64,000 nt of DNA from Earliella scabrosa (lineage: Eukaryota; Basidiomycota; Agaricomycetes; Polyporales; Polyporaceae), in NCBI GenBank assembly GCA_022605405.1, contig JABYQQ010000004.1:992001-1056000 (forward strand), given 5' to 3'. The position numbers and the translations under genes were made by a program. Positions 1-64,000 of this stretch are shown here, one piece after another (position 1 is the first letter of the stretch; every line of letters starts with the position of its first letter). Under the pieces are notes generated by a model. The model did no database searches. It worked only from the letters and a program-made list of their open reading frames with translations, and was not told the origin of the DNA.

Positions 1-942
1 CCGCCTCGAGCTGCGCGGCCCAGAGCGCAGCCCCGACCGTATTCGTGAAGCTGAACAGCGGGATGAAGGTGAAGGGCAGCGTCCCCATCCCGAACCTGTG
101 CATTCCCGTGTTTTGTCAGTGATCCTGTGCCTGTCGATATCACGAAACAGATCTAGACATACGCCGTGTACTCCGCTCTCCGGCGCTCAACAAACGCTGC
201 GCGCTGGCCCTTGGAATACCCCTTGAGCTGGAAGTAGCGCGAGTGCCACCCCGGACCGCCGTTGTACCCGTTGTACAGCAGGAAGAGCACCGTGCCGACC
301 GCGGGGACGAAGTTGAGCGGGAACGTGAGCACGTAGCGGACGATGCCGTCCTTTGAGAATGCCTGGAGCGTGCTGCCCACACTGCGCGCTGCGGACGCCT
401 CGGTGCGCGTCTTGCCCTCGCGCACGAGCTGGTCCTGGCCGCACGCGAGGAGCGTCGCGTCGAAGACGTGCGTGAGCGCGGGCTCGAGGAAGAGGGCGCG
501 GGCGAACAGCGAGATGAGGAGGACGGACTCGATCCCGACGAGGAGGAGGGCGATCAGCGGTGCGAGCGGGCCCGTGACGGTGGCGAGGAGGGCCATTTGG
601 GGGACGAAGGTGAAGACGAGGAGGATGGTGGAAATGACTGTTGAGGTCACGAGGGATTTGAAGAGGGCGTCGCGAACGGAGAGCATGACCTCGGGATCTG
701 CGTTGGGGGTTGTATGGCTGGTCAGAGCGAGTTGCGTGCAACCATCGAGCTCATTCAAGAGAACATGACCTACGCGTTATGGCGAATGCGACTCCGCGGA
801 AGGGCCAGAGCCATGCAAAGGAGACGAACGCTTGCAAGCCGTGATCTGCAGCTTCTTGCGCTTCATGCTGGAGTCTGTCGAGGAGAGACTCGGATTGAGA
901 CGCCAGTGTTGAGGTTGTTGTATGTGAACTTGCAGAAGACAT
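1..942 (-). CDS. Rrt8/Lds-like membrane protein (EI24-type), 3' end outside window
   Basis: Three exons join cleanly: 942-774, 697-163 and 95 to beyond base 1, with donors GTAGGT and GTATGT and CAG acceptors. The start is the ATG at 942. The N-terminus is hydrophilic and Ser/Thr-rich, followed by a segment that reads through the first junction as FAITHPEVMLSVRDAL. Four or more hydrophobic segments follow. The C-terminal part has the family-typical run YNGYNGGPGWHSRYF, then a basic stretch ending EYTA, which splices into FGMGTLPFTFIPLFSF. This arrangement matches fungal Rrt8/Lds proteins, which in yeast sit on lipid droplets and at the spore wall. That assignment rests on motif memory. The role in a basidiomycete is inferred only as a multi-pass membrane or lipid-droplet protein. 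Reading the second exon straight through would end at a false stop just after EYTA, inside intron 2. Confidence 0.8.
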
Positions 943-1279
943 GGCAGCTTGCTCTTTCTTACTAGTGCGTGGTGGTCGGGAAAGAGGTGGACGACCATCA
1001 GTGTTGCCAGTGCATGAACATACGCGACTGCACGCGATGACATCACTTGACCTAAACCCGGGAACTTCGGGCTTCAACGAGCGCCTCCTAGGTTGACCCT
1101 GTTTTCCTACCATCCGCCACGTCCTGACTCTCGAGCTCCCTCAAGACCGATCCGGGACCAGAACCGCTTGTTTGCGATTGAGTTCCACTCCTTCTAACGT
1201 TACCCAAAAGCAACACAGATCGTGGCATATCAAATCTAAGGGTTATCTGTGCAGTAACAAATTCCAAAGCGCCAACAGC
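943..1279. other. intergenic, upstream of Rrt8-like gene and downstream of SDR gene
   Basis: Both flanking genes are on the minus strand. The interval must hold the promoter of the Rrt8-like gene and the 3' end of the dehydrogenase gene. I see no clear TATA box or conserved reading frame here. Confidence 0.5.
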
Positions 1280-2502
1280 CTAGTGCTTCTTAACCTCCTC
1301 CTCAAGCCACTCCCATAGGCGGCGTGCCAGGCCTTGGTCGTACGCCTCCGGATTTGGACAGTCCTGGACGCGGGCCCACGGGATGAGGAACTGTTGCATG
1401 TTCAGTCGTTATTGCGTACTACTACTCTCAGACAGCACGTACCTTGCCGTTCAACTCGACGCCCTCCGATGATGCGCCGGCATATAGCGGCGTCAGTGCA
1501 CCCAGCGGTGCCGGCCACATTACAGCATCCTGGCGATTCCACGCCGTCAATCCTCGCTGTCTGGAAACCAAGGACAAGATGACGGCAGGACGCACCAGCA
1601 GTGTACGCTTCACGACGTTCAAATGCCGCGTCAACTCCGTCCTCAAGATGCCCGGATGCAGCGCGACGCTCACGATGCCCTTGTCGCCATAGCGCCGCGC
1701 GAGCTCGAACGCGACGAGCACGTCGGCGAGCTTGCTCTGGCTGTAGAGCACCTCCGTGCTCTGCTTCCTGCGCGCGGGGCCGTCCTTGAGCGTCTCAAAG
1801 TTGATGTGCCCGGCGTACGAGTAGCCGGACGAGGTCGTGACGACGCGCGCGTGGTGGTCTGGAGAGGTCTCCTTGCCCTTGAGGAGCGCGGGGAGGAGGA
1901 GCTGCGTGAGGAGGAAGTGGCCGACGACGTTCGTCCCGAACTGCATGTCGTACCCGTCCGCGGTCACGTCCGCGACCGGACACCACATCACGCCCCTGCA
2001 CACGTACTTTACTGTCACTCTTCATATCCACACGCACATGGAGAGGGGAGAGATACGCACGCGTTGTTGAAGAGCGTGTGAAGAGCGTCCTCCTTGGACA
2101 GGAACTCCTCCGCCGCCTTCCGTACGGACGCCAGGCTGGTCAGGTCGAGGTGGATATAGTGCGTCTCCTTGCCCGTCTCCTTCTTCAGCTCCTCGATCGT
2201 CGCCAGTGCCTTCTCGCGGCTCCGCGCCGCCATGTAGACCTTCGCGTTGTGCTTGAGGAGCTCTCTGATAATCTCCTTGCCAATGCCCGTGTTGCCGCCT
2301 GCGGGCAGCGTCCATCGACGTCGCAGGCACGAACGAGCAGCATACAGAACTTCGAAGGCGCACCAGTGACGAGCATGACCCGCCCGGACAGGTCAGGAAT
2401 CTGGTCCGGGGTGAATTTCGACTTTGGGGGGCGGAGGGAATGGACGAGGATCGTCGCCTCGCCTTTCATCTGGAACCACTGCTCTGCGAGGAAGGACGAC
2501 AT
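1280..2502 (-). CDS. short-chain dehydrogenase/reductase (retinol-dehydrogenase-like)
   Basis: Four exons, 2502-2364, 2298-2061, 1995-1443 and 1390-1280, give 346 residues. The Rossmann nucleotide-binding motif TGGNTGIG spans the first intron (about residues 45-52). The NNAG motif spans the second intron (about residue 125). The catalytic Tyr-x3-Lys is YSQSK near residue 210, preceded by a Ser-rich strand VVTTSSG. After it comes the classical-SDR LHPG motif. The family carries out NAD(P)-dependent oxidation or reduction of alcohols and ketones. The substrate cannot be told from sequence, but the overall pattern is closest to retinol dehydrogenase/WW-oxidoreductase-like fungal SDRs. The C-terminus, ending in KKH, is soluble. 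Every junction falls inside a motif that is only complete after splicing, which supports the exon model. Confidence 0.9.
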
Positions 2503-3093
2503 GGTGGACGACGGCGGTGGCAGACGAGAGAATCGCGCGCGCGAGGTTATGCGGGTGGCATCCGTCGCTCGCTCTCAGGCAGCTTTATAACGTTCTCCCT
2601 AACACACGTCGCGACGACATGGTCCCTTACCGCTGGTCGGCGTACAGACTCCGATCAGGCAAGTGCAATGTACATCTGAAAATGCAGGTGCACAGCCGCG
2701 ACAGCGAATCGTCTCTGCCAGCGGCGGTCGCTGTAGTACTAGTACTATAGAAGATCTAGAGCGCAGTCGACGCTGATCAATCATGCGCTCGTGTGCCTCT
2801 CTCACATCATCTCGATCAGTTCGCAGACACGGGTCCTACTTATCGAGCTCGCCGTGCGTTGCGTGGCCCACCGGCATGTACTGACACAGTCCATAGTTCA
2901 GTAGATCGTGGGCCCGCGACCGGTTATCCGCGTTGACAATGACTGACGACTAAAGACGAGATATACACGTGCTGATGTCACTTCAGAAGGTGGAAAGAAT
3001 GTCGATACCCAAATGCGCGAGAAACACCCAAGTGACTGAACGTGTGCGATAGTCGGGAAGACGGTACGTCTACATAGCTAGAGTGCAGCAAAA
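2503..3093. other. intergenic between SDR promoter and tRNA
   Basis: Contains the putative promoter of the minus-strand dehydrogenase gene. No convincing reading frame or repeat is visible. Confidence 0.5.
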
Positions 3094-3171
3094 TGACCAC
3101 CGCAGGGGTCGAACCTGCAATCTCCTGATCACCCGTCGTAGTCAGACGCGTTGCCATTACGCCAGGCGGCC
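3094..3171 (-). tRNA. tRNA-Arg(ACG) with an apparent 6-nt intron
   Basis: On the minus strand the 7-bp acceptor stem GGCCGCC/GGTGGTC (two G-U pairs) encloses three arms: a D arm with stem GCGT/ACGC, an anticodon stem TCTGA/TCAGG, and a T arm GCAGG-TTCGACC-CCTGC. The anticodon loop is CTACGACGGGTGA, 13 nt instead of 7. With T33 fixed, the anticodon reads ACG. Removing six nucleotides just 3' of position 37, the standard site of eukaryotic tRNA introns, restores a 7-nt loop. The 3' end is followed on the minus strand by TTTT, a Pol III terminator. The core matches fungal tRNA-Arg(ACG) as I remember it. An insertion-bearing tRNA pseudogene is the alternative. Confidence 0.85.
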
Positions 3172-3207
3172 ATACCTTTCTTTCGGCAAAGCGTTAATAT
3201 GTCAGCG

Positions 3208-4990
3208 CTACACAGCATCTCGCAAGCCGATGGCTAACTCTGTTGACCCAGAAGCCCCCCGGTGGCCGGAGTTAGAGCACTGTTCCGAGTGTAACGCTTG
3301 GTTGGCACTCGGCCACACGGTGGAGTTAACCTGTCGGACAAAACTGGGAACGTCGGCGCGCGACGAATCCAAGGAGAGGTGCAGGGGATCGTCCCGGTCG
3401 ACGCCACGCAGCGTGCGGGTGCCCGCTTCTTGAAGATGCAGGAGAAAGCGGTTTATGAGCACTGCGGTGCATCTGCAGCCAAGAATATTAGAGTGAGAAC
3501 GGTGCAACTTCAGAGCCGGAGGGAGACTGCAAGTAGCACAGGGGAGACATACGGGTCGGTGAACAGGACGATGTTACTCTCAAAGCCGGTGTTGAATATC
3601 TGGCGTGGGTTGTTTCCAATGGGTGTTCTGACATTACGGCCGTGGGAGTGGTCCGACTCACCGATCGCAAGGTGAAAACTAGATGAAGCACGTTCAAGAC
3701 CAACAGGACGCTAGAGTCGGCGAGGGTTAGAGGTTGATGGCTCGACTAGCTGGGATGCGCACATGAAGTAGGTTGCGCCTGATGCATGGGTCAACGCGTG
3801 AGGAACTAAAACCACTAGCAATAAGATCAGACGCCACGTACCATCACGAACTAGGATGCTTTGTAGGGATCGAGCTTGGGATATCTCGCTGAGGATGGTC
3901 TTTCTCGGGATGACAGAGAGCGTGATGCCAATCAAGATGATATCTGCAGCGATCAGACACCCTCGCGAGATGACGACGTCTGCGAGCGGACGTCAACGAG
4001 AGAGCGGTGGGATGGGTCGTTCACGGAGACCATAGTGATACATACCTCTACAAGCACAAGTCAGTCACATGGACGGGCGGGATCTAAGTACAGTGTGATG
4101 AACGGACCTCACAACCTCGTCCACAGTAACGTCAATAGTATTCATGCATCCGTAGACTGGGTCGTTGTAGCCAGAGAGGTGATCGACAAAGAACCTTGTC
4201 TGCATCCGGAGGTGTCAGCTTCGCAGTCTGGAGGCGGCCGCATTGACCTCATAGACACTAACCAAATTCACGCCTAGCGGGACTAGCGAGAGCCCCAGGA
4301 CGAGTAGGAACCAGAGTCGGCTTCCAGCACTGAGTGCGTATGCCCTACGCGCAGCAAACACTGGATCGAAGGAGATCAGCACGGCGATGACCAGCAGAGC
4401 GACGACAAGTGACACGAACCGCCCCACGGGAGGGACTGCAGCATCTCGACGGCAGTGAGGGTCCTCTGAGTGGTCCTACAGCTGTTGTCACGTTGCTCAG
4501 TCCTGACTTCCTCATGACACTGGCGATAAACCGACCTCTGCTGGGCGATCAGCGACAATGGAACTTGTATGAAGTGGCTTTAAGAGACACGTACTTCATC
4601 CGTGAAGATGGGCAGATATATCGCCAGGACCATGACGTAGTATGTCAGGGATATGTACTTACTCGTGAGATACAGGATGGAGGGGGCCGTGAAGCGGCGC
4701 TTCCAGAAGAAGTTCACTTCGCCGTCCAAGGTGATGATGGACTCGTAGATGAAGAACACTGCACGTGACGGTACGAGGTCAGTATTCGCAAGATCGTGGC
4801 AATATAGTAGCTCAGGGGTGCTCACCTGCAGCCGCTAGCGTGCAGCATGTGTTCACGAACCTGAGGTACTGCGTGTCAGTCTTCCGAGGATCGTGTCGGG
4901 CGTTGAACCCATTGGATACACTGACACTTACGTGCTATCATATTCCGCGACAACCTCGGCGGTGTAGGAGTCTAGCGAGTTGTCCGACAT
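3208..4990 (-). CDS. DUF6533-type multi-pass membrane protein, copy D
   Basis: The first exon starts at the ATG at 4990 and gives MSDNSLDSYTAEVVAEYDS. The next small exon gives TFVNTCCTLAAA, and the following exon carries the DUF6533 core (FFIYESIITLDGEVNFFWKR...SILYLTSKYISL). Later exons encode hydrophobic segments (AARRAYALSAGSRLW...SLVPLGVNL), a segment after the micro-exon at 4046-4047 (VVISRGCLIAADIIL), and the tail (INRFLLHLQEAGTRTL), which ends at 3208. About six or seven membrane spans are expected. It is the divergent, opposite-strand member of a family with three tandem copies at 15.2-22.5 kb. The family is expanded in agaricomycetes and has no established function. I cannot rule out extra exons in the middle of the gene. 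Confidence 0.75.
4046..4047 (-). other. 2-nt micro-exon (AG) of DUF6533 copy D
   Basis: The upstream exon ends GTTGTGAG at 4108. Intron 4107-4048 is GTCCGT...TGTAG (60 nt), intron 4045-3980 is GTATGT...CGCAG (66 nt), and the next exon starts ACGTCGTCATC at 3979. Only with the two bases AG inserted does the frame continue, as V-R-D-V-V-I-S-R-G-C-L-I. Without them the frame is lost. Confidence 0.75.
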
Positions 4991-6752
4991 GTTGTCTGGG
5001 AGACTTTGGATAATGGTGAGCTTCAGCGTTGAAAACGACCTTCTTCATATATGGTCTACAGCCGACTTCGAACCCGATTCCCAAGCACCGCATTGTCGAT
5101 TGACCAACAGGCCCATCGAAGATGACAGTCACGGTAGAAGCCCTTCCATAGCACGGCTTAACTCCCCTGTCAGTTCAGAAGCAAGAAGCAAATCGTGTTC
5201 AGCGCTCGAACAGATGGTCGTTGGCGTCGAAAATCTTCGCAGGTCAACATCGGTTCGGGCGCGGGGACTGCGAGAGCTCTGGCAGGATACGTCGAACGCA
5301 AGACGTGTCGCCCTTGCAATACTGCTCGGATGGGTGACCGCTCGCATAATGATGCTTGTAACTTGCACGTTGTCAGAAACAAATAGTCCGGCTTTTAGCA
5401 TCGAGGTCACTCACCATGAGCACTAGTCGTCGCGGTCACGATGATCACTCCAATGCCGTACTACCGTACGACTCACTACTGCGGAGCTTTCGAGTAGACT
5501 TCCAGAACAGGAGATCGCTGTGCATGTACGTGTGGCACTGGCAACGTCAACAAGGCGAAGCGTGCGCAGCGGACAGCAATACTACTACTAGTGCTGCGGG
5601 ACGCGCGGCGCGTTGATCATGCATCCGCAACACCTGGATACTTCGAGAGATGGTGCGCGCACAGGATCCCGGCTGCGAGCATTCGAAGCGGATATCGAAG
5701 TTGGCGGCACCGACTGCTTGCACGACGGGCATAGCTGAAAGTTACCCGCCGGGAAGGCATTAGATTGGGTGTGAATACTTATGGTCTCCCGTCGCGGACG
5801 GTCGTTTCAACAGGTTCAGGCCCGGAACAGCCATACATCATATTAGTCTTCCGTACCAGAGGTCAGAGGAATTTTGCCGACTTTCCGTGACATGTGGCGT
5901 GCGCGTTTGGTAGGAAGGTGACACCAGAGAGTCCAGGATTGGCCGATTGCGGTGCCAGTGGAATAGGCTGCGTTGTTTCAGTAGGGTTGGTGTTGGCGGC
6001 ACTGCCGCGGTGACCGCACATGTTCGGGGGCGAGGACGGGACGGCGGGAGTGAGGAAACGGCGGGAGCGGACACGCGGGCGTCTTAAACTAGTCGGGATC
6101 TGCCGGAGCGCCAATGGGCAAGAAGAGGCAACTAGAGGCAATTGCGAAGATGCGGACTAACTGTTGCCTCGGGCCTGCATTGCATGTCGTGTTGAATGAG
6201 CATACAAGTAGTTGGGTTCACGATGCATACGGGCAATGACCTGCCCCGCGAATTCTCCTAGTGGAAGACAGCAGTTCGCGGACGTTGAAGCGCTATTTGT
6301 AGATGGAACTATGAGCAAGGCTTCAAGCCACGAGCACTACCCATGACGTCGCCACAACTTCAATACAGTACACGTTGCGCACACGGTACCAAGAACGCAC
6401 GAACGTCGATACCGCAACCGCGGCAGCACGAGGGTCCCTTCCCTCACGAATCGTCCTCCTACGCCATCGCACGAAGTCCGAAGCACGGCATGTGGCCGCG
6501 CACAGCGTCCGAAATGAAGCCTCCTGTCTGGTCACAGCGCGCCTCGCGCTGTCTCCTAGTACCTGTAAGGCAACAGCGTCTCACCGTTCAGGGAGACACT
6601 GGCAGGGAGACGGGGAGGGACAAAGTCTAGGTTTGCGTCGCAATGGAAGTCGAAGGTGGGCGAGACGCACGCCGCCCGCGGATCGTCCATGAATCCCTGC
6701 ACGGCAACGACACCGCAGTCTGGCGACCCTCCTCTCCTCTCTCCTCCGCCGC
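4991..6752. other. intergenic, about 1.8 kb
   Basis: Short open frames exist on both strands but none shows conserved motifs, a plausible intron pattern or a domain. It contains the promoter of DUF6533 copy D at its left end and the 3' side of the phosphatase gene at its right end. A frame on the minus strand runs on to 6556 beyond the phosphatase stop, but it is Arg/Pro-rich shadow sequence. Confidence 0.45.
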
Positions 6753-7649
6753 TCAACCCATCGATCCTCTCCGCGAGACAGGCAAAGGCGGTGGAAGCGA
6801 GCGCGTCTGGGGCGGTGGGGTCTGTGCCTCGAAGGCGGGCCACAGCCGGCGGATGCGCTCCGCGACGAGCGTCCGCGTCGAGGTCGAAGCCGATGTCGAG
6901 TACGAGTACGACATCGCGCGAGGGCGGGGCGTGCCGCCCCTGCGGAGCTTGCGGTGGCCACGGAGGCGGGCGGCGTAGATCTCGAGCTGGTGGCGGAAGC
7001 CGAGGTTGGGACAGACGACCTCGCGCTTGGAGACGACACGCGCGAGCGCGTCGGCGGGACGGAGCGCGTGTGTCGCGATGAGGTAGGCGCAGACGACGGT
7101 GGCAGAGCGCGAGATGCCCATCGCGCAGTGTACCTGGGTGTGTGAAGGGCGGCGTGAGTGACACTGACTATGCAGAAGAGCGCAGGCGCAGCGCGTCCCG
7201 GAGCTTGAGGCAGAGTGATAGGGGACGCGCACCGCCGCCACGGGGCAGAAACGGGGCATTAAGTTTACGATTGAAGGGAAGGGACTTACGAGGACGGTGT
7301 TGCGCGGGTCCTCGAGCGCGCTCTTGATGAACGCGGTCGTCGTGTCGAGGTATTGGAGGATGTCCGCGCCGTTGACGTCCTGCACGGGGACGTGCAGCGT
7401 TTTGAGCTTGGGAAGCGTCCTCGGATAGGGCGGGCGCTGCTCGATGGCGGAGACAATGTGCGTTACGCCGAGCGCGATGAGCTGTTCGTCGTCTATAGCA
7501 GTGGCGAGGCCCGAGAGCCAGAGGCGAGGGACGATCTCGGAGGGCGTGTTCAGCAGGATGGCTGCCCTGCGTGGGTGGGGAATCTTGGGGCGAGCGTAGG
7601 CGGTGCGCGTGAGGGAGCCGTTGCCGAGGGGAGAGGAGAAGAATAACAT
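6753..7649 (-). CDS. dual-specificity protein phosphatase
   Basis: Two exons, 7649-7290 and 7133-6753, joined over a 156-nt GT-AG intron, give 246 residues. The start is the ATG at 7649 (MLFFSSPLGNGS). Upstream sequence in the same frame is open but looks like leader. The N-terminal half has the DSP fold pattern (PSEIVPRLWLSGLATAIDDEQLIALGVTHIVSAIE begins near residue 30). The catalytic P-loop HCAMGISRSAT lies at about residues 122-132, directly after the splice junction, giving the C-x5-R-S signature. An upstream Asp in VQDVNGADIL is the candidate general acid. The enzyme is expected to remove phosphate from Tyr and Ser/Thr, probably in the cytosol or nucleus. The C-terminal 80 residues are basic and low-complexity. 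The substrate is unknown. Confidence 0.85.
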   Translation of the reverse strand: MLFFSSPLGNGSLTRTAYARPKIPHPRRAAILLNTPSEIVPRLWLSGLATAIDDEQLIALGVTHIVSAIEQRPPYPRTLPKLKTLHVPVQDVNGADILQYLDTTTAFIKSALEDPRNTVLVSPFPSIVNLMPRFCPVAAVRVPYHSASSSGTRCACALLHSQCHSRRPSHTQVHCAMGISRSATVVCAYLIATHALRPADALARVVSKREVVCPNLGFRHQLEIYAARLRGHRKLRRGGTPRPRAMSYSYSTSASTSTRTLVAERIRRLWPAFEAQTPPPQTRSLPPPLPVSRRGSMG

Positions 7650-9061
7650 GTTAGTCCTGTGGGGTGAATCAGGAAGAGGGAGACGAGCTGGAGGATCGTC
7701 AGGAGATGTTGATGATATAGGCAGCACGGCGTTGTCAATGTGACTGTTGTGGACAGACGGAGATCGCTCAGGTGCCAGCTGCTGCGCACTAGTCGCGAAA
7801 AGAGAACGTATCTCACACTCGCCGGCGCGTAGGCTGTGTCGAGGCTGTATTGAAGACAGCAGGCGCACATGTGACTGGCGAAGCAGCGGACTCACCCAGC
7901 CTCGCACGCGCAAGTCCGAGGCATTTAGCCTCTATACCCTGCGCAAGGGGTTCCACGTTCAGGGATTGAGGCAGATATCTGTATACAGATATTGCGTATC
8001 TGCGTCATCGTTGTGGACCACATTAAGAATTGGAAAACGAGTTGAGCAGTAGTATGATATCAGACAATGTTAGTCCGAATCTGTCCGATAGAACTACGCA
8101 CCATTCGCCGGATTTATGTAATGCCGCCTGTAGGGATAGCTGTCGAGTCTCGATGGGTGTCACTTGAGAGCCAAGCTCTGGTGTGACCTTCATGGATGTA
8201 CGTACTTGAGGGTGCTGTATGCTCTCGAGACGGCGTGCTATTCTGGACTGACTCAGATGATGTAACGCTGTAGCAGTGGGTGGATATTGTGCGAGTTTCG
8301 GTTATGGTGACGAACGGTTTGATCGTAGGTGCTCGAACGGCGTAAGTACGTTATGAGCGCGCTCCCATCACTCGGATGATGATGACAAGCCCGCCCTGAA
8401 GTGAGATGGTCCGTGCGCACTTCCATAGGCTATATAATCCCTTCCCCGAGACGGTAGCAACTCATACTTACCTTGATGGCACAGGCCCCTTCATGTACCT
8501 GGGTCTGTGGGCCGTGGGAGCCTCTCATAGCACGGCGACCATGTCCTCAGGGGGATCCTGCGGTTTGTATGGGCTTCGGCTCATGCACCGTCCCAATATT
8601 TCCCTGTCCTGCTTCGGCCCTCGGGCTGGGCAGGCCATTTATTTTTGCCTGTCTATGGTACTAACCCTAACCCTAGTGTCATCCGATGTTCTGAGCTTTG
8701 ATAGGAGTCGAGTAACATAGTGATACCTTCATTCTTTCTCATAGACTCTGGCAAACGCTCACCGTGTAACACTGTAATGACTGTACTATCAATGTAAGAA
8801 GCATATATATGATGCTGTATTCGTCACTTGAAGTCGAAGTTGCAAGCCGGTATTGCTCTCAGTCCATTTGACGCTTAGCTATATGTCGACCCCGACTTCC
8901 GCGGACATGTCCTTCCATCAAGCACTACAACTACCCCTGCTTTCTGCTTGACGCGACCAGTACGGGCTCCGTCACAATACCCTGAACAGTGCACCGACTC
9001 TACCACCTCACGACCCTGAGCCGGCACAAGCGCAAGTAAAACCGCCATCCAAGCCTGGCGC
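7650..9061. other. divergent promoter region between phosphatase and CLC channel
   Basis: This 1.4-kb gap separates two genes transcribed away from each other. At 8660-8674 there is a short double CCCTAA tract (telomere-like, about two units). No supported gene. Confidence 0.5.
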
Positions 9062-12000
9062 ATGTGGAACAGTGCAGACTCGCATGCCCCATGGCAGAAG
9101 GGGACCCCGCGCGACGACGAGAGCGACATCCGTGACGCAGAAGCGTACGAATTCGTTGAAACCGAGACCGGCCCGCTCCTCTCCTCACGCTCGCTGGGCA
9201 AACAGGTCGCCTATGAAGAGGGGAGCACGATCGACTGGCTCCGGGAGGAGGCTGCTGAACGCGAGCGCAAGCGCGTCATGCGCTCGCAGCGGGGCTTGCA
9301 TGGGCTGGTCGGGATGGTCCTGGACTCGGCGGGGATGTGGCTGGTGATTGTCTTGACTGGTGCGGGGACGGGGGTGCTGGGTGCGTGGCTAGACGTGTTG
9401 GTCAAATGGTACGTCGTGTGCGCTCTTGTGTTCGGGGGTGTTCCGTACGTATCCCTCAAGACAGGCTGGGCGACTTGCGAGAAGGGCGGTGTACGTATGG
9501 CTTCTTCTACAACCAGGTTGCGTGTTGTAGTGGGCTTGACCGTGAGTACTCTCATGCTGGGCTATATGCTATCGCACGTTCAACTGGCATGCAGCCGGCG
9601 AGGTGTGCAACGAATGGCAGACGTGGAGCGAGTACCTGCACGTCAACTCGATATTCGGCCAATCCTTGCTGCACGCTGCTATCTACATCGCGCTCTCGGT
9701 GAGCTCACGCGCATATACCTACGCCAAGACGCACACACCCTGAATGCGTACGCACAGATCGGGTTTGCCGCAAGCTCCGCCGTCCTGGTCATGACATACG
9801 CTCCCTAGTGAGCCGCCCTCGCAACGATACACAGGGAGAGGTACTGACGCCTGGGTTGGACCCGCAGTGCGTTTCACACAGGAAGTAAGTACACGCTTTC
9901 CTCTCTCTCGTATTCTATTTTCTGAACCGCGCCCATAGTACCCGAAATCAAGGCTGTCAGTAGCCATCTACACATTCCCTCCTTCCGCAAACTCATCTGT
10001 CGCAGATACTCAGTGGATATGTCCTGGACGAATTCCTCGGCGCCTGGGTTCTCCTCATCAAGGCAGTCGGCGTTGCCCTCGCGGTCGCGTCCGGCCTGTC
10101 TCTCGGGAAAGAAGGTCCGCTCGTGCATGTCTCATGCTGCTGGGCGTACCTCCTCTCCCGCGTCCTCAAGCAATACCGGCAGAATGAAGGTAAGTACATC
10201 TGTACCTCCTCACCCTCCTTCACGTGCTGACTGTGAGCTCTGCTGCAGCACGCAAGCGCAAGCTCCTCGCCGCGGCCGCGGCCGCGGGCGTGTCGGTCGC
10301 GTTCGGGAGCCCGCTGGGTGGTGTGCTGTTCGGCCTCGAGGAGCTCGACGCGTTCTCGAACGACAGCGACGTGATGTGGCGCGCGTTCGTGACGTCGGTG
10401 ATTGCGGCGGTGTCGCTGCAGTACGTGGACCCGTTCGGGACGTCGAAGCTCGTGCTCTTCCAGGTGAACGAGACACAGTCGATCTGGCGCGCGTTCGAGC
10501 TGGTGCGTGCGGGACTTCTCTCCCCCCGGTCGTAGATACCGCTAACGGGGAGGACCATCGCAGATCCCTTGGGTGTTCTTGTCCGTTGTCGGGGTGCGTT
10601 GGGTTTCATTCAACGTCTATGAGATGAGGGGTTGGAGATTTTTGCTGTTGACTGTTAAATGTTGGCTGTTGACAGGGTCTTCTTGGCTCGCTCCTCATCA
10701 AGCTGAACGCCGCCGCTGCAGTGTATAGACGGCATAGCATCCTCCACGAATGGCCCATCGTCGAAGTGGTGGGCTTCACTGCGATCACTGCTGCCGTCAG
10801 CTATCTGGTAAGACGAGCAATGCATGGTTTACAACGGCTTGCTTGATCACTGATCTCTGTCCTAGGTCGTGTTCCTGCGCGTTCCTGCTTCAGAGCTCGT
10901 AGCGAACCTATTCCAGGAATGCGACCCCGCTAAGCCGGACTATCACGGTCTCTGCAAGTCCGTAGCCATCATTCTGTAGATCGCGTTGTTGCACTGAGCA
11001 TGCGACGCAGCCCGACAGCTCTTGCAGCGAACGTGTTCCTGCTCCTCTTAACTGCGATGGTCAAGATCGGATTCACCGCTTGGACATTTGGGATGATGGT
11101 ACGCCGTCTCCACTCGTCGGTCCCACCTAGACTGAACGTATGCCCTGCATAGGTTCCTGCTGGGATATTCCTGCCTACCATCGCCATAGGCGCCTCGATG
11201 GGACGTGCTGTGGGACTCATCACGTTTGTTCTATTTCACTTCGGTGCCTGCGCGCGATGATAACCATTGTGGGTTTAGGCAAGGCTTGTACCGGAGGTAC
11301 CCGACAGCGTGGATCTTCTCGTCGTGTCCTCCCGACCCGATGGTGCCGTGCATCGCGCCCGGCTTCTACGCCGTCGTTGGCGCGTCCGCTATGCTCGGAG
11401 GAGTGACCCGCATGACGAGTGAGCACTCTTCGCCTCGCTGCTATCATCGTGCATATGCATATACTGATGTTTCGTGCCAGTCTCCATCGTCGTCATCCTC
11501 TTTGAGGTGAGTTCGATTGTTCCCAGCCCAAAGTTCTGAACCTGAGCTCACGCGCTCCCCTCCCTCGCTCTGGCTTTGTAGCTCACAGGCGCGCTCTCGC
11601 ACGTCCTGCCGATCATGATCTCCGTCATGGTCTCAAAGTGGGTCGCAGACGCGTTCGGCAAAGACGGAATCTACTCGGCGTGGATCGCGATGCGCCAGTA
11701 CCCGTGGCTGCCCACGCGCGAGTTCCGGGACCAGGGCCAGACGGCGGCGCAGGTGATGAAGTCCGCCGCGAACCTCGTCGTCGTCGCCGAAGACGCGGAC
11801 GGGAATGGGGACGGAGGGGGACGGGGGATCGCGCTGAAGGCGCTGAGCGAGCTCGTCAGGACGCATACGTTCAGGGGGTTCCCGGTCGTAAGGGGGGAGG
11901 TGCTGCTTGGGTTCGTGATGCGGGATAAGCTGCAGGCGTGTGTCGGTGAGTGGGTTTGGCAACTTGACGCGGATGTGGTGCTGATGGGACGGGCGACAGA

Positions 12001-12348
12001 GGGGCTACTGGCGGAGGACGGCTCGATGGACCGGCGGTGCACGTTCCGCCCACCGAGTCGGGTGGACCAGAGCGATAGTGGAATGGTGAACTTGTCGCAG
12101 CTGCTCGAGGAGGCGGTGCTGCAGCTCAAGAAAGACGTGCCGCTCGAGCAGGTCGTGAACATGTTCCAGCAGCTGGTGCGTGCGCCTTCAATTGGACCTT
12201 GCGCGGATGGGGCTGACGATGGGGTTAGAACCTACGGCATATATTGTTCTCGCATGAGGGGAAGTTGGTGGGCATGGTCACTAAGACGGACATCGTGTGG
12301 CTGCTCACTGCGCAGTCGGCGCACGCTGGTGCGCTTGCCGCTCGCTGA
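9062..12348 (+). CDS. CLC-family voltage-gated chloride channel/transporter with C-terminal CBS domains
   Basis: A gene of about a dozen exons encodes roughly 800 residues. Exon 1 (9062-9408) encodes a hydrophilic N-terminus and the first helix. Later exons give QSLLHAAIYIALSVGFAASS-type helices, then YAFHTGIPEIKAILSGYV, GLSLGKEGPLVHV, AFGSPLGGVLFGLEEL, ECDPAKPDYHGLC, WTFGMMVPAGIFLPT and VVGASAMLGGVTRMT. The gating glutamate of GKEGP is present. The first selectivity motif, usually GSGIP, reads HTGIP. C-terminal CBS sequence includes FRGFPVV and, in the last exon, LFSHEGKLVGMVTKTDIVWLL. The stop is the TGA at 12346. The protein moves chloride, possibly exchanging protons, across Golgi, vacuolar or plasma membrane. 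The lone glutamate does not decide channel versus exchanger. Confidence 0.92.
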
Positions 12349-12547
12349 GGGTTGAAGCATGCGTGACAGACAGACAGACAGAAATTATTTTTTTATTTGA
12401 GGCCCAGTTCATGTGCCGTGTTCCTCATTCTATTCGCCCGTCTCGAAGATCTTTAATCTAGGTACAGTATCAGTACAATTGGTTTTGCTGCTAATGCCAG
12501 TTGACTCTCGGCCTCAATGCTCTCTCCGTGATCATTGATGGTGGGTG
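12349..12547. other. convergent 3' intergenic gap
   Basis: Only 199 nt separate the stops of the CLC and methyltransferase genes. It holds a short (GACA)n microsatellite near 12364-12381 followed by an A/T-rich run, likely the polyadenylation region. Confidence 0.55.
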
Positions 12548-13626
12548 TCAGGTGCGGACGATGTAGAGGAAGTAGTGGAAAGCGTCGCCGAGCTTGCGGA
12601 TCTCGAGCGTCGTGCCGGGGCGGTCGAGATAGCGCCGGCGGAAGTGCGGCTGTCCGAAGGTGAGGTAGATGAAGGTCCCGCCTTTGCGGAGGACGCTGGG
12701 TGGGCCAGAGTCGGTGTTGAGACACGGGGAGGTGTGTGCAGGGACCTACCGTAGGACCTCGCCTACTTCGCGATTGCAGTTCTGGACGACTTCTTCTGGG
12801 GGGTCCTGGCGGGATAGACGTCAGTACTGTGAATGGCAGACGAGGTGAGGATGGGTACTTGCCCAGACGTCGGCTTTTGCGGTCATCATCGCGTCCATGG
12901 TTCCTGCACTGCGTGTCAGTGGCGTTCGGCCTCCATAGTGACGATGAGGATAGAGCACCTTTGTCTATTGCGACATCGAAGGAGTCGCTGTCAAACTTCA
13001 GATCGCGGATGTCCATCTCGTGCCCTAGCGATCGCATTTGCTGAGTTGACATGAGGCCGCTGGTGCGCGTGAAGGCGAGGTCTTACATCCCATCTCAGGC
13101 GCAGAGTGCTCGTGCTTGCGACGCATCTTCTCGATGAGGATGCCCGAGTACTGGTAGTCCAAGCATAGTAAGCCCGAGGTAAGCGGATTGGCTCTGTAGT
13201 TGAGCAGTATCGCTCACATCTGTGTTAATGATGTTCTTGTATCCATCATCATACATCTACCCAGGTTGATTAAGTGGGGTGCGCAAACGTCCGGGCGATG
13301 GGACGTACGTCTCGCGAGAGGGTCGAGTTGCCGCATCCCAGCATGAGGATCCTGGACGACTTGTCCGGGATGATCTCGCGGATGATGTCCGCTATGTCGC
13401 TATACGACTTGAACCAGTCAAAGGACGTGTCTTCAGACTCCCTACAGCGAGATGTTAGTAGGGTAGGCTTCTGCGGTCTGCGAGACTTACTGCGTGTATC
13501 GTTGATCCCTAACATTGAACGAGTTGGCTGCGACGTCGGATACAATCGCGGCACATCCTGGTGGGTTTCTCACCAGTACTCTTTCGTACCGTACTCCTCG
13601 TTCTTCTTGGGCAGGACGTCCGCCAT
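12548..13626 (-). CDS. class I SAM-dependent methyltransferase, EEF1A-lysine-methyltransferase/METTL13-N-like
   Basis: The start ATG at 13626 gives MADVLPKKNEEYGTKEYW. Later exons give RYTQESEDTSFDWFKSY, then ILMLGCGNSTLSRD (the SAM-binding motif I GCGNS), MYDDGYKNIINTD (motif II acidic loop), YSGILIEKMRRKH, MDIRDLKFDSDSFDVAIDK and the C-terminal GTFIYLTFGQPHFRR...FHYFLYIVRT. At least seven short exons are needed. The order of motifs and the GCGNS/FDWF signature match the EEF1AKMT4 and METTL13 N-terminal family, which methylates eukaryotic elongation factor 1A. The exact substrate lysine is unknown. It shares a 232-bp divergent promoter with the TMEM14 gene. Confidence 0.85.
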
Positions 13627-13858
13627 GGCTCTTCAGACTGTATCTTGAGACGGTGGCTGAGCGTTGCTGAGGAGAAATCACGCGAAAAGAGTGAAATCCG
13701 ACTCACGCGATCTCCGAATCCGAATCTCCGATCGACGTGGGCGCCTACGGCATTGCGGGGTAAATAGGCGAAGGTTGCGCACACGCTCGGCACGCGTCCC
13801 TCCCGCCCCTCTCCCACCGACTCCCATCTGCTCCCTCCACGTCCACACAACATCTATC
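13627..13858. promoter_or_regulatory. short bidirectional promoter
   Basis: Just 232 nt lie between the start codons of two divergent genes, a methyltransferase (minus) and TMEM14 (plus). This implies a shared promoter. No clear TATA box is visible. Confidence 0.6.
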
Positions 13859-14364
13859 ATGGTGAGCGCACCTCGTCGCCGTGATGAGAGGGCTGTTGCT
13901 GATGGTGTGGACAGTCTGCCTACCCTGCATACGTTATGGGCACCCTGTGCATCGTCGGGGGTATCACCGGTTTCGCGCGCACGCGCAGTATTCCTTCTCT
14001 GGTCGCGGGCGTAGGGTGAGTCCCAGGCGTACGTGGAACCCTCAAGGTGGACAGAGAGCTCACAGGAGAACGCCTCCTCGCCCCCCTGCAGCGTCGGCGC
14101 GCTCTACCTCTACAGCGCGGACAGCATCCGGAAGGGCACCGCGAACGGTCTCGAGCTGGCTCTCGGTAAGTCTCGTTCTGTCTCTCAGCTTTTGAAATGC
14201 GTACCGAACGCGAATGTTTCTCGTAATCAGGCGCGTCTGCACTCCTCCTGCTCTCGTCCCTCCCTCGCGCCGCCAAGGGCCCCGTGCCGGCCGTCCTCTC
14301 CGTCACCTCCGCCGCGTCCGCGCTTTACTATGGCAAGACTGTCCTCGCTGTGCGGTCCTCTTGA
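13859..14364 (+). CDS. TMEM14-family small membrane protein
   Basis: Four exons, 13859-13861, 13915-14015, 14092-14165 and 14231-14364, give 103 residues. The first exon is only the ATG, followed directly by GTGAGC. The second starts SAYPAYVMGTLCIVGG. The family pattern is clear: a first helix with GGITGFARTRSIPSLVAG, a second with ALYLYSADSI, a third with GASALLLLSSL, then VLSVTSAASALYYG. TMEM14 proteins are four-helix proteins, and in animals TMEM14C carries porphyrin intermediates in the mitochondrial inner membrane. The fungal role is inferred to be mitochondrial or chloroplast-envelope-like membrane transport. The exon model restores every helix, so the three-base first coding exon is well supported. 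Confidence 0.88.
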
Positions 14365-15206
14365 GGGCTCGACGTGATGACGAGAGTCTAGGTAGTTGTA
14401 TTCTCACTGTATTGCTGTGCTTGGATCTATCAGCATGTGGTAACTGCGCTACCATGTATGGGTAGTGCGTCTGAGGTCGAGAGATGGGCTCATATGCCTA
14501 GGTGCGTCTTCCATCGTGATATTCTCTACTAACGCACAGCGCCGAATTGAAGAAGCTGAATGTGCATGAGCGAGTTGCTGTGATCCATCCCCAATGTACC
14601 TCATTGTGGGTTTCACCGCCTGAGTTTGCAGCCACTCGTCTCAACCTAGGCCGTACTCCATCAACACACCGAACCGCACATATACGCTCAGGCACAGAGA
14701 GTCTGTGGATCGACACGTCCTCGACTGACCTCCCAAATTGGGAAGGATTGCGTCTGACTCGCTAAGTCACCGTCACATACAACAGGATCTCACACGGACG
14801 CATGGCATATCTACTCATCAACAGTAGTACGTGATCTCCACCGCTAACAGCTACATTCTGCTCCTCACCCTCATGCCCAGTTGAAAGATCTTGCCATATG
14901 GCGAACTTTCAGGCGCCCGGACGTTGACGTTTCGTCAAGTGATTGTCCGCTCTAGTGCACACATCAACATGTCACCAATGAATTGGTTCCAGACGATACA
15001 CGTGTCTCCCCATACATCGGATCGCACTTTGGAAGGGTCAGAACAGCCAACGATGGCTGCCTGGGCCAGTGTTCTTCTTCGCAAGCACTAGGACATCAGG
15101 AGCGTTCTTCTAGGAACTGCCAGGACCACCCTTGATCCCCAAGGTATATTAGAAAGGTGTCTCTCCATATAGGGGTCAAGCAACGGCACGTACAATCCTC
15201 CACACA
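14365..15206. other. intergenic, downstream of TMEM14, upstream of DUF6533 copy A
   Basis: No domain-bearing frame was seen on either strand. The last 150 nt should hold the promoter of DUF6533 copy A. Confidence 0.45.
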
Positions 15207-17004
15207 ATGTCACCGCCGCCGAACCCTGAAGTGGCCGCTGAGCTCATAGCAGCATATCAAAGCATGTAGGTCTTGACACTTCCGTTGCTTGTCGAGAGGG
15301 TGCCCCAACGGCTGACACGTTTTTCTGCCAGCTTTGTGCAATGTCGCTGTGAATTCGCCGCAACAGGTCAGGCGAGTAGGTCAATCATTCAGTCACGCTG
15401 ACTTTGTTATTCTCAGCATTCATTATCTACGAGTCTGCCATCACTTTCGGCAGTGAAGTCGAATACTTCTGGAAACGCAAGTTGACGGGTCCTTCGATAT
15501 TGTATCTCTCAAGCAAATACCTAGCCCTCGCGCTCCAAGCAATAGATATAGCGACGCAGCTACCCGTTTTCACCCCTACGGTACGTTACCTCCGATCTCG
15601 CCGTGAATTGATGGTTAACCTGTCCCCAGAGGTCTGTCAGAAAATCTCTGTGAGCGAACGAAGAATTACTTAAGTTCTTAGCACCCAGCTGTGAGAAGAT
15701 TCAAAAGGCGCAAGTGATCGTAGACTGTTCACAATATGTCCTTTGGGGCGGTACGTGGTCATGGATACTCGATATCGTTCTTGCACTATATCGTCCTTCG
15801 ATGTTGATTGTAGTATTTGCGGCGCTTCGTGCATACGTCTTGAGTAACCGCAGCCGCGCCTGGTCTACGGTCGTCTTCGTGCTTTCATTAGCCTCGCCGG
15901 CGATCAACTTGGTATGTTATTCGCCATGTGTCCTGGTGTCATATGCTAGCTAAGCTGACATATCGTGCGCGCAGTCTCCACTCTTTGTCAATACATTCAT
16001 TGGCTATATTGATCCGATCATCGGATGTTCGTTCTCTAGCAATATTACTGCTGGCGAGGTCATGAGGTATGATGGTGACGTCTTGTGGCCACCGTTCTCG
16101 GTGTTGACTTAATCCGTAGAGGTACCTTTGCCACACTGCTAAGCGAGCACCTCTTTCTGAGTGACATTCTCTGGCAGGGGTTATCATCTCCAGGACTAGT
16201 CTCATTGTTACGGACATCTTGCTGATTGGCCTCACACTGTCCAGTGTGCCTTGGAGAAGGAACATCTTCACTCAATCTACGAAATTTCGGACACTACAGA
16301 ACATACTTGTGCGCGATGGTATGTGACACCGTATGCATTGTTGCTGATCTGTATAACCACTGATATATTGTCTTCGTTAGGAACAATCTACTTCGTGTAT
16401 GTACATCGACGTTCTGGAATGTTTCTCATCTGAACCCTGCCTCCCCTTCCAGAGTCCTATTGATCTTGAACCTCCTTCATCTCATATTTTCGTTACAATC
16501 GGTGGGTTCAATCACATCATGGATATCTAGACTGATCGGCAACTCATCGACTACACAGCTCTTCAGCGCTGACGCTGCCGGCGGTGGAGGGAGTTATATC
16601 TGGAGTTTTACCGAAGTGTACGTTCATATGCCGCTGCGCATTGGGTACTCTTGCGCTCGTGCATGCGGCTACTGACTCGGAGATCTTACCGCAGATGCAC
16701 AACGATGCTCATCAACAGGTTCCTCCTGCATCTGCAAGAAGCAGGCACCAGGACGCTATGCGTTTCCTCGGACAATCCCCTTCATCTCTCGTTAGAGTCC
16801 AGTCGTGGAGTACCCAGCTTCGTGAGGGTCATAGGCTCTATTGCCTACCGCGATTCAGCCGAGAATGGTCATCCTCCTGTGGCCAATGGCGATGTGGACC
16901 CCCTCAGGGCGGAAGCACCTGGCGAAGATTCAACTTCAGGCTCAGCCGCCGAGTCGTCAACTTCACCGTCGGAGTATGCAGTCTTGCGAACCGCGTCTGT
17001 CTGA
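15207..17004 (+). CDS. DUF6533-type multi-pass membrane protein, copy A
   Basis: The first exon begins at the ATG at 15207 (MSPPPNPEVAAELIAAYQS). Small exons follow (FVQCRCEFAATA), then the DUF6533 core FIIYESAITFGSEVEYFWKR with SILYLSSKYLALAL. Next come CEKIQKAQVIVDCSQYVLWG, ALRAYVLSNRSRAWSTVVFV, SPAINL, SPLFVNTFIGYIDPIIGCSF and GEVM, then the 2-nt exon at 16120-16121, then VIISRTSLIVTDILLIGLT, ILVRDGTIYFV and LLILNLLHLIFSLQSV. The C-terminal exon ends at 17004 with INRFLLHLQEAGTRTL and an acidic/Ser tail. About seven hydrophobic segments suggest a receptor-like membrane protein, but no ligand or partner is visible. It is the first of three tandem copies, with about 630 nt to the next. Confidence 0.8.
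16120..16121 (+). other. 2-nt micro-exon (AG) of DUF6533 copy A
   Basis: The exon ends GAGGTCATGAG at 16066. Intron 16067-16119 runs GTATGA...CGTAG (53 nt), intron 16122-16177 runs GTACCT...GGCAG (56 nt), and the exon resumes GGGTTATCATC at 16178. Inclusion gives M-R-G-V-I-I-S-R-T-S-L-I. Direct joining without AG hits a TAG within eight codons. Confidence 0.75.
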
Positions 17005-17637
17005 TGTTCGGATGACGTGTCCAGCACAAGGAAGACATCGATGTATTTATTATTGTACCTTTTCTTGGAAGCATGACGAGGAAAAGCATTCCGTTGGGTG
17101 AAGCAAGTCACTACGCGGGAATTAGTGGCAAGGGAACTTCACGGAGGAGGCGGACTGTATCTTCGCACTTTGCCGGATGCGTAGTAAGTGACCGAACCTA
17201 TCAATTGTGATGATGGAAGCTCATGCTATGCACCGATGCGATGAATAGCGCGGTGGCTGGCCAGTGAAAATGACGCTGCTGTGCAGTTTACCATGTGCAC
17301 AATACCTTGACTAGATGTTCGTTTCCTCAAATCGCATGACGATCTGTCTGTGCACTCGTGGCTCCGTCAGTAGCTTGCTGATCTTTGCTGTTCCAGGTCA
17401 TTTATTAGCATGAACCGTGCGTGGCATCCCTCTGTTCGACTGCGTAGAAGCCCTGCGTTGCTTCAAGGCTGCTGGCGATCTGGTGAGTGATAGATAGATA
17501 GGAGAAGATGTTGGTTGCACTCGCAAAGGACTATCGCCGCGACTGACCCTTTTATTGAGGGAGGGCTGGCTAAGATTCGTTTGAGCCCTGATTCCTGAAC
17601 GCCTCGTCCCAAGACCTGATTCCATTCCACACGATCC
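17005..17637. other. intergenic between DUF6533 copies A and B
   Basis: Nothing recognisable apart from the expected 3' and 5' flanks. There is no conserved reading frame. Confidence 0.45.
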
Positions 17638-19307
17638 ATGGCTTACTCGTCGGATTCGAGCATCGACGACCTCATTTTGGCGTATGACAGCATGTGAGTA
17701 GTGGCCCAAGGATTGTCACTCACCGCACTATTGACCTCACTAACGGGCGACAGGTTCGTTAATTCTTGCTGCACGCTCGCAGCGACAGGTGCGTTGGCGT
17801 AGTCTGAAGTTGTAATATGCACCGACCCATGACTCATGTCCTCACTAGTACTGCTCATGTACGAATGCATGATAACATTCGACCACGAGGTCGAGTACTT
17901 CTGGAAGCGCACGTTCCCCGGAGCCTCAGCCTTGTATATTTTCAACAAATACCTCGCCCTGGTCGTCTCCGGCCTGTCCCTTGCAACTTACTTCCCGGTG
18001 TTTACGGACAAGGTTCGTTGTACTCCTGGCCGAGCTCATCTCTTCACCTTCGCTGACGATCACTCAGAGGTCGGTTCTTTGAGATTCTGCCCGTGTATCC
18101 TCGTGCTTGACGACGAAGCGCACGCTGCGCAGCTGTGCAAACACTCAGAACGCGATTCTCTCGTTCCAGAGCTTACAGTTTCTCCCATGGGCCAGTACGT
18201 TACTGCTTCGTCTGAGCTTTCCCATGAGGCCCGATAGGAGCTCAGTCCATTCACAGTATTCTCGATGCTTCGCACGTATGCGCTCACCAAGCACCGAACG
18301 ATGTCCATACTTGTCTTCATGCTGTCCATTGTCCCGCTGAGTATCAATCTGGTACGTTCGGTGTTTGAGCAGCAAGGTCTCTGTCCATAAACTTTCGACC
18401 ACTAGGCGCAATATGTCGTTCCTGGGATTAACGGAGGAAACGATCCGATCTTTGGATGCGTGGAGGACGTCCCCATACCGGTTGATATGTTCGCTAGGTT
18501 AGTAGCATTCCCTTTCTCTTTGTTGGTCATCGCTGACCATGTCACACAACTTCAGGTGTATGTTCCTTTAGCCCACATTCTCTTCGTGTGCGATTAACAA
18601 ATGACACGAATCAGTTGTCATCATTTCAAGAGCTTCTCTTATTACGGCAGACGTCATGCTCGTGTTCATCACGCTATGGAACACTCCCAAGAGAAACATA
18701 CTATCGCAAATCCACAGGCCTTCATCCCTGCACAGCATACTGCTCCGAGATGGTCCGTGAGCACTCGGGTGGTCTGCATTCCCATGTGGATGGTGACTCA
18801 CATTCTTGGCTATTAGGTACCATATACTTTGTGTATGTCTCCATTGTGGTGGACTACCATCCGTCCAGACGCGCCTATGCTGACTATCGATGAATAGGGT
18901 GTTAGTGGTGCTCAATGCTCTGCATCTCACCTTCTCCTTGATCTCAGTGGGTACTCAGCAGGCGTGGAATGCCATGAACAAGTCTCATCACGCTCGCAGG
19001 TCTTCGGAAACGGAACAGGAAGCTATGTTAGCATATTCACAGGCCCGTAAGCACTGAAGATTATCCACTATGTCACGAGAGACATACTGACCCTTCGTCA
19101 CTGCACAGAGGAACGGCAATCCTTGTTTCGCGTTTCCTCTCACACCTTCAAGAGACAGGACGGCGGACGCTCCGAGTCGACCTCGAGCATCCCCTACACA
19201 TCTCCGAAGGTTCAGCTTATAGCACGCCCAGTTTCGTGCGAACTGTCGTTCCACCGTCCAGCCGGCGCAAGGCTGACTCTGACAGCCTGAGGGAATGGGA
19301 GGCGTAG
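17638..19307 (+). CDS. DUF6533-type multi-pass membrane protein, copy B
   Basis: Starts at the ATG at 17638 (MAYSSDSSIDDLILAYDSM), then FVNSCCTLAAT and the core LLMYECMITFDHEVEYFWKR with ALYIFNKYLALVV. Later exons give MSILVFMLSIVPLSINL, AQYVVPGINGGNDPIFGC and VDMFA. After the micro-exon at 18556-18557 come VIISRASLITADVMLVFIT, KRNILSQI, and VLVVLNALHLTFSLISV. The final exon ends with GTAILVSRFLSHLQETGRRTL and REWEA, with a TAG at 19305. It is the most divergent of the tandem trio in its loops, yet it keeps every exon boundary. The function is unknown, and the position between copies A and C shows it arose by tandem duplication. Confidence 0.8.
18556..18557 (+). other. 2-nt micro-exon (GT) of DUF6533 copy B
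   Basis: The exon ends ATGTTCGCTAG at 18497. Intron 18498-18555 is GTTAGT...TTCAG (58 nt). The two bases GT are followed by donor GTATGT, intron 18558-18614 (57 nt) ends ATCAG, and the exon resumes TTGTCATCATTTC. The frame reads A-R-F-V-I-I-S-R-A-S-L-I. Confidence 0.72.
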
Positions 19308-19715
19308 CCCGCTGGACTTTCTGATTGCGAAAATGGGGGCACTATGGGATATCCGAACGCCGAATTGGCCATCGGACATCACGATGGGGGAAGCGGTCCT
19401 CACTTCAGTGCGCAGCTCCATAGAACGGGTATTGGACTTCACCAACGGTGCTTCCCGTAGGGCACAGGATACAACAGCAAGGCAAGCTTGTAGTAGAATA
19501 ATAGACACGCAGGTTGAGTGTCCCATGTAGCAGAACAGAAGGCTTCAGGAAGTCGATAAATCCGACAGTGTGATGCTCGAGGTTCGATTCAGAAGCGCCC
19601 TCCTGATGTTGTTGCAGACCAACGGTGGGAGCGAGCTGGAAGGAGAGATGTAGAGTCCAAAGCAAGAGTCAAGAGGGTTGGCATTTATTCAGCGGCTGCT
19701 TCGCAGAACAAGCAT
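19308..19715. other. intergenic downstream of DUF6533 copy B
   Basis: No supported gene. The right edge is the TA target site of the MITE. Confidence 0.45.
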
Positions 19716-19717
19716 TA

Positions 19718-20073
19718 GCCCTCCTCAATTCTACTAGCTTATTTGCCAGCTTATTTTCCAAGTGCCGTGCGTGACTGATGCGTGATGGACTGCTTGCCAA
19801 ATTTGTGCGTGCCTCGCAATGTGCTTGGGCGTTCCTCCCAGGTTCCTCCTAGTGACAGGCTCACAATCGCCCTACTCTTCGCCTGCGTGCTTCGACGCTC
19901 ATACACTCGACAGTGCAAGGAGACACAGCGGCTTTCTCAGCGTCCTCGACGTTGAGCTCTGGTCTTGCCACTCTCGCCGAGACTCTCGCTTACTCGCACT
20001 GACGTCACTCGCTCAGTCACAGGCGAACCTTGGGAAATAAGCTGGTGAATAAGCTAGTAGAATTGAGGAGGAC
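19718..20073. mobile_element. MITE with about 45-bp terminal inverted repeats and TA target duplication
   Basis: The left end starts GCCCTCCTCAATTCTACTAG. The right end, read as reverse complement, starts GTCCTCCTCAATTCTACTAG. The match continues for about 45 bp with only a few differences, ending near TTTCCAAG in both arms. Both outer edges abut a TA dinucleotide (19716-19717 and 20074-20075), as expected for Tc1/mariner-type targets. The 356-bp body has no open frame, so it must have been moved by a transposase encoded elsewhere. The superfamily is inferred from the TA duplication alone. Confidence 0.82.
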
Positions 20074-20075
20074 TA

Positions 20076-20772
20076 TTGATGCCGTTGGATGTACTGTACG
20101 TCTATGACGATAACTTTGGCAAGGCGGCCGAGTCTCGCGCGCCTTAGTAGACGCCTGCCAGTGATGGAGGATCGGATCATCAAGGATGCCCGGGTCCGTC
20201 AACACGAGGCACCGGCAAGGCAAGGCTGTCAACGACGACCGTTCTCCCCTGTCAGAGAACCAGCAAGACACCGGCGCATGAGTCCCGGGGATGTGAGGCA
20301 ATGCGCAAGGTGAACTGCGGACAAAGCATAGAAGCCGGGCTGGTCGCTTCCGTGACTCACAAGAGGGGGATCGTCTCATGGGCTGTCATATCGCGAAGCT
20401 AACCACCGCCTGTACACAGCCGCTAGAAACTACTCCGCAGAAACCATCACCAGAGTCACATTGTAACCAGCGCCCGGATCTTCCCTCGCATTCTGCTCTC
20501 CTCCTGCGACCATCTAGTGAGAGCGCTTCTGGCAAGTCTTGATCCAAAGGGTTCCACCGTCTAGTGTCCAGCAGCCGAGTAAGTCAACACCGGTAGTACC
20601 GGTACTCTCAACGTGGATGTGCACGGGAAGCGCGAAGACAGTTTGTCGCTGGAACAACCGGAGTCTCCTCCTCTGAGCTATATAGCCCAGACGGATGATT
20701 TGGATAGAGCGAACGTCAAAGGCACTAACGCACAGCGATTCGCAACTTGCAAGTGACTGTCATTTCGAAGCC
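20076..20772. other. intergenic upstream of DUF6533 copy C
   Basis: Holds the promoter of copy C. A TATATAG-like box lies near 20680, about 95 nt before the start codon. No gene seen. Confidence 0.45.
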
Positions 20773-22479
20773 ATGTCTCTTCCGCTCGATCCCGTCGTCG
20801 TCAACGAGCTGACCGCAGTGTATGACAGCTTGTATGTGACAGTCTTGCCGTATTTCCCAAAAAGTCTGACTTGAGCTTGAGCCTGGTGCAGGTTCATCAA
20901 CACATGTTGTACGATAGCCGCAGCAGGTTGGTTGAGCAGCATAATACTGTCAACGATGCTGACTATACCAACCTCAGCGTTCTTCATCTACGAATCTGTT
21001 GTCACCTTCGACGTGGAGGTGGAGCACTTCTGGAAGTTCAGGCTGACGGGACCTTCAATCTTGTATATCTTGAACAAATATCTATCCCTGATGGTTCAAG
21101 TGACGACCCTCGCGATATCCCTGCCCATGCTTACGGATACGGTACGTCATCACCATACCTCTCATATTCAATTTCCCTCACCACGCGACAGAGGTCCGTT
21201 CATCTGGAGGTTGAAGTGTAGATATCGGTACTCAGACTCACACTGTGCAGTTGCAAAAATATCCAAAGATCGTTGTTCGCTGTAGAAATTTTGCAGTATC
21301 TCCCATGGGCTGGTGAGTGCTCGCCAGAACTGATCATTCCTTACGAGTTATGAGTTTATAAGTGATTGGCTCCGCTAGCCTTCTCCGCGCTTCGTGTATA
21401 TGCGCTGAGCGGAAGGAAGTGGCTCTGGCCAATCCTCGTCTTTGCGCTTTCAATTGTACCCCTGGCGATCAACCTGGTGCGTTCCTCGTGCCTACTTTGA
21501 GTGTGTACTGATGCGAGTCGACGTTGCAGACGCAATTCTGGGTGAACAGACTATCTGGGTTTATTGATCCGCTGTATGGGTGTGTAGAGACTGGCATTAT
21601 CGGCCCCGCCGAGATCGTAAGGTAGGTGGGGATTCCGACTCGACGAAGGCTCACCTGATTGACTGAGATACCCATAGAAGTACTACTGCAATACCTATCA
21701 ACAATCACCTCTCGCTGACGGTCGCGCTCTATCAGATGTCACGATCTCTAGAACATGTCTCATCGTAGCCGACGTCATCCTGATCAGCATCACAATATCG
21801 AGCGTCTCGAGGAAGAACATCCTCAGCCAAATACTGAAACCCCAGTCTCTCCAATGCGTACTGCTACGCGACGGTTCGTGTTTTCATCACAAGCTGGTAC
21901 AAGCACTGATATACAGTTGTAACCCAGGAGCGATTTACTTCATGTGCGTATTTCAGTCAGTCTACAGACTACTCTTGGATGATATCCACTCCCGGCAGTG
22001 TCCTCTTGATTCTGAACGCGGTGCATCTCATCTTGTCGCTGCAATCCGTGGGTGCCCCTTCGTTGTATGCCAACAGTAAAAACCTCATCCTCCTTCACAG
22101 ACCTTCCTCGACGGAGTCGGGAGTACCGTCGTCGTATTCACCGAACCGTACGTACCCACCCACTCCTCGTTGCCGAGTCGTGCTCATCTCCATCCGCAGA
22201 TGCACAGCAGTTCTCGTCAGCAGATTCCTCCTGCACCTGCAGGAATCGGCCACCCGGACGCTGCGCGTCGGCTCCGACCATCCCTTGCATCTCTCGATGG
22301 ACTCCGCGCGCGGGGTTCCTAGCTTCGTGAGATTTGTGGGCTCAATTGGCTACCGGGCATCCCAAGAAGGAGAGCCTCGTCCCGAGATCGAATCGGGGCG
22401 CATGGACGAAACCGCTTCCTCCTATGCCACTGCGAACAATGCGGATCTCGAGCACCGGTCTCATATCGGCTCCGCATAG
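20773..22479 (+). CDS. DUF6533-type multi-pass membrane protein, copy C
   Basis: The ATG at 20773 gives MSLPLDPVVVNELTAVYDS, followed by FINTCCTIAAA and the core FFIYESVVTFDVEVEHFWKF with SILYILNKYLSLMV. Then come ALRVYALSGRKWLWPILVFA, VPLAINL, TQFWVNRLSGFIDPLYGC and AEIV. After the micro-exon at 21678-21679 come VTISRTCLIVADVILISIT, RKNILSQIL, GAIYFM and VLLILNAVHLILSLQSV. The C-terminus (VSRFLLHLQESATRTLRVGS...) ends at 22479. The exon map is the same as copies A, B and D. The tail is acidic and Ser-rich, probably cytosolic. The function is unknown. Confidence 0.8.
21678..21679 (+). other. 2-nt micro-exon (AA) of DUF6533 copy C
   Basis: The exon ends GAGATCGTAAG at 21621. Intron 21622-21677 is GTAGGT...CATAG (56 nt), intron 21680-21735 is GTACTA...ATCAG (56 nt), and the exon resumes ATGTCACGATC. 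The frame reads V-R-N-V-T-I-S-R-T-C-L-I-V-A-D. Confidence 0.75.
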
Positions 22480-22740
22480 CAGTTCGCGATCGTGAATTCG
22501 TTCGTTCCGAGCTCGATTCTGGATTGACGTGACTATCAGACAGCTAGCACCCATGCCTTACGTAGTATGTGATCTGCCATAGCTTATCTTGCCCGAGTCT
22601 TGCAAGCGTTTTCAATGATCGGGCACACATTCAGGTTGAGCTAGTATGGGGTCAATAGATTGTGCAGGGCACAGCCTTGATGTACTAGGTTACAATAGAT
22701 CACCGGGATCGGGTATATAACCAACCAAGTCCTCAATCGC

Positions 22741-23974
22741 TCATGCCAGAGGTGCGGATGGGGCAGCAGGGACTGACGGGGTCGAAGGCGTGGAAGGAGT
22801 CGACGGCTCGCTCACATCGGGTGCTGACGGAGCACCGAGGAGCGGTGCGTTGACACCGGGAGTGGAGGTCGCACTGGTGCTGGGAACGGAGGGCGCGCTG
22901 ACCTCGGTGGCGGATGGGGTGCTCGGGACGAGAGCTGAGGGCGCGTCGACGCCCGGAGTCGAAGGTGCGCTGACGTTGGGGGTGGCAGGAGCGCTGATGG
23001 GCGCAGAGGGCAGGCTCCCATCCGGAGCTGGCGGCGCACTACCCTCGGGGAGCAGCGGGTGCACCGACATTGGGAGCTGCCGAGTTCGAAGGGATGGCAA
23101 GCAGCACCGGGAGACTCGACGGCGCGTTAGGGGTGATGGTCGCGTCGGGAGTCGGAGGTGCGCTCATGTTCGGAGCAGCAGGCGCATCGACCGGCGCAGA
23201 AGGAGGGTTGACGGTAGGTGCCGAGGGTACAGCGGGGGCGCTGATACTTGTGAGTGCGAAGCTGGAGGGGACGGGCAGACTCGCGGGGGTGCTTGCATTG
23301 GGAGTGGTAGGTTCGCTGATCCCGGGAGCTGCAGGTGCGCTAGCCTCGGGAACTGCAGGGGAACCGATGGGTGTAGCAAGAAGATCCGCGTTGGGTACCG
23401 AAGGCGCGACTAGGCTGGGTATTGCGAGTGTCGCGGTCACACCAGGCGTCGATGCTCCATTCACGTCGGGTATGGCAGGTGCGCTGACGCTAGGAGCGGA
23501 TGGTGTGCTAACGCTGGGTGCAGAGGGCGCACCAACGCTAGGCAGAGCCGGGGCGCTCACGCTGGAAGCAGCGGGTGCGGTGGTGTCAGGCGTGGCAGAA
23601 GTGCTGGCGTTCGGGACCTGCAGGACGGCCGACGGGATCGCCAATACGGAGGAAATGTCCGCTGAAGGGATCGCAGGGAGGCTCGCTGATGGGATAGCGG
23701 GGATGCTCGCAGATGGCATGGTCGGCACAGCAGAAGGAATGCTGATGTTTGGTAGTTGGGACGGAATGCTGATGACCGAACCAGGTGTGGGCACAGCACC
23801 GACGACATTGGATGGAGACAAAGTCACGGCTGAGAAACATAGGTCGGGTTAAGTTCCTGGTGAAGTTGGTAGAAGATACGTACTACTGAGTTCCTGCGGA
23901 AGAGGGCGAGCTGCGACGCCAGCGCACGCAGCGAGGACAAAGACAGCAAGGGTAGCGAACTTGGTGCTGATCAT
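22741..23974 (-). CDS. PSA-1: secreted Pro/Ser/Ala-rich repeat protein, frameshifted
   Basis: The ATG at 23974 opens a 30-residue first exon with a signal peptide (MISTKFATLAVFVLAACAG, then VAARPLPQELS). After a short intron the mature part begins TVTLSPSNVVGAVPTPG. It consists of degenerate units of about 8-10 residues such as SAPSVPSAPAIP. There are no cysteines and no domain, so an extended, probably O-glycosylated wall or secreted protein is inferred. Relative to PSA-3 one extra C lies in the run at 23047-23050. This shifts the frame and creates a stop at 23039, cutting off about 100 codons that remain intact in another frame down to 22741. The function is unknown. A base-calling error in a G4 run is possible. 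Confidence 0.75.
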
Positions 23975-24600
23975 GATGATGGATCGGTGGGGTGGAAGGG
24001 CGTGACTGAGTGGGAGTAGTTCAGATAGCCTGGTGCAAAAGATGCGGCAGATGAGTTAAGTGAGAAATAGCAGCCACGCGCCGGGGGTTTATATACCTTT
24101 CGGCCGTCGGCTGTAGCAGGTCAGCGGATGCGAGACTCTGCGCAAGCAAAACGGAGTTGTCGTAGGCGGTAGCGCATGGTACGTTCCGACGGCTTCTAAT
24201 GCGGGAACTCCGCAATTTACAAGTGAACCGATGCGACTTGCACATGCTCGCAAACGGAGCCGGAGAACCGACAGTGTACAGTATCGGATCGTCTACCATT
24301 CAGGTTGTCCCGATGTGTTGATGAAGCCTGGGGCCTTCGACCCATCCGACGGTTGGATTCGGATGGCCATTTGGGTTCAGTCCGACGTCCGTCCCGTTGA
24401 GAAGCTAGAAGCGCTGGGGAGAAGAGTCGGATGGAGCTGAACCAGCCTCGATCACAATCCGGATAGAGGGATTCGTCAGCGACCTAACAAGCTAAGCCCA
24501 GTCAGTGTTGACAAGCTCGCAAACGACTCGCTAGTGCTGGCAGTGATGACGGAAGCGTTGTTTGCGCTTGTTAGGATCAGAAGCCAATGGCCTTGACGCT
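23975..24600 (-). repeat. duplicated promoter block of PSA-1
   Basis: This upstream segment is shared, with divergence, with 28304-28915, 33880-34433 and part of 42008-42280. Landmarks are the TATA region, a GTGATC-type motif near the Gly-rich end, and the outermost block GGCCTTGACGCTCACC at about 24592-24607. It lies in reverse orientation to the other three. Confidence 0.75.
24088..24095 (-). promoter_or_regulatory. TATA box of PSA-1
   Basis: TATATAAA on the minus strand, about 114 nt before the start codon, in the shared context AAAAGGTATATAAACCCC-like. Confidence 0.7.
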
Positions 24601-24607
24601 CACCATA

Positions 24608-24997
24608 TTGGGCATACTATACTTGCTGCACGCTCTGGCAGGATCTGGGCACGATACCGCCGCGCTCGCCAAGCCAGGATCATTCTGCTAACCACCTTCC
24701 GTCGTCGAGCCACATAGTACAGTCATACCTCGCTCAGCGGCCCATTATTCACCGTCGTCGACGCCGACTCGCCTAGTGTCTTTCACTACCACGGAATGAC
24801 GATCCATGGAGGCTCCATGAAATTGAAGGAGCTCCCTCTGGCTCCGTGTTGCTTGAGGGACGAAACAAGCACTCCCCTGTAGCACGTACTCGCAGCAGTG
24901 GCACGCACAGGTAGAGAGTGAAACCAAATGATTGGAATTGACAACACCCAGGAGACAACGCTATCTACAACCTTCTCGTACGACAGCGAACGACTGC
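24608..24997. other. intergenic between PSA-1 promoter block and secreted-protein gene
   Basis: Nothing recognised. Open frames here are non-conserved. Confidence 0.4.
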
Positions 24998-25552
24998 TCA
25001 CGAGCAAGTCGAGGTAGAGCTGGCCTCCCCGTAAGTGACAAAAGTGTCTCCCTGGCGTCCACCCCCGGCGAAGCGCGCGGTGAAGGGGATGTTCTGGCCG
25101 CAGACCGCGAACGCGGCCTTGATGCCCTCTGCACGTACGAGAAACGATGCTGTCAGCATCACGAACGGAAGGACGAGTCTGAGAGCACGGATACGCACGC
25201 TCCCAGCGACCCTTGGAGATGTTGATGACGTCGCCCGGCACGACGGGCGTGATCGTGAAGCGGATGCCCTCGAACTCGCCGGTCGTGAACGTCGGGGCGC
25301 CCTGGCACTTCTGGATCTCGCCTTGGATGCCGCCGCAGATCTGGAGAAGCGCGACGTTGGAGTTGTGGAAGTCCAGAGTCCTGCGGACGCGCGCGAGAGT
25401 GTCAGTGTGATCACAGATTGGAGACTGAGTGGGACGTACTTCGTGCCCGTGCACTGGACATCAAAGACCTTCTCCTGGCGGACTTCGATCGGCGCGGCGA
25501 ACGCGCAGACGAAGAGCATGGCGAGTGCGTAGAAGACGGTAGCGAACTGCAT
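24998..25552 (-). CDS. small secreted protein, about 135 residues, unrecognised
   Basis: Three exons. The first carries a signal peptide (MQFATVFYALAMLFVCAFA, then APIEVRQEKVFDVQCTGTK). The second gives TLDFHNSNVALLQICGGIQG, EIQKCQGAPTFTTGEFEG and IRFTITPVVPGDVINISKG. The third gives GIKAAFAVCGQNIPFTARFA and ends SSTSTCS. Five cysteines in the mature part (C-x32-type, then CGG, KCQ, VCG, TCS) suggest disulfides, and the strand-rich pattern suggests a small beta fold. Introns use GTACGT/CGCAG and GTGCGT/TGCAG. I do not recognise a family with certainty. It resembles fungal small secreted proteins of unknown role. A purine-rich leader and a GT microsatellite lie upstream near 25745. Confidence 0.75.
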   Translation of the reverse strand: MQFATVFYALAMLFVCAFAAPIEVRQEKVFDVQCTGTKYVPLSLQSVITLTLSRASAGLWTSTTPTSRFSRSAAASKARSRSARAPRRSRPASSRASASRSRPSCRATSSTSPRVAGSVRIRALRLVLPFVMLTASFLVRAEGIKAAFAVCGQNIPFTARFAGGGRQGDTFVTYGEASSTSTCS

Positions 25553-26508
25553 CTTGAATTAACTTGCAGGAACGACGGGGGTCAAGCGGGCGATGGGTGA
25601 AAGAGCTGGGAACGATGGGCAGGGAGAGGATTCCAAAGACCGTCGCAGACGGCTGAAGCAGCAACTCAATCAAGAAGAAAGAGGAAGAAAAACGGTGCTG
25701 CTTGAGCGAAGGCTGAACCGGCCAGAGGAACGAGGGGAAGAGAGAGTGTGTGTGTGAGGTGCGCGCACGACCACCGCGCCCTTTTTATGCGTGTATTCCG
25801 GCCCCGACGCCTCGAGGAATTCGAGAAGTGTAGCGTACCTGATCAGAGTCGCCAAGGCAATCGCGCCTTGTGGCCGGCGGGCGGTCACCCGCGCCGGAAC
25901 GGATTTTCAGCAAGTCTGATCCCACATATGTAATAAACGCTGACGAAAAGCTTGGCATGCAGTTTCGTAGTGCACCATGAGTTCATGACTTGAAGTTCGC
26001 AATTCGAGGGCAGATGTATATGTACGACATATCCACATACATAGCCACCTGAGTTTCGTGAGCTCGATCTGCGACGTTCGACTACGAAGACGCACCGTGC
26101 AGATCGTATGATGCATGGATCGCACGGGTGACGGAGGTTCAAAATGACGGTCGTTACGGGAGTAACCTTCATGTCCCACATCACATATCCGGCACATTCG
26201 GCTGCACACGGTAGAGGTTGAATACAAATCATCACAAATGTGACCCGCGCGTGCAGCGTGCGAGGGCTTTGAATCTCGTTAGCACTGGCAGGTCGCTACT
26301 CGCGAGAGCCTATGTGGTTGGCTACAGGCACTGGGGACACGGAGGACGCTTGAACCGGCGCATACGACAAGGGACAGCACTGATGATGCAGGGAGGAAAA
26401 AGACTCACCGAATGTGCACAAGCTCCGTCGCATCCAACTCCAAGCGGGCAACGCCCAACGCAACGGCACGAAACCGAGCCCCGAGCCGGGGGATACACCC
26501 CTCCCAGC
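25553..26508. other. intergenic, about 950 nt
   Basis: Contains the promoter of the secreted-protein gene (left) and the 3' flank of NDUFAF7 (right). A short TG run is near 25746-25757. No supported gene. Confidence 0.45.
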
Positions 26509-28321
26509 TCAGAACAGAAACTTCACATTCTTGTACGTATCCAACAACGGGTTCTCCCCGCTCCGCAGCCGCGTCCGCTGCACGTCCGCGTACGTCTCCA
26601 TAAACTCCGCATGCGTGTACACCTGCGACTTGCGCTCGCCCACCGGCAGCCCGCTGCTCGACGTCACGCCGTCCACCGGCGGCCGCCGCGTCTTCGGGTG
26701 GTAGGACGAGAAGAAGCTGTTCCCCTCCGCGAGCGGCGACGCAGTCATGTTCAGCGGGCTGAACCGCGGGGCCTCCCGCATCGCGTCTGTCACGGGCAGC
26801 GGCTGCGCGAGGATGTGCTCGTACATGTCCCGCAGGTTCTCGAAGTTGGTCGGGAAGAAGATGTCGAAGTAGCCCTGGCGCACGAAGAGCGTCTCGCAGG
26901 GCACCATGGTGTTTTGGAAGCGCGTCTGCACGACCGGCGCGTTGATGCCCTGGATGGCGTTCGGTAGCGAGGAGAAGTCGGACAGGAGGAGACGATGGCG
27001 GGGGAAGTGTCTCCGTAGGGTGCGGAGGAGGGTGAGGAGGCGAGTTGGGATGTACTCGGGGGGAGACAAGTTGGGCGCGAACGGAAGGTTGGTGTAGAAG
27101 GTGCGGAATGTCGATGAGAGCTTGAGTAGGCGGGATATTGGCGGTGGATGGTTGAGATAGCGTCGGAGAGCGAGGAAGGAGCTGATTAGTGGGTCTGTGA
27201 TCTTGGTGTAATATGAGCTGAAGTCGCCGCTCTTGTCAACTGTGACAATGCCCTGGTATGGCTCCAGTGTACGCAGGTCGTAACGTATCAGGTCGTGGGC
27301 GAAGTTGTCCTGGAAGACGGTCGCATCGACGCAAGACAAGAGGGAACGACATGACGACTCACAATGACCTCCATCGCCAGAAAGTAGCACGGAGCAGGTT
27401 CGGAAGTGTTCCATCTGAATATGCTCTGGTTGTGGACGGTTACACAAGGATGTGCTGTGGTAAGCTTCTCCCTCTGCAGCCTGGCAAGGTTTCCGCTAAT
27501 CTCGATGATGTTGTACCGCGTCCGCTCATACACGTCGGGATAGTCTTCTCGTAGGTAGTCGAGAATATCGAGAGCGAGCGTGCCATTCCCCGCACCAATC
27601 TCGTAGATGACGAAGTCCTCGTACGGGAAGTACTTCAGCAGGTACTCAGACACTAAGCACTGAGCAATCGCTCGGCCGTACCATGGCTTCCGACCTAAAC
27701 CATCAACACCCCGACACTCCACAAAAGAACACAGAAGAAACTGACCTTGAAAAGCTCAGTAGGCGTATGCCACAGCTGCTTCCCTGGACCCTCCCCATCC
27801 TCTCCATAAGACGCGTAACGCTTCGCCACCTCCGCATCGAACGCCGTGCTATTTTTCACCGAAGCAAAGTCGATGGGCTCGAGGGCAGAGAAGATGGTCG
27901 CTTGCTTGGAGAAGTAGCCGTAGTTGGGGTTGTAGAGCGAGTCCTCGATGAAGTCGCGCACTAGCATCTTCACGCGACGCGGCGGTTCACGCTCGTTCTC
28001 GAGGTCGTTGGCCGTGACGCGTCTATAGTTGACATGGTCGGAGTCGGGGGTGTCAGAGAATGAGAATCTGTCGTTGTAGTTGATCCTGTCTTCGGTCTTG
28101 TTCGCGTTCTTACCGCGCGCAAGGGTGGTGGAGAACGACGCAGTGACGAGTGAGAGTCTGGTGCGGGGTGAACATCGTCGCGCTGTTATGCGAGCGGCGC
28201 AAGAGAGCATGTAGCTCCGAAACCGTAGTCGGGAGATGAAGTGTGCACGGGCTGGTGAGGGAAGCGGAGGAGGACCAGGCCCAAGCCGCCGGTTTCCCAA
28301 AAGGGTGAGCGTCAAGGCCAT
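26509..28321 (-). CDS. NDUFAF7: NDUFAF7/MidA-like mitochondrial arginine methyltransferase (complex I assembly)
   Basis: At least three exons. The first ends at 27746 with HTPTELFK, and the second starts PWYGRAIAQCLVSEYLLKYF at a CGGAAG acceptor. It contains the SAM-binding motif DFVIYEIGAGNGTLALDILD and YNIIEISGNLARLQ. The last exon, after CYFLAMEVI, contains DNFAHDLIRYDLRTLEPYQG, LRRHFPRHRLLLSDFSSLP, NTMVPCETLFVRQGYFDIFF, and ends YKNVKFLF. Known homologues dimethylate an arginine of the NDUFS2 subunit early in complex I assembly. The N-terminus is Arg/Ser-rich and suits a mitochondrial presequence. Two starts are possible: 28321 (MALTLTLLGNRRLG) or 28209 (MLSCAARITARR). The first lies inside a duplicated segment, so the second is preferred. 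Confidence 0.9.
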
Positions 28322-28915
28322 TGGCTTCTGATCCTAACAAACGCAAACAACGCTTGTGTTTCCAATGCATGAGTCACCTCGACGGCGTTTGCGTCGAGAC
28401 CAACTCAGCTTAGATGGTTAGCTCGCTGGCGGATGCTGCGCTCCTCCTTCTATCCGGATTGTGATCAAGGCTGGTGCAGCTACATCCGACTAATCATTCC
28501 AGCGCTGAACGGGACGGATGGCAATGGTCATCCGAATTCGATCGTCGGATGTGTCGAAGGTCCCAGGCTTCATCAACACATCGGGACTACCTGAGAGATA
28601 GAATATCCGAAATTCTATACTCTCGGTTATCGGGCTTCATTGCGATCCGAGTGCAAACTGCATCGACCCACTTACCCGCAGTAGGAGCTGACCGTACTGT
28701 ACATATGCTTCTCCGACCCTACGCCGACTTCGGTTTGCTTTCACAAAGTCTCGCATATCCTCACACGCCACAGCCGACGGCCAAAAGGTATATAAACCCC
28801 CGGTGTGTCGCTGCTACTATTCATATATCACTCAACTCATCCGAGTCTCCTCATCTCTTCCGCCAAGCTGTCTGAACTACTCAGTCACGCCCTTCACCCG
28901 GGCCGATCCATCATC
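28304..28915 (+). repeat. duplicated promoter block of PSA-2, overlapping the NDUFAF7 5' end
   Basis: Shares long tracts with 33880-34433 and with the reverse complement of 24000-24607. One is the stretch reading CCGGATTGTGATCAAGGCTG at about 28455-28474. The first 58 nt (GGTGAGCGTCAAGG onward) recur at about 42011 and 24592 and overlap the annotated NDUFAF7 start. Confidence 0.75.
28789..28796 (+). promoter_or_regulatory. TATA box of PSA-2
   Basis: TATATAAA 120 nt before the start codon, within the shared sequence CGGCCAAAAGGTATATAAAC. Confidence 0.75.
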
Positions 28916-29881
28916 ATGATTAGCACCAAGTTCTCCACCCTTGCTATCTTTGTCCTCGCTGCCTGCGCTGGCGTCGCAGCTCGCCCTCTTCCGCAGGAAC
29001 TCAGTAGTAAGTATCTTCTACCCACTTCACCACGAACTTGACCTGACCTGTGTTTCTCAGCCGTGACTTTGGCTCCATCCAATGTTGTCGGTGTTGTGTC
29101 CTCTCTCGTGCCGGTCATCAGCACTCCATCCCAACTACCGAGCATCAGCATTCCTTCTACTGTGCCCGCAATGCCATCTGCGAGCGTCCCCGCTGTTCCA
29201 TCGGCGAGCCTCCCTGCACTTCCTTCAGCGGTCATCTCCTCCGTACTGGCGATCCCGTCGGCCATCCTGCAGGTCCCGACCATCAGCACTCCGGCGACGC
29301 CTGACACCACTGCTCTCGCTGCCCCCACCGTCCCATCAGTGAGCCTCCCTGCGCTTCCTTCAGCGGTCATCTCCTCCGTACTAGCAACCCCATCGGCCAT
29401 TCTGCAGATCCCGACCGTCAGCACTCCGGCGACGCCTGACACCACTGCACTCGGTGCCCCCAGCCTGAGCGTGCCGACTCTTCCTACCATCGGGACGCCT
29501 TCTGCACCCGGCGTTGACGCGCCATCCACTCCTAGCGTCAGTGCACCTGCCATACTCGACGTCGACGGACCTTCGATACCGGCCGTGACCACGACGCCCA
29601 CCCTGAGTACACCGTCGGCTCCTGCAGTCAGCTCGCCTTCGGCACCCAACCCGGGTCTTCCTGCTGCCCCCATTGGTGCTCCTGCCCCCGTGAGCGCGCC
29701 TGCCGCTCCCACCGTCAGCCCGCCGTCGACTCCGGACGTCAGCGCGCCCTCCGTTCCCAGCACCAGTGCGACTTCCGCTGCTGGTGTCGACGCACCGGTG
29801 ATCAGTGCGCCCCTCGCACCCGAGTTGAGCGTACCGTCTGCGCCTTCACCGTCCATCCCCGCAGTGCCCTCTGTTCCATGA
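28916..29881 (+). CDS. PSA-2: secreted Pro/Ser/Ala-rich repeat protein
   Basis: Exon 1 (from the ATG at 28916) encodes the signal peptide MISTKFSTLAIFVLAACAG and VAARPLPQELS. After a short intron the reading frame runs without break to 29881. The mature part has imperfect units such as SAPAVPSASLPALP and STPATPDTTALAAP, with an internal duplication: the stretch ALPSAVISSVLAIPSAILQ appears twice, about 130 nt apart. There are no cysteines and no recognisable domain. It is predicted to be extended, Ser/Thr-glycosylated and wall-associated or secreted (inference). It is close to PSA-3 and less so to PSA-1. Its promoter is shared with them, so co-regulation is likely. Confidence 0.8.
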
Positions 29882-30691
29882 TCCACTTCATCAGCACTGG
29901 TCCCTTCGGCGGTTCCCTCAATCCCGTCCGACCGGATGGCTTGAGCGAGACGAGGCTCGGATGTGTTCCCGAATGTACCTGATCCTGGCGATCAGCTGTA
30001 TGTAACCATGCTCTCTACGTAGTAGCGCAATGCATGCATCGGGATCGTTGTTTCAAACATGCAAACCTATGGTGTGATTGACCGCATCGTCCGACTGGAC
30101 GTATGAAGCGAGGCGCACGTGAAACCAATCTGGAGTGCGGCACGAGGAGGTAACGGCGGAAAGAGAAAGTAAGTATACAGGCGGTAATAATGGCTTCGTA
30201 TAGCAGATGCCTGTCAGACATGTCCGACCACTGAGCGACGATTGAAACGTGGAACGGCTCAAACGAGGATGTGATAGAAAGCGCGGATTATGGAGATAGT
30301 TACCCCCGAGCCCGATCAAATGACCCCGCGAATCCGAGTTCGTCTTGCACAATTGCCTCGAGTTCGCGAGACCCATACCAAAGTAAACGTACATACATAG
30401 AATTAGCCAGTAGCTAGAAAGCTGCCGAGCGTAGTATCATCACCATTATTCGTCGACTACATTGGGCGATCGGCACCACCACGAATGCGGCGGAGTGACA
30501 AAGCGTGCAATATGTGAACAGGAAAACGTACGACAGTGCGAGGAGCAACACGGTCCCGACGTCCGATAACGGCAGTGTCACGACTCACAAGGCCCTGACT
30601 TACTTCAAGGAGAGACAGAGAGAGAGAGCGCGAGGGAGAACGAAAGGAACGCAGCTGAACAAGCATCAAGGGATCCATGCAACAGCCTCCC
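29882..30691. other. convergent 3' intergenic region
   Basis: About 800 nt between two 3' ends. There is a short (GA)n run at about 30610-30635. A frame open on the plus strand from 30505 is the antisense shadow of the next gene's Pro-rich tail. Confidence 0.45.
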
Positions 30692-32506
30692 TCATGGAGG
30701 CGCGCGCCGCTGCCGCACGCTCTGCGTCTCCGACCCCTTGTCCCCGTCGTCCTCGCTCCGGCGCGGGAACAGCTCCCCGTCCGTCTCCGGATTCCAGTTC
30801 GCCAGCGTCAACGACAGGCGCATCGGTCGCCGGTCGGACACGCTCGACACGTCCTCCTCCGCGTGCGGCGACAGCACCGGATACGGGTAGCTCACCGCCG
30901 TCCCGACCGACGCTACAGAAGTCGTCGACTGCCACGGCGGTGCTTGCTGTTGGGTCGGCGCTGGGGGCTGCGGAGGAGGTTGCGGCGGAGGGGACGCAGG
31001 AGCGGCAGGCGGCGCAGGTGCGAACGCAGGTGCGAACGGAGAGGGAGGGGCGTACAGAGTGTTCGCGTTCGACGGAGACGGCTGCTGGGGGAAGGTGGCA
31101 GAGTATGGACTGGGAGTCGGAGCGCCGTTCGTGTTCGGCGGCGGAGATTGCTGGGGGAAGGTGGCCGAGTATGGGCTGTGGCCTAAGCCGCTGTTCGGTG
31201 TTGGAGGGCCGAGGGGAAATCCAGCTGAATAAGGAGTCGGAGATAGACCCGTGAACGCGAGTGACTGCGGTCGCGTGGGAGCGGGAGAGGGTGTGGGCGA
31301 GGACTCGCGAGATGGCGTCCCAGCTTTCCTCCCGACGAGGCCGTACTGGTACGGCTTGGGCTCGGGGCCTGGTTGCAGGGAGTTCGTCTTGTCACGTCGA
31401 GACCATGAGGGGTAGACCGATGGCTCGAAGTTTGGAACGTGATCTTTGGGATATGTGTTGTGGAACATGTCCCGCTTCCGCCTGCGATGGGAGCAATGTT
31501 ACACGCGAAGACAACGGAGGGCCACAGAGAACGCACCATATGAACCATGCGAGCACCGCGAGCACGGTGAAGCCCACAAATCCACCGAGCGCACCTCCGA
31601 TAATGGGTCCGAGGTCGTCCGGGGCGTTGCTGCTACCATTACCATCCGGTCCGTTGGTGGGAGGAGGCGCAGTTACCCAGGTAGGCGGTAGCGTCGACGT
31701 GTAGGTCACCCAGGACACAGCGACGGACCCATTTGGGAACGTGGAGGATGCTTGAGAGGCCGAGAGAACGACGGAGCCGGAAGAGGTGATTATCGGGGGC
31801 GAACTGATGCCGGAGGGGTTGTCGGTTGGGCATAGAGAGAAGAGTGTGGAAGTGGGTTCGGATTCGGTGACTGTGACCTCAAACACCACCTGGGAAGGGA
31901 TGGTAGTCACCTCCTCGTCTGAAAGAAGACAAGTCAACACGAGCACGCGTCTGAATGAACAAGTGGTCTTGATTCTCAACTCGACAATCTCACAACGTGC
32001 ATCGAGACGCAGTCGGGACACACAGATGATCTCAACGCGCCACGGATGCCCTTCAAGCTCTGCGCGCGCAATCACCGACATGCACTGGGAAGCTCGTGAC
32101 AAGCTCTACCGCAGATCGACAGACATGATCTGCAGACGCAGCCGCGGGGAGATGTCCGGCAAGCTTCGTGCACGTCTTGTTCCTCCAAGTTCCTCGACCT
32201 CGAATGCAAATGCCGATGTATGTGCTTCTCCGTCTCGATGCCTCGTCCGCGATGGCGTTCATACACCCACCCCGATCCAAAGAGTCAAAACTCACCCTGG
32301 ATAGTTGAAATCACCTCCCGCGTGCTGCTCGCCAAGCACGTAGTATTCCCATCAGGGTCGATAGTCGAGCTCAAGCATACCGTCGTGAGGAGGGTCGTGA
32401 GGTCCGGAGGGATTGTCGAGACGATCTCGGTGAAGGTGGTCGACTCGGTTGTTGTCGTGAGGACCTCATAGAGAGTCTGGGTCGGTGTCGGAGTGCATGC
32501 CATCAA
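30692..32506 (-). CDS. Ser/Thr-rich single-pass membrane protein with Pro-rich cytosolic tail
   Basis: The first exon starts at the ATG at 32506 and runs MACTPTPTQTLYEVLTTTTE, with Thr/Ser-rich ectodomain sequence following (TTVCLSSTIDPDGNTT). After an intron comes EEVTTIPSQVVFEVTV and SGSVVLSASQASSTFP, then one transmembrane helix IIGGALGGFVGFTVLAVLAW ending WFIW. The junction TTCATATG/GCGGAAGCGG gives W-R-K-R-D-M, a basic stop-transfer. The tail is Pro/Ser/Gln-rich with two near-identical units (SPYSATFPQQSPPPNTN and SPYSATFPQQPSPSNAN) and ends SVRQRRAPP. There is no signal peptide in the first 20 residues, so an upstream exon may be missing. The layout resembles fungal mucin-like sensors or agglutinin-like proteins, but the function is unknown. 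Details of the 32296-31922 intron region are uncertain. Confidence 0.65.
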
Positions 32507-32960
32507 CGCGAGCTAGGGCAAAGTATCGCCGCAAGCGCAAGCGGATTGGCAATGGCGAGGGCCGTCCGCGGGGAGAGGGCGATCAGGATGGTGGACGAGG
32601 GAGAAAAGCCGTGGGCGGGCATTCCTCGCCGAGGGAAAGGTCCATGTCCTGCCACCGCCCAGTGCCCCCGCGCGTCTTTGCCTCTCACCGCCAGAATCCC
32701 ATTCCGCCGCGAGGCTATGAGCTGCGCTCCGCGTGTCGGTCACCTGCGAGCGAATGTATTGCTGCTGGGAGCTAATGCATAATGCGGTGTGCATGCATGA
32801 AACAGGTCCGTTGAACTTGGGGGCGTCGCCTGCTGCAGTCTATCGAACGAGTCAGGTCAAGTCGGGCTGATCGACGGAGACCACACGCTCAGCGCCGGCG
32901 TTCTCGCCACCACCACCCTCGACCTCGACATCCTCCTCACTGGCACGGACAGAGTCAGCT
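32507..32960. other. divergent promoter region between the membrane-protein and CHY genes
   Basis: Contains the promoters of both genes. A frame (PPPPSTSTSSSLARTESAM) runs into the CHY gene start but has an in-frame stop upstream and no ATG, so it is probably leader. Confidence 0.5.
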
Positions 32961-33548
32961 ATGTGGTGAGTGGCATGCGAGCCATCGGACGACATGACAC
33001 GCACCGACACTCCCACCACAACGTTCACCGGGTACTCAACATCGCTCTGTCAGCAAACACATCCTCAACGCCCAGGTTGCCATCCGCGCACCATGCTGCA
33101 GACAGTGGTTTGACTGCGCCGAATGCCACGCCGAAAGCCAGTCGCACAGGCTAGCAAGGACGACGGAAATGGCGTTCCTCTGCAAAAAGTGCAAGAAGGC
33201 GTTCCGGAAGGACATGTCCGAGTTCGACGAGAGCGACGAGTACTGTCCGCATTGCGATAACCACTTCGTGAGTGCTCGCCTCTCTTATCGTGGGCAATCT
33301 CGAATCTTCGTTGTCTCGCGGACTTGCAGGTCATCGATGCGAAGACGCCGCAAGCAGTCCTTGGCGTGGAGGGAGAGGATCCCAGGGTCGACGCTCGGTG
33401 CGTATACGCGCCTTCACTGCAGTTACCCGCAACGTTTCTGAGCCCGTCTACTCGTCTGACACTGTGCAGCATGCTGAAGGATGAACGCGTCAAGCAAGAT
33501 CCTTCCCGATCGCTTTTCGCGCAGGAATTTACAGATCGCATTGGATGA
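32961..33548 (+). CDS. CHY-type zinc-finger protein, 121 residues
   Basis: Four exons, 32961-32965, 33054-33267, 33330-33397 and 33470-33548, read MCKHILNAQVAIRAPCCRQW, then FDCAECHAESQSHRLARTTE, MAFLCKKCKKAFRKDM, SDEYCPHCDNHF, VIDAKTPQAVLGVEGEDPR and RSLFAQEFTDRIG. The Cys/His array (CKH, PCC, CAECH, CKKC, CPHCDNH) is that of the CHY zinc-finger family. In yeast Hot13, this family handles the Tim proteins of the mitochondrial intermembrane space. It binds zinc with about three sites. The first exon is only five bases (ATG TG), which supplies Met and two thirds of the Cys codon. The position is conserved in frame, and the whole protein appears complete. Gene symbol not assigned. Confidence 0.88.
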
Positions 33549-33879
33549 TCTGGATGCTCTTCCGGGTCTACCTATCGACCTGCTTTCCTGTCGGTACGTT
33601 AGCTATTGCCATCGCGACCGCATCTTGGACATCTAACGTTTGTCCACGTAGTGCTGTCATTGCCTCTCCACATGTGCTTTGTCTGATGATCCAATACATA
33701 CCATTCTTCCACTCCACATATCCGCAGGTCCCCAAGGTCGGAACTGCTCTGTTGGTGATACCACCTCCGGCTCCCTTCCAATTGGGATCTGCGCAACGCT
33801 CGATAACATCGTCGGCTCCTGCACTCCGCTCGCCTTCGCAAGTCGTCCTACCAGATTCGGAACTTGACTGGACTCAAAT
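33549..33879. other. intergenic; relic of a PSA-type repeat near 33765-33860
   Basis: A stretch reading SAPALRSPSQ in one frame closely resembles the PSA-3 coding sequence around 34940-34980 (CGTCGGCTCCTGCA...CTCGCCTTCG). It looks like a decayed fragment of a further PSA copy. The rest has no gene. Confidence 0.4.
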
Positions 33880-34433
33880 CGCCATCCGAGTTGGACCGTC
33901 GGATATTTTGAAACTGACTCGGCTTAGCTTGTTAGGTCGCTTCCGAATGCTGCGCTCCTCCTTCCATCCGGATTGTGATCAAGGCTGGTGCAGCTACATC
34001 CGACCAATAATTTCAGCGCTTCTAGCTTCTGAACGGGACGGACTGAATCCAAATGGCCATCCGAGTTCAATTGTCGGATGTGTCGAAGGTCCCAGACTTC
34101 ATCATCACCCGGGACTGCCTGAAAGGTAGATGATCCGATATCCTACACTGTCGGTTCTCCGGCTTGACTGTGATCGAGTGCGAACTGCATCGACCCACTT
34201 AGAAGTTCCGGAGCTCCCGCAGTGGGAGCCGACTGTACTCTACGCTTCTGCCTACGCCAACTCCGACTTGCTTGCGCAGAGTCTCGCATCCGCTCAACAT
34301 GCCACAGCCGACGGCCAAAAGGTATATAAACCCCTGGCGTGTCGCTGCAATTCCTCACTTAACTCATCTGCTCATCTCCACCAAGCTGTCTGAACAACCC
34401 CAACTCAGTCACGCCCTTCACCAACCAATCACC
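33880..34433 (+). repeat. duplicated promoter block of PSA-3
   Basis: Nearly collinear with 28363-28915 and, in reverse, with 23975-24480. Shared landmarks are GGATTGTGATCAAGGCTGGT, AGCTACATCCGAC, and the TATA region. The block ends just before the start codon. Confidence 0.75.
34323..34330 (+). promoter_or_regulatory. TATA box of PSA-3
   Basis: TATATAAA about 104 nt upstream of the start codon, in context ACGGCCAAAAGGTATATAAA. Confidence 0.75.
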
Positions 34434-35616
34434 ATGATCAGCACCAAGTTCTCTACCCTTGCTGTCTTTGTCCTCGCTGCGTGCGCTGGCGTCGCAGCTC
34501 GCCCTCTTCCGCAGGAGCTCAGTACGTATCTTCTACCAACTTCACCACGAGCGTAACCTGACTTGCATGACATCAGCCGTGACTTTGCCTCCATCCAATG
34601 TCGTCGGTGCTGTGCCCACGCCTGGGCCGGTCATCAGCATTCCGTCCCAACTACCGAACATCAGCATTCCTTCTGCTGTGCCGACCATACCGTCTGCGAG
34701 CATCCCCGCCGTCCCGTCGGCGAACATCCCTGCGCTTCCTTCAGCGGATATTTCCTCCGTACTGGCAATCCCGTCGGCCATCCTCCATGTCCCGACTGCC
34801 AGCACTTCGGCGACGCCCAACACCACTACTCCCGCTGCCCCCAGCCTGAGCCCGCCGGCTCTGCCTAGCGTCAGCGCACCTGCTCTACTCAATGGACCTT
34901 CGATGCCGGCCGTGACCACGACGCCCACCCTGGGTACACCGTCGGCTCCTGCAGTCAGCTTGCCTTCGGCACCCGACGCGGGTCTTCCTGCTGCACCCAT
35001 TGGTGCTCCTGCAGTTCCGGAGGTTAGCGCACCTACTACTCCCGGTGTCGGTGCACCTACCACTCCCAATGCAAACATCCCCGCGAGTCTGCCCGTGCCC
35101 TCCGACTCTGCACTCCCGAGTGTCAGCGCACCCACCACTCCTAACTCCATCGCGCCCTCCGCTCCCAGCGTGAGTGTACCCTCGGCACCCAGCGCCAACC
35201 CTCCTTCTGCGCCGGTCGATGCTCCCGCTGCGCCCAGCGTGAGCCCACCTCCGACTCCCGACGTGCCCATCACCCCAAACACGCCGTCGAGTCTCCCGGT
35301 GCTCCTCGCCGTCCCCTCGAACTCGGCAGCTCCCAACATCACCGTACCCGCGGCCCCCGACGTCGGTGCACCCACCACTCCCGAGGCCAGCTCGCCGCCA
35401 GCTCCGGATGCGAGCCTCCCCTCTGCGCCTGCCGCTCCCGACGTCAGCGCACCGTCGACTCCGGACGCGCTCCCGAGCACACCATCCGCTCCCACCCCCG
35501 GTGCGCCGTCGACCCCCGAGGCCCCGGAATTGCCGACGGCTCCCTCGGTGCCGTCAATTCCCTCTGGGGATTCGACGCCTGATGGTCCCTCAATGCCGTC
35601 AGCTCCAGCGGCTTGA
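34434..35616 (+). CDS. PSA-3: secreted Pro/Ser/Ala-rich repeat protein
   Basis: Exon 1 from the ATG at 34434 encodes MISTKFSTLAVFVLAACAG and VAARPLPQELS. The intron joins at CTCA/CCGTGACTTTG, giving TVTLPPSNVVGAVPTPGPVI. The mature part of about 350 residues is built of degenerate units (SAPSVSVPSAPSANPPSAPV, APDVGAPTTPEASSPPAPDA) ending SAPAA. It is the longest and most intact copy and serves as the reference for reading PSA-1 and PSA-4. There is no cysteine and no known fold. The signal peptide and low complexity suggest a secreted or wall protein. It lies 475 nt before MYND-1, forming a pair that was duplicated to 42.2-44.1 kb. Confidence 0.85.
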
Positions 35617-36091
35617 GCAGTCTCTGGTCTAGTGCGCTCGATTTTGGATTTCGACTACATACTCGATCCTGGCGATCCGTTGTAACTTTGTCCTCTTTTG
35701 ATACTTTTCGCGTCAATACACTCAGCGGTTCAGGTACCCTCCTTAACCCCTCCCACTTGGTCACGCCGTGAAGCATGCAATGTGACGGTCTTCTGCCTCC
35801 CTTGCCTCTGCGTCCCTTGTGCTATTCACGTCCTCCCTATCAGATTCTACGGATCTTTTTGATGAGCTTATATGGTTGTCCTACATAGCTCCCTCGTGGT
35901 ATCCACGCGTTCAATCATCAGAGCACCGTGACAGCGCGCCCGATCGGAGTGGTAGCCGTGGCAGCTTCCTCGGAACCTAAACGACACAGCACGCATCCCG
36001 AGGGGTATTAATACCCGCCCAATGGCTCGCTCGCGACTTCTGGCTCAGGTTCATTCTCCTGGCCTCCCAAGTATCGTTTCGTCGAGACGGC
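35617..36091. other. intergenic between PSA-3 and MYND-1
   Basis: Contains the MYND-1 promoter. A TATTAATA-like box at about 36007 lies about 85 nt before the start. The segment is partly shared with the region preceding MYND-2. Confidence 0.5.
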
Positions 36092-36969
36092 ATGGCCAAC
36101 TCTGCAACAGTGCCGCCGCTGAATCTGAACGTGACCTCACCGCACGGAGTACTCAAGGTGTATGAGCAGTTCCCGGACCTCCCTAATCCTATCACTGCCC
36201 TTCGGTCCATCATGCTTCCGCGATGCATTGTCTGCGGCTGCCCTACCATCTTCACGTGCTCTCGATGTGCGGATGGACCTTCATACTGCCGGCCGCAGCA
36301 TTTCATAGCTGTGAGTTCCTCTGCGCCGGGTCCGAGTCGACCCGTTTATCGCTCATGAATTTGCTTGCTCAGGACTGGCCACGACATCGAAAGCATTGTA
36401 CCGGGGCGGGAGAACGCACGTGGGCGGAAGCTACTCATGAGGCGGAGAGACTGTCGGAACTGGAAGGATTACAGGCTGGGATGAGCGACGGCGTCCGGTC
36501 CACGTCGGAGCAGACGGAAGAGACGGCGTACACCGTGATCGGTCTACTAGCTCATCCAGAGATGGGTAAGTAGTGGAGAAGCGCAAGCCTGTCCACGAGC
36601 TACGCTAACCTAAGCCGTTGGCCAACAGACGTTCCTACATTTGTTGAAGTTCGCATGGTTAGGACGACAACGACGTCTCTGGCACCTGCGTTAAATGAAT
36701 ACTTCCCGGGCCCCGTCGCCCGCACTTTCATACAATTTGGGGAGGACATGAGGTTCCTCAGCAACCACCCTTTCCACATATTCTTTTGCCCCGAATCTTT
36801 CATCGCTAACAAGCATCTTAACCGAGCCGTAGCGTCACTGACCGCGGACATAGAACCGGAACCACGGAAGTGGCCGGGATTGGTTCTCATCCTCAAGTTG
36901 GCGGTCCATGGATGCTGGGACTACGTGAATTTCGCGGAGGACGACATCAGGGAACTGGCCAGGAGATGA
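36092..36969 (+). CDS. MYND-1: MYND zinc-finger protein
   Basis: Starts at the ATG at 36092. Exon 1 gives MANSATVPPLNLNVTSPHGV, TALRSIMLPRCIVCGCPTIF, and TCSRCADGPSYCRPQHFIA. An intron begins GTGAGT, and the next exon starts DWPRHRKHC. This is the MYND array C-x2-C...C-x2-C...YC...H...H-x3-C with the intron inside the domain. A middle exon carries an acidic/Glu-rich helix. The last exon gives VPTFVEVRMVRTT, ARTFIQFGEDMRFLSNHPFH, IFFCPESFIANKHLNRAVAS and EPRKWPGLVLILKLA, ending at 36969. MYND fingers mediate protein-protein contacts. No SET domain is seen. It pairs with MYND-2 (43174-44093) at about 80-85% identity by eye. The C-terminus is shorter than MYND-2's. Confidence 0.85.
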
Positions 36970-37736
36970 ACATAAGTGTACATCAACATCTGCATTGCAT
37001 CAAGTCCATCAGTATTCAACACCAGGTAAAGGCAGACGATCGAGGACCCTCTGGCCCGCTCACCAGTGTTCGGCTCCCGGCGCGCGGATGTACAGTAGTG
37101 ATCTGGCGCACGCGAGCATATGACCAGGTCAGAACAGGTCCTGCGTGCGAGATGATCGGGCATGTGCATGAGTGAACGGGGTGCACGGGCGTGCAGTCCA
37201 TACGTGGTCTTGACACCGCCCTGGCATGACCATGTATGCGCATTGGTATTCATGGCGGCGGGTGCAACCGAACAGCGGTGAGCAGCGTTTGCGGGGGAGA
37301 TGAGCATAAGTGCTCGTCGGCCAGGGCGTAATGGGCACTTTGGGATATTGGTGGGTGGCTGGGGCACTCGGCTAGTTGCGCGTAGCACAAAATACATTAG
37401 TTTTATTCGTATACTATGTAGTGGTACACATATAGCTACAAAGCGTGCGAGGACTAGTGTGCACACGCGCGAGGCGCGCGGGCGGCGAAAGTCAGTGCGG
37501 ATGCGAAGCACGGCCGAGTACCAGACACAGCAGGCGAACGGGAGAGCAGCGAGGCTGAGCGAGCAGGCGCGGGGCAGCAAGAGAGCCAACGAGACAGAGC
37601 GACGGTAGGCGAGACAGAGATGAGTGAGCGCGAGAGCAGAGACGAGCGAGGCGAAAGAACGCACAGTACGACAAGAAGAGAGCGCGGGCGAGTGCGTGAT
37701 GGCTCGTCGAGCATACCCGAGGCGCTTCACTCGTCG
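36970..37736. other. intergenic, about 770 nt
   Basis: Long plus- and minus-strand frames around 37450-37730 are Arg/Ser-rich shadows without motifs. The right end may hold the 3' UTR of the next gene. Confidence 0.4.
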
Positions 37737-38300
37737 CCGGACTCCTCGCCCTCCTCCTCCTCCTCATCCTCTGGCCCGGCCGGTTCCTCATCTTGCTCCT
37801 CGTCGTTGGGGCGGGGGTGTCAGGGAAATGACGGCGGACCCGAGGATCTGGTTGCAAAGATGGAAGTTCGTCAGGGCGGCGTAAAAGCAAGTCGCGGTCC
37901 ACTCACGAGGTCTACGCCTCAATCGGTGCCGTACTCCTGAGAGGTTGAAACTTGTTGAGAAGCCGCATCGGCGTGACATGCTGACCGATGCTGCGCCGTC
38001 CCTGGTTCGTCCTGTCAGCGACATTCGGGTCCGTGAACTTCACGAGCACGCGGGGCTTGATATGGTCAAGGTCGTCGGTGCGAGTACGCTTTGACACGAT
38101 CGTGAACCACTAGTGTGATGAGCACGTCGTTCACAGAGGGAGGCGGAGGTACTCACAAACATGACGAGGTGGTCGATGAGATCCGCTCTGTCGGCAAGGT
38201 AGTCGACGTGCTCCGAGAGGAGAGGAGCGTGCTCGAGGAAAATGGGAAAAGAGTCGTAGCTTCGATATCCTTGTCGTACATCGTCGCCCTCCTGGTGCAT
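37737..38300 (-). CDS. unrecognised conserved-looking protein
   Basis: The ATG at 38300 opens an exon reading MHQEGDDVRQGYRSYDSFPI, FLEHAPLLSEHVDYLADRAD and LIDHLVMF, ending at donor GTGAGT. The next exon reads WFTIVSKRTRTDDLDHIKPR, VLVKFTDPNVADRTNQGRRS and IGQHVTPMRLLNKFQPLR. The frame, charge balance and splice signals look like real protein, but I do not recognise the family. The 3' end is unsure: reading through stops at 37912 (STAPIEA), while a splice from GTACGG could reach an acidic tail (EEPAGPEDEEEEEGEESGDE) that stops at 37737. A 5' non-coding exon ending at GTAAGT near 38490 and a promoter with CTTATAAGG at about 38790 fit this direction. Confidence 0.45.
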
Positions 38301-39253
38301 GAAAGGTCAGTAAATAGCGCATATATGCAGATGGGTGCATGTATGCGCACCGATATTGACGTTCCTCGTCCTGCTCCTAAGTTGCGAGCAGCTCCACAGA
38401 ACCTTGGGCCACCCTTCTTGACCCTAATGACAGCACTAGGCGTAGCATATAGTCACCACTATATGCGGCAGATGCTGACTTACCTATCCTTCACGTCCAG
38501 CTCTTCAATCGTCGACGACTGTCTTCCTCAAGCGGCTGCTACGGTGCGGGTGGAGGTGGCGGCGGCGGAGGCGGCGGGAGTAGCAGGGCAGCAGGGGCTG
38601 TCTCGCTGCTGGTTGTTAAAAACGACGTACGAGCTTATTCTTAGTCTTCGTCTACAATATAGCTCTAGAATATAGCGGAGGGAGGGAGAAGCGAGAGGCG
38701 TCGACTGCCGGGGAAGGTGGTGAGTAATGAGGGGGTATGGTGGTGGGTAGAGGGAGAGATGGAGGAGAGCGGGACGACGAAGGTAGGGCCCTTATAAGGC
38801 GGGCGGGCCCGGCGTCCCGAAACCTTGAAGTCGAGAGGAGGGGAGAGATCTGGGCAGTCAGCGAGACGAGTACTGAGACTGAGTGCGCGCAGGCGCCTCG
38901 ACAAAACGGCGCGATGCGACGATCACGTGATTGTTGTGCAACGCGACCGAGGCCCGATGGCACCACCCACAGGACTCAGCAGCACTCCCGCCATCGTCCC
39001 CGCTTTGCTGCCTTGCTCGAGTCGCCCCCTTCGCTTCATCCCTTCGCCTTTCCCCCTCCCTATTGTTGAAAACTACTCACTCAAGTGTCAGACGGAAGGC
39101 GCGATGTTGAAGAACACGATGGCGGCAGCAAGCAAGTGGGCCATCGCGATTCGTCACCAGTGCGGGCCGGAAGCGTGGGCGCAAGCAATACAACCTTGAA
39201 TGTGCATCACACAAACGGGCACGCATGGAGGGGGCTAGATAAAGGTATTATTA
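38301..39253. other. upstream region of the 37.7-38.3 kb gene
   Basis: Probably 5' non-coding exon, intron and promoter. Nothing else recognised. Confidence 0.4.
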
Positions 39254-39854
39254 TTGCTGTTGGTGCTCTCGGCATTCGAACTCACCGCATATATGCAGTG
39301 TTCTGGCGCAACGACCCGTGCAATGTCACCTCCCTGGTTTCTATCACCTCCTCCTCCCTCACCTCCACCACCGACAGAGTCTCCGCTTCCTCGACTTGCT
39401 CGGGGTGCTAGATCTGCTTTCGAAGCGGATATGAAGACTCCCTACTCTCCGGACGAAGCACGTGGCGTCTCAGACCTCGTCTGGGTCTATGACTCATATC
39501 TCGGCTACCTCTCGTGTGTGATGTCCGCTAACACTCTCCACAGGTTCGCGGATCGCGATATGCTCATGCGATACCACGGCGGGGGTATTGGCCATCGTGA
39601 ACAAGGAGTCAACGTCAACGCGTCACGCAAGCACGGTCTTCGCGACGGCGACGCGGCTCTCGCGCCCCACCCGGTCCCTCCTGCTGGCGACAAGCCTCGG
39701 ATGGTTGTGGCCGACCCGAGGCTGGGGCGATCGGCGCCTAGAAGAAGACAGCGAGAGGGAGGCTGACGACGACCCCGACGCAGGGGCGTGGAATGAAGGA
39801 GCCGCGGATGAGAACTCACAGGAGTATGACCCGGACGACGTGGATTACGAGTGA
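39254..39854 (+). other. possible gene or relic with RDMLMRYHGGGIGH motif and acidic tail
   Basis: A frame from 39254 gives a Pro-rich start, then a segment resembling a motif often seen in agaricomycete unknown genes (FADRDMLMRYHGGGIGHRE). Past that, an alternative frame continues as EDSEREADDDPDAGAWNEG and QEYDPDDVDYE, ending at 39854. Past the stop, another frame is again acidic (DEDEDNIDD). Several frame changes are needed to stay acidic, so this looks decayed or mis-spliced rather than intact. The motif comparison is from memory and weak. Confidence 0.35.
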
Positions 39855-40107
39855 CCAGACCATGATGCTGACGAGGACGGCAATGAAGCAGATGGCTCTT
39901 GAGACTTGGGCGAGGACGATGGTAGTGACGACGAGGACTGGGACGGGGACGAGGATGGGGACCATGGACGAGGACGAGGATAACATTGATGATATATATG
40001 CTAACTGCTAGTCTATCTAATACAGTTTCCCCGCGCTGCCATGACACCCGTGAGGTCACCTTTGTAAATGGCATGTGCCCACACCTGATCACCTATGATT
40101 ACTCTTG
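39855..40107. other. intergenic left of the palindrome cluster
   Basis: No gene seen. Contains the residual acidic frame noted for the preceding element. Confidence 0.4.
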
Positions 40108-40279
40108 TCTGCTCGGACGTGAGATGGACACTGCTGACCACCGTCCATCTGCGCAGACGTACAACGTACACCATTCATCCGCGCGGATGAATGGTGTACA
40201 CGGCTGTTCATCCTGCCGCGCGACCGGACATACCTGCCGAGGTATGTCCACCGTCCGTTCCGTCCGTTCACGAATGAAC
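40108..40279. repeat. cluster of palindromes (34-bp perfect palindrome plus hairpins)
   Basis: A perfect 34-bp palindrome at 40166-40199 has left half GTACACCATTCATCCGC. A 10-bp stem at 40226-40235/40240-40249 (GGACATACCT) has loop GCCG. A 5-bp stem at 40266-40270/40275-40279 (GTTCA) has loop CGAA. The cluster also includes the 10-bp palindrome TCTGCGCAGA near 40149. The right edge falls exactly at the breakpoint with the MYND relic. Confidence 0.7.
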
Positions 40280-40600
40280 AGGAGGACGCCAATTCCCTGA
40301 TGGATGTACGGGATGTCAGAGAGTATTTCGCGTTGTTCCGTTAGTTCGAATTTGCACTCCGAGTTCTGGTATCGTCTATGTCGCCCACTGGCTAGTTGAC
40401 TACTGTAGACCGCGATGTAGCAACGCACATCCTGTGTGTACGCGCACCCATTTGCGGGGGCGAAGAGTGCGCGTGGCGCCACTTTTATCGGCAGAGGTCT
40501 GCCACAGGCCGCGAGTTCAAGGGTTCGCCGGGCTGTTATCATGATCATGGTGCCGTAGTGAACGCTTGGTGGCCGGGGTACAAAGAGTACCAAAGGTGAG
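40280..40600. pseudogene. truncated relic: 3' end of a MYND gene plus 5' end of a family-X gene
   Basis: At 40280-40343 the plus strand ends a reading frame with VRDVREYFALFR and TAG, matching the last codons of MYND-2 (EYFAFFR). Downstream sequence also aligns with the MYND-2 3' flank. At about 40430-40530 the minus strand reads LPIKVAPRALFAPANGCAYT, the start of family X. Only these two ends remain, so the rest of both genes is missing. Confidence 0.75.
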
Positions 40601-41061
40601 CAAGCAACCTACTCAGGCAAGACTGGAGTTGTTGAAGATGGACCGAGCGATAGTTTCGGACATCGTGTAGTACGTGACTCACGCCGCATGAGATCGCCAA
40701 ATAGACGCCGTTTCCCGAACGAAAAGAAAGTGCCACAAGACCTTCTCCGCGTCATTCTTCTCGTCATCACTAGATTCAGGAAGGCTCTCAACCCCATGAA
40801 CGCCACGCCCGACGGTCACATCGTCGCCTCTGTGCACCATGTTGTTGTAGAATATATGCTGGATTGTAAAGACACGGCGATTGATGCAAGTTTCAAGAAC
40901 AACATGCATAACGAGGACAAAGCGCAGAATTGATAAACGACTGGGAAATGATACAATCTGTAGCTGGCATCCTCCTACCCAGTAGCGACGCATAGGGCAT
41001 GAGCAAGTGTGCGAGACCAAACGAACTAGATGAGTGAACAGTCAAGATGACCAAACGATCA
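40601..41061. other. intergenic downstream of the relic
   Basis: Nothing recognised. The right end is the 3' flank of X1. Confidence 0.4.
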
Positions 41062-41862
41062 TCATGCCACCGGAGCCGTCTTGCGGATGCATCCTGCTGG
41101 GGTCTTCTTCGTGCCCTGCGTCTTCTTGGCTGTTCGATTGTGTCAGTACGTGTTCATTGTGATGGGCTCAAAGGCGCTTACCCTTTGGCGGCGCACGGTA
41201 CCACTGCCAGTAAACACCGTCCAAGTACCACATTGGGTCCTCGTTCGGGGCAAAGAGCGCTTGTAGCTTCGCGATGTGCTCCTCCGCAAGTAGACCCACA
41301 TAGTTTGAGCCAATCGTCAAGCCAGGTTCGAGCTCGCCGTCTTTGTCGGGAAGTGGCTTGATATCGATACACTTCTCCGTCTTCCAGTCCAAACCCAGAT
41401 ACGCAGTTATAGCTATGATGATGTCGAGCCCATAGAGGGTATCCGCGATGTTGTCGTTGACGTGTTCAAAGGACTCCTCTGTGAGATCCAACAGATCGTC
41501 ATCATCCAACCCTAGAGTTGGAGGGCCGTGGCGGCGCTTGATAGCGGAAGGGAAGCAATCGCGAATAACGCTCATGAGCCTTTCATGACCAAGTCTCCAG
41601 CCGTACCTCAGGATAGGTGGTCTGAGGGTCGAGGTCGAGGTGGGAATAAGATAGGAAATGGGGAGCTCCGGCCCATTGAATGGCTGCTGTGAGAAGACAC
41701 GTTTTCTGTCCTGTAATGCAGAAATGAGCGAACGCTGATGAAGTTGACGGGGAATGAAGTGGGTGTTCATGATGTACACACCTCTTCTGTATACACGCAA
41801 CCATCTGCCGGGGCGAAGAGCGCGCGTGGGGCCACTTTGATCGGGCGATGTTGGTTTGCCAT
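41062..41862 (-). CDS. family X, copy X1 (unrecognised)
   Basis: Exon 1 (41862-41782) reads MANQHRPIKVAPRALFAPAD and GCVYTEE. After a GTGTGT intron exon 2 continues DRKRVFSQQPFNGPELPISY, PPILRYGWRLGHERLMSVIR, LGLDDDDLLDLTEESFEHV, NDNIADTLYGLDIIIAITAY and WYRAPPK. A short last exon gives AKKTQGTKKTPAGC and stops at 41062. A first hydrophilic segment is followed by an alpha/beta-like body with conserved YVG and WYLDGVYWQWY patterns. I recognise no known domain. It lies in opposite orientation to the PSA/MYND genes. Confidence 0.75.
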
Positions 41863-42259
41863 GACGGGAGTGCCAGTTATGATTGTCGGACCGAGCGAGC
41901 AGGGACAGTAGAACGCAGACAGGCGGAGTGGTCGTGATCAGGGGATGTGGTTGGAATCAAGTTCGTCATATGCAGGCACCTTTCCTATCGTGGCCGGAGA
42001 CTAAAAAGGGTGAGCGTCAAGGCTATTGGCTTCTGATCCTAACAAGCACAAACAACGCTATGTCATACCAACTCCAACGTTCAACCGGACGCTTGAGTTG
42101 GCTCACTCGGCGCGGCTTGTTGATCAAGTGCTGATGGCACTCGTCGTCCGCGGACTACAATCAAGACTGCATAATGGGTGTCTATCTCATAATTCTTCCC
42201 AGTGCTTCTAGGTTCCGAACGCCGAGAACTTTGGTCAGTAGATTCCCTGAACTCAAACC
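41863..42259. other. intergenic, decayed PSA promoter block
   Basis: Carries the outermost promoter-block piece (GGTGAGCGTCAAGGCTATTG at about 42011-42030) and pieces of the shared upstream segment, but no TATATAAA was found before the PSA-4 relic. Confidence 0.5.
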
Positions 42260-42940
42260 GGGCCAGTCCGAGCCCTGCCACTGTCGTCTCCACCTTCGTC
42301 ATCTTTGTCTTCCCTGCATGCGCTGGCGTCGCGACTCGCCCTCTTTTACAGGAGCTCAGTGAGTACCCTACTATGCTTGCCTGCTCCACTACGAACTCAA
42401 CCTGCCAGTGACCTGGACATGATCTCAGCTGTGACTTTGGCACCACCCAGTGTCGTCGGTGCTATACCCCTGCCGGGGTCGGTCTTCAGCACTCCGTCGT
42501 AATTGCAGAACATGAGTATTCGATATGCTGCTCTGACATTGCCATATCCCGCTAACGCCGCTATTCCCTCAGCGGGAATCATTCGTATTAGCGATCCCGT
42601 CGGCCGTCACTCAAGTCCCGACTACCAGCACTCCTTTGACGTCTGACACTACAGCGCCCACTGTACGCGCGCCGGCTCGCCCTAGTGGTGCGCCCTCTGT
42701 ACCCATTAGCCCGCCGTCCGGTCCTGGCGTCAACGCCCCTGCCATCTTCGACGTCAGTGAGCTTTCGGCGCCGGCCGTGACTGCGACACCCTCGACACCC
42801 CGCCTGGTTGCACCGTTGCCTTCTTTTGTGAGTTCGCCTTCGGCACCTAGTGCGCAAGTCTTCCTGCTGCCCATTGACAACTTCCCTATCAGATCCTCCA
42901 GAGCTCACCCGAGTTACGCACCAACACACGAAGTCTAGAA
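42260..42940 (+). pseudogene. PSA-4: decayed secreted Pro/Ser/Ala-rich repeat gene
   Basis: The sequence around 42282-42358 reads STFVIFVFPACAGVATRPLL then QELS, a drifted copy of the PSA signal peptide, but the ATG codon is absent. After the intron-equivalent region the frame begins VTLAPPSVVGAIPLPGS and soon hits a TAA (in the stretch ACTCCGTCGTAATTGCAG, about 42493-42510). Further PSA-like codons continue in another frame (SAPSVPISPPSGPGVNAPAI) to about 42920. Loss of the start, at least one stop and a missing TATA box mark it as a pseudogene. It sits before MYND-2, mirroring PSA-3 before MYND-1. Confidence 0.8.
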
Positions 42941-43173
42941 CGTCAATATCGTATGCTTCTGGCGAGCTTATACGCATGTACTATCTCCCTCAGGCCTCAT
43001 GGTATACACGCGTTCAATCATCAGGGCACGGCGGAGCGCCCGATCAGAGTGCCAGCCGTGGCATGTTCCTCGGAACCTAAAACACGAAAGGGTATAAATA
43101 TTCGCGCAGTCGTATCTGGCTCCTATATATCGTCCCAAGTATCATTCCTACAAGCACGCAGGACTCGGACAAG
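42941..43173. other. intergenic, upstream of MYND-2
   Basis: Shared in part with the region upstream of MYND-1, including GGGCACGGCGGAGCGCCCGAT-like sequence. A TATAAATA box lies near 43091, about 80 nt before the start. Confidence 0.55.
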
Positions 43174-44093
43174 AATGACCACCACCCCCACCGCCGCGGT
43201 CGATGGGACAGCAGACTCAGTCCCGCTGAATCTGAATCTGACCTCACCGCACGGAGTACTGGAGGCGTATAAACAGTTCCCAGACCTCCCTAATCCTATT
43301 ACTGCCCTACGGTCCATCGTGCTTCCGCGATGCATTGTCTGCGGCTCCCCTACCATCTTCACGTGCTCTCGATGTGCGGATGGACCTTCATACTGCAAGC
43401 CGCAGCATTTCATAGCTGTGAGTTCCTGGACCGACTTGAACCGTTCGAATTTATCGTTCACATCACATGCATGTGGCACCTCCTCAGGACTGGCCGCGAC
43501 ATCGAGAGCTTTGTCCCAGAGCGGCACAGCGTACCTGGAATGAAGCAATACAAGAGGCGGAGATGTTGTTGGAGCTGGCAAAATTGAAGGCCGAGATAAG
43601 CGACGGTGTCACCCAATCCACGTCGAAGCAGGCGGAAGAGACAGTGTACACCGTAGTAGGACTACTAGCTCATCCACAGATGGGTAAGCAGCGGAAGGGA
43701 AAGGATCCACGAGCTACCTACGCTAACGGTTGGCCTACAGACGTTCCTACATATGTTGAAATCCGCATGGTCAGGACGAAAACGCATCCGGTACCTGCTT
43801 TGGAGGACTACTTTCCGCACCGCATCGCCCGAACTTTCGTACAGTTCGGGGAGGACATGAGGTTCCTGGGCAACCCGTTCCACATATTCTTTTGCCTCAA
43901 CTCATTCCTTGCTAACGAGCATCTCAACCGGGCCGTGGCATCCCTGACCGCGGACATAGAACCGGAACCACGGAAGTGGCCGGGACTGGTTCTCGTCCTC
44001 AAGCTGGCAGGGCATGGGTGCGGCGAGGACTATGTAAATTTCGCGGAGGACGATGTACTGGATGTCAGAGAGTATTTCGCGTTCTTCCGTTAG
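43174..44093 (+). CDS. MYND-2: MYND zinc-finger protein
   Basis: Starts at the ATG at 43174 (MTTTPTAAVDGTADSVPLNL). Exon 1 contains CIVCGSPTIFTCSRCADGPS and YCKPQHFIA. The next exon starts DWPRHRELC. Then come a Lys/Glu-rich helix and DVPTYVEIRMVRTK, ARTFVQFGEDMRFLGNPFHI, EPRKWPGLVLVLKLAGHGCG and DVLDVREYFAFFR. All zinc ligands (C-x2-C...C-x2-C...YC...H...H-x3-C) and both intron positions match MYND-1, but exon 1 is longer at the start. The C-terminus extends beyond that of MYND-1 and matches the relic at 40280-40343, so this copy best represents the ancestral form. Expected to bind other proteins. Partners unknown. Confidence 0.85.
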
Positions 44094-44429
44094 CTCTGAT
44101 TGATACTCGTTCTGGTATTGTCTATAGTACCACCCACTAGCTGTCGCTCTAGTCGTACTGGAATGACTACTAAAGACCACGTCACGGTGTGTGAAGAAAC
44201 TTTCACTGGTTGCCCGGTGAAAAATATATTGCAAGTGACGCCATACACACTCTGCCGCAGTCGCCAAAATGACAAGGTTTTAGGGGGATTCTCTCCCATC
44301 GGACGAGCTGGCAGAGGAACAATGCTTTGACAATATGCTTGTACAGAACATTCAAGGAATACACAACGCGACGACTCGGTGAGCAGCAAATCAGGATGAG
44401 CGAGCAGTTGTGAAGGCGGAGCATTATGA
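44094..44429. other. intergenic between MYND-2 and X2
   Basis: Convergent gap. Aligns loosely with 40345-40430, which supports the relic being a shortened version of this arrangement. No gene seen. Confidence 0.5.
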
Positions 44430-45297
44430 TCATGCTGCACAGTGCGCGTCCTTTGATCCTGTCGAGGTCTTGGATCCTGTCGAAGCCTTGGAGCCGGTCG
44501 AGCGCTTTGAACCTGTCGAAGTCTTAGATCCTGTCGAGGCCTTCTTTGGAACCTTCGGCATCCTTTCTGTTACATGGGATCAGTGCGTGATCCTCGTAGA
44601 GCTCAAACTCGCTCACCCTTGGGCACTCGGTACCACGTCCAGTAGAAGTGGTCCAGATACCACATCGGCTCCATGTTCGGCGCGAAGAGGGCTTGCAACT
44701 TCGCGATCTGCTCGGGCCACAGCAAGCCCACGTAGTTCGTCCCAACCGTCAAGCCAGGGGCGAGCGCGCCGTCGCGATCCGGGAGCGGAGAAATGTCGAT
44801 GCGGTCCTCCCTCTCCGGGTCGAGACCGAGGTACAGCTCGAGGGCAGTGATGATGTAGGGCCCATAGAGAGTCTCCGCGATGTTTTCGTTCATTTGTTGG
44901 AACAGCTCCTCGTTTGAGAAGTCTATGAGCTCGTCGTTACCGAAACCTAGTTCCGGTGGACCATGACGGCGCTGGATGGCGGAAGGGAATTGATCGCGGA
45001 TGACGCTCATGAGCTTTTCATGACCAAGTCTCCAACCATACTTGAGAATGGGCGGCCTGAGGGAGGAGGTAGGCTTGGGAATGAGGTATCCAGATGGTAG
45101 TGCTGGACCGACGAGGGGCTGCTGTGCAAAAACTCTTATTTTATCCTGTAGCATTATGATAATGCCATGAATGAGCCATCGAGGATGAGATAAAGGTAAG
45201 ATGGGGTGCGCACCTCCCATGTATACGCGCAACCATCGGCAGGGGCAAAGAGTGCGCGCGTGGCTACCTTAATCGGCAGGGGATGGTTGAGCGTCAT
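44430..45297 (-). CDS. family X, copy X2, with C-terminal STGSK repeats
   Basis: Start ATG 45297: MTLNHPLPIKVATRALFAPA, GCAYTWE. After an intron with GTGCGC, exon 2 reads LIPKPTSSLRPPILKYGWRL, LGFGNDELIDFSNEELFQQM and YVGLLWPEQIAKLQALFAPN...WYLDHFYWTWYRVPK. The last exon, after ACAG, starts ERMPKVPKK and then has five six-residue units of STGSK plus one variable residue, ending DAHCAA. The stop is at 44430. The repeats are absent from X1 and X3. Protein function unknown. It is the middle copy of three and most divergent in the body. Confidence 0.78.
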
Positions 45298-46019
45298 GAG
45301 TCACAGTACATATGTAGGTGAATATCGACGCCCAGCAGCGAGCGACGTTGATGTCGAGATGCAAGTGACGTTAACTATGCAAGAGTATGGAACCAGGACT
45401 CGCGTCGATTGCCAAGTATTCATGTTCGTTTTGATAAGCGCCAATATAACAAGGACAAACACTGGCATCTTCACGCTCACTTCGGAGTCACACTCTGGTC
45501 ACACTCATCACATCCAGTTGGCAGATGCCAGGTCGTCTGCAGGTTAGCCTTTCCGTCTGCGCTTGCATCGTTATCATTCGCGATGCGAAATGCAAATTGG
45601 GTGCCAGTAAGGCCTGAGATGTTCCGTTGCATCGCACTTACAATCGTGATGATAGAATGACATGTAAAATGGTCCTTCCGTTCGATTCTGACCTGAGCAG
45701 GCTGAAGTTCAATGACTCGGAGAGCATGTTCAGATGCCTTCAGACGACACCTAAGTAGTACGTGAAGGTCCTAAACGCGGCGTCACATACTACTAAGTAC
45801 ACGTACGAGCGCTAGCCTCAGTGGACTCGGAGGAGGGAGCCGTGCCGATGATTCTCAGCGGGGCGTATCTAGAACGCGATCAGCCCGTTTCGGGTCACAA
45901 GTAAGGAGGGACACCAGGTTCGTCGGATTCAGAACCATGGAGACAACGCGCCCGCCCCCACTCTTCGCGCCCTGTGTCTTCTTTACGCCCTGTGTGTGCT
46001 TCGCACCATGTCTTTGCCT
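45298..46019. other. intergenic between X2 and X3, about 720 nt
   Basis: Contains the X2 promoter and the X3 3' flank. No supported gene. Confidence 0.45.
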
Positions 46020-46781
46020 CTAGCCCTGCGTCTTCTTTGCCACGTTCGTCTTCTTAGCTATTCAATAGAGTCAGTATGCGATTGTTGTGAGGGACGCAAA
46101 GGAGCTTACGCTTCGGTGCCGAACGGTACCACTGCCAGTAGACACCGTCCAAGTACCACATCGGCTCCTCGTTCGGGGCAAAGAGCGCTTGCAGCTTCGC
46201 GATCTGCTCCGCCGTGAGCATGCCCACATAATTTGACCCAACCGTCAAACCAGGTTCGAGCTCGCCGTCTTTGTCAGGAAGTGGCTTGATATCGATGAAA
46301 GGGTGCTTCTTCCAGTTCAACCCGACATACGTGGTCAGGGCCACAAAGATGTCAAGCCCGTAGAGGGTATCTGCAATGTTGTCGCTGACCACACTAAAAG
46401 ACTCCTCCGTGAGGTCCAACAAGTCCTCGTCGTCCAAACCTAGCGTCGGAGGCCCGGGGCGGCGTTTGATAGCAGAGGGGAAGTGGTCGCGGATGACATT
46501 CATGAGCTTTTCGTGTCCGAGGCGCCAGCCGTACCTCAGGATAGGTGGCCTGAGGGTAGAAGTGCGAGTGGGGATGAGGTAGGAAATGGGGAGTTCTGGA
46601 CCACTAAACGGCTGCTGTGCAAAGATACGTTTTCTATCCTGTATCGCACCATGAGCAAACGCAGAAGATGTCGACGGAGGTAGCTCGAGATTGGTGGGCG
46701 CACCTCATTCGTATACGCGCAACCATCGGCCGGAGCGAAGAGTGCATGTGGAGCCACTTTGATAGGGCGAGGGGGAGCCAT
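46020..46781 (-). CDS. family X, copy X3
   Basis: Start ATG 46781: MAPPRPIKVAPHALFAPADG, CAYTNE. Exon 2 reads LPISYLIPTRTSTLRPPILR, PPTLGLDDEDLLDLTEESFS, NIADTLYGLDIFVALTTYVG, GSNYVGMLTAEQIAKLQALF and WYLDGVYWQWYRSAPK. The last short exon reads PKKTNVAKKTQG and stops at 46020. By eye it is about 80% identical to X1 in the body. The body pattern YVG...QIAKLQALFAPN...MWYLDG is shared by all three copies. There is no recognised domain. It is the copy farthest from the MYND genes. Confidence 0.75.
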
Positions 46782-47164
46782 TACGGAAGTAATGAGTAGG
46801 TGAACAGGAGGGTAGGGTAGAACGCAAGAGAGTGGAATCGTCGTGTTTTATGTAGCAGCAGCCGTGCCAGTTGGAACTTGGAATGACGTTGGACTTCTAT
46901 TGCGCGTTGATAAGCGCTGGTACCAGCAGGTACAAATAAGCCACGCTACGCTCTTCCGGGCCGCAACTCTCCGCACTGAATCTTACATAATGAACTTGTA
47001 ATCCTTGTAATAACCGGTACTTATCTACTCAGGAAAATAATATTCATCGATCCGGACCTCCGGACCCACCAATACTGGACTCCATATACAGTGAGTAAAA
47101 AATCGCTCTCTCTTGCCTGCCACATTCTCGCCCGCCAAATCTGAGCAACGACTTCGTGCACAAT
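46782..47164. promoter_or_regulatory. divergent promoter region between X3 and MMS19
   Basis: 383 nt between two start codons on opposite strands. No clear TATA. Simple A/T-rich stretches. Confidence 0.5.
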
Positions 47165-50100
47165 ATGGAACGAGTAGATCGCCTCGTGCGGACATGGATC
47201 GCCTCTGAACAGGAGCGGGAGATAGAGGACACCGCGCATGGTGCGTTCAAGCAAGCGGCCTGTTCATGGTGGACTCCTGATAGCTCGTAGAGATTGAACA
47301 GGGTAACGCGACGCTACTACATGTTGTGAAAGCCCTTGGAGAATGTTTAACATCGGAGGAGGACGATTTGCGCACCAAGGGTTCGCCCGGCTATCTCGAT
47401 CCCACTTCAACCATCTTTCACAAATCGCATCGTCAGGTGTCGAGTTCCTCTCCCTCGTCCTCGCCCGATGTCCTCCAGAAAAGCTCAACCGCCAGTCGGG
47501 TTCGCATCTCTTGCGTTACTCCCGTACTCTCCCCTTTCTGATTGCCGTATGAGAAGTCCGAACGTTGGTCGCCTTCTACTCGGGCAAGCTCGAGGACACA
47601 GAAACTATCATCCCCGCTCTAAAAGGTCTTGCAACACTCACGAAGCTGTCTGTGCTTGCATCCAACGATGCCGTTGAGGTTGTGAGGGCGTAGGTCTCGT
47701 GTCTCGTGTGCTTGGATACGCGCTCAAACATACGCCAGGCTGTTCACACACGTCAAGATGAACGTTCTGGTGCAGTCCCAGCGCTTCACCGTGTTCAGTA
47801 TCATCGATAATCTGGTGGCTCGACAAAGAGAAGGTAAGCACGAGCTCGTGCAGGCAGCGTCGTGTCGTTGACGACCCAACAGCACTGAAGAGCTTGGGGG
47901 AGGAGTTCATCCGAGGATACATCGGCCTGGCAGAGGGCGAGAAGGATCCTCGGAATTTGCTCCTTGCCTTTGCCATCGATCGGGTGCTGCTCATTGAGTT
48001 CGATGTTTCCAAACACATCGAGGTAAGCTCTCAGGGATAGGTGCGTCGGGTTTGGCTCAAGTGACATGCTATCAGGAACTCTTCAACATCACGTTCTGCT
48101 ACTTCCCGATCACGTTCAGGCCACCACCCAACGACCCATATGGCATCACGTCTGAGGACCTGAAGAATGCTCTGCGGTATGTGTCGTTGTACGCGTTGGA
48201 TCTTGTCAAATTCTGAGACATATCGAAGGCTATGCTTGCACGCGACGCCTGCCTTTGGCAAGTTGGCGATCCCTCTGTTCTTGGAGAAGATCACTGCAGG
48301 ATCCCCGGTCACGAAGGTGGATCTCCTAGTCGATATGAGCACTGGTGTACTGACCGCCGCAATAGAAAGATACCCTTGACACGCTCGATTTTTGCCTTCC
48401 TGTGTATGGACCAGCTGTGGCAAGAGAGTTTGCGCGGAAGCTCTGGAACACGCTGAAACTAGAGGTAACGTCATGATTTCGTCCTGCCAACATGCTCCGC
48501 TGGACTCAATTGTTTGGTAGATCTTCCAACCGACCGACAACATCACCGAGGAGAAAGCCCTGAGGACCACCCAGGTCCTGATCCAGACCATCTATTCTGC
48601 GAGCACGCTCGATCAGGGAGACAAAGCAGAGATCGAGGGTCTGGCGAAGGAAGCCTGCGAAGAATGCATGCAGATACTGCGCGAACCCGAGAAGAGCCAG
48701 GCGAAGCACGCGATCAAGGTTCTCTGCGCGTTCATGTCGACCACTCGTGAGTTCGTGTCAATCGCCGTGGACGATCTCCGCGCTGACAAGTGATCTGCAG
48801 CATCTGTTGCGCGGTTCACTCTGGCACGAGCCGTCCCGCACTTTGTCAAGCTCTTCCTCGACCCAGACGAGCTGCCCAACCGTGCGCCGACTCTGCGCCT
48901 GCTGGCGGACCTCATCGAGGCCGCACGTGTATCGACATCTCAAGACCCCGAAATTCTTCCAGAAGAAGGCAATGTTCCGCTATCGCCTTACAAAGACGAG
49001 GTACTTGGTGTCTTGACTGTCGGACTGAAGACACCCGCTTCTGCCTCTCCCGCGATCGACGCTCTGAAGAGCATGGTTCGCACGGCCGGTCTTCTAGCCG
49101 ACGATGAGCTCGGCTTCGTTGTCCACAACGTGAACGAACTCCTGCAGAAGGACGAAGACGAGAGCGATCTCAGGTACATTGCCCTGACACCCCTGCCGAT
49201 TCATCGCTGATCGATTCCCGTACCAGCGACGCTTGTCTGGAGCTTCTGTGCACGATCTCCGCTGTGGCACCGTCCCATGTCTCGGACAACACTCTTCCGC
49301 TCCTCTTCGCATCCCTGCCCGACCGCGCGCCTCCACGCGACGCAGAGGCGGACCGCATCAAGTACTGGCGGACACTCGCCTCCCTCAAGAAGCTCTGTAC
49401 GCAGCCAGACCTGTTCGAGACCCTCGTCGTCCGGCTGTCGACCAAACTCGACCTGCTCTGCGTCCCGTCTGGATCTGAGACGAGCGCGACAGAGGATCTG
49501 GAGCCCGCGGCGGCCTATGCGCACTCGATTCTCAAGACGCTCGCGGACGTGCTCGCGGCAAAGATCGAGCTCGGCCACACGGACGTCGTCAAGTACGTCG
49601 ACCGGCTCGTGCCCAGGCTGTACAACCTGTTCGTGTACTCTGCGCTGGAGGCGGAGACGAGGGAGGTGGTCGCGACGGACCCGCGGCTGCTTGCGGTGGC
49701 CGCGCAGATCGTCACGCTGGTTACGCAGACTCTGAGTGCGGCGTGAGTGATTGCGCCTTTCCCCGCTGTGCGTTTTGTCCGCGAGGGGCTGATGGGTGCG
49801 TTGTAGGCGGCAGGAGACGTTTGTGAAGGCGGTCTTTGCGGCGTTCTTGCAGGGAGATGTCGCGCAGCTGGCCCAGGGCATCCAGAAGATTCCCGCGGAC
49901 AAGAGGTTCTGTCCCTTGGAGGCGAGTCTCTTCCCATGCCTGCTGGGAGTCGCATAGGCTGATGATGCAAACCCCGCAGTCTGGTGCATCCACCGCTCAG
50001 AAGAATCTGCTCGTACTGTTCTCGGCCGTCGTGGTGGCACTGCACAAGGAGGTGCGTCCGCGAGGCTTCTTGCAGGACCAAGATGCTAACATACAACAGG

Positions 50101-51445
50101 TCGCGCTTCCTGTGCCTGACGAAGCCGCGTTCCTCGAGAGTCTGCTGCAATGGATAGTCGTGCACGCGGAAAACGCACTCCAGAAGGAGGCACTCATGCA
50201 CTTGGTCGCCGCTGTCGTCAACAGACACGCAGACAGTGAGGCTCGATGAATGTCTGTCACTGCGAATGGACCTGACCCCACCAATTGCAGAACTCGACGG
50301 GTTCCTGTCATCGAGCGTGGATGCGTTCTGGACGTCGCAGATCGCTCATGCGTCTGCTGCCATTGAGGCGCGGCGGAATGCGATATCCACATTTACATGG
50401 GTATGCACGCGCGGTCTTGACCTATATGCAGAACCTGGTGAGCTGATCCGCCACCTTGATACAGGTCACGAAAGCCCTCCTGGTCCGCGGACGTGCGAAG
50501 GCGATGCAGAACGTGGACCGCCTGCTCGAGTTGTTCGATGACGAAACTGTTAGCTGGGACGCTGCGAGGGCGGTCGGCAAGATTCCCGGGACGGACAAGG
50601 TCTTGACCAAGCGGAACCATGCGATACTGCGCGTACGTCTCACTGTTGGGGTTTGTGGGTACGTGATGTCTGATGGCTTGGCGCAGATCCTCTATGCGCA
50701 GAAGTATTGCAATTCTGTCCTGCCGCGCATCATCCAGGGCGCGAAAGAGTCGACACGTATGTACTTGCACACCAAACAGCTCATCGCCATTGTTCATGCT
50801 TATGGTGGCACCGTGCAGAGTCGTCCCGACCGAACGCGTACCTCGTCGCGCTCGCTGCCCTCATCAAGTCCGTCCCAAAGTCGACGTACGCGCACGAGAT
50901 GCCTTCGGTGCGCCCCTTCCGTCCTCTACCTGACAGCGTTCGCTGAGACACGCCCGAATGCAGCTCATGCCTCTCCTCCTGCGCGGGCTCGATCTTCCGG
51001 ACAACGAGATTCGAGCGAGCGTGATCGACACTCTCCAGGCCGCAGCGACAACGTCGGGCGAGAAGGACAACTCGATCGTTGCCGAGCATGCGCCGAGTCT
51101 CGTATCGACGATGCTGAAGAACAGTCTCGTGTCGTACATGCCTTCAGTGGTCAGTTCCTTCTCCATTACACTCTAGATCTCGTGTGCTGATGGCCTGCGC
51201 GCTCGTGCGACAGAGAGTGCGCATAGCAGCGCTGCGATACCTCGGGACTCTTCCGAGCACGGTGAGATACGATGTATTGCACCCGCAGAAGGCGACCGTG
51301 ATCCGCGAGCTGGGGAAGGCGTTGGACGACCCGAAGCGGGCTGTGAGAAGCGAAGCGGTAGAAGCAAGGTATGCGTGACGCTTGCTCCCTGCGTGCAGGC
51401 TATTGACTGCTTCGCAGGACGAACTGGTTCAAATTCACGGGCTAG
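47165..51445 (+). CDS. MMS19: MMS19 (Met18) HEAT-repeat subunit of the cytosolic Fe-S targeting complex
   Basis: A gene of about twenty small exons gives about 1000 residues, near the family's usual size of about 1030. The start is the ATG at 47165 (MERVDRLVRTWIASEQEREI), followed by IEQGNATLLHVVKALGECLT, GVEFLSLVLARCPPEKLNRQ, VRTLVAFYSGKLEDTETIIP, and the MMS19 N-terminal run LFTHVKMNVLVQSQRFTVFS. Helical HEAT-type repeats fill the rest (RIAALRYLGTLPSTVRYDVL near the end). The C-terminus, TNWFKFTG, agrees with the conserved end of the family. MMS19 acts with CIAO1 and CIAO2B to deliver Fe-S clusters to DNA polymerases, helicases and other nuclear proteins. Intron count is by eye. Spliced frames stay consistent throughout. 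Confidence 0.9.
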
Positions 51446-51631
51446 GCGTCGACACACTAGAGGCGAGTATACGTGTAACAAATGCAGTGATTGTCATCTG
51501 TTGTCTGAATACAATCTCGTCGCCGTCCACAAGCCCTGCAGTTCAGATGATACACTATGCATAACGATAGACATGTCCTCGCCGTAACCTCCCCTGTTGA
51601 CTTGCCAGTCCCCACCCCCACGTCCGACGGT
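51446..51631. other. convergent 3' intergenic gap
   Basis: Only 186 nt between the stop codons of MMS19 and the minus-strand gene. No structure seen. Confidence 0.5.
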
Positions 51632-52828
51632 TTACTCATTCGAGTGATTACTGAGACTATGACCATCTTCAAAGACCACACCGCCCTCCGGATCCGGACC
51701 CTTCTTGTGTGCGTCGTTTTCTCCTCTGTTCAACCACGCGTTATGCAGCCAGTGCCAGCTCATGGGTCCGGCGGCAAAGAAAGGCTTCTGCATCCGCACC
51801 TGCCTCAGCGACGTGGCATCTTGTCTGGGATGTTCTCCTATCAGCTGCCCTCTACGAAGGATGTTCTGGTAGATCGAACGTTCACCAGCGCCGATGACCC
51901 GGTACGCCGTCGGCGAGCAACCATGTACGTAGACGCTGTAGCGAGGATGGACGTTCTCCGTCGCTCGCTGGCGTGCTGATGCTTCGACGTGTTGAGTCGT
52001 TCGGGTGGGCGTCTTCTCAAGCAGAGGATCTTTCTCGGTGACGTCGAGGTCCATGATCAATGTGACATATGGACGGGGTTGTGTCTCGCCAGCGCCGGTT
52101 GGCTTGGAGAAGAACCCGTTGATGGCCATGGTGCCAGCTTGTGCGCGCGGCTTGAACTGTACAAGCAACACGGACATGACACTAGGGTCGAGCCGCGCGC
52201 TCTTGTCCATCACCACGGGGATGTAGGCGTCCACCGTCGAAGAGTTGTGTCGGCACATCACCGCCATCCCGCGCATGAAGCATCCGAGGGCAGCCTTGTC
52301 GTCCAGCGCAGAGTCGTCGACCCAGTTCGCGAAATGAGTAAAGTTGACAACGGCGTTCGCGAACGCCTCCTGGAACGTCTTCTGGCCGTCCTTAGCAACG
52401 GCCCGCAGGTTGGCTGGCTGGCTGCTGAGAACGTCGTTGGCGAATCCCTCGGAGAGAAGGTGCGAGATGAAGGTATTCACCGGGACAGGGCTGCTGAAGT
52501 TGGGCAGAGAATCCGCCGCGTAAGTCGCGCAAGTGGCGTGGTCCCGAGCGAGGATGAGTAGCAGTCGCGCGACCACTTCACCAATGTCGCCTCGTGATAG
52601 CAAGTCGCGGTCCAGGTTCATTCTCAAGATCTCCAGCGCTGGTTCGATCGTCGCCGTCTCACGGAGCTCGTGAATGGTTTGTATCGCTGGTTCGTCCCTG
52701 TCGAGTCCGACGCTGAGGCGCCGCCAATCATGTAGCTGACGAGCGGCTGCTTCAGCAAGGATCGGCTCCGACGGGTACCCCGAGCGCAGATATTGGCGAT
52801 CTACCGGGACGGAGTAGACCGTACGCAT
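51632..52828 (-). CDS. basidiomycete orphan-family protein, 398 residues, unknown function
   Basis: One uninterrupted frame starts at 52828 (MRTVYSVPVDRQYLRSGYPS, EPILAEAAARQL). It contains RGDIGEVVARLLLILARDHA, NAVVNFTHFANWVDDSALDD, KAALGCFMRGMAVMCRHNSS, DAYIPVVMDKSARLDPSVMS, LLVQFKPRAQ and YVHGCSPTAYRVIG. The pattern (FTHF, FMRGMAVMC, IPVV...VM, YGCSP, then QKPF) resembles the C-terminal half of a large gene family expanded in agaricomycetes, known to me only by sequence. Full members are usually longer, so this may be a 5'-truncated copy that took a new start. Mixed polarity and no signal peptide suggest an intracellular protein. Adjacent minisatellites lie just upstream. Confidence 0.6.
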   Translation of the reverse strand: MRTVYSVPVDRQYLRSGYPSEPILAEAAARQLHDWRRLSVGLDRDEPAIQTIHELRETATIEPALEILRMNLDRDLLSRGDIGEVVARLLLILARDHATCATYAADSLPNFSSPVPVNTFISHLLSEGFANDVLSSQPANLRAVAKDGQKTFQEAFANAVVNFTHFANWVDDSALDDKAALGCFMRGMAVMCRHNSSTVDAYIPVVMDKSARLDPSVMSVLLVQFKPRAQAGTMAINGFFSKPTGAGETQPRPYVTLIMDLDVTEKDPLLEKTPTRTTQHVEASARQRATENVHPRYSVYVHGCSPTAYRVIGAGERSIYQNILRRGQLIGEHPRQDATSLRQVRMQKPFFAAGPMSWHWLHNAWLNRGENDAHKKGPDPEGGVVFEDGHSLSNHSNE

Positions 52829-53009
52829 GTCGCAAACTGTCTTTGGAATATAGTGGACTTACTAGCCAGCCGACGTGTACTAAGTGTCTAACTTACTGTA
52901 CAACCGACACCGACCGACGTCTGGCGTCTGGTGTGGCTCAATGCCTCGGTCGACACTATCCTAATATGATCATGCTGTGTCACCCACGTCGGTGGTGGTC
53001 CCTGTCCGC
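52829..53009. other. spacer before the minisatellite
   Basis: No gene or repeat unit clearly seen apart from the transition into the 43-bp array. Confidence 0.4.
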
Positions 53010-53745
53010 GCTGTCGGTCGGTGGTTAGGGTGTGCGTCTCGGAGTGAGTGTCGGTCGGTGTTCTGGCTGTCTGGGCGCGTCTCGGGGTGAGCATCGGTCG
53101 GTGGTCTGGCTGTCTGGGTGCGTGTCGGGGTGAATGTCGGTCGGTGTTCTGGCTGTCTGGGTGCGTGTCGGGGTGAGCATCGGTCGGTGGTCCGGCTGTC
53201 TGGGCGCGTCTCGGGGTGAGTGTCGGTCGGTGTTCTGGCTGTCTGGGCGCGTGTCGGGGTGAATGTCGGTCGGTGTTCTGGCTGTCTGGGCGCGTGTCGG
53301 GGTGAGCATCGGTCGGTGGTCCGGCTGTCTGGGCGCGTCTCGGGGTGAGTGTCGGTCGGTGTTCTGGCTGTCTGGGCGCGTCTCGGGGTGAGTGTCGGTC
53401 GGTGGTCCGGCTGTCTGGGCGCGTCTCGGGGTGAGTGTCGGTCGGTGTTCTGGCTGTCTGGGCGCGTCTCGGGGTGAGTGTCGGTCGGTGGTCTGGCTGT
53501 CTGGGTGCGTGTCGGGGTGAATGTCGGTCGGTGTTCTGGCTGTCTGGGTGCGTGTCGGGGTGAGCATCGGTCGGTGTTCTGGCTGTCTGGGCGCGTGTCG
53601 GGGTGAATGTCGGTCGGTGTTCTGGCTGTCTGGGCGCGTCTCGGGGTGAGTGTCGGTCGGTGGTCCGGCTGTCTGGGCGCGTCTCGGGATGAGCATCGGT
53701 CGGTGGTCCGGCTGTCTGGGCGCGTCTCGGGATGAGCATCGGTCG
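53010..53745. repeat. minisatellite, 43-bp unit, about 16-17 copies
   Basis: The repeated core GTCGGTCGGTG recurs every 43 nt from about 53038. Units vary mainly at three positions (TTC/TGG/TCC after GGTG, and GTCTC/GTGTC, AGTG/AATG/AGCAT), forming runs of alternating types. The unit length is not a multiple of three, so reading frames on the minus strand cycle every 129 nt and stay open in all three frames. Confidence 0.9.
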
Positions 53746-54067
53746 GTGCTCGGTCACCGTGCAAGTGTGTTGGGCGAAGTGTCGGTCGGTGCTCGGTCCG
53801 TGTCGGGGCGAGTGTCGGTCGGTGGTTGGTCCATGTGCGAGTGTGTTGGGGGCAGTGTCGGTCGGTGCTCGGTCACCGTGCAAGTGTGTTGGGCGAAGTG
53901 TCGGTCGGTGCTCGGTCCGTGTCGGGGCGAGTGTCGGTCGGTGGTTGGTCCATGTGCGAGTGTGTTGGGGGCAGTGTCGGTCGGTGCTCGGTCACCGTGC
54001 GAGTGTGTTGGGCGAAGTGCCGGTCGGTGCTCGGTGCGTGTCGGGGCGAGTGTCGGTCGGTGCGCAG
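53744..54067. repeat. second minisatellite with higher-order 119-bp unit
   Basis: Three subunits of 43, 33 and 43 nt (built on GGTGCTCGGTC, GGTGCTCGGTCC and GGTGGTTGGTCC, each ending GTGTCGGTC) repeat as a block of 119 nt, about 2.7 times. The core GTCGGTCGGTG links it to the first array. Confidence 0.85.
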
Positions 54068-54990
54068 GCCTGGGCGATTCGGCTGCTAGACGAGACATCC
54101 TTGCTCGCGTTTACCGCCGGTACACTGAAGATCGAGGTGCTCTGTTTGCACCACAATCGCGCAGCTCGGATCACAGCCGCTTCGCAGCCGCAAACGTCTC
54201 AAACTGACGTTGCTTGCGGGTGATTGCGGGAGCATCGACCGACGTGTAGATTCGGACACGTCGAAGCGTCGACCGACGCGCTGAGCGAGGTCGTTGGTCC
54301 TCGTGTCACCACGGCTCCGTTTTCGCAATCTTACCACGAGCCTTCATGTTGCCCTGCAAAAATGTGAGACCTTTGACCGAGGCGATCGGGTGGGATCTGC
54401 GGGTGATTGTCAGCGGGAGCACCGACCGACGAGTAGATTCGGACACCTCGAAGCCTCGACCGAGACTTGGCTTCGGCTGAGACCCGCATTGTAAGCGCGA
54501 GGTTGTCGCGGAAATCTACTTTGGATAAACAGGACCAGAGGTTCTCGACCCAGTCACTCGGTCGGGGGCTGCCAGTCCTAGTGAGGGGCAGCATCGACCG
54601 ACCGGTTGATGCGCACAACACGCAGCGCCGACCGACGCCCTCACCCAGGGTGTTCATCCTTGTGTCACAACGGCTGCACATCCGCGAGCCTACCATATAT
54701 ACTTATGCTGCTTTGCGAACGTCGGATACCTTCAACCGACAACGTATGGTGCGTTCTGGAAGTGCTTGTGTGCGGGAGCGTCGACCGACGCCTACATTCG
54801 GACCCATCGACTCATCGACCGACGTTGTGAGCGAGGTCGTTGGGGCTTGTGTCGCAACCGTTTCATACCCGCGATCTTATTACCAGTATTAATGCTGCTT
54901 ATTAAACGTCTCAAAACTTCGACCGAGGCGGTGGGGTGTGTTCATGACGAGCATCGACGGACACATCCATGTGCCATACACGAGACTATC
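54068..54990. repeat. decayed tandem satellite, period about 170-190 bp, about 4-5 units
   Basis: The block beginning GGGAGCATCGACCGACG recurs at about 54228, 54415, 54590, 54773 and 54947 with many changes. Between these, shared phrases include GAGCGAGGTCGTTGG and CGAAGC-TCGACCGA. Units are much more divergent than in the minisatellite. No gene was recognised in this interval. Confidence 0.75.
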
Positions 54991-55113
54991 ACCACCCCTT
55001 TCAATCAGGACCTCGTTCTACTAAGCAGCAGGTACATACGCAAACCTGGCTTCATTCAGCTCGTATGGCCTCACATGCTACTACCTGGTTCGTGTGTCTG
55101 CCTTCTCGATGTC

Positions 55114-56244
55114 CTACTCCTCGCCATGCGCCTCCCATGCCTCCTGCACTTGTCGACCACGTATGCTGAGGATTCGGTTATATGACTCCCAGCTCTGTGG
55201 TGACGTCTCCAGACGCGATTCCACACTCCCAATCAGCATGATTTGCGCCCCTCCCAGTGTCGCCGCATGAGAACGCACTCGGCCTAGTCGGTCGCGCATC
55301 CCATCTATCTGGGCTATTACTCGGCCTGGGGTCCCTGGAGGCGTTAGAGGTGGATTAGACATCTGCGGGGGTGAAGGGGATGCGTCCAGGGCTCGGAACG
55401 ACGGCCGGCATGCTGGTGGGCATGTGCTTGGGTCATTGGGTGGCGATGGGTCCTCCCAGTAGTCGTCGCCATCGGACAGTTCGCCCACCGGAGGCGGGGG
55501 TGGCGCGTCGCTATCGCTCCATGACTCTCTCAGCTCCCTGGGCCTGCCGGCCCGTTGCCCCTCCCCATCGTCGCTGCCGTCTGAGAGTTCGCCGACGGGC
55601 GGTGGCGGCGGAGCGTCGCTATCGCTCCAACCCTCGCTGTTTTCTGAGAGTTCACCGACTGGTGGCGGTAGCGGAGCGTCGCTGTCGTTCCACCACTCCT
55701 CTTCCGGCTCTGAAACAAGCCGGTTGTCGTCGTTCCAGCTTTCTTCATCCATGTCTTCATGCCCAAGTGCCTCCCCTCCCCCAGACGCCGCTTGTTGTTG
55801 TTCGTGCACCACGGCAGGTTCTATCTCAGGGTGCTCACCGCCACCACCCAAATTCACCTCCTGTGAGGCAGATGAGCATGTGAACGAACCTCTTCCTGCG
55901 TCAATTTGGTCGCCTGACGATCTCGGTGGAGTGATCCTCCAACTTGCTGGGAGATCTGGCAGATTGCCGTCCGGCGTCGCCGCACGACCGCGTCGGCCTG
56001 GGCTTCTGAGACCGAGCTCAACCAGCACCTCTTCGGAAACGTTCGCCCATGTCGCATGACAATGGTCACTCCCCTTGAGCACTATCAGTATTCGTTTGCG
56101 TTCGGTTGGGGCAGATCTGGGGCTCACCCCAGCAATATCGGGCGGGCTCTGAACCTCGGTCTTAGGAACCCCACCATTCTCCCCCTCCAGCAACCTCGCC
56201 GCAGACGCAGCCGTCTTCCCAGGCTGCAGGCGCACCTGTTTCAC
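55114..56244 (-). CDS. unrecognised low-complexity protein with SDSDAPPPPPVGELS repeats
   Basis: A single frame starts at the ATG at 56244 (MKQVRLQPGKTAASAARLLE). It has a hydrophobic-poor first third, then an acidic/Pro core with three copies of a 16-residue unit, WSDSDAPPPPPVGELS, set among Ser/Glu. The tail is Pro/Ser-rich with TPPGTPGRVIAQIDGMRDRL and ends EAWEAHGEE. No transmembrane segment, signal or cysteine array is visible. The last segment could be a short coiled coil. It is transcribed away from the Zn-cluster gene, whose start is 500 nt to the right. I do not recognise it. It is one of three genes of a block described under findings. Confidence 0.6.
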   Translation of the reverse strand: MKQVRLQPGKTAASAARLLEGENGGVPKTEVQSPPDIAGVSPRSAPTERKRILIVLKGSDHCHATWANVSEEVLVELGLRSPGRRGRAATPDGNLPDLPASWRITPPRSSGDQIDAGRGSFTCSSASQEVNLGGGGEHPEIEPAVVHEQQQAASGGGEALGHEDMDEESWNDDNRLVSEPEEEWWNDSDAPLPPPVGELSENSEGWSDSDAPPPPPVGELSDGSDDGEGQRAGRPRELRESWSDSDAPPPPPVGELSDGDDYWEDPSPPNDPSTCPPACRPSFRALDASPSPPQMSNPPLTPPGTPGRVIAQIDGMRDRLGRVRSHAATLGGAQIMLIGSVESRLETSPQSWESYNRILSIRGRQVQEAWEAHGEE

Positions 56245-56743
56245 ACGCTTCGAGACCTCTAGCGATCGAACTTAGTTAGTAAATCGCACCATCCTCCACC
56301 GCTTGGCGGGGTTGGGACACGCACGGGGACTTGGCTGGGATCTCGCGCCCCCTGGTATGCGTATCGTCAGCCCGCTCCCTCGTGTGCTGGCGCCTACATC
56401 GCCCGTCGTCAGTCTTTGCAGCGCGCCCACTGAATACGGCTTCACCCGGCTCGGCTTGGGACTTGAATGGTTTGGGCCTTCGTGCTGGCATGGAAGATTG
56501 TTGGTTCGCCGATGGGCAAGCGGCGGTATGCACGTTCGAAGACGACCAAGTCGCTTCCTGGCCCCTCACTGCCGCGATCATGCTCATCGTCCCGATTCGG
56601 CCTGTTAGATGCCATCTTGATACCATGGGCGCTTCGGACTTCGAGCTCGGTTTGGCCATCGGAGGTACAACGTTGGCTTGCAGCATCCTGATCCTCCACG
56701 AACCCCTTCTTTCTTTCTTTACCCACAGTTTCATACCATCTCA
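56245..56743. other. divergent promoter between two block genes
   Basis: About 500 nt between divergent starts. Other frames across it are shadow sequence. Confidence 0.45.
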
Positions 56744-59700
56744 ATGTCATCGGCAGATCTGCGCACCCCGCCGGCCGAACAGATCGCTAAGGTCCGGCAA
56801 CTCTGCAGCCAGGCTTTCTATGCCTATCGCGCTCGCCCCTCGGTCAATGAACCCCATCGCGCCGATTGGAACCAGCACTTTTTCAAAGTTATCACGAAGA
56901 TCGCGCGGTTCTTGGCCACGTTCCAAGTTCGCGAGCTCCCCGCTTTCATCATCGCCGCTGTTCACCAGTACAATATCTCAGTACGCACCTCCACTCCCTT
57001 CGATGCTGAGGCTATCACACTCTCCGGGGCCAAGCGGCTGAAGTATGTCGCTCGAGAAGACTGCGAGCTGCAATATCTTCCAGAGGACCAGGTTGGCGAT
57101 GTGTGGTGGGTCTCCCCAGGTGCGTAGCAGCGTTCTGCAGTCAAAAACTCGCGTTGTCATTCCCCACCCCTCTCCCTCCAGCGCCCGACTCTACACCGGC
57201 CCTCTCGTGCAACATCCCAGGCCGAGAAAACGTGGAGGAAGCACAGCATGGGTTCCCCTCACCCCAGGACCCACGGTGCGAACTTCCGTCGTTGACCCAT
57301 CAGTCCCCTCCGTCGTTGTCACCCCAGCACCTGCTCTCCCCCAACCAAATGTCCCCACCCGAGCACGACGAAACCGTCGGCCTGAACGCAGCGCGCCACG
57401 GCCCCTCCGGCTCCTCGACCGCTCAGCCTCTTCAGCCCTTGGCTCTCACTCCCGAGTTGCCACAGGATGCCCCCCCGCCTGTTGTAGAGCATTCAGATGG
57501 CGAGGATGAGACGGATAACCGCTCTCCCGCCGACCTAGTGCTCCCTGACCCAGACGCGCCCGGCTTTGTGCTCCACGAGCCTGACTTTCCACCAGAACAT
57601 GTGCCCTATGAATGGATGTGGTCCGTACGTGCCCCTCACATGTCTCGTCTCACTTTCATGCACTCACCGCCCGACTTCTCTAGCCTGTACGGTGTGACCA
57701 GTGCGAGCGCAGGAACAAAGAGTGCCTTTACGCGCCCACCTTCAACACCGCTTGTTACGACTGTTACACACGCAAGGTCGGATGCAGCGCCACGTTGAAG
57801 AAGCGAAGCGCCCTGTCGGGGTATCTCAGCTGGCGGTTCTGGAAGATATCGATGCAACCTCATCGTTTTGACGAGGACGATCTCGACTTGGTCCCCCCGC
57901 ATTTCCGCTCCGAGGATCCCGACCTCGTGCCCACTTGGTTCCTGCAGTTTTACGAGCCTCACCACACCCCCGAAGGCCGCAAAATCCATCCCCCTCCGCC
58001 TTCTGCTGATGCGATTGCGGCGCAGAAAGCCGAGTATCAAGGACGGGTAGCTGCGAGGAACGACTTCCGCTTCTCTCCACAGGAGCCGCCGCCCGAAGCC
58101 GAAAGCAACTCTCCGGCGCACGAAGCAGCTCACGTCGATCAGGGAGCTACGCCCGACCCCACCCTCTCCTCTACACACGTCACCGAGGCGCGTACTACAC
58201 CTGAACCGCCCTCGCACGCAGGGGCATCTCAGCGTCCGAACGCGCGCCACAAGTCCATTCGGCGCGACGGCCAGTCTCGGAAACGACGGGATAAGGGGAA
58301 AGGTAAGGCGACGGCGGCCCAAATCGACGTCAGCAACAAGGAAGAACCAAGCGACGGCGAAACCGACGCCATCCATCTCACGCAGTCCACCCCCGAGATC
58401 CAACAAGCTCTTGAGATCTCGCGCAAGCGCCCAAGACAGGAGGGTGAAGCGGCCACTAGCTCGGCTGGTCGCAGGTTCACACCAGTCACGGATGTGGAAC
58501 CCATGGACATCGACCAAGCCTCACTACCCCAATTGCCTTCCGTTGTACCTCCACACGAGGGCGCGGTCAGGCACTATCGGGCTCGCGGCAATCTGCTCGA
58601 TCTTCAGCCCGGTTCCATCGACAGTCCTTACGCCCCACCAGCCGCGCATTCGTCCAGTTTAGACAACGACGTCTGCCACCCAGATTATCAAGTCCCAGTA
58701 CTGTCAGGTTAGTGCATGTGGCTACGTTCTTTTACTGGGGCACTGACTTTGGGACAGGCTCGTGGCGCTCTCTACCACAACTCACCCCACCCGATCCCCT
58801 TGCGGTCCCGTGGCGACGCGCGTCGACAGAGCTCATCGCCTCTGGGGCCCCTCCAACACCAGCAGCCGGCTTGAGCTCCGAAGCTCCATCAGTCCCCACC
58901 GCACGCTACGCCACCCCTCCTCCGGGCGCCTTCCTGGCTGGCCCAAGGTTATCCACCCTTGCGAGCGAGGCGTCTGAGCGTCTCAGTCATGCGCTGGAGG
59001 TGTCCGCGGAACTCGCTCGTGACGCCGACGTAGCGTCCTCTCTCGCAGCCACTCTACGCGCAAGAGTTTCCGACGTCCGGCCAGCGAGCACATCCGGTCG
59101 GGTGGATCTGGTCGAGACCGAGGTGGACGCGCTGACTCACGACATGGCGAAGGTGTCGACCCTCATCGCGCGCACTGATGAAGGTATCAGCGCCATCGCG
59201 GACGCCCTCCGTGCATTTCCCACCCTGCCTGTCAATGAGGACCACCTACGCGAGATGGTCTCTACTCTGGACAGGCTCCGCGAGCTTTACCACAGCACCT
59301 GGGACGCCATCTACGAGCTTCAAACAGCTATCATATGGTATCGCGATCAACTGGCACGGGCCGTTCTGGACGCACAGACCATCAACGCGCGCCTCGATGC
59401 TTTCCCTCATGAATGCTCCGCCGCGGTCCAGTACGTCGCAGATACCGCTCTGGTTCGAGTCAGCGAGGACATACGGCAGCTCGCGCTAGTGATCAAGGAG
59501 CCCCTGCAGATGATGGCGACGATCGTCCGAGAACCCGGCCCGCTGCCCGACGATGTTGCCTCCGGATTTGCCCAGATGGTGCGTGGGGCTACTAACGCAC
59601 TGGCCGAGATCGCGACATGCGCCAGGAGGCACACCGAGTGCGGTCTAGAACGCGAGAACGCACTCCTGGCACACGACGTCATCAATCTACGCACTCGCAT

Positions 59701-59956
59701 CGCTGCTCTCGAGGGTACCTCGGACACCGTCTTAGAGGTGTCGTCAGGCTCTGAGGAGCTGGCCACCGCGTCTGCGACCTCGGTCGACGTTGTGATCGCG
59801 CTCAGGGATCTACGAGCCCGCGTTGAGCGCTTGGAGATCGGTCGACCGAGCATCGGAGCCACGGACATCGAGGCTGGGGTCAAGGCATATCTTGCGGGCC
59901 TTGGCCTCACTGATGATCGGCTTCGCGCGTTGGCGAGCTCTGGCGAGCAGAGTTGA
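56744..59956 (+). CDS. large nuclear-type protein with Zn2Cys6-spaced motif and coiled-coil tail
   Basis: About four exons give about 1000 residues. Exon 1 (ATG 56744) reads MSSADLRTPPAEQIAKVRQL and RYNIS-type hydrophilic sequence to DVWWVSP. Exon 2 is Pro/Ser-rich. The third exon, after the acceptor at about 57686, reads CDQCERRNKECLYA...ACYDCYTRKVGC, a C-x2-C-x6-C-x9-C-x2-C-x6-C array at about residues 276-307. This matches the spacing of fungal Zn2Cys6 clusters. A basic low-complexity stretch (SRKRRDKGKGKAT) follows, then after the GTCAG intron a tail of Ala/Leu/Glu heptad-like sequence (58770-59900). Zn2Cys6 proteins are usually DNA-binding regulators. Here neither the middle regulatory domain nor the classical position is seen, so role is unknown. 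Confidence 0.6.
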
Positions 59957-60232
59957 ACGAGTACAGCGGCCAATTGGCTGAGGGTTAGGGTTCTTTACGT
60001 CGTGTACGGTTGATACACCCGGGGTAATAAATACTAGTATTGCATTCGTTGCACGAGTCTCTTCGCTCCTGACATTTGTTGGGTCTTTGTTCGACTATGC
60101 ACGAAACTATACTGCACCCGTTCAGATATACTATGTTGTCACACCGCCGGCGGCAGATCATATCACTCCCGACGCCCTTACATGCGCTGCCCTATTGTCT
60201 GTTGACAATCCTACTATCCAGGGACCCCGAGA
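59957..60232. other. convergent gap between block genes
   Basis: Contains a short double TTAGGG-like tract at about 59979-59991. No gene. Confidence 0.5.
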
Positions 60233-63200
60233 CTACTTCCGTTTACCTCCCAAGCCCGCGCGCGCGCGCTTCGGACTTGGAGACCTATTCGTCCCGCCCT
60301 CGCCTTCCGTTGGCACTGCTGGTACCGCCTCGCCAGTAGTGGCGCTCCCAGCCTGTGCACGCAGCTTCGCGCGTGTCACCCGCGGCTCGCCAGCAGGCAC
60401 GACCTTCTTCAATTTGCGCCCTGCAACCGGCTGGATGGGAGGGGGGATGGTGGCCGACTCTGCGACACTGCGACCACGCTTCCGGCCGGCTACTGTGGAT
60501 GGCTCGGGTTCGCCCACCTGTCCTAGAGACTCTTCTACATGCTGCGCCTCCGCGTCGTCTTCGTCCATCGCAGGGTAGGTGGCGCTCGAGTCGTGTGCTG
60601 TCGATGGGCCAGTTTCGGTCGCCGAAGCTTCGGTTGTCGCCGTCTCGGCTTGCGGACCCTCGGCTTGCGCGCCCTCGGCTTGCGCGCCCTCGGCTTGCGC
60701 GCCCTCGGCTTGCGCGCCCTCGGCTTGCGCGCCCTCGGCTGCGACCTCGGAAACGCGGTCGTCCTTTGGAAGCGCATCGGATAAGTCGCTGAGGGGGGAG
60801 GACGGGGCATCAGAGGACGGTGCGGGACCTTTGGCACCACGGTTACCACGGGCGCGTGGTTTGGGCGTCGGTGGGAAGGCCGCGGCACAAGCCTGAACCA
60901 AACGGTCGTGGTCGTCGAAGGTGAACACCGACTGCGCCACATGCACAGGCACATGCGCAGGGACAGGCTCATCCGGTTCAACCTCGTGTGACAACCAGTA
61001 ATCCCGCAACGTCAGCCCCATGGCAAGGCAGTGTCGCTGAATGGCAACGGCGTCAGCCGTACGGAGCGGAGGGCTTTCGAGCCACTGCAGGACCGCCTCA
61101 GCTTGCGTGCGCTGCAGATGCACACTCCGGGGCAAGTGCGGTTCGTCATGCCGCCATGCTGCCCACATGTGAGGCTGGACTGGCCAGACAGTTACGTTTT
61201 CTGTGAGCTGAACGGCGGTCAGTAGAGAGGCAGAGGGAGAGGTGCACTGGAAGTACCTTGTTCTCGACACGTCGGAGCATCTCTTGGTAGGCTCCGTCGG
61301 GGGCGAGAGAGCGCAGATATGCATACCTGTCGGCCGGCTTCTTTCCACCTACGGACGGCGGGACTCCTGCCTTTGCTTTGCGTCCCCCAATCAGGCCTGC
61401 AGCCCGCTCAGGGGCCTTCTTCGCACCGTCAACGGCAGGCGCGCGTTGGCCATCGGCGGAAGTGGCGCCGCTCGGGGCGGGATCTTCGCCGTCAGCATGC
61501 GGCTGAGATTCGGACCGACTAGACCGACTGCTGCGTCGCACACCTCCCTCGCCAAGGCTCTCTACCCCCTCTTCGGACTCCGGGTCCGGCTCGGGATCCG
61601 GGATGGGGTCGATGTCCGATTGCCTTGCCCTCCCCTTGCCCTTGGCCGGGGGCGCGTGGTCATCAGGCTGAGCTCGCCGCTCGCGTGAGCGCGTGGCGGT
61701 TTCCTTCAAGGGCCCTTCGGGATCGAGGAGAGTGTCGGGTTCTTCTTCGTCCTCATCGTCTTCGTCTTCAGAGGAAGTCGACGAAGAATCACCGCCGTCA
61801 CCTTCCTCTCCGTCGTCGTCCTCATCTTCTTCGGGCGTACTCAGCTCTTCGTCCGTCATTCCATCGCCGTGCCATGACTCCTCTTCCGATGTTTCGTCGG
61901 CCTCAGGCTCCGCGCGTCCCTTGCCCTTGCTTTTCGTAGTCGTTTTGCTCTTCTTCGCCCCCCGCTTGGCCTCGGCGGCGGCCTGCTTCGCCCTGACTCG
62001 CTTCATGTCTTTCACGTACTGGGCGGTGGCCTTCTCGACCTTGCGAAGATGAGCCTTCCGATCCTTCCCTCGCTTCTTGGTCTTGCTTGAGCCTGCGTCG
62101 CCCGTAGGAGTGTCCAGGCCGCCATCCTTCGGCCCGAACTCGAACGGCGGCAGTTGAATCGCCGGCGCGGCCGAGGGTTCGGCTTGGGGGACGGGGGTAC
62201 GGTACTCGGCGTTGATGAGCTCCTGCCCAACCTGAGTCTTCTTGCTGTACTTCAGAAGGCGGAAGCGGCGGGGAGGCACGTCGAGGCCAAATTGGGCAGG
62301 GTTCTCGAGGCGAACGATGTGGGTCAACAGGTTGGCGAGGGCGGCACGAGGGATGTGGTCAGGCTCCCCGAACTTGAAGTCTGTCGGTAGCATGCCCGGC
62401 TCAAACATCTCGTCCTTGTGTGCCGCAAGCGTGACCCACGACGGAGACGACCCTTCTTCACCGCTGGCAAACTCTGCGACGGTTCAGTACGCTCAATGGC
62501 TGGCTGCTGGGCAAAGTCACGCACCATAGTGAAGCCGAAAGTAGTCGCGGACTATGTTCACCATGGCTCTTCGAGACAGCGGGCGGCCCTCCTTGTCGGT
62601 GTTGAACAAGATAGGGGTGCCATCGTCGTACCTAGCGAACTCGGTGGGAGCTCGGGCATCTTGCTGCAAGCCCTGGATGAACTCGACGGACTCGGCAGAT
62701 GCCTCCTCGGGATGCAAGATTCCCGGAAAGAACTTGAAAGCGTTCGCGCGGACGTCCTTGTCCCAGCCAGGGATTGAGCGAAAAAGAGGGATCTTCGCAT
62801 CACTCTCATGGAGCATCTGAGACGTGTCGTAGCTAGAGAGAGACACCTTACGCGTGAGCAACCATGCGAGAGACGATAAAGTTGGGGCTTTGGTGGTAGG
62901 CGGGAGAGGGAGCTTACACGGCGCCCCGATATTTCCCATTCTTGTCTCGAAACACCCCATAGATGACCACGGCCATTCGGCATTGAGTCCAGTAGAGCAG
63001 ACACACCGCACGCATCCAAGCGACCGCCCGCCGTTCCGCAATCCTGAGAACATCGGTCTTGCTTGACGATCATTGAGGATTGCAGTAGAAATGACAACGA
63101 CGTACTCGGGTTTCAGCTCTTCATCCGGCCCTGACACATTGAACTCCTTCGCTAGCTCGATGAACTCCTTCTGCGTCTCCTCGTCGAGGCCCTTCCACAG

Positions 63201-63631
63201 CTTAGTCAGCGCCAAGTTGTATGCGGTGATGTTGAACGCGTCGGAGCCGAGGTCCTTGGCCATCGCGGCGCGCACGTCGGCCTGGTGGCGAAGGCCATAC
63301 ACACGTTTGCCTGTGTACGCACGCCGAAGCTTGAAAGGGAGTCGGCTCTTCTTGACCTGAATGTGATTGTTGAACCAGTTGAGTACTTTCTAGAGAGCAT
63401 GAATATGAGCGATGTTGTTGAGCCGGCGCGAGGTCGAGTGCTTACTTTTTTGAACCATTCCAGGGCATACGTGTTGGACTCCGGGATGTTGCGCACTGAA
63501 AGCAAGTGCTTGGCGCAATCCTCTCGAAAGGAAGCCTTCTCGCGGGAGGGGCGGAGTCGATATTCTCCTTGGCGACCCGTGAGATATTGGATGTCTGCGG
63601 GCGTGAGGTTGCGCTCGGTGTTGTGGGACAT
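60233..63631 (-). CDS. large unrecognised protein with acidic and AEGAQ repeat regions
   Basis: About six exons give about 1000 residues. The start at 63631 reads MSHNTERNLTPADIQYLTGR, REKASFREDCAKHLLSVRNI, NTYALEWFKK. Then come VLNWFNNHIQVKKSRLPFKL, YTGKRVYGLRHQADVRAAMA and LTKLWKGLDEETQKEFIELA, then AERRAVAWMRAVCLLYWTQC and FRSIPGWDKDVRANAFKFFP. The exons after HYGxG join at EFASGEEGSSPSWVTLAAHK and continue MFEPGMLPTDFKFGEPDHIP. The second half is acidic/Lys-rich (EEDEDDDGEEGDGG), and near the C-terminus five AEGAQ pentads precede KRGRSVAES and basic stretches (RKLKK, PKRARAG) that look like nuclear signals. The first 250 residues read like a helical folded domain I cannot name. Confidence 0.6.
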
Positions 63632-64000
63632 GATGTAAAAGGTGAGGCCGGGCAAGCGAGACAAGTACGATGAGGGGAAGGGCTGGTAGATAGGACGGGC
63701 GCGACGAACCGGGGCGACGACTCTTATAGGCACGCGCTATAAGAGTCCATCAGATTGGACTGCCCCTGGGCGCACCCTCGACCGGTATGCTGGGTTCGAG
63801 TTCACCCTTGAGCGCCTCCGAGCGGACCGGTTTATCCTGTCCTCATTCCTACACGGCGCACCTCTGCATTGTGGCGATGGGTTATGTTCTCTGTTTCCCA
63901 TAGATGAAAACTAAGGTGTGGTCATCTCCCACTGGTAGTATAGACCGAGACGTCGCTCGCAGAGGGCGAGGCAATATCGAGACACCTTGCGTGTTTCACC
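63632..64000. other. upstream region at the window edge
   Basis: Probably the promoter of the preceding gene. No other structure seen before the window ends. Confidence 0.4.

Follow-up and report, generated by a model that had tools for sequence, protein, structure and literature searches.

Four paralogous DUF6533 genes lie in the 64,000-nt stretch of the Earliella scabrosa genome analysed here (the window), and their reading frames appear to continue across pairs of short neighbouring introns only if the two nucleotides between them are kept. We sought to determine whether these blocks are exons, how far they extend through the gene family, and how exons of this size might be spliced and retained.

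Two 2-nt blocks in the four genes of the window

Copies A (15207..17004), B (17638..19307) and C (20773..22479; public model C8Q76DRAFT_792859), on the plus strand, are predicted to encode proteins of 362, 318 and 347 aa, and copy D (3208..4990, minus strand; public model C8Q76DRAFT_792852) one of 342 aa. Copies A, C and D match DUF6533 (PF20151) at 48.4-49.3 bits, above the curated cut-off of 24.1 bits, and the copy B locus scored 55.1 bits in a genome search with the same profile. As background to the family, SNB1 is a predicted seven-helix membrane protein (PMC10949477). Each gene forms a single 13-exon reading frame once two 2-nt blocks, designated ME1 and ME2, are both included. Spliced alignment placed both blocks in 4/4 copies within the exon layout 59/35/164/2/62/98/92/2/138/16/49, from which the deviations are in frame (exon 9 of A has 141 nt, exon 6 of B has 95 nt, and the first exon of B is shorter).

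ME2 is the block on which the sequence-only reading had been based, and its bases and coordinates were recovered exactly: AG at 16120..16121 in A, GT at 18556..18557 in B and AA at 21678..21679 in C (all plus strand), and AG at 4046..4047 in D (minus strand), with a score loss of 19.4, 49.0, 10.5 and 28.0 half-bits, respectively, if the site is removed. The introns to its left and right measure 53 and 56 nt in A (16067..16119 and 16122..16177, plus strand), 58 and 57 nt in B, 56 and 56 nt in C, and 60 and 66 nt in D; all eight are complete and of the GT...AG type. The two bases restore the protein pattern R-x-V-x-I-S-R-x-(S/C)-L-I in all four copies, as had been proposed (RGVIISRTSLI in A, RFVIISRASLI in B, RNVTISRTCLI in C and RDVVISRGCLI in D), and joining the outer exons without them does break the frame, with premature stops at residue 178 of 362 in A, 247 of 318 in B, 176 of 347 in C and 216 of 342 in D. 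An intron-charging aligner preferred the 2-nt exon in four of four copies, the query being a hand-made reading of copy A that already contained it.

ME1 lies 84 codons upstream of ME2 and reads AG in every copy, at 15630..15631 in A, 18068..18069 in B and 21192..21193 in C (plus strand) and at 4536..4537 in D (minus strand), where removal of the predicted exon costs 27.1, 31.8, 29.4 and 7.4 half-bits. This second block was absent from the sequence-only reading, though it resides in the same four genes. Its flanking introns are GT...AG on both sides (in copy A, 49 nt at 15581..15629 and 57 nt at 15632..15688, plus strand), and skipping it leads to an early stop in all four copies. ME1 finishes the codon directly before a near-invariant cysteine, Cys88, which is present in 100 of 102 family rows.

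Survey of 104 family copies

The survey comprised the four copies in the window and 100 of the 146 other E. scabrosa copies listed, which were examined by spliced-profile alignment with a learned splice model, trained on 495 introns from other positions. Predicted 2-nt exons were obtained at ME1 in 82 copies and at ME2 in 86, with both present in 69 and at least one in 99. They are predicted to be internal and coding, fall within the size range of micro-exons (at most 15 nt), and are conserved across related genes; in A-D they have canonical introns on both sides and are needed for the reading frame. Forbidding the site lowered the score by a median of 20.0 half-bits for ME1 and 26.1 for ME2; the minimum for ME2 was 5.1, while the ME1 margins were uneven, with 8 of 82 copies losing less than 4 half-bits.

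As a chance control, the interior of the stretch was dinucleotide-shuffled in copies having the site, and a match required a 2-nt exon with codon position and phases unchanged. Shuffles yielded such an exon in 63/820 cases for ME1 and 87/860 for ME2, and equalled the real score in 24/820 and 1/860, respectively. The profile had been trained on exon-containing readings and may be biased toward them, to which a run with neutralised junction columns, returning ME1 in 65 copies (with 8 more aligning at column 84 and one at column 86) and ME2 in 88, is a partial answer only. A first, untrained splice model gave 68 copies for ME1 and 79 for ME2, with minimum losses of 0.8 and 0.1 half-bits and higher shuffle matches (87/680 and 110/790); its penalties on AAG acceptors and GC donors and its tolerance of long introns led to its replacement. 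Two copies, C6_1433278p and C2_1852900p, have 2-nt exons that are visible by eye and were overlooked in a model run, and the learned model recovered the former and not the latter, so that the family counts are probably lower bounds.

The predicted 2-nt exons are an old trait of the family, as read from the tree (which omits 2 of 104 rows, scoring below 360) and from the position and phases shared at ME2 in 86 of 104 copies. The sequence-only reading had argued that four independent copies make coincidence unlikely. Coincidence is indeed very unlikely, but A-D do not represent four independent origins, because they are paralogues by descent with the same gene structure.

Splice signals and competing readings

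We consider it highly probable that ME1 and ME2 in A-D are constitutive 2-nt exons, likely included through removal of the flanking introns one after the other. The flanking introns, each of about 50-65 nt, are ordinary in length and individually equipped with a GT donor and an AG acceptor; the spliceosome would recognise them through intron definition, in which case the length of the exon would be irrelevant. The acceptor before the two bases and the donor after them overlap, so that the two introns could hardly be engaged together and would be removed in turn. Among the paths scored, the one retaining both blocks gives the best fit to the family protein. The exons may persist because removing two bases would disrupt the frame before most of the protein has been read. 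The only ways to lose such an exon would then be the precise deletion of one flanking intron or a splice-site shift that compensates, and a few copies resemble each of these escape routes.

Splice-site statistics, from which 13 of 104 rows scoring below 450 in the learned run were excluded (the same cut applied to the statistics of the earlier run), bear on the suggestion that these exons represent a strained splicing solution. At ME2 this is not clearly the case, the intronic part of the donors having strengths of 6.65 on the left and 6.71 on the right vs 7.21 for ordinary introns (p = 0.3 and 0.06), although the ME2 right donor is weak on its exonic side; the ME1 right donor is clearly weak (4.53; p = 1e-16). 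At ME1 the left intron is probably removed first, because the right donor is the weaker one. Acceptor scores are slightly low in all four flanking introns (4.3-4.8 vs 5.0-5.9), and branch-like YTRAY motifs are scarcest in the ME1-right introns (30/74; six other introns ranged from 45/90 to 61/89). The ME1 bases also covary with the third base of the codon, on the far side of the intron: AG is paired with C/T in 51 copies and with A/G in 1, and other bases with C/T in 8 and with A/G in 14 (Fisher p = 9e-9, without correction for shared descent). Once relatedness was allowed for, the independent pairs numbered 4 (1.7 same, 0 opposite), and this underpowered comparison gave no significant result. 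Codon covariation at ME2 was not significant, with Arg at position 171 in 15/85 copies vs 12.4 in shuffled data.

The most serious competitor, to which we assign a small but real chance, is that only some copies have 2-nt exons and others use nearby sites, with mixed or alternative inclusion. Copy D has a tandem CAGCAG acceptor before ME1, making a 5-nt exon CAGAG possible; ME1 is 5 nt long in four rows, ME2 is 8 nt long in a clade of seven rows, and C3_2230105m apparently uses a donor 8 nt farther on. However, the 2-nt exon is the best path in 82/104 copies at ME1 and 86/104 at ME2, and the exceptions alter single copies rather than the rule. The lengths of 2, 5 and 8 nt point to loss or gain of whole codons, in either direction.

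It is rather improbable that there are no 2-nt exons at all, and that partial intron retention or other sites, with residues gained or lost gene by gene, produce the proteins, as in the public models. Both public models compared from this genome, those of C and D, do lack the 2-nt exons, and by the predicted structures they are wrong at both blocks: the model of C (P0003) omits the exon after ME1, lacks Cys88 and runs on through the intron to the right of ME2; that of D (P0001) treats the ME1 right intron (54 nt) as in-frame coding sequence, has 5 extra residues at ME2 and also deviates at the C-terminus. Public proteins of Lentinus (P0002) and Trametes (P0004) carry additional residues at ME2 as well. 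Yet the extra residues differ between the public models, and single-intron paths and retained introns were rejected for A-D, scoring lower than the 2-nt exon paths. Among the flanking introns, lengths divisible by three are no more common than one third (25/82 and 31/82 at ME1, 21/86 and 33/86 at ME2), and only 10 and 10 (ME1) and 5 and 15 (ME2) of them would be stop-free if retained. In favour of the 2-nt exons, the public proteins of Fomes fomentarius (P0006) and Lentinus tigrinus (P0005) agree with the family in length at ME2.

Copies with a single intron speak for the 2-nt exons in another way. A lone intron giving the same protein had been named as grounds for abandoning the 2-nt exon, and it does occur among the paralogues, at ME1 in C2_1234100m, C4_715270p, C6_2493708m, C2_2530304p and C2_2512354m and at ME2 in C5_2939679m, C6_2325847m, C2_2512354m and C13_931277p; in all of these the two bases sit inside the neighbouring ordinary exon, which supports rather than refutes the 2-nt exon. 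C4_668607m was not counted as an ME1 intron loss, as its AGCTGT may be an acceptor read through.

Least probable is a recursive-splicing (ratchet) point or stwintron, in which the two introns would be excised together as a single complex intron, with no intervening base retained: two short introns do abut, ME1 reads cagAG and then gt, an AG directly before a GT, and C1_3944056p has a true zero-length junction between introns of 53 and 56 nt, but this is the sole such copy among 104, the introns of A-D are complete and un-nested, the single-intron copies have the bases in an exon, and in A-D keeping nothing would shift the frame by 2 and bring early stops, so that the recursive-splicing site considered in the sequence-only reading does not hold there, the two bases having to stay in the mRNA.

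Precedents and annotation of the family

The remark that exons this small are very rare is borne out by the published literature. Among the closest parallels are the 1-nt exon of Arabidopsis APC11 and the conserved 1-nt exons of plant APC11 and VPS55 (PMC4674806, PMC8831610), which, in the accessible text of those reports, are likewise smaller than a codon, critical for the frame, conserved and missing from annotations, with intronless relatives carrying the base in an ordinary exon and with intron definition and sequential removal proposed. The plant exons, as given there, measure 1 nt, occur once per gene and are confirmed by RNA, whereas those of E. scabrosa measure 2 nt, occur twice per gene in 69/104 paralogues of one fungal genome, and are predicted from DNA. 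The 1-nt exon of Fusarium CYP621A (PMC12940212), by the accessible portion of its description, is also fungal, has short flanking introns and wrong public models, and was argued from frame and relatives; it differs in belonging to an ascomycete P450, in being single in each gene and in its confirmation by sequencing reads. P450 genes of Phanerochaete chrysosporium (PMC1184071), a white-rot basidiomycete, combine tiny exons with small introns, but the shortest exon reported in the accessible part of that study has 6 bp. Stwintrons (PMC6616335, PMC9024468, PMC12403724), as far as the accessible text of these papers describes them, similarly comprise two short neighbouring fungal introns removed in turn, except that one intron interrupts a splice element of its partner (donor, branch or acceptor), an arrangement found in none of A-D, where the two bases are kept. 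Our search of the open-access literature turned up neither a fungal 2-nt exon nor any account of exons in DUF6533 genes.

Taken broadly, the observations leave somewhat less than an even chance for a more far-reaching proposal, in which a whole fungal receptor-like family would have retained a pair of obligatory 2-nt exons in each gene over at least 100 duplications. These would be what the frame has preserved of exons eroded codon by codon (8, 5, 2 nt), spliced by intron definition and missed by annotation across Polyporaceae. If transcripts confirm them, these would be among the smallest exons known, with two per gene over a large family. Natural variants of 2, 5, 8 and 0 nt, copies lacking the left or right intron, and apparent compensating site shifts would then allow questions about how small an exon can be, about intron definition and about the order of splicing to be tested within one genome. 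The comparisons also suggest that database DUF6533 proteins are often wrong at these places, one of which adjoins the near-invariant cysteine.

Two 2-nt blocks in copies A-D

The sequence-only reading had assigned a conserved 2-nt micro-exon (here ME2) to all four DUF6533 genes of the window, copies A, B and C on the forward strand and copy D on the reverse strand, and the positions, flanking introns and protein pattern that it described all match the sequence. The frame indeed needs the two bases, with an early stop appearing in 4/4 copies once ME2 is omitted. A purpose-written spliced protein-to-DNA aligner, in which each intron was penalised and 2-base exons were permitted, was queried with the reading of copy A, itself made by hand; it picked a 2-nt exon at ME2 in all four copies and, moreover, a second one, AG (ME1), absent from the sequence-only reading. 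ME1 lies between exon 3 and the exon opening just before a conserved Cys (A, 15630-15631; B, 18068-18069; C, 21192-21193; D, 4536-4537, minus strand), and omission of ME1, or of both blocks, likewise yields an early stop in 4/4 copies. The full readings comprise 13 exons each (A, 362 aa; B, 318; C, 347; D, 342), including a 16-nt exon (A, 16381-16396; B, 18817-18832; C, 21928-21943; D, 3763-3778, minus strand), which was found at the equivalent site in 96/104 copies across the genome and is 16 nt long in all 96.

Family-wide occurrence, chance and variants

The window corresponds to C4:992001-1056000 in a genome of 51.67 Mb and 48 contigs. A search of this genome yielded at least 150 DUF6533 matches (233 candidates, 150 scored), 4 in the window and 146 outside, and we read 104 copies, namely the four of the window and the DNA of 100 of the 146 others. 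With a splice model trained on 495 introns at six other positions, a 2-nt exon was called at ME1 in 82/104 copies and at ME2 in 86/104, both in 69, and at least one of the two in 99; a cruder earlier model gave 68 and 79 copies, respectively. An in-frame stop is present in 3/104 readings. Five copies have neither 2-nt exon: two of them combine a 5-nt ME1 with an 8-nt ME2, in C2_2512354m the two blocks lie inside normal exons, and the remaining two are low-scoring.

Chance was assessed, in copies having the exon only, by shuffling the interior of each stretch while keeping dinucleotides and ends. A 2-nt exon reappeared at the same site in 63/820 shuffles for ME1 and 87/860 for ME2 (87/680 and 110/790 under the cruder model), and the real score was matched in 24/820 and 1/860, respectively. 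With the junction columns set neutral, 65 copies retained ME1 (plus 9 at neighbouring columns) and 88 had ME2, indicating that frame, rather than residue preference, mainly drives the calls. The pair of micro-exons, as predicted from DNA, is very likely real, old and family-wide.

Natural variants were also found. Five copies have the left ME1 intron and lack the right one, so that the two bases begin a normal exon; three lack the left ME2 intron, the two bases ending a normal exon; C13_931277p lacks the right ME2 intron, and C2_2512354m, which belongs to both of the preceding groups, lacks one intron at each block. In C1_3944056p the junction has zero length and the following exon opens with two bases. 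In C3_2230105m a single 123-nt intron, whose donor is shifted 8 nt downstream, appears to take the place of ME1. The 8-nt ME2 occurs in one starred clade of seven rows and the 5-nt ME1 in four rows; on a quick unrooted tree of 102 rows, changes between 2 nt and other states number at least 14 for ME1 and 8 for ME2. Two pairs on contig C2 are identical in the tree (C2_1324794p/C2_1335270p and C2_1322312p/C2_1332788p), suggesting a recent block duplication, and the ME2 region of C4_1080556p holds a hairpin-rich 248-nt stretch, possibly a small inserted element.

Where ME1 reads AG, the third codon base is C or T in 51/52 copies, as against 8/22 for other ME1 blocks (Fisher p 9e-9, kinship ignored); with relatedness respected, four pairs were left, none opposing, and the covariation was not significant. 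No comparable codon signal across the intron was found at ME2. Residue 88, next after ME1, is Cys in 100/102 rows, and residue 158 in 101/102, a pair that may resemble the disulfide of seven-helix receptors.

Splice sites and possible order of removal

The four flanking introns are of ordinary length (medians 56-58 nt), with slightly low acceptor scores (4.3-4.8 vs 5.0-5.9 elsewhere) and YTRAY motifs at the usual frequency, except at ME1-right, where they are scarcer (30/74). The ME1-right donor is weak in its intronic part (4.53 bits vs 7.21 in 553 other introns, p 1e-16) and differs from ME1-left (p 3e-10); intronic strength is ordinary at ME1-left and on both sides of ME2, where no left-right difference was found (p 0.79), and the ME2-right donor is weak on its exonic side. 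Under intron definition, exon length would be irrelevant. Simultaneous removal of both flanking introns is implausible because acceptor and donor would overlap, the same argument as that made for APC11 in the available text of PMC4674806; judging from donor strength, the left intron at ME1 may be removed first.

Known micro-exons and public protein models

The portions available of the relevant papers describe 1-nt exons in plant APC11 and VPS55 (PMC4674806, PMC8831610) and in Fusarium CYP621A (PMC12940212), an earlier minimum of 3 nt for characterised exons (PMC4674806), and a shortest exon of 6 bp in P. chrysosporium P450 (PMC1184071). Our search of open-access literature found no report of 2-nt exons in fungi and nothing on exons of DUF6533 genes. 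For SNB1, a Coprinopsis DUF6533 protein, the accessible part of PMC10949477 mentions seven predicted membrane helices, and its title a gene family needed for fruiting-body patterning.

The public protein C8Q76DRAFT_792852 (Earliella scabrosa; Polyporales, Polyporaceae) corresponds to copy D; it keeps the 54-nt right ME1 intron, has five extra residues at ME2 and ends inside the last intron. In C8Q76DRAFT_792859, the counterpart of copy C, the exon that follows ME1 is missing and the right ME2 intron is translated through. Among four further public proteins compared, the ME2 region is of family length in Lentinus tigrinus (P0005) and Fomes fomentarius (P0006), and additional residues are present in Lentinus P0002 and Trametes P0004. 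The additional stretch in P0002 resembles an intron kept in frame at the left ME2 site, a hint from the protein sequence that Lentinus may have the left intron.

Between copies B and C lies an inverted repeat (19713-20078; 66-nt arms, 83% complementary, 234 nt apart) that looks like a small terminal-inverted-repeat element, and a tRNA-Val (tac) gene (3093-3172, minus strand) is located immediately downstream of copy D.
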